From a virus, in IMG/VR virus record IMGVR_UViG_3300020204_000465, positions 1-20,400 of that record: 20,400 nucleotides of DNA. One strand, given 5' to 3'. Under the pieces are notes generated by a model. That model searched no databases. It had not been told where the DNA came from and saw only the letters and a list, made by a program, of their open reading frames with translations. How positions within the stretch are numbered: position 1 is the stretch's first letter; the number at the start of each line of letters is the position of its first letter. This document shows, piece after piece, positions 1-20,400 of this stretch. A program made the position numbers and the translations under genes.

Positions 1-3000
1 TTGCAATATCATTTGCGGCCTGAAGCTCTCTAATATCCTCTCGAATACGTATAAGCTCATCACTCGGCACCTTACGACGCATTTCGCTTAGCATTACGTT
101 CAGCTTCTGTGTATAGGTTTTCTTCAGAGCTGCGGCTTGATTTCCTGGGTCTGAGAGCCGTTCAACGGTAGCAGTTGCCGCGGCAATCAACTTCATAAGG
201 TCTAAAACTTTCCTATACTTTTTCATAATGTAATCAATAAGAACCTTGAAGCCTTTTTGCTCAAGGTTTTTGATTAGATCATCGGCAAATGTTACATTCA
301 TGTCAATGCCCTTCATGTTCGCGGCATCCATAACTGAGCGCATTGCAGAGTTCATTTCTACGACCTTCGCGCTCATCAGGTCAATAGTTACCCCAAACTT
401 TATCCCAAGCTGATCCTGCAGTTCTTGCAACTTGGCTGCAATTTTGCTTTCTTTTGTGGCAAAAGATAGGTCGGGGTTCTCAAGAATCCACGCAATGTCT
501 CGGTTGTAATCCCTAAACATATTCGTCATTTCCTCAAGAATCAGCTCCTGACCCTTCTTGAACTCCTCAAGGCGCGCCGTAGTTGCCTCGGTTAGGCGTT
601 TCCAATCCCGCGAGTCGGTTGCCTCGTCAACAAGGTTTTCAAGACCCTCAAAGCGAAGGTCGGAGATATCTTTTTCGTACTTCTGCTGCGCCTCGCGCAA
701 TTGAACTGCACGTTGCAGAGGGTCAATTGACTCATCGTATTGCTGAAGCGTTGCAAGACCGAGGTCGTATTCAGCCTCAGCAAGCGCTTTGATGCGCTCC
801 TGCTCCTTCCTTCGTTCCGTTTCAATCTTGAGCCGCTCTGTGACCATCTTGAGGTTAATCTCGCCAGCGTTGATCTCGTCCTCAGTGAGGGGCAGAATTG
901 AATCAAGTATGTCTTTGTATTCATCAAATGATCTACTAATCCCCTGCCTATTCTTAAAAGTTGTAAAGCTCAACTCTTGCTCAATCTTGAGCAGTTCTTC
1001 ATACTTGACCACTTCGCCTGAGTCTAGTGCGTATGGATTCTCAAAGTCAGGGTTGATAATGTCGTTAAGAACTTCCTCGGCAACCTTCTGAAGGACTTCA
1101 AGGGCATCAGCAACGCGCTGCTTTGCAATTGCCAACAATCCATTATATTTCGCTAGGGATTTATTTGCGGCATCCTGCTGGTTGATAAGAAGTTTTTGAT
1201 AGTTGGTCAAATCCCTCATGCTGCTCTTGGCTTGCTCAATGACCCTTGGATAGCGGGATTCGCGCTCTGCCTGCCTGAAGCCAACCATTGAGCGCTGGTT
1301 CATGTCATTATTAATTCTAGTGCCAGAGCCGTCGGTAGTTACCGTTGACGGGGCGTAATATGATGTCCTGTAATACCCAGATCCGTCAAGAACAGTTCCG
1401 CGTGTGTCGTAGTAAATACTCCTATTCTTATCAGCGTACCCAGGATCTCCGGGCTTAAGTTCGGCGTTCTTTCTCTCTTCCTCTGCCTCTTCAGCTTTTC
1501 CAAACAAAAATGCGATAAGGAAACCGATTGCAGCAATAATTGCCACAATTGCCAAAACAAGACCTCCGGTAGCCGCACCAACTGCAACCCCTGCGGTTAC
1601 AAGCGCTGCCTTGACAGCCGTGAATGCTGCGCCAAGTAGCGGAAGCGTTTGAATGAATCCTCCTACCGCCATCAGAGTCGCTTTTATTGCCGCGATGATT
1701 GGGGGCAGGACCATGCCGAGCGCCGCGAGCGCGAATGTGAAATCAAAAACTGTCTGTATGGCGGCAGCAGCCTCAGGGCTAATGAGACCAGACTGAGCGG
1801 CGCCCTGGGTGGCCATGGTTCCAACCATCCCGATTGCCATTGCCCCACCGGATAGCGCTCGCAGTTTAGACATACTTCCTACGGCTTTGAGTGACGCAAT
1901 ATGAAATGCGCGCATCTGAACCGTTGCCCTAAAGAGGGCGCCTGTAAGAAGGCCGATTCCCGATATTACCAGCTTGCTTGCAATGCCCACCCCAAGAAGG
2001 AATCCGATTGCCTTAAGGACTGGCTCCATTTTGCTTAGGACGTTGAAAACTATTCCTAGGACTGATGCTACGGCAGAAATTGTTGGAGCTAGTCCCTTAA
2101 ACGCTGCGGAAAGGCCAGCGATAACCCCTTGGCCAATCATCCCGAGAACATTCGTAAGCGCTGGCATGAATTCATCCCTAAAGACGGCAATCATTGGCTC
2201 AATGCTGGCAGCCATTTGCTTAAATGCCTGCCCAATGCCGAATAGGTTTTGGTTCACTGCCATTTTCAGCGCACCTAGGATCGTTATGAGAATCCCAATG
2301 CTGACCATGAATGGGTTGGCTGAGGCAAACTTGAATGCAACGCCAATTAGGGCGGCTGTCGCTACGATGGTTCTTGCAAAATCATTTTCAAGAAGTTTAA
2401 TTGTTTCCCTTACCCCGATTGCAAAAGCGCCAAAAGTTCCCCCGACACCTCCGACGGTTGAGTTAATCATTGACATTGCATTAGCAAAGTCTTGACCAAT
2501 TTTCTTGCCAATGCTCATCAAAAGTGCGCCCATCGGCTTCAATTGCACAAGAATCTTGCGAACAACATCACCAAAGGCAAGTGCTTGCTGGCGAACGCTT
2601 GGGTCTTGCAGGAAAAGGCTGAATTCGTAGGTTATATCCCTAATTGAGTTGTAGAGCGGCCTAAACATATCTGCCACAAGGCTCTGAGACATGTCGGCAA
2701 CCGTGCTGAATGCACCTGCAAATGTTTTTGATTGAGCAATCATTCCGCCGCCGAAATCTCGCTCGAGCCCAGCAAGAATCGCCCGCGAGGCTACCTCTCC
2801 TGAAACTTGACCTCTAGTCGTAAGTCGGCGTACTGTTTCAATCGCATTAGATTCAAGTTGTGCATAAAGAGTCTCTTGACCTTTAATGATTTTGTCGCGA
2901 TTACCAGAACTGTCTCTAGTGATCTCCTTCATGAGCTCTTCGGCGATATACTTGTAGCCACCGATACCAGCGTTTGCCAGCTGCATCATGTCGTTCTGGT

Positions 3001-4687
3001 AGACACGACCAGCTTGCTTCATCTGCCCGAGTGCGTAGGTGATTCTTCGGAAGGCGTCTGCCCCGCCGCCAAGTGCCGCCACAGCGTTACCTACGGAAAC
3101 GATACCGCCCGAGAATTTATCAACTGACTCTGCGTTTTCACGAAGAATTTCAGACATGTCAAACCCGAATGCTCTCATTCGGAGTGTTGACTCTTGGATT
3201 TCAGCGAACCTAAATGGCGTAACGTTCGCAAACTCTCTAATGGTGTCAATTACGCCTTCGGCTGCCTGCTTTGCGTTGTCATAGCCCATCGCCATGTAGT
3301 CAATGCCAACCGTCCCTTCTCCAAGCAGCTCGTTTGTTGCCTCTGCCTGCTTTCTTTGGTTGTCAAATAGGGTTGTAAATCCAACAGTTGCCTGCTCCAG
3401 CATTGAGTTGAACTTAACAACACCACCCTGAAGATGTCCGAACACCTGCTGTAGTTGTGAGGCAACGGCGTGAATCGCCTGATATCCGAAGGCCATGCCA
3501 AGAACACTTTTTATCTGGCCGGTGATTGCGTCGCCTTCCCTTACAACGCCACTTATAGACCTAGCCGCGCCAGCGGCGGCAACCGAAAGCTGATTGTATG
3601 ATTTTGATGCTGCATTTGGGCCAGCAGACATCTGGTTGCCAGCATATTGAGACTTTGGGAAAACTTGCGCTTCGTTCCTTCTTTCGGAGCGATGGAGCAT
3701 TGCATATTCTCTCGCAAAGCCACCGCGCATTTCTCGCATCATGCGAGTTGCTATAAGTTCCTGACCCTTACCCCTTGCGGCGGCTGGCGCTGATTTTGCA
3801 AGCGAATTAAGAGCGGCAGATGCTTTTCTTGCGGCTGCCGCAAGACCCTCAAGCCCTGATACCGCTCCACGAGCGGTAGCCCTTGGCGCGGCTGTCTCAA
3901 CCTGCTTAGTTGCGGCGGCTGCTTCGGCAGCTTTTCTCGCCTGCGCATCTTTTCTGGCCCGATATTCTGCCTCGTATGGTGCGAGTCGTTTTGCCTGGGC
4001 GGCAAGCTCAGCCTCATTGAAGCGACCACCAGTCCTAAAGCGACGAGGGGTTAGGTCCTTGGTGCCTGCGTCTGAAACCGATGTTGCCGCCTGCTTCGCA
4101 ACTGCAATCCGCTCTCTGGCACCAGCCATCGCGACTTGGGTTTTCTGCGCCTCAGTTGCCCTATCGGTGGCAACGGCTTTCCTCGCAGCCTCTTCACGTA
4201 GGCGCTGTTCACGATTGAAATTTGTCGTAAGAAGTTTCCGCTCAGCGGAAAGCGACTCTGCCTTTCCTGCATATTCCCCGGCAGCGGAGATTGACTTTGC
4301 CCTAGCCTTGGCAAGGTTTTCAATAAGTCCACGGAATCCAGCGGCATTCTTGCCAGCTGCTCGCAGTGACGAATCATCAAGTCCAACGCTCTTTAGGACA
4401 TCTTGTGACAGACCAGTTTTCTTAACCGCCTCGCCAATTGCGGCGATTGCTGGCTTAAGGGATTTTGCCTGATCTCTTGCGGCGCTAAAGCCTTGTGCAG
4501 TTTTGTATGAAGACCTAATGAGGTCTTGCATCTGGATTGGTATATTTGCCAATCCGCGCATCTGCGAAGCCTTACGCTCAAGACCGCCTATCTGCTGGGT
4601 GAGAGCGGCAATGCGCTTGGCAGCGCTATCGCCACCCTCAACCTGCAGGCCTATCTTTAGGTCAAATTTTGCCTGATCGTCAGCCAT
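1..4687 (-). CDS. Tail tape measure protein (3' end outside window)
   Basis: The minus frame reads open without a stop from ATG at 4687 to the left edge, at least 1562 codons. Tape measure proteins set tail length and help DNA pass into the host. Residues about 1-330 are Ala/Lys/Arg/Glu-rich coiled coil. Residues about 486-640 (beginning FANVTPFRFAEIQEST) match the conserved tape-measure N-terminal domain, with the typical ALGGGADAFRRITYALGQM and later MQLANAGIGGYKYIAEEL segments. Hydrophobic stretches follow near residues 770-810 and 980-1060 (including LAIVAIIAAIGFLIAFLFG), then a charged coiled coil fills about 1190 to the edge. Its ATG lies inside the last codons of the frameshifted chaperone (ATGGCTGA overlap), the usual G-T/tape-measure arrangement. 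The family assignment is firm; the C-terminus is not visible. Confidence 0.95.
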   Translation of the reverse strand, partial: MADDQAKFDLKIGLQVEGGDSAAKRIAALTQQIGGLERKASQMRGLANIPIQMQDLIRSSYKTAQGFSAARDQAKSLKPAIAAIGEAVKKTGLSQDVLKSVGLDDSSLRAAGKNAAGFRGLIENLAKARAKSISAAGEYAGKAESLSAERKLLTTNFNREQRLREEAARKAVATDRATEAQKTQVAMAGARERIAVAKQAATSVSDAGTKDLTPRRFRTGGRFNEAELAAQAKRLAPYEAEYRARKDAQARKAAEAAAATKQVETAAPRATARGAVSGLEGLAAAARKASAALNSLAKSAPAAARGKGQELIATRMMREMRGGFAREYAMLHRSERRNEAQVFPKSQYAGNQMSAGPNAASKSYNQLSVAAAGAARSISGVVREGDAITGQIKSVLGMAFGYQAIHAVASQLQQVFGHLQGGVVKFNSMLEQATVGFTTLFDNQRKQAEATNELLGEGTVGIDYMAMGYDNAKQAAEGVIDTIREFANVTPFRFAEIQESTLRMRAFGFDMSEILRENAESVDKFSGGIVSVGNAVAALGGGADAFRRITYALGQMKQAGRVYQNDMMQLANAGIGGYKYIAEELMKEITRDSSGNRDKIIKGQETLYAQLESNAIETVRRLTTRGQVSGEVASRAILAGLERDFGGGMIAQSKTFAGAFSTVADMSQSLVADMFRPLYNSIRDITYEFSLFLQDPSVRQQALAFGDVVRKILVQLKPMGALLMSIGKKIGQDFANAMSMINSTVGGVGGTFGAFAIGVRETIKLLENDFARTIVATAALIGVAFKFASANPFMVSIGILITILGALKMAVNQNLFGIGQAFKQMAASIEPMIAVFRDEFMPALTNVLGMIGQGVIAGLSAAFKGLAPTISAVASVLGIVFNVLSKMEPVLKAIGFLLGVGIASKLVISGIGLLTGALFRATVQMRAFHIASLKAVGSMSKLRALSGGAMAIGMVGTMATQGAAQSGLISPEAAAAIQTVFDFTFALAALGMVLPPIIAAIKATLMAVGGFIQTLPLLGAAFTAVKAALVTAGVAVGAATGGLVLAIVAIIAAIGFLIAFLFGKAEEAEEERKNAELKPGDPGYADKNRSIYYDTRGTVLDGSGYYRTSYYAPSTVTTDGSGTRINNDMNQRSMVGFRQAERESRYPRVIEQAKSSMRDLTNYQKLLINQQDAANKSLAKYNGLLAIAKQRVADALEVLQKVAEEVLNDIINPDFENPYALDSGEVVKYEELLKIEQELSFTTFKNRQGISRSFDEYKDILDSILPLTEDEINAGEINLKMVTERLKIETERRKEQERIKALAEAEYDLGLATLQQYDESIDPLQRAVQLREAQQKYEKDISDLRFEGLENLVDEATDSRDWKRLTEATTARLEEFKKGQELILEEMTNMFRDYNRDIAWILENPDLSFATKESKIAAKLQELQDQLGIKFGVTIDLMSAKVVEMNSAMRSVMDAANMKGIDMNVTFADDLIKNLEQKGFKVLIDYIMKKYRKVLDLMKLIAAATATVERLSDPGNQAAALKKTYTQKLNVMLSEMRRKVPSDELIRIREDIRELQAANDIA

Positions 4688-5227
4688 TCTTTAGTAATTC
4701 CGCCTTCGCTTCTGGAGCACCGAACTGAGCAACCATTTGATCCATTGATTTTGTTGATCCGATTGTTTGATCAAACGATCCAGATGAAGGCGACTTACTC
4801 TGACGCTTCATCTCTGCGTCCCTCTTCTCTGCGTATGAGGCAAAGTCCGAGAGCTGGGGAAGCGTCAGTTGGAGAAATTGTTCTGGTGTGAAACCGAATG
4901 CATCAGAATATGATGCAGAAAGTTCACCCCAGTTTATACTTCCCCAGTCGCCTCCTCTTTTCCCGATGTAACCTGATCTGATCCAAGGAGACCGCTTGCC
5001 TTGAGCACTTTATTGACTTCCTCTTGCATGGTGTGGATATTGAAGCGTTCGCCAACCTGCTCAATGGTTACTGGCTCACCCTTCTTAATGACCAACCAAA
5101 GAATCTTGCGGATTACTGTGAAGCGACTTAAATCAACCTTGTCAAGTGGACCGAATTCTTCCTCTAAATCGGCAAGATCGTTAAGATTGAGGGCCTTACC
5201 ACCCTTGAGTTCAACTAGATTTCCCAT
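4680..5227 (-). CDS. Tail assembly chaperone, G-T frameshift fusion product
   Basis: Predicted 182-residue protein made by a -1 frameshift near the end of the 97-residue G protein. Ninety codons are read in the starting frame to the slippery heptamer at 4964-4958. The -1 frame then continues for 92 codons (RGGDWGSINWGELSASYSDA..., ending ELLKNG) to TGA at 4682-4680. The T part has the usual look of these proteins: a Trp/Gly-rich start, a TPEQFLQLTLPQLSDFASYA helix, and a polar Ser/Gln/Lys tail. In lambda-like tails, G and G-T coat the tape measure and recruit the major tail protein, and are not in the virion. The stop overlaps the tape measure ATG. The T part has no good start codon or ribosome-binding site of its own, so frameshifting is the simplest reading. 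Confidence 0.88.
4934..5227 (-). CDS. Tail assembly chaperone G (unshifted product)
   Basis: This is the 97-residue product of ribosomes that do not shift. It begins MGNLVELKGGKALNLNDLAD and is acidic and helical; the middle (FTVIRKILWLVIKKGEPVT, then IEQVGERFNIHTMQEEVNKVL) resembles the folded domain of many siphovirus G-type chaperones. The start is supported by GGGAGAG four to five bases upstream of ATG. It sits between the major tail protein and the tape measure, as expected. A candidate promoter lies about 85 bp upstream, so it may be transcribed separately from the major tail protein gene. The family call rests on position, size, and the frameshift more than on sequence motifs. Confidence 0.88.
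   Translation of the reverse strand: MGNLVELKGGKALNLNDLADLEEEFGPLDKVDLSRFTVIRKILWLVIKKGEPVTIEQVGERFNIHTMQEEVNKVLKASGLLGSDQVTSGKEEATGEV
4958..4964 (-). promoter_or_regulatory. -1 ribosomal frameshift slippery site GGGAAAA
   Basis: On the minus strand the frame reads TCG GGA AAA GAG, giving the heptamer G GGA AAA, which fits the X XXY YYZ rule exactly (lambda uses GGGAAAG). A slip back by one base joins the G frame to a 92-codon open frame that ends in overlap with the tape measure start. The G stop TAA lies 21 bases downstream. An SD-like AGAGGAGG directly follows the slip site. Confidence 0.88.
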
Positions 5228-5311
5228 TGCTCTCCCGTCGCAGCCTACTGCTGCTCTTTACATTTATGCCCGACCAGACGACTTTTGTCGTACTTTGGTG
5301 GGGGCGGGTAC

Positions 5312-5341
5312 AGTATACCCTGATTTGATCCCAGTTGTGAA
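5312..5341 (-). promoter_or_regulatory. Candidate promoter for tail chaperone/tape measure unit
   Basis: Leftward -35 TTCACA (5341-5336, one mismatch to TTGACA), an 18-bp spacer, and -10 TATACT (5317-5312, one mismatch). The predicted start near 5305 leaves about an 80-nt leader before the G gene. The -10 sits in a near-palindrome, GGGTA-n5-TACCC (5306-5320). The plus-strand promoter at 6864 has the same 18-bp spacer and the same TATACT -10. Confidence 0.5.
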
Positions 5342-5355
5342 GACTAGGAATCTTT

Positions 5356-5391
5356 CTTATGGGCCGAGAGCCGAAGCCCCCAGCCCATAAG
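5356..5391 (-). terminator. Strong hairpin after the major tail protein gene
   Basis: Outer arms CTTATGGGC/GCCCATAAG pair perfectly, and an inner stem GGGGGC/GCTCTC (with wobble pairs) is closed by a UUCG tetraloop. It begins 21 bp after the major tail protein stop and 15 bp before the next -35. There is no run of T, so it may be a processing or stability element rather than an intrinsic terminator. A smaller hairpin, AAGGCC-TTTT-GGCTTT, lies between it and the stop codon. Confidence 0.55.
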
Positions 5392-5412
5392 ATTAAAGCC
5401 AAAAGGCCTTAA

Positions 5413-6021
5413 TTACGCCTCAATGAGGCAGATGGTCGGCTCCGCCGATCCACCGGTCGTCACGAGGAGTGACGTGTCCACGACCGCCATGAAGTCAACA
5501 TCTTGGACGATGATGTCTTCTCGGGTGAACGGAATGTTCAGGCTCATCGTGTACGCCTTTGGCAAGTGGATCTTGACCGTCTTGGACGAGTCATCGGTCC
5601 TCTGGTGCGTGAAGCGGACATAGAGCGGGCGTGGGAGACCGGCTCCTGCCGTGGTCGCCTGCCCCGAGCCACCGTCAACGTCTGGATCAAACACGAACGA
5701 GCTAGGCTCGGCTGTGCTGATAAACGAAGCGGTTCCGTTGCTATTGAAGAAGTTTTTGAGTGAGTTAACGTTCAACTCAACTTGTCGGGCTCGCGCCTCA
5801 ACCTTCCCGCCGAAGTGTGCCTTCATAATCGGGAAATTGAACTGACCGTAGAACTCGCGCTCCTGATAATTGATGTCAAACTCGACATCGCCAGCGATCT
5901 GGCCAATCGAGAACACGGATGTGTAGCCACCAGAGGCGGACGTAAAGTAGCTTGACGTCCCCTTCGCGCGACCGCTCACCCAGTAAGCGACTTCCAGTAC
6001 GCCAGAACCAAGCGTAAGCAT
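5413..6021 (-). CDS. Major tail protein (tail tube)
   Basis: A 202-residue protein rich in Thr/Ser/Gly/Val beta segments, as in siphovirus tail-tube proteins of the lambda gpV/TP901-1 type. Central stretches such as AGDVEFDINYQEREFYGQF and HFGGKVEARARQVELNVNSL look like the strands and long loop of tube subunits; the C-terminal third contains YTMSLNIPFTREDIIVQDVDF. The start at 6021 is supported by AAGGAG 11 bases upstream. It lies 18 bp after the tail completion gene and before the chaperone pair, the standard order, and is followed by a strong hairpin. The call is positional and compositional; I recognise no catalytic or unique motif. Confidence 0.83.
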   Translation of the reverse strand: MLTLGSGVLEVAYWVSGRAKGTSSYFTSASGGYTSVFSIGQIAGDVEFDINYQEREFYGQFNFPIMKAHFGGKVEARARQVELNVNSLKNFFNSNGTASFISTAEPSSFVFDPDVDGGSGQATTAGAGLPRPLYVRFTHQRTDDSSKTVKIHLPKAYTMSLNIPFTREDIIVQDVDFMAVVDTSLLVTTGGSAEPTICLIEA

Positions 6022-6039
6022 GTTTCTGTGCTCCTTGCT

Positions 6040-6444
6040 TTAAGACTTAATTAGGTTGTACCGAATGATTCTTCGGTATTCAAGTGCCTCATCGTCGTAC
6101 CCATCCGCTTCATATACTTTGGAGCAGAGATGTACTACGACACCATTAGGACCCGAAAGCCGCTTTCGGTTTATCAGCGTGTCAACCCGAGCAGAGATCG
6201 TATTCAGCTCAGTAGTGCTAGCCCCACTGGAGATGAGGACATCTACTGTTGGACGATCTACTGGCAGACCAACATCCGCTGAGCCGCTAAGCACAGCAAT
6301 CCGAATCGCCGGCAAGGTGCTCTTGCCGACATGGGTAATGGGGTACACCTTCTTATCCGTGTTTGAGCCCGAGAGAAGCCCCTGGAGCGTGGCATCCCCA
6401 CTCAGCGCGGTAAAGAACGATTCGTACACACCAACCATAGGCAT
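6040..6444 (-). CDS. Tail completion/terminator protein, DUF3168-like
   Basis: A 134-residue protein whose opening (VYESFFTALSGDATLQGLL, then VYPITHVGKSTLPAIRIAV) resembles DUF3168/gp17-type tail completion proteins, which cap the tail tube and join it to the head connector. The later part (DVLISSGASTTELNTISARVD, then VVVHLCSKVYEADGYDDEALEYRRIIRYNLI) has the expected beta-strand ending. No Shine-Dalgarno precedes ATG 6444, and an in-frame TAA sits two codons upstream. The third codon (ATG at 6438) lies exactly 6 nt after a -10-like TAAAGT, so the true start may be 6438 on a leaderless transcript. It precedes the major tail protein by 18 bp. Confidence 0.72.
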   Translation of the reverse strand: MPMVGVYESFFTALSGDATLQGLLSGSNTDKKVYPITHVGKSTLPAIRIAVLSGSADVGLPVDRPTVDVLISSGASTTELNTISARVDTLINRKRLSGPNGVVVHLCSKVYEADGYDDEALEYRRIIRYNLIKS

Positions 6445-6473
6445 ACTTTACGCGTATTTGTTAAGGCAGCCAA
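6445..6473 (-). promoter_or_regulatory. Candidate leftward promoter for tail genes
   Basis: -35 TTGGCT (6473-6468), a 17-bp spacer, and -10 TAAAGT (6450-6445). The predicted transcription start falls on the second ATG (6438) of the tail completion gene. Each hexamer has four of six consensus bases, so this depends mainly on spacing and on the absence of a ribosome-binding site. Confidence 0.38.
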
Positions 6474-6505
6474 TAGACCGCCGATCTACGCAGAACCGCT
6501 ATCTA

Positions 6506-6534
6506 TGGACATTTTTCTTTGTTACGGTAACAAT
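6506..6534 (+). promoter_or_regulatory. Candidate leaderless promoter of the holin-like gene
   Basis: -35 TGGACA (6506-6511, five of six consensus bases), a 17-bp spacer, and -10-like AACAAT (6529-6534). The predicted +1 is the A of ATG 6541. The spacer and -10 are covered by the palindrome at 6520-6532. Confidence 0.42.
6520..6532. promoter_or_regulatory. Palindrome TGTTACGGTAACA, operator-like
   Basis: A perfect inverted repeat with 6-bp arms, TGTTAC/GTAACA, around one central G. It straddles the spacer and -10 of the candidate promoter at 6506-6534, where a bound repressor would block polymerase. No second copy was noticed in the window. Confidence 0.45.
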
Positions 6535-6540
6535 GCACCG

Positions 6541-6840
6541 ATGGCAGCAGCCAAGATTCCAGCCGACTTGCACACCTCCCAAGAGGAGGCTGTTGCGCTT
6601 TCCTACTGGAGGGGGCATATGGACGCAAAGATGGACGACTTGACACGAAGGGTTAGCAGCATTGAGGACAAGATTAATACGATTCACGAAGACGTCCAGA
6701 AGATCGTGCTGAGCCTTGAGAAGCGGGACGCAGCCGACACACAGGTTAAGGGCATCCTTCGCTGGATAGCCCCCGACTCCGCAGCCGCTATTGCCATCGC
6801 GGTGGCCCTCATCGCAGTTGCCCTGAGGTTCATCCCCTAA
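6541..6840 (+). CDS. Small coiled-coil membrane protein, holin/XhlA-like
   Basis: A 99-residue protein. Residues about 28-62 are heptad-rich (DAKMDDLTRRVSSIEDKI, then IHEDVQKIVLSLEK), and the C-terminal 18-20 residues (SAAAIAIAVALIAVALRF) form one hydrophobic span. A coiled coil followed by one C-terminal membrane segment is the layout of XhlA-like accessory holins and of some phage spanin-like or anchor proteins. An upstream ATG at 6505 would add 12 residues but has no ribosome-binding site. ATG 6541 also lacks a clear one but lies 6 nt after a -10-like hexamer, so I prefer 6541. It sits alone at the start of a rightward cassette, divergent from the tail genes. The lysis role is inference; no endolysin gene is in the window. 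Confidence 0.62.
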   Translation: MAAAKIPADLHTSQEEAVALSYWRGHMDAKMDDLTRRVSSIEDKINTIHEDVQKIVLSLEKRDAADTQVKGILRWIAPDSAAAIAIAVALIAVALRFIP

Positions 6841-6863
6841 TCCACATTTCAACATTATTGTTG

Positions 6864-6893
6864 TGGACAGAACGCTGTTTGATGTTGTATACT
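6864..6893 (+). promoter_or_regulatory. Promoter for HTH-metallophosphoesterase cassette
   Basis: -35 TGGACA (6864-6869), an 18-bp spacer, and -10 TATACT (6888-6893); both hexamers match consensus in five of six bases. The predicted start near 6900 gives a leader of about 50 nt. The segment GTTGTC-n6-GACAAC (6894-6911), just after the -10, could form a hairpin or be an operator at the transcription start. Upstream, TCCAC...GTGGA (6841-6867) brackets the shorter repeat CAACA-n4-TGTTG. Confidence 0.58.
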
Positions 6894-6951
6894 GTTGTCC
6901 ATTGAGACAACTAGTGCCTAACCCGTAGCCGGGCTGGGTCAGGGAGGTTCA

Positions 6952-7203
6952 ATGATAAGCAGGGCAAGCGCCCTTGAAGAGCTGCGAAGGATGCAGTCGT
7001 TTAAACCTCGCGGAGCAAAGTGCACCGCCGGTCTTGTTACAAAAATATTGCAGGGTGAAGATCAAGCAGCCTTTCTTGAGGCGCTTGTAGATAAAACCAT
7101 TGACGCCAGCACCATTAGTGTTTGGCTTGACCGTAAGGGTCACAAGGTGAGGCGACACACCCTTGCTCGCCACCGACGAGGGGAGTGTGCCTGCAGTGAG
7201 TGA
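6952..7203 (+). CDS. Small helix-turn-helix-like protein (possible terminase small subunit)
   Basis: An 83-residue basic protein. Its C-terminal half, ALVDKTIDASTISVWL followed by GHKVRRHTLARHRRGECAC, has the 'sxxxIsxxLxxxGhxVsxxTvxRHRRGxCxC' pattern I know from small HTH proteins of actinobacterial phages, where it often sits next to a metallophosphoesterase as here. The pattern suggests DNA binding by the RHRR helix; the paired Cys near the end may bind metal. The start is well supported by CAGGGAGG four bases before ATG. It overlaps the next gene by 8 bp, so the two are probably translated together. A terminase small-subunit role is possible but unproven: no large terminase is nearby. Confidence 0.7.
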   Translation: MISRASALEELRRMQSFKPRGAKCTAGLVTKILQGEDQAAFLEALVDKTIDASTISVWLDRKGHKVRRHTLARHRRGECACSE

Positions 7204-8404
7204 GTTAGACGAACTGAAAGCAATACAAAGCGAGAAATCAGAAACAAAGCGTTCAGCACGCAAGCACCCAGAGGGATGGGAGCCTGGGATTACATGGAAT
7301 GGCAATGAAGGAACAGTCACGACGACTGGTATGCCAGCAGAGAATGCCCCAGACTGGGACGCTGTATTAAAAGTTTGGGGGCTTGACCCAGCAAACTTTG
7401 AAGTCGTAGAGCCAGTTCTTTTCAATGTCTGGGGAGACACCCTCGGCGTGCTCAACAGGCAGTGGAAGGGCAAGGTTGTTCGCAAGGGTGTAGAGCGTGG
7501 CGTTGACCTGAATGACCTGATTGATGAAATAAAAAGTCATAAGACGCGAAAAGTCACGACGTTTGATGGCGACACTGCACTTGTTGTGGGAATCTCAGAC
7601 ATGCAGATGGGCAAGGGTGAGGGCGGTGGATCTGAGGGTATCGTCCGAAGATTCTTGGCTGGTATCAACGAGGTTGAGCATCGCTGGAAAGAACTGATCA
7701 AGATTGGCAGGAAGCTAGATCGCCTCATAGTTTTGGGGCTTGGTGACCTCATTGAATCCTGCGACGGGCACTACGCCATGCAAACCTTCCAAAACGATCT
7801 TGATCGGCGAGAGCAGGTCAAGGTCGTGCGAAGACTTCTAGTCAGGGCACTAACCTCGTGGGCGAAGATTGCCCCGAGAGTCGTGGTTGCCTCGGTTCCG
7901 GGGAACCATGGAGAGAACCGACGGAATGGAAAGGCCTACACCTCATTCAGCGACAACGACGATGTTGCGGTGTTTGAGCAGGTTGCAGAGATTCTCGCTG
8001 CTAACCCAGAGGTTTATGGAAACGTAACATTTATGTTTTCGCAGGACGAACTTACGCTAACGATGGATGTTCACGGCACAATCCTTGGGCTTGCTCACGG
8101 GCATCAAGCCCGTCGGGGTGGTGCGGTATCTGCCGCAAAGATCAAGGCATGGTGGAAGGATCAGGCATACGGGATGCAAAGGGTTGCTGATGCAACAGTT
8201 CTGGTGACTGGTCACTATCATCACCTTTCAGTTCTTACCGAGGGGATCAGGACGCACATCCAGGCACCGTCTCTCGACGGTGGATCACAGTGGTTCACCG
8301 AGACGGCTGGTGTAAAGTCAGCGCCGGGGCTTCTCACCTTCACGATCAGCCAGCGCGGGTGGGATGACCTGCGGGTTCTTCCCTGCATTACCGAGAGCGC
8401 TTAA
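7196..8404 (+). CDS. Calcineurin-like metallophosphoesterase, actinophage type
   Basis: A 402-residue protein from GTG 7196 (GAGGGGAG about 10 bases upstream). An ATG at 7163 is in frame but has no ribosome-binding site and lies deep in the previous gene. Metal-site motifs are in order: D135-M-Q137, G183-D184 (GLGDLIESCDGH), G236-N237-H238-G-E240, H301-G-H303, and G339-H340-Y-H342. This is the two-metal phosphoesterase core. The first motif has Gln where most families have His (D-x-H). Segments such as DNDDVAVFEQV, AHGHQARRGGA and DGGSQWF look like a subfamily I recall from actinobacterial phages; its substrate is unknown, with a DNA end or cyclic nucleotide among the possibilities. Residues 1-115 are an uncharacterised N-terminal part. 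The gene overlaps the convergent connector gene by 17 bp. Confidence 0.88.
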   Translation: MSELDELKAIQSEKSETKRSARKHPEGWEPGITWNGNEGTVTTTGMPAENAPDWDAVLKVWGLDPANFEVVEPVLFNVWGDTLGVLNRQWKGKVVRKGVERGVDLNDLIDEIKSHKTRKVTTFDGDTALVVGISDMQMGKGEGGGSEGIVRRFLAGINEVEHRWKELIKIGRKLDRLIVLGLGDLIESCDGHYAMQTFQNDLDRREQVKVVRRLLVRALTSWAKIAPRVVVASVPGNHGENRRNGKAYTSFSDNDDVAVFEQVAEILAANPEVYGNVTFMFSQDELTLTMDVHGTILGLAHGHQARRGGAVSAAKIKAWWKDQAYGMQRVADATVLVTGHYHHLSVLTEGIRTHIQAPSLDGGSQWFTETAGVKSAPGLLTFTISQRGWDDLRVLPCITESA

Positions 8405-8954
8405 CGCTACTCGCAATATGTTTTTGAAGGGCCTTGCCGTATAGCGCGGCAAGGTCCTTCCCAAGGCTCTTAAGGGTCTTCTGCAGCGTAAAATATTGAA
8501 TACCCTCCTCAAAGAACCCATATAGTTCTTCTGGGTATTTAAAATATGGTTTTCCAGAATATTGGTCTATCGGATCTCCGCCATACAAGACCCGCATTGT
8601 TCCGTCTCTAGCAACTTGTTGCTGATAAATGCTGTATGGTGCGCCATCCTTAACCAGCGATCTTTGCAGGGTCCCAGTTTTAACCGGCGTCCCAAGACCA
8701 AATCCACCCTTGCTCCTGCCATCCTTGCCTCGTGGTCTGGTTTTTCTAAATATAGTTGCTAGGCTTGTTCCATACCGCCTGTGATAAATCGCTGACCTAA
8801 TCATGTCAAAGCCCCGACCCTGAAGCTTTACAAGGGCAGCCTTCGCCCGCTTGGTTTCAACTGCTTTTGCCAACGCACGAAGTGCAGCCATCGCCTCGTT
8901 AATTCCAGACAAACCAGCAGTGCGACTTCCGCGACCAATGGTCCTGTAGGCCAT
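8388..8954 (-). CDS. Head-tail connector / neck protein, HK97 gp10-like
   Basis: A 188-residue basic protein. Residues about 18-55 are a long Ala/Lys-rich helix. The later part has the gp10-family marks 'PVKTGTLQRSLVKDGAPYSIY' (P-V-x-T-G-x-L-x-x-S) and EELYGFFEEGIQYF (the usual Y-x-x-x-x-E-x-G). Family members complete the head-tail joint, or the tail end, in siphoviruses. Its ATG overlaps the previous gene's stop as TAATG (8956-8952), so translation is coupled. It is last of three connector genes, and its 3' end overlaps the convergent metallophosphoesterase by 17 bp. Confidence 0.75.
   Translation of the reverse strand: MAYRTIGRGSRTAGLSGINEAMAALRALAKAVETKRAKAALVKLQGRGFDMIRSAIYHRRYGTSLATIFRKTRPRGKDGRSKGGFGLGTPVKTGTLQRSLVKDGAPYSIYQQQVARDGTMRVLYGGDPIDQYSGKPYFKYPEELYGFFEEGIQYFTLQKTLKSLGKDLAALYGKALQKHIASSVKRSR
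8426..8460 (+). terminator. 14-bp hairpin downstream of metallophosphoesterase
   Basis: Arms 8426-8439 and 8447-8460 pair over 14 bp with one G-U pair, around a 7-nt loop TATAGCG. It starts 22 bp after the metallophosphoesterase stop and is followed by no T run, so it may cap the transcript's 3' end rather than be a classical intrinsic terminator. It lies wholly inside the coding region of the leftward connector gene. Confidence 0.5.
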
Positions 8955-9283
8955 TAGCGCTCTACCCGCTCAGCCCTGACGATGACATGGTGCTTGAGGC
9001 TCTCCTGCTCGATTCCGATTACCGTATATGAATAACCGTCTGCAGTAAGGACATCTGTCTGGCTGGGGCGATCTGTGCCAGTCAGAAATGGCAACCAAAA
9101 GCGATAGACCTGCCGCTCAATTGATCCGGTCCCCGTCCGGTCGTACGATCCCTGCTGTTGCTGGTAGTGACCCTTCTTCGTCCACACGGTAGAAGTTGTG
9201 ATTGTTGGAGTTCCGTCGGCGGCGTGTCCGGTTTGCCCCTTCCGAGTGAGTGTGACGTTTGTAGCAAACCCTGGCAGCGCCAT
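8954..9283 (-). CDS. Head-tail stopper-like connector protein
   Basis: A 109-residue, mostly beta protein (NVTLTRKGQTGHAADGTPTI, then QVYRFWLPFLTG and DVLTADGYSYTVIGIEQESL, ending VIVRAERVER). The size, the beta content, and the final 'x-L-x-A-x-G-x-x-Y-x-V-x-G' strand pattern are like SPP1 gp16/HK97 gp7-type stoppers, which close the portal channel until the tail attaches. The order adaptor, stopper, gp10-like, then tail completion is standard. It overlaps both neighbours by TAATG junctions. Confidence 0.66.
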   Translation of the reverse strand: MALPGFATNVTLTRKGQTGHAADGTPTITTSTVWTKKGHYQQQQGSYDRTGTGSIERQVYRFWLPFLTGTDRPSQTDVLTADGYSYTVIGIEQESLKHHVIVRAERVER

Positions 9284-10194
9284 TAGCGCACCGAGATAAA
9301 CCGATAAGGATCAAGAATGGTGCATGCAGCAGATGGAACCTGCAAGACACTTGCACCACTAGCCGGTTTGTCGGAATACATCTCCATCTCTCCAACGCGT
9401 AGTCGTGAAAGACCGGTCAGCCCCTGCTTCGCAAGGCTGTCTCTTGCAATCATGTCAACTGCGGTAAGTGCAACAGCATCCTTTATGTCTGTGGGCGTGT
9501 ATTGATAACCGTGGGTATAAGTGATTTGAGCCACAGGCTCAATAAGCCCAAGGGCTACAATCGCTGGGAATAGCGAGTAAGTCACGTTTGCAAGGCTCGT
9601 GATCTCTACATACCCACGGTCAGCATTGATGTAAATATCATTGACTGTAAACGCTGCATTCTGCTGATTGCTCACATAGACGACGAATGAACTGACGGCA
9701 ACAATCGGTTTTTCTCGGGGGTATACGCGACGACTCTTCTGATTCCAGACGTGGCGCTCAGTTGTTTGGCGATACTGGAAGGAATAGCCGACATAGGCAT
9801 CAACAAGTCTGGATGCAGTTCCAATAAACGAGTCAATCGCGGCATCGGTGAGGGCAGTGCCAGAGGCGTCGGTGAGATCGCCAAGTTGATAGTCTCTGAA
9901 TTCCTCAGCGGTCAGATATCCAAGGGTTTTCCCACGGGTCGTGGTATAGGCGCTTGCCGCGCTTGTGGAGCTGTTGAAGAGGCGATAGGTGTGGAAATGG
10001 CCCTCTGCGGCCCCCTCGTCGTCGTACTGGTATGTGCTTACGGTTGGAACAAGGGTCACAACCTGACCAAGGTTTGCCCACGTTCCTGTCTTGGCGTCGG
10101 CATCTGCCTTGGTGCTTGCCCTGCCGATCTCAATCTTGTTATAGGAAGCGATCTGCGTGGCGATATCTGTGACTGGGATCTGTACTCTGATCAT
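9283..10194 (-). CDS. Head-tail adaptor with N-terminal Fn3/Ig-like domain
   Basis: A 303-residue protein in two parts. Residues 1-88 (SYNKIEIGRAS..., W39 and LGQVVTLVP, then the motif HTYRLFNSSTSAASAY) have the strand pattern of a fibronectin type III or Ig-like module. Residues about 92-303 resemble gp6/gp15-type connector proteins: LTAEEFRDYQLGDLTD, then ALTDAAIDSFIGTASRLVDA, the helical bundle that binds the portal. The ATG has only a weak upstream AAGG but sits exactly 6 nt after a -10-like GACAAT, suggesting a leaderless transcript. It starts the three-gene connector operon. The adaptor call is fairly firm from order and helices; the Fn3 call is by eye. Confidence 0.72.
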   Translation of the reverse strand: MIRVQIPVTDIATQIASYNKIEIGRASTKADADAKTGTWANLGQVVTLVPTVSTYQYDDEGAAEGHFHTYRLFNSSTSAASAYTTTRGKTLGYLTAEEFRDYQLGDLTDASGTALTDAAIDSFIGTASRLVDAYVGYSFQYRQTTERHVWNQKSRRVYPREKPIVAVSSFVVYVSNQQNAAFTVNDIYINADRGYVEITSLANVTYSLFPAIVALGLIEPVAQITYTHGYQYTPTDIKDAVALTAVDMIARDSLAKQGLTGLSRLRVGEMEMYSDKPASGASVLQVPSAACTILDPYRFISVR

Positions 10195-10200
10195 GCCTTG

Positions 10201-10229
10201 ATTGTCGCGCGAATGACCCCTTTAGTCTA
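10201..10229 (-). promoter_or_regulatory. Candidate leaderless promoter of the connector operon
   Basis: -35 TAGACT (10229-10224), a 17-bp spacer, and -10 GACAAT (10206-10201); each hexamer has four of six consensus bases. The ATG at 10194 is 6 nt beyond, so the predicted +1 is its first base. The -35 is framed by two ACCCCTTT direct repeats. Confidence 0.42.
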
Positions 10230-10236
10230 CCCCTTT
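10216..10236 (+). repeat. Tandem direct repeats ACCCCTTT
   Basis: Two exact copies of ACCCCTTT at 10216-10223 and 10229-10236, 13 bp apart start to start. They overlap both ends of the leftward -35 and lie just upstream of the rightward glycosyltransferase promoter, as a shared activator or repressor site would. Confidence 0.45.
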
Positions 10237-10250
10237 TTGATCTACCACTA

Positions 10251-10259
10251 TGCTAGAAT
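10251..10259 (+). promoter_or_regulatory. Extended -10 promoter of the glycosyltransferase
   Basis: TGCTAGAAT, an extended -10 (TGnTAnAAT). No good -35 is present. The predicted start at about 10266 leaves a leader of about 13 nt that still contains the GGGAGG ribosome-binding site. Confidence 0.5.
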
Positions 10260-10278
10260 CTGGGCACAGGGAGGTTCA

Positions 10279-11145
10279 ATGGGCAAAAAGGCTAGAGAGA
10301 ATCGAGAGCGCCAGATCGCCGAGGAACAAGCCGCAGCTAGCCAAGATCTTCCGAAGGTCTGGGTATCCACGCCGTCCCTAGACGGGAATATGTCGTGGGG
10401 GTATACAAAAACTGTTCTTGACATTCAGCGTGCATGCTCTAAGTTTGGGCTGAAGTTTGGATGGCGAATTGTTTGGGGAAATTCAATCCTCCCGCTGGCA
10501 CGCAACAGGATTGTGCAGCAGTTTATGTCAACAGGATATGACTTTCTTGTCATGCTTGATGGCGATATTGAGGTTGATGCCAAGGACATCATGGGGGCAG
10601 TTCTTAGCGGCAAACAGTTTGTTGCAATCCCGTGCTCAAAGCGTGCAATGAACTTTGACCGCCTGCAGCAATTTACACTTGCTGCAGGAAAAGACGTTCC
10701 GTCACACTTCCTATCGTCTTACTTCTGCCCGCCAAACTTCATTGTAGGAGAGGATTCAACGAAGGATCTTGATCAGATAGCAACGGATCTTAATCTCGTG
10801 CGGGCAGAGAAGGTTGGAACTGGATGTGTGATTCTACACCGATCAGTATTTGAGAAGTTCCAAGAAGCATTCCCAGGCAGGGCTTATCTTGAGCCAAATA
10901 TGGAAGCAAAGGACCCCAAAAAGGCGGCTCCAATACAGACCTTTGAATATTTCCGTTACAGCAAGGATGCGGAGGGGTTCTTCATCGGCGAGGATTACAC
11001 TTTCTGCGAGGACTGGAAAGGGCTTGGCGGAGAAATCTGGCTCAAGGTTGATGCGATCACAAGGCACTATGGCCTTACTCACTTCTCATGGGATGCCGCC
11101 GCCCTGCAGCCAGTAAGCGTCAACTTTGACGGCGAGGCCGAGTAG
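10279..11145 (+). CDS. GT-A type glycosyltransferase
   Basis: A 288-residue protein with a charged 25-residue start, then an alpha/beta domain. LARNRIVQQFM is followed by a metal-binding DxD motif, D94-G95-D96, in FLVMLDGDIEVD. The C-terminal part has GTGCVILHRSVFEK and GEDYTFCEDWKGLGGEIW (acidic E238-D239), then H263 in DAITRHYG, the usual acceptor-side and final-His pattern of GT-A enzymes in phages. It would move a sugar from a nucleotide-sugar to a virion protein, phage DNA, or the host surface; the target cannot be read from sequence. The start has CAGGGAGG four bases upstream, identical to the HTH gene's start. It lies in opposite orientation between adaptor and capsid genes, and its last 26 bp overlap the convergent small gene. 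Confidence 0.83.
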   Translation: MGKKARENRERQIAEEQAAASQDLPKVWVSTPSLDGNMSWGYTKTVLDIQRACSKFGLKFGWRIVWGNSILPLARNRIVQQFMSTGYDFLVMLDGDIEVDAKDIMGAVLSGKQFVAIPCSKRAMNFDRLQQFTLAAGKDVPSHFLSSYFCPPNFIVGEDSTKDLDQIATDLNLVRAEKVGTGCVILHRSVFEKFQEAFPGRAYLEPNMEAKDPKKAAPIQTFEYFRYSKDAEGFFIGEDYTFCEDWKGLGGEIWLKVDAITRHYGLTHFSWDAAALQPVSVNFDGEAE

Positions 11146-11356
11146 TCCTTTTGCAACCGAGGTTGTAAGCCTCGTTTAAATTCTTCCTGTGGATGATGGC
11201 GATACCATTCTTAAAGTGGTAGCTAGTGCCATCTGGGAATACGATGTTGCCCTCCAGCGGACCCTGTACCTGCACCTTCTGAAATGGGTCGTATCTCTCT
11301 ACCGCTTGGCGCAAAATCTTCTTAGCCAGTTTATAGGGGTCTGTGGGATTTGTCAT
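11120..11356 (-). CDS. Small unknown protein in head gene cluster
   Basis: A 78-residue protein I do not recognise: a charged N-terminal helix (YKLAKKILRQAVERYDPFQ), a beta-like middle (GNIVFPDGTSYHFKNGIAII), and a basic tail (CKRTTRPRRQS). No Shine-Dalgarno precedes the ATG, but an extended -10, TGTTAGCAT, ends 6 nt before it. It lies between the capsid terminator hairpin and the glycosyltransferase 3' end, in the place where head decoration proteins or small connectors often sit. That location is the only functional hint. Confidence 0.6.
   Translation of the reverse strand: MTNPTDPYKLAKKILRQAVERYDPFQKVQVQGPLEGNIVFPDGTSYHFKNGIAIIHRKNLNEAYNLGCKRTTRPRRQS
11158..11177 (+). terminator. Weak terminator-like hairpin after glycosyltransferase
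   Basis: CGAGG-n7-CCTCG, followed by TTTAAATT, begins 13 bp after the glycosyltransferase stop. The stem is short (5 bp). It lies inside the coding region of the convergent small gene. Confidence 0.35.
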
Positions 11357-11362
11357 ATTCAG

Positions 11363-11371
11363 ATGCTAACA
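11363..11371 (-). promoter_or_regulatory. Extended -10 promoter of the small head-cluster gene
   Basis: Leftward TGTTAGCAT (11371-11363), a TGn-extended -10 that ends 6 nt before ATG 11356, placing the predicted +1 on the start codon. No -35 is recognisable; that position is filled by the capsid terminator hairpin. Confidence 0.42.
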
Positions 11372-11403
11372 GGAAGGGGTCGGGCTTTCGCCCGACCCCT
11401 TCC
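11372..11403. terminator. Perfect 14-bp hairpin between capsid gene and next gene
   Basis: The arms 11372-11385 and 11390-11403 are perfectly complementary over 14 bp (core GGGGTCGGGC/GCCCGACCCC) with a 4-nt loop: TTTC on plus, and GAAA, a GNRA tetraloop, on the minus strand that carries the capsid message. There is no T run on either side. It lies 22 bp beyond the capsid stop and most likely ends or protects the capsid transcript. Confidence 0.72.
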
Positions 11404-11409
11404 CAGATC

Positions 11410-11427
11410 AATCGTCAATTGACGATT
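11410..11427. repeat. 18-bp perfect palindrome over the capsid stop codon
   Basis: AATCGTCAATTGACGATT is its own reverse complement over 18 bp and includes two bases of the capsid stop codon. It is separated by 6 bp from the 14-bp hairpin. It could fold in RNA as a second 3' structure or serve as a binding site for a dimeric protein. Confidence 0.6.
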
Positions 11428-12661
11428 AGACCGTTACGCGAACCTTCGCGTTGAACTGCGGACCCTTGTTCGCAAGACCAAACATCACATACATGATGTA
11501 GAGGCGCGAAAGGGCACCGGCGACCCCAACAGGGATCTCAAGGGTCGTGATGCTATCCGCACCAAGGTACGGCATGCTCCACGTGTCCTCGTCCACGATA
11601 TACATATCGCGGTAGTTCGCGGTCGTTGGTGAGGTGACGGTGTACGAGCCGATTGCATCGCCAGCGACCGCAAGGAGCGGCAGGGAGCCAGCAGCCGTAA
11701 CGACCGAGCCGAACGTCGCACCTGCGGCCTGATCGGCCTGTGCAGGGGCGTTGTAACGGACAAGGTTCGTCAACTCATTGACGAGACCAGCGTAATCCGT
11801 TGGCGAGCATAGGATCGCCGACGGGTTTCCGCCGTTATCAAGCACCGAGGCAACAGCGGTGTTGATGGTCGCGAGATAGGCAGCGGTGCCCTTCGTCGCG
11901 ATTACACCAGAACCAGCGGCTGTCCCGAGGAGCTTGCGAAGACCATCAAACCCGTTCGCATCGTATGCGCCGAGCTCAGCGGTTGCGGCTGCACCAGTGA
12001 CGGTGGTCGCGTTACCCTGGAAGAGGGTCTTCTGAAGCTTGTGCGCAATGGCAGTGACGCCACCGGCAAGTTCAGATGAAAGACCATTGAATGGCGAGCC
12101 ACCCTGTGTAAGGGCGAACTGGCTCTTCAGCGTGATTCCTCGGCGGGTAGCAAGCACGGCGACATTGGTCGTCTGGCGTACATACGTGTTGGAATCATCG
12201 GTCACGGTGCCGGTCTCCGTCTGGAAGACGGCGTCACCGTAAGCGGTCTGCTGGTTGAACGCGTGCACGAGGCCGTTTGCAGGCTCCTTGCGGATGCGCT
12301 CAAAGAATGGGAAGCGCTTTACAAACAGCGAATAAAGGATTGGCTCAAGGTCCTGTCGGATAAGAGCCGTTCCGCCGCTGCTGTCCAGCAACTTCGTGAT
12401 GTTCGGATTCGCTGTCGCAAGTCGGTTAAGGATATCGGCCGAAGCCTGCTTCCCCGTCTCGCGACCGGCCTGGATGTCCAGAGCCTCACCGAGTTCAGCC
12501 GTGTTCATCTTTGAGAACTTCTTGCGAAGTTCGCGCTGAACGGCATATGCCTCGGCGACGTTGAGATCATCGCCAGCCTCGCGGCCGACGATTGCGGTGT
12601 CGTTCAAGGAATCAAGTCCCTTCTGAACGTCCTGCAGCTTCTCTCGAAGTGCGTCGCTCAT
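11426..12661 (-). CDS. Major capsid protein, HK97 fold
   Basis: A 411-residue protein. Residues 1-85 are a charged helical region (LREKLQDVQKGLDSL, then VQRELRKKFSKMNTAELGEA), as in delta domains that act as internal scaffold and are often removed by the prohead protease. The folded part follows: DLEPILYSLFVKRFPFFERI (N-arm), QTETGTVTDDSNTYVRQTTNVA and ITLKSQFALTQGG (E-loop and spine region), a Gly/Ala/Thr-rich domain, and the C-terminal ADSITTLEIPVGVAGALSRLYI. AGGAG lies 8-9 bases before ATG 12661, within the last codons of the protease gene 5 bp away. The order protease, capsid, connector supports the call. The gene ends in an 18-bp palindrome and a strong hairpin. Confidence 0.9.
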   Translation of the reverse strand: MSDALREKLQDVQKGLDSLNDTAIVGREAGDDLNVAEAYAVQRELRKKFSKMNTAELGEALDIQAGRETGKQASADILNRLATANPNITKLLDSSGGTALIRQDLEPILYSLFVKRFPFFERIRKEPANGLVHAFNQQTAYGDAVFQTETGTVTDDSNTYVRQTTNVAVLATRRGITLKSQFALTQGGSPFNGLSSELAGGVTAIAHKLQKTLFQGNATTVTGAAATAELGAYDANGFDGLRKLLGTAAGSGVIATKGTAAYLATINTAVASVLDNGGNPSAILCSPTDYAGLVNELTNLVRYNAPAQADQAAGATFGSVVTAAGSLPLLAVAGDAIGSYTVTSPTTANYRDMYIVDEDTWSMPYLGADSITTLEIPVGVAGALSRLYIMYVMFGLANKGPQFNAKVRVTV

Positions 12662-12666
12662 GTTTT

Positions 12667-13542
12667 TTACTCCTGTGCGTCAAGAAGACGCGCGATGAAC
12701 GGGTCAAGCCACGGGGCCTTCTCACCGTTCGTTGATTTTTCCGAATTGATTGCTACTTGCTTTCGGCCCATTGGGACGTTGATCATGCGACCAACTAGAT
12801 CCAGAGCCCTAGCAAGTTCTCCCTCGACCTTGGCCTTCTCCGCAGACAGTTCGGTAACCACGGACTTAACCGCAACGACCTCCTGCTGCGCAGCAATGGC
12901 TGCATCGAGCGCCGACTTGGCGATGGCAGCGACTTCCTCCAGAGAAGTAGCGGCAACATCTTCGGCAACCACATCTGAGGAGGCTTTGGCAGCAACCTCA
13001 GCAGGGGCTTCCTGAACGACCTCAAGGGTCACTTCAGAATCAGAAATTGGGGCCTCTTCCACCACTGGTTCGCCGTCCTTCTGGACGCCAAGACCAGCAA
13101 GAACCGCTTCACGGTCCTCATCGGTGAGATCGGCAAGAATCCCGTTGATGCCATTAAGGACCTCAGCGCTGACGCCACTCTTGTAGCGAGAGCTCTTTTC
13201 CCCATCGGCAACAGGAGCCTTGGGCTCCTCAGCGGGCTTCGGTGCGGGCGCTGGCTCAGGAGCCGGCGCTGGTGTGGGAGTTGGTGCGGGAGCTGGGGCT
13301 GGCTCAACAGCCTTCTCCACGATCTCCTCTGTTGCGACGGAAGCCTGGATCGCCTCAGGGGCGTCTTCCTCCTCCGTCTTCTCCGCCACATCGGCAGGAG
13401 CGGCAGGTTCAGCAGCTGGCTTCTCACCTTCGGTGCTGACAGTTACAGTCACGCGGGTCTTCTTTTCCGCGTCAACGACCTCATCCGCAGTGGCGGTCTC
13501 AACGACCTCCTCAGCGACGAGATCCTTCTCGGTCTCGGACAT
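12667..13542 (-). CDS. Possible internal-start scaffolding protein nested in protease gene
   Basis: An in-frame ATG (Met424 of the polyprotein) at 13542 is preceded by GAGGAG with 6 intervening bases, a better site than most starts in the window. It would give a 291-residue product, MSETEKDLVAEEVVE..., made only of the acidic/Pro-Ala linker and the helical scaffold region, which looks like a free-standing scaffold. Lambda C/Nu3 is the known precedent. The Pro-Glu-Ala linker codes by itself for GAGGAG-like strings, so this could be chance. Confidence 0.5.
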   Translation of the reverse strand: MSETEKDLVAEEVVETATADEVVDAEKKTRVTVTVSTEGEKPAAEPAAPADVAEKTEEEDAPEAIQASVATEEIVEKAVEPAPAPAPTPTPAPAPEPAPAPKPAEEPKAPVADGEKSSRYKSGVSAEVLNGINGILADLTDEDREAVLAGLGVQKDGEPVVEEAPISDSEVTLEVVQEAPAEVAAKASSDVVAEDVAATSLEEVAAIAKSALDAAIAAQQEVVAVKSVVTELSAEKAKVEGELARALDLVGRMINVPMGRKQVAINSEKSTNGEKAPWLDPFIARLLDAQE

Positions 13543-14811
13543 TTCTGTCTCCTCGTCTTCCTCCGCCTCAACGGGCGGATTGCTTCGGGTGAGTGCGCTG
13601 AACTTTACAGCAACATACACACCAGTTTCTTCCCAGTCTTCGCCCTGCGGGGCGTAGACGCAGATAATTGCCACCGGTTCTTCCGGTGAGGCATCAATTG
13701 GCATATCGGAACCAGGCAGGGAAACTGTTCCCGCGATGACGATTTCATCAACCTCACCATATCCTTTTTGACTGCCGATATTCCAATTTACGTAATCTCC
13801 AACCTCTAGTTGACCAGCAGCAGCCTTAATCTCGCTTTTCTTTCCAGAATAGCGCGGATGCCCAGGGTTCAAGAGGTCGTTGTCTGAAGTGTATTTAGGG
13901 TTCGCTGGCTTACCTCTTCGAGCAAGAACAAGGAAGGCATTTACTCGCGCCATTGACCATGCTGCTCGGCTGACGCCAGGGCGGTGACTGGTTGAGTATG
14001 CGCCAGAACCGCGACGATACACAGATCGCAGGGCGCCGACCCTCACCCTTGTCCAGCTTGGGCGGTCGTCCTCTTTCATCGCAGCATTGTGCTCATTCGC
14101 TTTATTTTGAAGAGCTTTTCTAGTAGCGCTGCTGAGAGAAATCCTGCCACCCTGACCAGATGCAGATCCTGGAGGATTTCTATCGCTTCCAACTCTCTGA
14201 TCACTCGCTGGGGCGGGAGCATCTGCTTTATCAAGCGAGTTATCAAAATAATCTTCTGCAATCTCGTCCTCGTCAGATTTCTCAGACTGCCTAATGCTTT
14301 TTAGGGCGCTTTGGAGATATGAGCGCTGATTGGCTGGAATGCCAACGACGGAAGTCTCAAGGAGCTTAACGCTCTCAATGACGTAGGTGTCTTCGCCGTC
14401 CGCGCCTTTCTTCTTGGAAACCTTATCAACCTTGGCTCCAATGGAAAGGCCGAGCTTGACGCCGCGCTTGATAGCACGGTAGGTCTTCATGGCAAGGGGG
14501 TTCTCGTCTTCGCCGACAACGCGGACATCAATATCGAGGTCGTAGACCTCTTGCTCGGTTTCCCTGTCAAGGCGCTTTACAATGCGCGCATCAGTTACTG
14601 AACCAAAGAGGTCGTCAGGAACATTGTAGTTGTGGTTAAGGAAGACCGTCATGTTCTTTTTTGCGGTTTCTTCCATTGATTTAAGCGCCGAAAGTGTCAT
14701 TTCGTCGCCGTGAAGGTCTCGGATTGTTGATGAGGTCGTCCCGCGAACGTACAGGTCACCGTTCTCGGCGGTATAAGCCTTCAACGCACTCGTATAAAGT
14801 TTAAAGTCCAC
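12667..14811 (-). CDS. Prohead protease fused to accessory modules and scaffold
   Basis: A 714-residue polyprotein. Residues 1-170 are an S78/HK97-type prohead protease: H60 in VFLNHNYNVPDDLFGSV and S123 in KLGLSIGAKV fit the catalytic His and Ser, and LLETSVVGIPANQRS is the usual end. Residues about 205-322 hold a phage module (GSDRNPPGSASGQGG, then LRSVYRRGSGAYSTSHRPG, then AWSMARVNAFLVLARRGKP and NDLLNPGHPR). Residues about 333-410 (LEVGDYVNWNIGSQKGYGEV...) resemble a Tudor-like HVA1/DUF2945 barrel. An acidic and Pro-Ala linker (415-540) and a helical scaffold region (540-714) follow. The start is GTG, with GGAGG close upstream. The protein should cut the capsid delta domain and itself during head maturation. 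It is far longer than stand-alone S78 proteases (about 200 residues). Confidence 0.88.
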   Translation of the reverse strand: MDFKLYTSALKAYTAENGDLYVRGTTSSTIRDLHGDEMTLSALKSMEETAKKNMTVFLNHNYNVPDDLFGSVTDARIVKRLDRETEQEVYDLDIDVRVVGEDENPLAMKTYRAIKRGVKLGLSIGAKVDKVSKKKGADGEDTYVIESVKLLETSVVGIPANQRSYLQSALKSIRQSEKSDEDEIAEDYFDNSLDKADAPAPASDQRVGSDRNPPGSASGQGGRISLSSATRKALQNKANEHNAAMKEDDRPSWTRVRVGALRSVYRRGSGAYSTSHRPGVSRAAWSMARVNAFLVLARRGKPANPKYTSDNDLLNPGHPRYSGKKSEIKAAAGQLEVGDYVNWNIGSQKGYGEVDEIVIAGTVSLPGSDMPIDASPEEPVAIICVYAPQGEDWEETGVYVAVKFSALTRSNPPVEAEEDEETEMSETEKDLVAEEVVETATADEVVDAEKKTRVTVTVSTEGEKPAAEPAAPADVAEKTEEEDAPEAIQASVATEEIVEKAVEPAPAPAPTPTPAPAPEPAPAPKPAEEPKAPVADGEKSSRYKSGVSAEVLNGINGILADLTDEDREAVLAGLGVQKDGEPVVEEAPISDSEVTLEVVQEAPAEVAAKASSDVVAEDVAATSLEEVAAIAKSALDAAIAAQQEVVAVKSVVTELSAEKAKVEGELARALDLVGRMINVPMGRKQVAINSEKSTNGEKAPWLDPFIARLLDAQE
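13222..13305 (-). repeat. Pro-Ala low-complexity repeat in protease linker
   Basis: Codes for residues 503-530, an alternating Pro-Ala/Pro-Thr run (PAPAPAPTPTPAPAPEPAPAP) at the DNA level made of degenerate GGNGCN-type units. Stiff Pro-Ala linkers separate domains. The stretch may vary in length between relatives. Confidence 0.75.
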
Positions 14812-14841
14812 GGAGCCTCCGTTGCTATATTGACTTTACCA

Positions 14842-14870
14842 ATAATTAACCGAGGGTTTACCTGAGTCAA
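14842..14870 (-). promoter_or_regulatory. Candidate promoter for protease-capsid operon
   Basis: -35 TTGACT (14870-14865), a 17-bp spacer, and -10-like AATTAT (14847-14842). The predicted start near 14835 gives a 24-nt leader with CGGAGG. The rest of the 213-bp divergent region (14812-15024) holds AGGTG...CACCT (14872-14891) and CCGAA-n4-TTCGG inverted repeats and the rightward -10 at 15013; no gene is seen in it. Confidence 0.45.
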
Positions 14871-15009
14871 GAGGTGATGTTTCTACCACCTTTTGGCGCA
14901 TTTACCGAACCCTTTCGGGATAATACACCAGATTGTAACATATCGTGCTTGCCTGTACGATCTGCGGGTAAGACTCCTTAACTGAACCTAAACTAAATCT
15001 TAACATTCG

Positions 15010-15018
15010 TGCTATAAT
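15010..15018 (+). promoter_or_regulatory. Extended -10 TGCTATAAT, leaderless promoter
   Basis: A perfect extended -10 (TGnTATAAT) whose last base is 6 nt from ATG 15025, so the predicted +1 is the A of the start codon. There is no -35 match and no Shine-Dalgarno. This is the clearest leaderless start in the window. Confidence 0.65.
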
Positions 15019-15024
15019 CAAGCC

Positions 15025-15522
15025 ATGTCGCAGTGCTCGCTATGCAGTGAAATTAACTACTCTGGCGATCAGATCAAGGATCTGGCTAGGGCGCTGATCC
15101 GACTCCAGCGACAGATTCAGCCGGTCATAGAGTCCTATGAGAGGGGTAGAAGGTCCCACCCGCGATGCGCCTCCTGCGGCATCCTCGCTGGCTCTGAGCA
15201 CATTGTGACCGAGTTGGTCCCAGAACCCATGATCCCCAGGGCTCGTGGGCAGAAGCGGTACAATGTCTGCCACTGGTGCTATGCCGACCTTCACAAGAGC
15301 CGACAGAGCGTCCCGCAGCGTCGGAAGATTGCCATCCAGGTGGATGAGATGCTGAAGGGGGAGGACGAGGAGACAGCAGACACAGATATTGACAGCATCA
15401 TGCGAGCCATTCACAATGAGCTTGCAATATTTGGCAGTGCAGCCACTCACCGCAGGCCGGAGCCTGGGGCGATTGACCCAGTTGAGGACATAGACCCAGA
15501 AGATGCTGATTCCTGGCGTTGA
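15025..15522 (+). CDS. Zinc-finger protein of unknown role upstream of portal
   Basis: A 165-residue protein with three Cys pairs: C4-x2-C7, C48-x2-C51 and C82-x2-C85, plus H90, enough for one or two zinc sites. The middle (HPRCASCGILAGSEHIVTELV, then KRYNVCHWCYADLHKS) is reminiscent of HNH-type zinc-bound scaffolds, but no full HNH catalytic motif is visible. The C-terminal 50 residues are acidic and ordered poorly (GAIDPVEDIDPEDADSW). It is first in the operon that contains the portal, from a leaderless-type promoter, and overlaps the next gene by 20 bp. I do not know the family; terminase small subunit or DNA-binding packaging factor are guesses from place only. Confidence 0.78.
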   Translation: MSQCSLCSEINYSGDQIKDLARALIRLQRQIQPVIESYERGRRSHPRCASCGILAGSEHIVTELVPEPMIPRARGQKRYNVCHWCYADLHKSRQSVPQRRKIAIQVDEMLKGEDEETADTDIDSIMRAIHNELAIFGSAATHRRPEPGAIDPVEDIDPEDADSWR

Positions 15523-15727
15523 TTCAACGATTGAGGTTCAGTTCACAGACGGAACTTTCGTCGTGCCAATACACTGGACGAATGCCCTTAACAAGAGAAC
15601 TATAAATTATGTCAATGGACGACGTGTAGTGGATTGCACCATTGACGAAATGCGTAAATTTGTCAATACTGACGCAGTGGATACCATTTGGTTCAATGCG
15701 ATCAGGAAACAGCGTAGCGGAAGGTAG
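15503..15727 (+). CDS. Small unknown protein between zinc-finger protein and portal
   Basis: A 74-residue protein: strands at the start (STIEVQFTDGTFVVPIHWT), then a basic segment (NALNKRTINYVNGRRVVDC) and a helix with Trp (TIDEMRKFVNTDAVDTIWF). It overlaps the previous gene by 20 bp and ends 2 bp before the portal start. GAGGAC is about 12 bases before the ATG, a weak site, so coupling to upstream translation is likely. The family is not recognised. Confidence 0.62.
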   Translation: MLIPGVDSTIEVQFTDGTFVVPIHWTNALNKRTINYVNGRRVVDCTIDEMRKFVNTDAVDTIWFNAIRKQRSGR

Positions 15728-15729
15728 TC

Positions 15730-17922
15730 ATGGCAGAACAGCGATCTATCCTGCAGCGTATCTTTGGGGGCGCAGCTCGGGCGACAACCGAAAAGGCGAC
15801 ACCGTCGCTTGTTCCAGACGCCGGTCCATATGCTCGCGGCGCCTATGGTTTAAACACCGTCACCAAGATGAGTACCGAGCAACTGCGCCGATGGTCGCGC
15901 CACAATCCTTGGATTCGTGCAGCAGTAAACCTTCGCCGACAACAGATCAGCCGAGCAAAGTGGGACATTGTTACCACCGATGCTGGAGATATTGCAGATC
16001 CGCGAACCGTACAAAAACTGCGCGATCTGCTACGACGACCAAACCCAAGGGGCGACTCTTGGCGCTCATTCATTGAGCCAGTCATTGAGGACATCCTTGT
16101 CCTAGATCAGGGTGCGATTGAGGTTGAGAAAAAGGTTGGCTCTCGCGTTGGGGCAGATCCAATTGCCTACCTTTGGAACAAGGATGCGGCACGAATTGCT
16201 TTTGACACAACTTGGGACGGTCGCGATGAAAGCAAGCCGCGATACTACGAGTTGGATGGCGCGGGAAAGCAGGTTGCGACATACAAGAATGACGAGTTAG
16301 TTGTCATAATTGCAAACCCAGTTACCTACAGCCCAATCGGTCTTTCTCCACTTGAGGTTCTTGCGGAGACAATTACCGCAGACCTTGATGCTGCGGCATA
16401 CAACGCAAAGGCTGTTTCTCAGGCAGCTCCACCGGGCGTTCTACACCTTGGAGAGGGAGTTCGCCCAGATCAGGTTGATTCATTCAAGGCGTATTGGGAA
16501 GCCGAAGTTGCTGGCAAGAGCCAAATTGCAATCACGGGTGGTGGCAAGGGCATGCAGTGGCTTCCACTCGCTGCTTCAAACCGCGACATGCAGTTCATGG
16601 AGTGGCAGGTTTATCTTGCCCGAAAGATCTGTGCAGTTTTTGCCGTGCAGCCACAAGACATCGGTATTTCATTTGACATCAACAAGAGCACCGCAGAAAC
16701 CAATGCTGCGTTCACCTACGACAACGGAATTGTTCCGTTGGCTGAGTTGATTGCCGAGTATCTGACTCGAGAAGTGGTTGCCCGCTATGACAGAGACCTG
16801 CGTTTCGTCTTCACGGAGATTGGACGCACGGCACAGCAAACCATTGCCGAGTACAACAAGATGGCTCTTGGCGGACTGCCATGGCTACGCATCAACGATG
16901 CCCTTCGTGAGCGCGGTCAAGATGGGATTGGTCAGATCGGTGATCAAATCCTTTTCCAGACCCCGAAGGGATATGTCCCCTCAGACCGCTACGCTGAATA
17001 TCTTGACACGGTTGTTTTTGGATCTAGTGCGGTCAACGAGCCGCCGACGCCGGATAGCCCAGAAGATATCGGTCCACAGAACGGCGAGGATATGCAGCCA
17101 GACCCCAGTCCCAATAACACGCCGAACCAGAATCCATCGGACCTTGAGAACAAGCTTAGGCTCACGATTGAGATTGACGAGGCAAAGTCCGCTGGTGATT
17201 CCATCATTGTTGCCGATATTCAAGGCACATTGACAGCATCGGATGACAATGATCAGGTCAACGAAGTGGTTGCAGACTATCTGCGAAGAAAGTCTGAAAC
17301 GCACAGAATATTCATCGTGAGCAGCAGATCCGTGAAGCGACTGCAAGAGACCGAGGAATGGCTTGATGAAAACGACATTCCACACGATGTCGTTCATTTG
17401 AGCGATTTCCCCGCTGGTGCTGGTCTGCAGTTCAAGAAATACAGAATGTCAAAGATCCTCAAGGAAAGCGGTAGGGTCGTTGAAGCAATTGAAAACGACG
17501 CAGATACTCGTGACGCCTATCGGGCACTTGGTGTCCCGCAGGTTCACGGACCAGAAGATGTAGCAGAAAAGCACGCTGCAGCAGACTACTCAGGGATCAG
17601 CCTGAATGTCCCGTCGGCCGTAAAGTCGGAAGCAAAACGAGGACTTGATTGGCGACGAGAATTTGGTCGCGGAGGTATTGGGCCAGGTCAGACAACTGCA
17701 CGTATGCTCATCAGCAACACAATGACGATTCCACGTGTGCGCAAAATGCGCGCATTCCTTGCTCGACATGAGGTTGACAAGCAGGGCGAAGGGTTTAGGC
17801 CCGGACAGCCGGGATTCCCATCCGCTGGTCGTATCGCATGGGCGCTCTGGGGCGGCGATCCTGGGGTTGCTTGGTCAAATAAGATTATGCGCCAAGTTGA
17901 GGCTCGCGAGCGAAAGAGTTAA
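15730..17922 (+). CDS. Portal protein fused to HAD-like domain and C-terminal module
   Basis: A 730-residue protein. Residues about 40-430 are an HK97/SPP1-type portal: NPWIRAAVNLRRQQISRAKW, LVLDQGAIEVEKKVG, SPIGLSPLEVLAETITADLD, and FAVQPQDIGISFDINKSTAE are all classic. A Pro-rich linker (435-470) leads to a HAD-like fold at about 488-620: D496-I-Q-G-T-L-T (motif I, with Gln in place of the second Asp), S531/S532 in IFIVSSRS (motif II), K575 in KKYRMSKIL (motif III), and E588-N-D590-A-D592 (motif IV). Residues about 635-730 form a module (RGLDWRREFGRGG, then AFLARHEVDKQGEGFRPGQ, then SAGRIAWALWGGDPGVAWSNKI) known at the ends of assorted phage head proteins. The start has GGAAGG close upstream. 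Usual portals have 400-550 residues. The twelve-mer would display the extra domains around the connector or capsid interior. Confidence 0.93.
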   Translation: MAEQRSILQRIFGGAARATTEKATPSLVPDAGPYARGAYGLNTVTKMSTEQLRRWSRHNPWIRAAVNLRRQQISRAKWDIVTTDAGDIADPRTVQKLRDLLRRPNPRGDSWRSFIEPVIEDILVLDQGAIEVEKKVGSRVGADPIAYLWNKDAARIAFDTTWDGRDESKPRYYELDGAGKQVATYKNDELVVIIANPVTYSPIGLSPLEVLAETITADLDAAAYNAKAVSQAAPPGVLHLGEGVRPDQVDSFKAYWEAEVAGKSQIAITGGGKGMQWLPLAASNRDMQFMEWQVYLARKICAVFAVQPQDIGISFDINKSTAETNAAFTYDNGIVPLAELIAEYLTREVVARYDRDLRFVFTEIGRTAQQTIAEYNKMALGGLPWLRINDALRERGQDGIGQIGDQILFQTPKGYVPSDRYAEYLDTVVFGSSAVNEPPTPDSPEDIGPQNGEDMQPDPSPNNTPNQNPSDLENKLRLTIEIDEAKSAGDSIIVADIQGTLTASDDNDQVNEVVADYLRRKSETHRIFIVSSRSVKRLQETEEWLDENDIPHDVVHLSDFPAGAGLQFKKYRMSKILKESGRVVEAIENDADTRDAYRALGVPQVHGPEDVAEKHAAADYSGISLNVPSAVKSEAKRGLDWRREFGRGGIGPGQTTARMLISNTMTIPRVRKMRAFLARHEVDKQGEGFRPGQPGFPSAGRIAWALWGGDPGVAWSNKIMRQVEARERKS

Positions 17923-18022
17923 TTCGTGACGCCAGAAAAGACATATCACCCACAACCGTGCTATTTTCTTCCATGCCGAGTGATGACGGCTGAGAGGGGA
18001 TCAAGAAAGAAGGGAGGTCCCG

Positions 18023-18505
18023 ATGAGCCACGATTACTACCGAGCGTATCGAGAGGGACACGAGTACAACGGGCGCGTCGCCGATTACCTGAGAAGCAAG
18101 GGAATTGATTGCGAAGTCCCCGAACTAGAACTTGAATACGACCCTGCAAAGTGGTCAAGGTTCACCCGTAATGAAAAAGACATCATCCTTGCAAATGGAG
18201 ATGTTATTGAGGTGAAGTCAATCAATCAGAACTTTGGGGACGACCCAAACTCTTGGCCGCTTGAGCGAACTATCGTTGATACATACAGTGGGTTTTACGG
18301 AAAGAAAAAACGTCCAATTGCGTATGTGTTTGTAAGCAGGAAAACCGGCAGGATGCTCGCGATGTCTGCAGAAAAACCAAGTGCTTGGTGGGTTGAGCGA
18401 AAGTACGATAAGTTTCGTCAGCGAGAAGATGATTTCATCATTGCCCCAAAGAGCATGCTGCGACCTATGAACAAGCTGGTTGAATACCTAAAGAGTCGGC
18501 AGTGA
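18023..18505 (+). CDS. PD-(D/E)XK nuclease-like protein
   Basis: A 160-residue protein with the core of the restriction-endonuclease fold: a helix (HEYNGRVADYLRSKGID), then D53 in EKDIILANGD, E63-x-K65 in VIEVKS, a loop, and a second helix region after RPIAYVFVSRKTGR. D-Xn-E-X-K is the metal-binding catalytic set of this superfamily. AAGGGAGG lies 5 bases before ATG. It follows the portal by 100 bp and overlaps the HNH gene as GTGA, so the two nucleases are coupled. Role unknown: repair, packaging-end processing, or host-DNA attack are open options. The 100 bp upstream hold a possible TGCTATTTT extended -10, too weak to list separately. Confidence 0.72.
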   Translation: MSHDYYRAYREGHEYNGRVADYLRSKGIDCEVPELELEYDPAKWSRFTRNEKDIILANGDVIEVKSINQNFGDDPNSWPLERTIVDTYSGFYGKKKRPIAYVFVSRKTGRMLAMSAEKPSAWWVERKYDKFRQREDDFIIAPKSMLRPMNKLVEYLKSRQ

Positions 18506-18831
18506 AAAGATTGAGGATCAAGCAAGCCATCCGCCACAAGGACCCAGTTACCTTAGGGGTCGCCCGCGAGGTGTTCAAAAGGGACGGTGGATGCGTTGGC
18601 CCAAAGATAGGAATGATTGGAAGGTGCGGGACGCAGTTTGGCCCATCTGACAGATTTGGGCTAGAACTGGATCACGTCAATTCTTCTGGTCTGGGCAAGA
18701 GGGGGCCATCAATCCCACAGAACCTTGTCTCATTGTGCGGTCTCCATCACAGAATGAAGACCGAGCAGTCTAGGGTCTGGCGCCCGCTGATTAACAAATA
18801 TCTGAATAAGTTTTATGGTCAGGCAGAATAG
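18502..18831 (+). CDS. HNH endonuclease
   Basis: A 109-residue protein from GTG 18502, overlapping the previous stop (GTGA). Zinc-binding Cys residues C31 and C42 are followed by the HNH core: D57-H58 in LELDHVN, N74 in IPQNLVSLCG, C79, and H82-H83 in LHHRMK. REVFKRDGG is the usual pre-motif segment. Small HNH proteins beside the terminase and portal take part in DNA packaging in HK97-like phages (established). Its closeness to the portal here fits that role; a homing nuclease would more often interrupt another gene. No terminase is near. Confidence 0.86.
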   Translation: MKRLRIKQAIRHKDPVTLGVAREVFKRDGGCVGPKIGMIGRCGTQFGPSDRFGLELDHVNSSGLGKRGPSIPQNLVSLCGLHHRMKTEQSRVWRPLINKYLNKFYGQAE

Positions 18832-18843
18832 ACCTGCCTCCCC

Positions 18844-18872
18844 TTGACATGTCAATAAGAGCCCTGTATGCT
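18844..18872 (+). promoter_or_regulatory. Consensus-type promoter with palindromic -35
   Basis: -35 TTGACA (exact), a 17-bp spacer, and -10 TATGCT; the predicted start is near 18879, with a leader of about 23 nt. The -35 is the left half of the perfect palindrome TTGACATGTCAA (18844-18855), so a dimeric repressor bound there would mask it. Confidence 0.72.
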
Positions 18873-18901
18873 TCTGGCATGAAGTTGGAAGGAGCGACCA
18901 A

Positions 18902-19129
18902 ATGGCGAATTGCGTGAATTGCGGAAAGCAAGTCACTTCGCCTGAGGCTGCTCGATGCTGGTGGTGCAATCACAAGCATCGCTCCACTTCTGCTCTCGCA
19001 TCGCTTGAAATTCGGGCTAGCGAGATTCAGGGACTAAAAGATTCTGGAATGACAATGGTAGACATCGCGAGGAAGCTCGGGATCAGCCGCCAGCGTGTGT
19101 ACCAGATTCTTGGAAAGGTAAGGAAGTGA
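18902..19129 (+). CDS. Zinc-ribbon plus helix-turn-helix regulator
   Basis: A 75-residue protein. Residues 4-22 form a zinc ribbon (C4-x2-C7 and C19-x2-C22); residues about 43-75 are a helix-turn-helix (GMTMVDIARKLGISRQRVYQILGKV), like the sigma-70 region 4/HTH_23 type. This predicts a small DNA-binding regulator. GGAAGGAG precedes ATG by 7 bases. It is the first gene after the strong promoter at 18844, whose -35 is palindromic, so self-regulation is plausible but inferred. It overlaps the next gene as GTGA. Confidence 0.8.
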   Translation: MANCVNCGKQVTSPEAARCWWCNHKHRSTSALASLEIRASEIQGLKDSGMTMVDIARKLGISRQRVYQILGKVRK

Positions 19130-19413
19130 CAGAAACTCAAAAGATTGAGTTGGGGCTTCGTGGTAAGTCCTGCTTTGTTATGGCACTTGAGTCGCATGAG
19201 ACCGCAGGGGCCCTAGGCAAACATCAATCTGCAGAGAAGGAGGCAATTGTTCTCTCCGTCGTGGCTGATGCACACGCAATCCTAGAGGGTGCATTGGCTG
19301 ACAGTGGTGAGAACCTAAGTGCTGAAGACCTGCTCTGGATCAAGCGCGGCATCAGCCTTGCCTGCGAGGAGTGGATTCGCTCTCCAGAAGACATCAACAC
19401 GGTAGGTGTCTAA
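19126..19413 (+). CDS. Unknown small acidic helical protein
   Basis: A 95-residue protein from GTG 19126, in GTGA overlap with the regulator stop and with GTAAGGAA upstream. It is almost wholly helical and acidic (HETAGALGKHQSAEKEAIVL, then VVADAHAILEGALADSG, then LLWIKRGISLACEEWI). It has no motif I recognise. Its position in an early-type operon between two HTH proteins suggests a control or adaptor function, which is only a guess. Confidence 0.68.
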   Translation: MTETQKIELGLRGKSCFVMALESHETAGALGKHQSAEKEAIVLSVVADAHAILEGALADSGENLSAEDLLWIKRGISLACEEWIRSPEDINTVGV

Positions 19414-19684
19414 ACTTAGTGGGCAAAAGGGGAGGGAGTGGCGCCTTATGCAGCGTGCTACCTGCGCGCACATCTGGCAGGTCATTGACGACTCTTGCAT
19501 TCCCCATGATGTTGTGGCAAAATATCTTGAGTGCCATCCGCAGTACCTTCGGGACCTTCGGTTTGGGCATGTGAAGATGAGTCGGCCAATGAGGGCTAAG
19601 ATAAGCGACCTTCTCGGAGTTGCCGAGGAGGATTTGTTTAGGGAGTATCTGCGCAGAGCCGCAGAGCTTAAGAAAGGTAGGTAA
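19406..19684 (+). CDS. XRE-like helix-turn-helix protein
   Basis: A 92-residue protein. The region HIWQVIDDSCIPHDVVAKYLE, then CHPQYLRDLRFGHVKMSRP and MRAKISDLLGVAEEDLF has the five-helix layout of XRE/Cro-type DNA-binding domains, ending in the typical 'xLGVxxxxLF'. The listed GTG start (19406) overlaps the previous gene by 8 bp. ATG 19448 is a good alternative: it has GGGGAGGGAG about 9 bases upstream and would remove 14 residues without touching the HTH. It is followed after 5 bp by the annealing-protein gene. It may regulate the recombination genes. Confidence 0.68.
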   Translation: MSKLSGQKGREWRLMQRATCAHIWQVIDDSCIPHDVVAKYLECHPQYLRDLRFGHVKMSRPMRAKISDLLGVAEEDLFREYLRRAAELKKGR

Positions 19685-19689
19685 AAGAG

Positions 19690-20280
19690 ATGGCTTACGG
19701 AAATAGTTCAGCGCCGGAGAAGCGCAGGGCATTCGCAGCAGACTATGTTGAGGTAGCAGACCGCATCAAGGCTTGGTACGACGCGTATCCAAATGCGCGA
19801 ATTGAGACCGAGCTTGTACAACTCACCGATAAGGTCGTTGTGATGAAGGCGCAAGTCTTTCGCGGCGAAACATTGGATGAAAAGCCAGCGGGTGTCGGGC
19901 ATGCCTCTATGTCAATTCCGGGCAGCACCCCATACACGCGTGGGTCGGAGCTGGAGAACACCGAGACAAGCGCCGCTGGGCGTGCGCTTGTGATGGCTGG
20001 TCTTCCTTCAAAGAAGGTTGCGTCTGGCGACGAAATCCGCGCCAAGGGTGGCGCCGCAACCAAGGCTGATCCAATCGTCGCTGCGGCAAAGAACATCTTT
20101 GACGACGTGAAGATTGAAGATAGCCCAGTGGTGTTGAACTGGCTTGATGCAATTGACTCTGCGAGCGATGCTTCGGAATTGCAGCGAGTTGGTCAGGAAA
20201 TTGCTGGTCTTGACCTCAGCGAGAATGAGCGTGGCATGCTCCAGAGTGCTTGGAAGAACCGACGCGCGGCTCTTGCCTGA
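19690..20280 (+). CDS. Putative phage recombination protein (single-strand annealing type)
   Basis: A 196-residue protein. The N-terminal part (YVEVADRIKAWYDAYPNARI, then VVVMKAQVFRG, then STPYTRGSELENTETSAAGRALVMAG) has a pattern I know from proteins of actinobacterial phages: 'YVxVAxRI...', an antiparallel sheet, and 'SxLxNxETSAxGRAL'. That core resembles Erf/Sak-type annealing proteins, which bind single-stranded DNA. The C-terminal part (about 120-196) is a variable helical region (NIFDDVKIEDSPVVLNWLDA...). AAGGTAGG precedes ATG. The stop overlaps the next ATG as TGATG, and that gene starts like a RecB-type nuclease, the usual annealing-protein/exonuclease pairing. The annealing role is an inference from pattern and context. 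Confidence 0.65.
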   Translation: MAYGNSSAPEKRRAFAADYVEVADRIKAWYDAYPNARIETELVQLTDKVVVMKAQVFRGETLDEKPAGVGHASMSIPGSTPYTRGSELENTETSAAGRALVMAGLPSKKVASGDEIRAKGGAATKADPIVAAAKNIFDDVKIEDSPVVLNWLDAIDSASDASELQRVGQEIAGLDLSENERGMLQSAWKNRRAALA

Positions 20281-20400
20281 TGGAGTTGATCCGCCACGAA
20301 GAGCGACATCCTGAGTACGTCAGCGTCAGCGAGTTGAGAGAGTTCCTCTCCTGCCCGCTACGCTGGTGGTACAGGTACCGCCTCGGTCTTTGGACAGACA
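20280..20400 (+). CDS. RecB-type PD-(D/E)XK exonuclease, N-terminus only
   Basis: ATG 20280 overlaps the previous stop (TGATG) and 40 codons are visible: a start rich in His and Glu, then YVSVSELREFLSCPLRWWYR. The 'VSVSxLxxFxxCPxRWWYRYxxGL' opening is the well-known first helix of RecB/Cas4-family PD-(D/E)XK exonucleases, including phage recombination exonucleases; the Cys can be part of a 4Fe-4S cluster in some members. The catalytic part lies beyond the window, so activity cannot be judged. Confidence 0.8.
   Translation, partial: MELIRHEERHPEYVSVSELREFLSCPLRWWYRYRLGLWTD

Follow-up and report, generated by a model that had tools for sequence, protein, structure and literature searches.

A capless HAD-fold domain in the portal protein of an uncultured virus, a candidate non-catalytic module of the assembling head

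The portal protein of Staphylococcus phage 812 has its C-terminal crown within the capsid, and contacts of the charged crown termini with the leading DNA end have been proposed (PMC12886913). Enzyme-type domains have been described on portals of other phages: PBECR RNase and 2H phosphoesterase domains are fused to portal and MuF proteins, and inactive versions of them occur too (PMC5512222). A loss of catalytic residues is also documented for the LNS2 domains of Nir1 and Nir2, which carry SIDGS instead of DxDxT and bind phosphatidic acid (PMC12419160). Portal C-termini are poorly understood, and a folded domain with a ligand pocket at this position would be relevant to the handling of the leading DNA end in packaging.

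The window analyzed here is the whole 20.4-kb stretch (20,400 nucleotides) of an uncultured virus record, in which the ORF listing gives a 730-amino-acid portal protein on the plus strand. The parts of this ORF are as follows.

15730..17922, plus strand: portal ORF, 730 amino acids, in the order core, crown, linker, HAD domain, CTD (PF04860, 1.7e-42; TIGR01537 portal_HK97, 3.6e-19; 8q7d, 1.2e-20)
15910..16911, plus strand: Phage_portal core, residues 61-394 (Pfam PF04860)
16861..17031, plus strand: residues ~378-434, putative crown (homologous to residues 437-507 of the phage 812 crown)
17032..17187, plus strand: Pro/Asn-rich variable linker, residues ~435-486 (sequence, column entropy)
17188..17595, plus strand: capless HAD-fold domain, residues ~487-622 (AF2, Foldseek against PDB and BFVD, PHROG, independent HMM)
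17605..17910, plus strand: basic CTD, residues 626-727, pI ~11 (phrog_2859, 6.6e-21; homology to the N-termini of capsid-gene products)

The Phage_portal match (146 bits against a cutoff of 39.1) identified the product as a tailed-phage portal protein, and the closest solved portal was that of phage 812 (8q7d), which aligned with positions 33-413 of the portal-family profile. A preliminary description of this DNA, made from the sequence alone, had placed a standard portal region before a Pro-rich linker, and the profile match and the linker at residues ~435-486 agree with it. In the family alignment, mean column entropy was 1.58 for the linker, 0.71 for the portal core, and 0.56 for the CTD. 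The HAD domain lies between the standard core and the strongly conserved basic CTD, and, judged from the homologous phage 812 portal, both would sit on the inward-facing C-terminus. The in-frame fusion was kept among relatives, with 64 full-length homologues; a profile search for portal-HAD fusions had been proposed in the preliminary description, which had missed the conserved CTD and the HAD-protease fusions described below.

The AF2 model of the HAD domain, built on 30 homologues, showed a pLDDT of 85 and a pTM of 0.78. A Foldseek search with this model gave 29 PDB matches at E <= 0.001, every one of them a HAD fold, and the top matches were Nir2 LNS2, T4 Pnkp phosphatase, Pnkp1, and lipin/Pah. 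The best PHROG match of the window domain was phrog_415 'polynucleotide kinase' (6.9e-9), with relatives reaching 4.9e-21. In addition, an independent HMM, trained on protease-fused or stand-alone HADs with portals left out, matched the window domain with an E value of 9.5e-25, and the best of 2000 shuffles scored 7.9 bits. AF2, Foldseek, and the profiles agree on a Rossmannoid alpha/beta fold with motifs I to IV in order, and on the predicted structure residues ~487-622 of the portal are a genuine capless HAD domain. These results bear out the proposals of a HAD-like domain in the portal and of the lack of a cap, and the fold search returned the LNS2/PNKP type as closest, as had been expected.

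The catalytic motifs of the window domain are located as follows.

17215..17229, plus strand: motif I, DIQGT, residues 496-500 (sequence, family alignment)
17320..17322, plus strand: motif II, Ser531 (Ser or Thr, with few exceptions, in relatives that keep both Asp of motif I)
17434..17436, plus strand: motif III, Lys569, not K575 (K/R in 42/42 relatives with both Asp; aligns to the PNK motif III Lys)
17491..17499, plus strand: motif IV, E588-N589-D590 (family alignment; PNKP has D-D-R)

The window keeps the nucleophile D496, a position at which several relatives have E, N, or G. The second Asp (D+2) of phosphatase-type HADs, found in 48 of the 64 sequences, is replaced by Q498; its codon CAA at 17221-17223 stands in place of the general acid/base Asp, where relatives have GAT (L003) or GAG (L016). 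L002 and L020, both near-identical contigs, show the same substitution with the same codon, so a read error is unlikely. S531 and K569 supply the motif II Ser/Thr and the motif III Lys. The preliminary description was right on motif I, including its Gln, and on S531. It had taken K575 as motif III; this residue is variable among relatives, and K569 is the one that aligns with the Lys of PNK phosphatases. Motif IV, read earlier as E588-N-D590-A-D592, has E588-N589-D590 in place of D-D and could plausibly supply the acidic metal ligand of HADs; D592 is conserved only in part. The second Asp is dispensable for activity in some HAD families, and the window domain could therefore keep partial or altered activity.

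To place these residues in the family, 64 distinct long homologues including the window were aligned, and motif states were mapped on a portal-core tree; one clade (the L270 and L273 pair) was assigned by alignment position alone. The domain was found between crown and CTD in all full-length homologues examined. Of the 64 sequences, 42 keep both motif I Asp and 22, including the window, have eroded motifs, so that the motif conservation on which the preliminary description had staked its reading holds for the former set and not for the latter. Most family members have DIDGT. Among the 42 relatives with both Asp, the D496 and D498 columns are invariant, K/R569 is present in all, and S/T531 and N589 are well kept with few exceptions; on this sequence pattern, most members of the family may be active. 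Elsewhere, D498 has become Gln (window) or Glu (L016), and the nucleophile D496 has become Glu (L015 and L018). Motif I is of the IEPESIL type in the L062 clade, reads DPIGT in L270 and L273, and is not recognisable in the L079 clade. Fitch parsimony gave at least 4 losses of D496 and at least 7 of D498 from an intact root, counts that are approximate because of midpoint rooting and some poorly supported branches. By this parsimony, the ancestor of the portal family probably had an intact-motif HAD.

Eroded HAD domains stay full length. Of the folded parts of the portal, the HAD changes fastest in the family alignment; its dN/dS was 0.02-0.2, mostly above the portal core and CTD (Nei-Gojobori; several comparisons were dS-saturated). 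Omega for the HAD was 0.10 between the window and L003, and it was 0.03-0.05 in the L079 clade, as low as in the portal core, despite total loss of motif I. The eroded L062 and L079 clades still matched the intact family by profile comparison (97% probability), and the AF2 model of the L079 HAD and CTD was of low confidence (pLDDT 64), with HADs among its non-significant fold matches only. Because the motif I Asp were lost repeatedly while length and purifying selection persist, catalysis looks dispensable and not needed everywhere in the family. No portal of the family without the domain was seen among the best 80 matches listed, which favour close relatives, and a portal search of GTDB genome contigs found no relatives. 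The HADs of this one portal family range from intact motifs to complete erosion, a natural series whose variants allow a direct test of whether catalysis is needed.

The other head genes of the window lie on the opposite strand.

12667..14811, minus strand: prohead protease, with an S78-like protease, DUF5824, a Hva1_TUDOR-like module, and an acidic tail (profile matches)
11426..12661, minus strand: major capsid protein (phrog_752, 5.6e-12)
9283..10194, minus strand: head-tail adaptor (phrog_442, 2.1e-16)

This divergent order, with the portal on one strand and protease, capsid, and adaptor on the other (9283-17922), is unusual, and it was the same in 12/12 long relatives (L119, L124, L118, L101, L104, L109, L117, L066, L068, L069, L134, and L002). 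The tail of the protease is long, acidic, Pro/Ala-rich, and scaffold-like. Directly upstream of the portal is a small conserved Cys-rich ORF (15025-15522, plus strand) with CSLC, CASC, and CHWC and without a PHROG match, and downstream an ORF at 18502-18831 (plus strand) shows a weak HNH endonuclease-like match.

The HAD of the portal family also occurs on another head protein. It is fused N-terminally to the HK97-type prohead protease (Peptidase_S78) in the uncultured phages L092, L208/L209, and L193, and it is found as stand-alone copies in L210-L213. Motif I of these protease-fused and stand-alone HADs is DIDGT or DIDDT, and they have in common with the portals a motif IV of E/D-N-D or E/D-N-N, unlike the D-D-R of PNKP. 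Among the viral structure predictions in BFVD, the HAD model matched the portal A0A6J5R7M5 and several 'Prohead protease' entries. Contig L210 (3986, 6075) carries both a basic stand-alone HAD of the portal/protease type, with the E/D-N motif IV, and a canonical PNKP-type phosphatase with DDR; thus, both types coexist.

In cultured phages, the prohead protease of Pontimonas phage phiPsal1 likewise has the CTD N-terminally, and the capsid-gene products of Roseobacter CRP-831 and Synechococcus S-CBS1 show N-terminal homology to it. Across the window and L225, L226, L227, L228, and L297, the CTD ('RHEVDK...GRIAWALWGGD') recurs C-terminally in portals, N-terminally in prohead protease or capsid-gene products, and, in Pseudomonas phage PaBG, as a small separate protein with a putative DNA-binding annotation. 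A sequence search of the PDB found no homologue of the CTD, which is helical in the low-confidence L079 model. In L192, the portal (ORF from 106, 885 amino acids) has a TUDOR-like module (PF11160) besides HAD and CTD, and a TUDOR-like module is also present in the window's own prohead protease. These similarities suggest that portal, protease, and capsid proteins of such phages draw on common small modules. In HK97-type heads, prohead proteases sit inside the procapsid. Because portal crown and prohead protease are both inside, the fusion partners of the HAD share a location, and HAD, TUDOR-like module, and CTD may mark a module set common to proteins within the prohead.

Our preferred reading, held with slightly better than even confidence, is that the window HAD is a procapsid-internal pseudoenzyme module for non-catalytic binding or assembly in the prohead. 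Because catalytic residues are lost yet the domain is kept, and because sister fusions join it to the head protease, a role inside the assembling head is indicated rather than ordinary enzyme work. With D496 kept and D498 changed to Gln, the window domain is most likely a pseudoenzyme that has presumably lost its activity and has a putative binding role. By homology to phage 812, HAD and CTD on the flexible linker would extend the crown into the capsid, and up to twelve HAD copies would ring the arrival point of the leading DNA end. Selection would act to keep the domain folded and positioned between crown and CTD rather than catalytically active. The domain would bind either a phosphate-bearing ligand (the end or backbone of DNA, or some other phosphorylated group) or a partner in the assembling head, and it would hold the CTD at the right distance. 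Phosphate recognition is perhaps retained, as in the dead-HAD LNS2 of the Nir type binding phosphatidic acid. The acidity of the domain (pI ~4.8) gives no hint of DNA binding and counts against it; true phage PNK phosphatase domains are acidic too. Acidity was rejected as an indication of a shield or DNA-mimic role because it is non-specific: the phosphatase domains of ordinary phage PNKs are no less acidic.

A further proposal, which we put forward tentatively and think rather unlikely, is that the HAD is a dedicated head-assembly module that moves between the portal C-terminus and the protease N-terminus. On portals it would have turned, or be turning, into a pseudophosphatase sensor placed where the DNA gate opens into the head. 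Such a sensor would respond, for example, to the leading DNA end or to a phosphorylated component of the head.

The main rival is an active phosphatase in the head: members with intact motifs may well dephosphorylate, for example, packaged DNA ends or nucleotides, the window version having weakened or shifted chemistry. The invariant D496 and D498 of the 42 relatives, with K/R569 and mostly S/T531 and N589, would fit this rival, as would the DIDGT or DIDDT of the protease-fused and stand-alone HADs and the polynucleotide kinases as closest profiles. In addition, no stand-alone PNKP scored above the cutoff in 15 related contigs, the portal HAD itself being their sole PNKP-type match. However, D498 was lost at least seven times and D496 at least four times with the domain retained, PNKP-specific residues are absent, and the window itself is without D498, and we consider a working phosphatase an unlikely, if serious, account of the domain. 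It is likewise rather doubtful that the HAD is purely a spacer or scaffold-like element, a ligand-free, acidic folded bead that separates crown and CTD. The drift of catalytic residues within a stable fold and between stable flanking modules, and the acidic HAD next to a basic CTD in all clades, are what a spacer would allow; but the motif residues are conserved far above the domain average in most clades, so they did something in most lineages, and canonical PNK phosphatase domains match the acidity.

An improbable reading is that HAD and CTD are cargo, cut free from a portal or protease vehicle and delivered to the host as an effector, like the polyvalent-protein portal/MuF fusions. The published PBECR RNase and 2H phosphoesterase fusions, inactive ones included (PMC5512222), are precedents, and the linker is long and unstructured, which makes this reading possible. 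It fits the stable architecture less well, since the domain set is constant across the family with no switching of effector types, a prohead-protease fusion is ill-suited to an injected effector, and the CTD is among the most conserved portal parts, unlike an arms-race effector. Finally, a coincidence of motifs in a low-complexity tail that is not a HAD is close to inconceivable, being contradicted by the PHROG and Foldseek matches and already refuted by the AF2 fold model and the independent-profile test.

We compared the domain with known systems, beginning with T4 Pnkp and the 3'-phosphatases of phage PNKs. The fold is the same (5uj0, TM 0.67-0.69; 5uj0, 2ia5, and 4xrp were among the top Foldseek matches), phrog_415 is the best PHROG match, and K569 corresponds to the motif III Lys. 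In an alignment with 9 phage PNK phosphatases, however, the R-x-P-Y-D segment after motif I, the D/N-D-x-x-V-K block, and the D-D-R motif IV were all absent from the portal HAD. The window domain did not reach the PF25109 cutoff (14.4 bits against 27.6), and neither did any of 15 relatives. Unlike a phage polynucleotide kinase, the portal HAD is without a kinase domain and is fused to a portal. Thus, the likeness to the 3'-phosphatase half of PNKs noted earlier holds for the fold, with LNS2 and PNKP closest, and not for the signature residues, and identity with PNKP was rejected because these residues are missing. The best PDB fold match was the LNS2 of Nir1/Nir2 (PITPNM) and lipins (PF24694/PF08235), also capless HADs (9jzp, E 5.6e-6), and the best Pfam match was LNS2 (PF24694, E 5.9e-6), at 26.8 bits under the gathering cutoff of 27.7. 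The window keeps the first Asp and is without the second, whereas Nir shows the reverse, and LNS2 belongs to eukaryotic lipid transfer, unlike the phage portal HAD.

Among phage proteins, A0A6J5R7M5 of an uncultured Caudovirales phage (722 amino acids; 69% identity across the HAD) very likely belongs to the same portal family; UniProt gives it the automatic label 'HAD_like domain containing protein', and no description was found in the literature searched. No paper on portal-HAD or protease-HAD fusions was found in a literature search with most subscription journals outside its scope, and a HAD search of 50,697 cultured-phage records gave only PNKs, weakly, and no portal HAD. The novelty to model phages suggested by the preliminary description holds for the HAD in those records, and not for joining an enzyme to a portal, which has a published precedent (PMC5512222); enzyme-portal fusion as such is already known, and the HAD as the fused domain is undescribed in the literature found. 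The phage 812 portal, the closest solved relative, has its crown inside the capsid near the DNA, as proposed here; it has 563 amino acids and ends at the crown and charged termini, and neither HAD nor CTD is reported there. The polyvalent-protein portal/MuF fusions resemble the window portal in joining an enzyme-type domain, in active and inactive versions, to a portal. They have the BECR or 2H fold, whereas the window family has a HAD, fixed with a conserved CTD and with sister fusions to the prohead protease.
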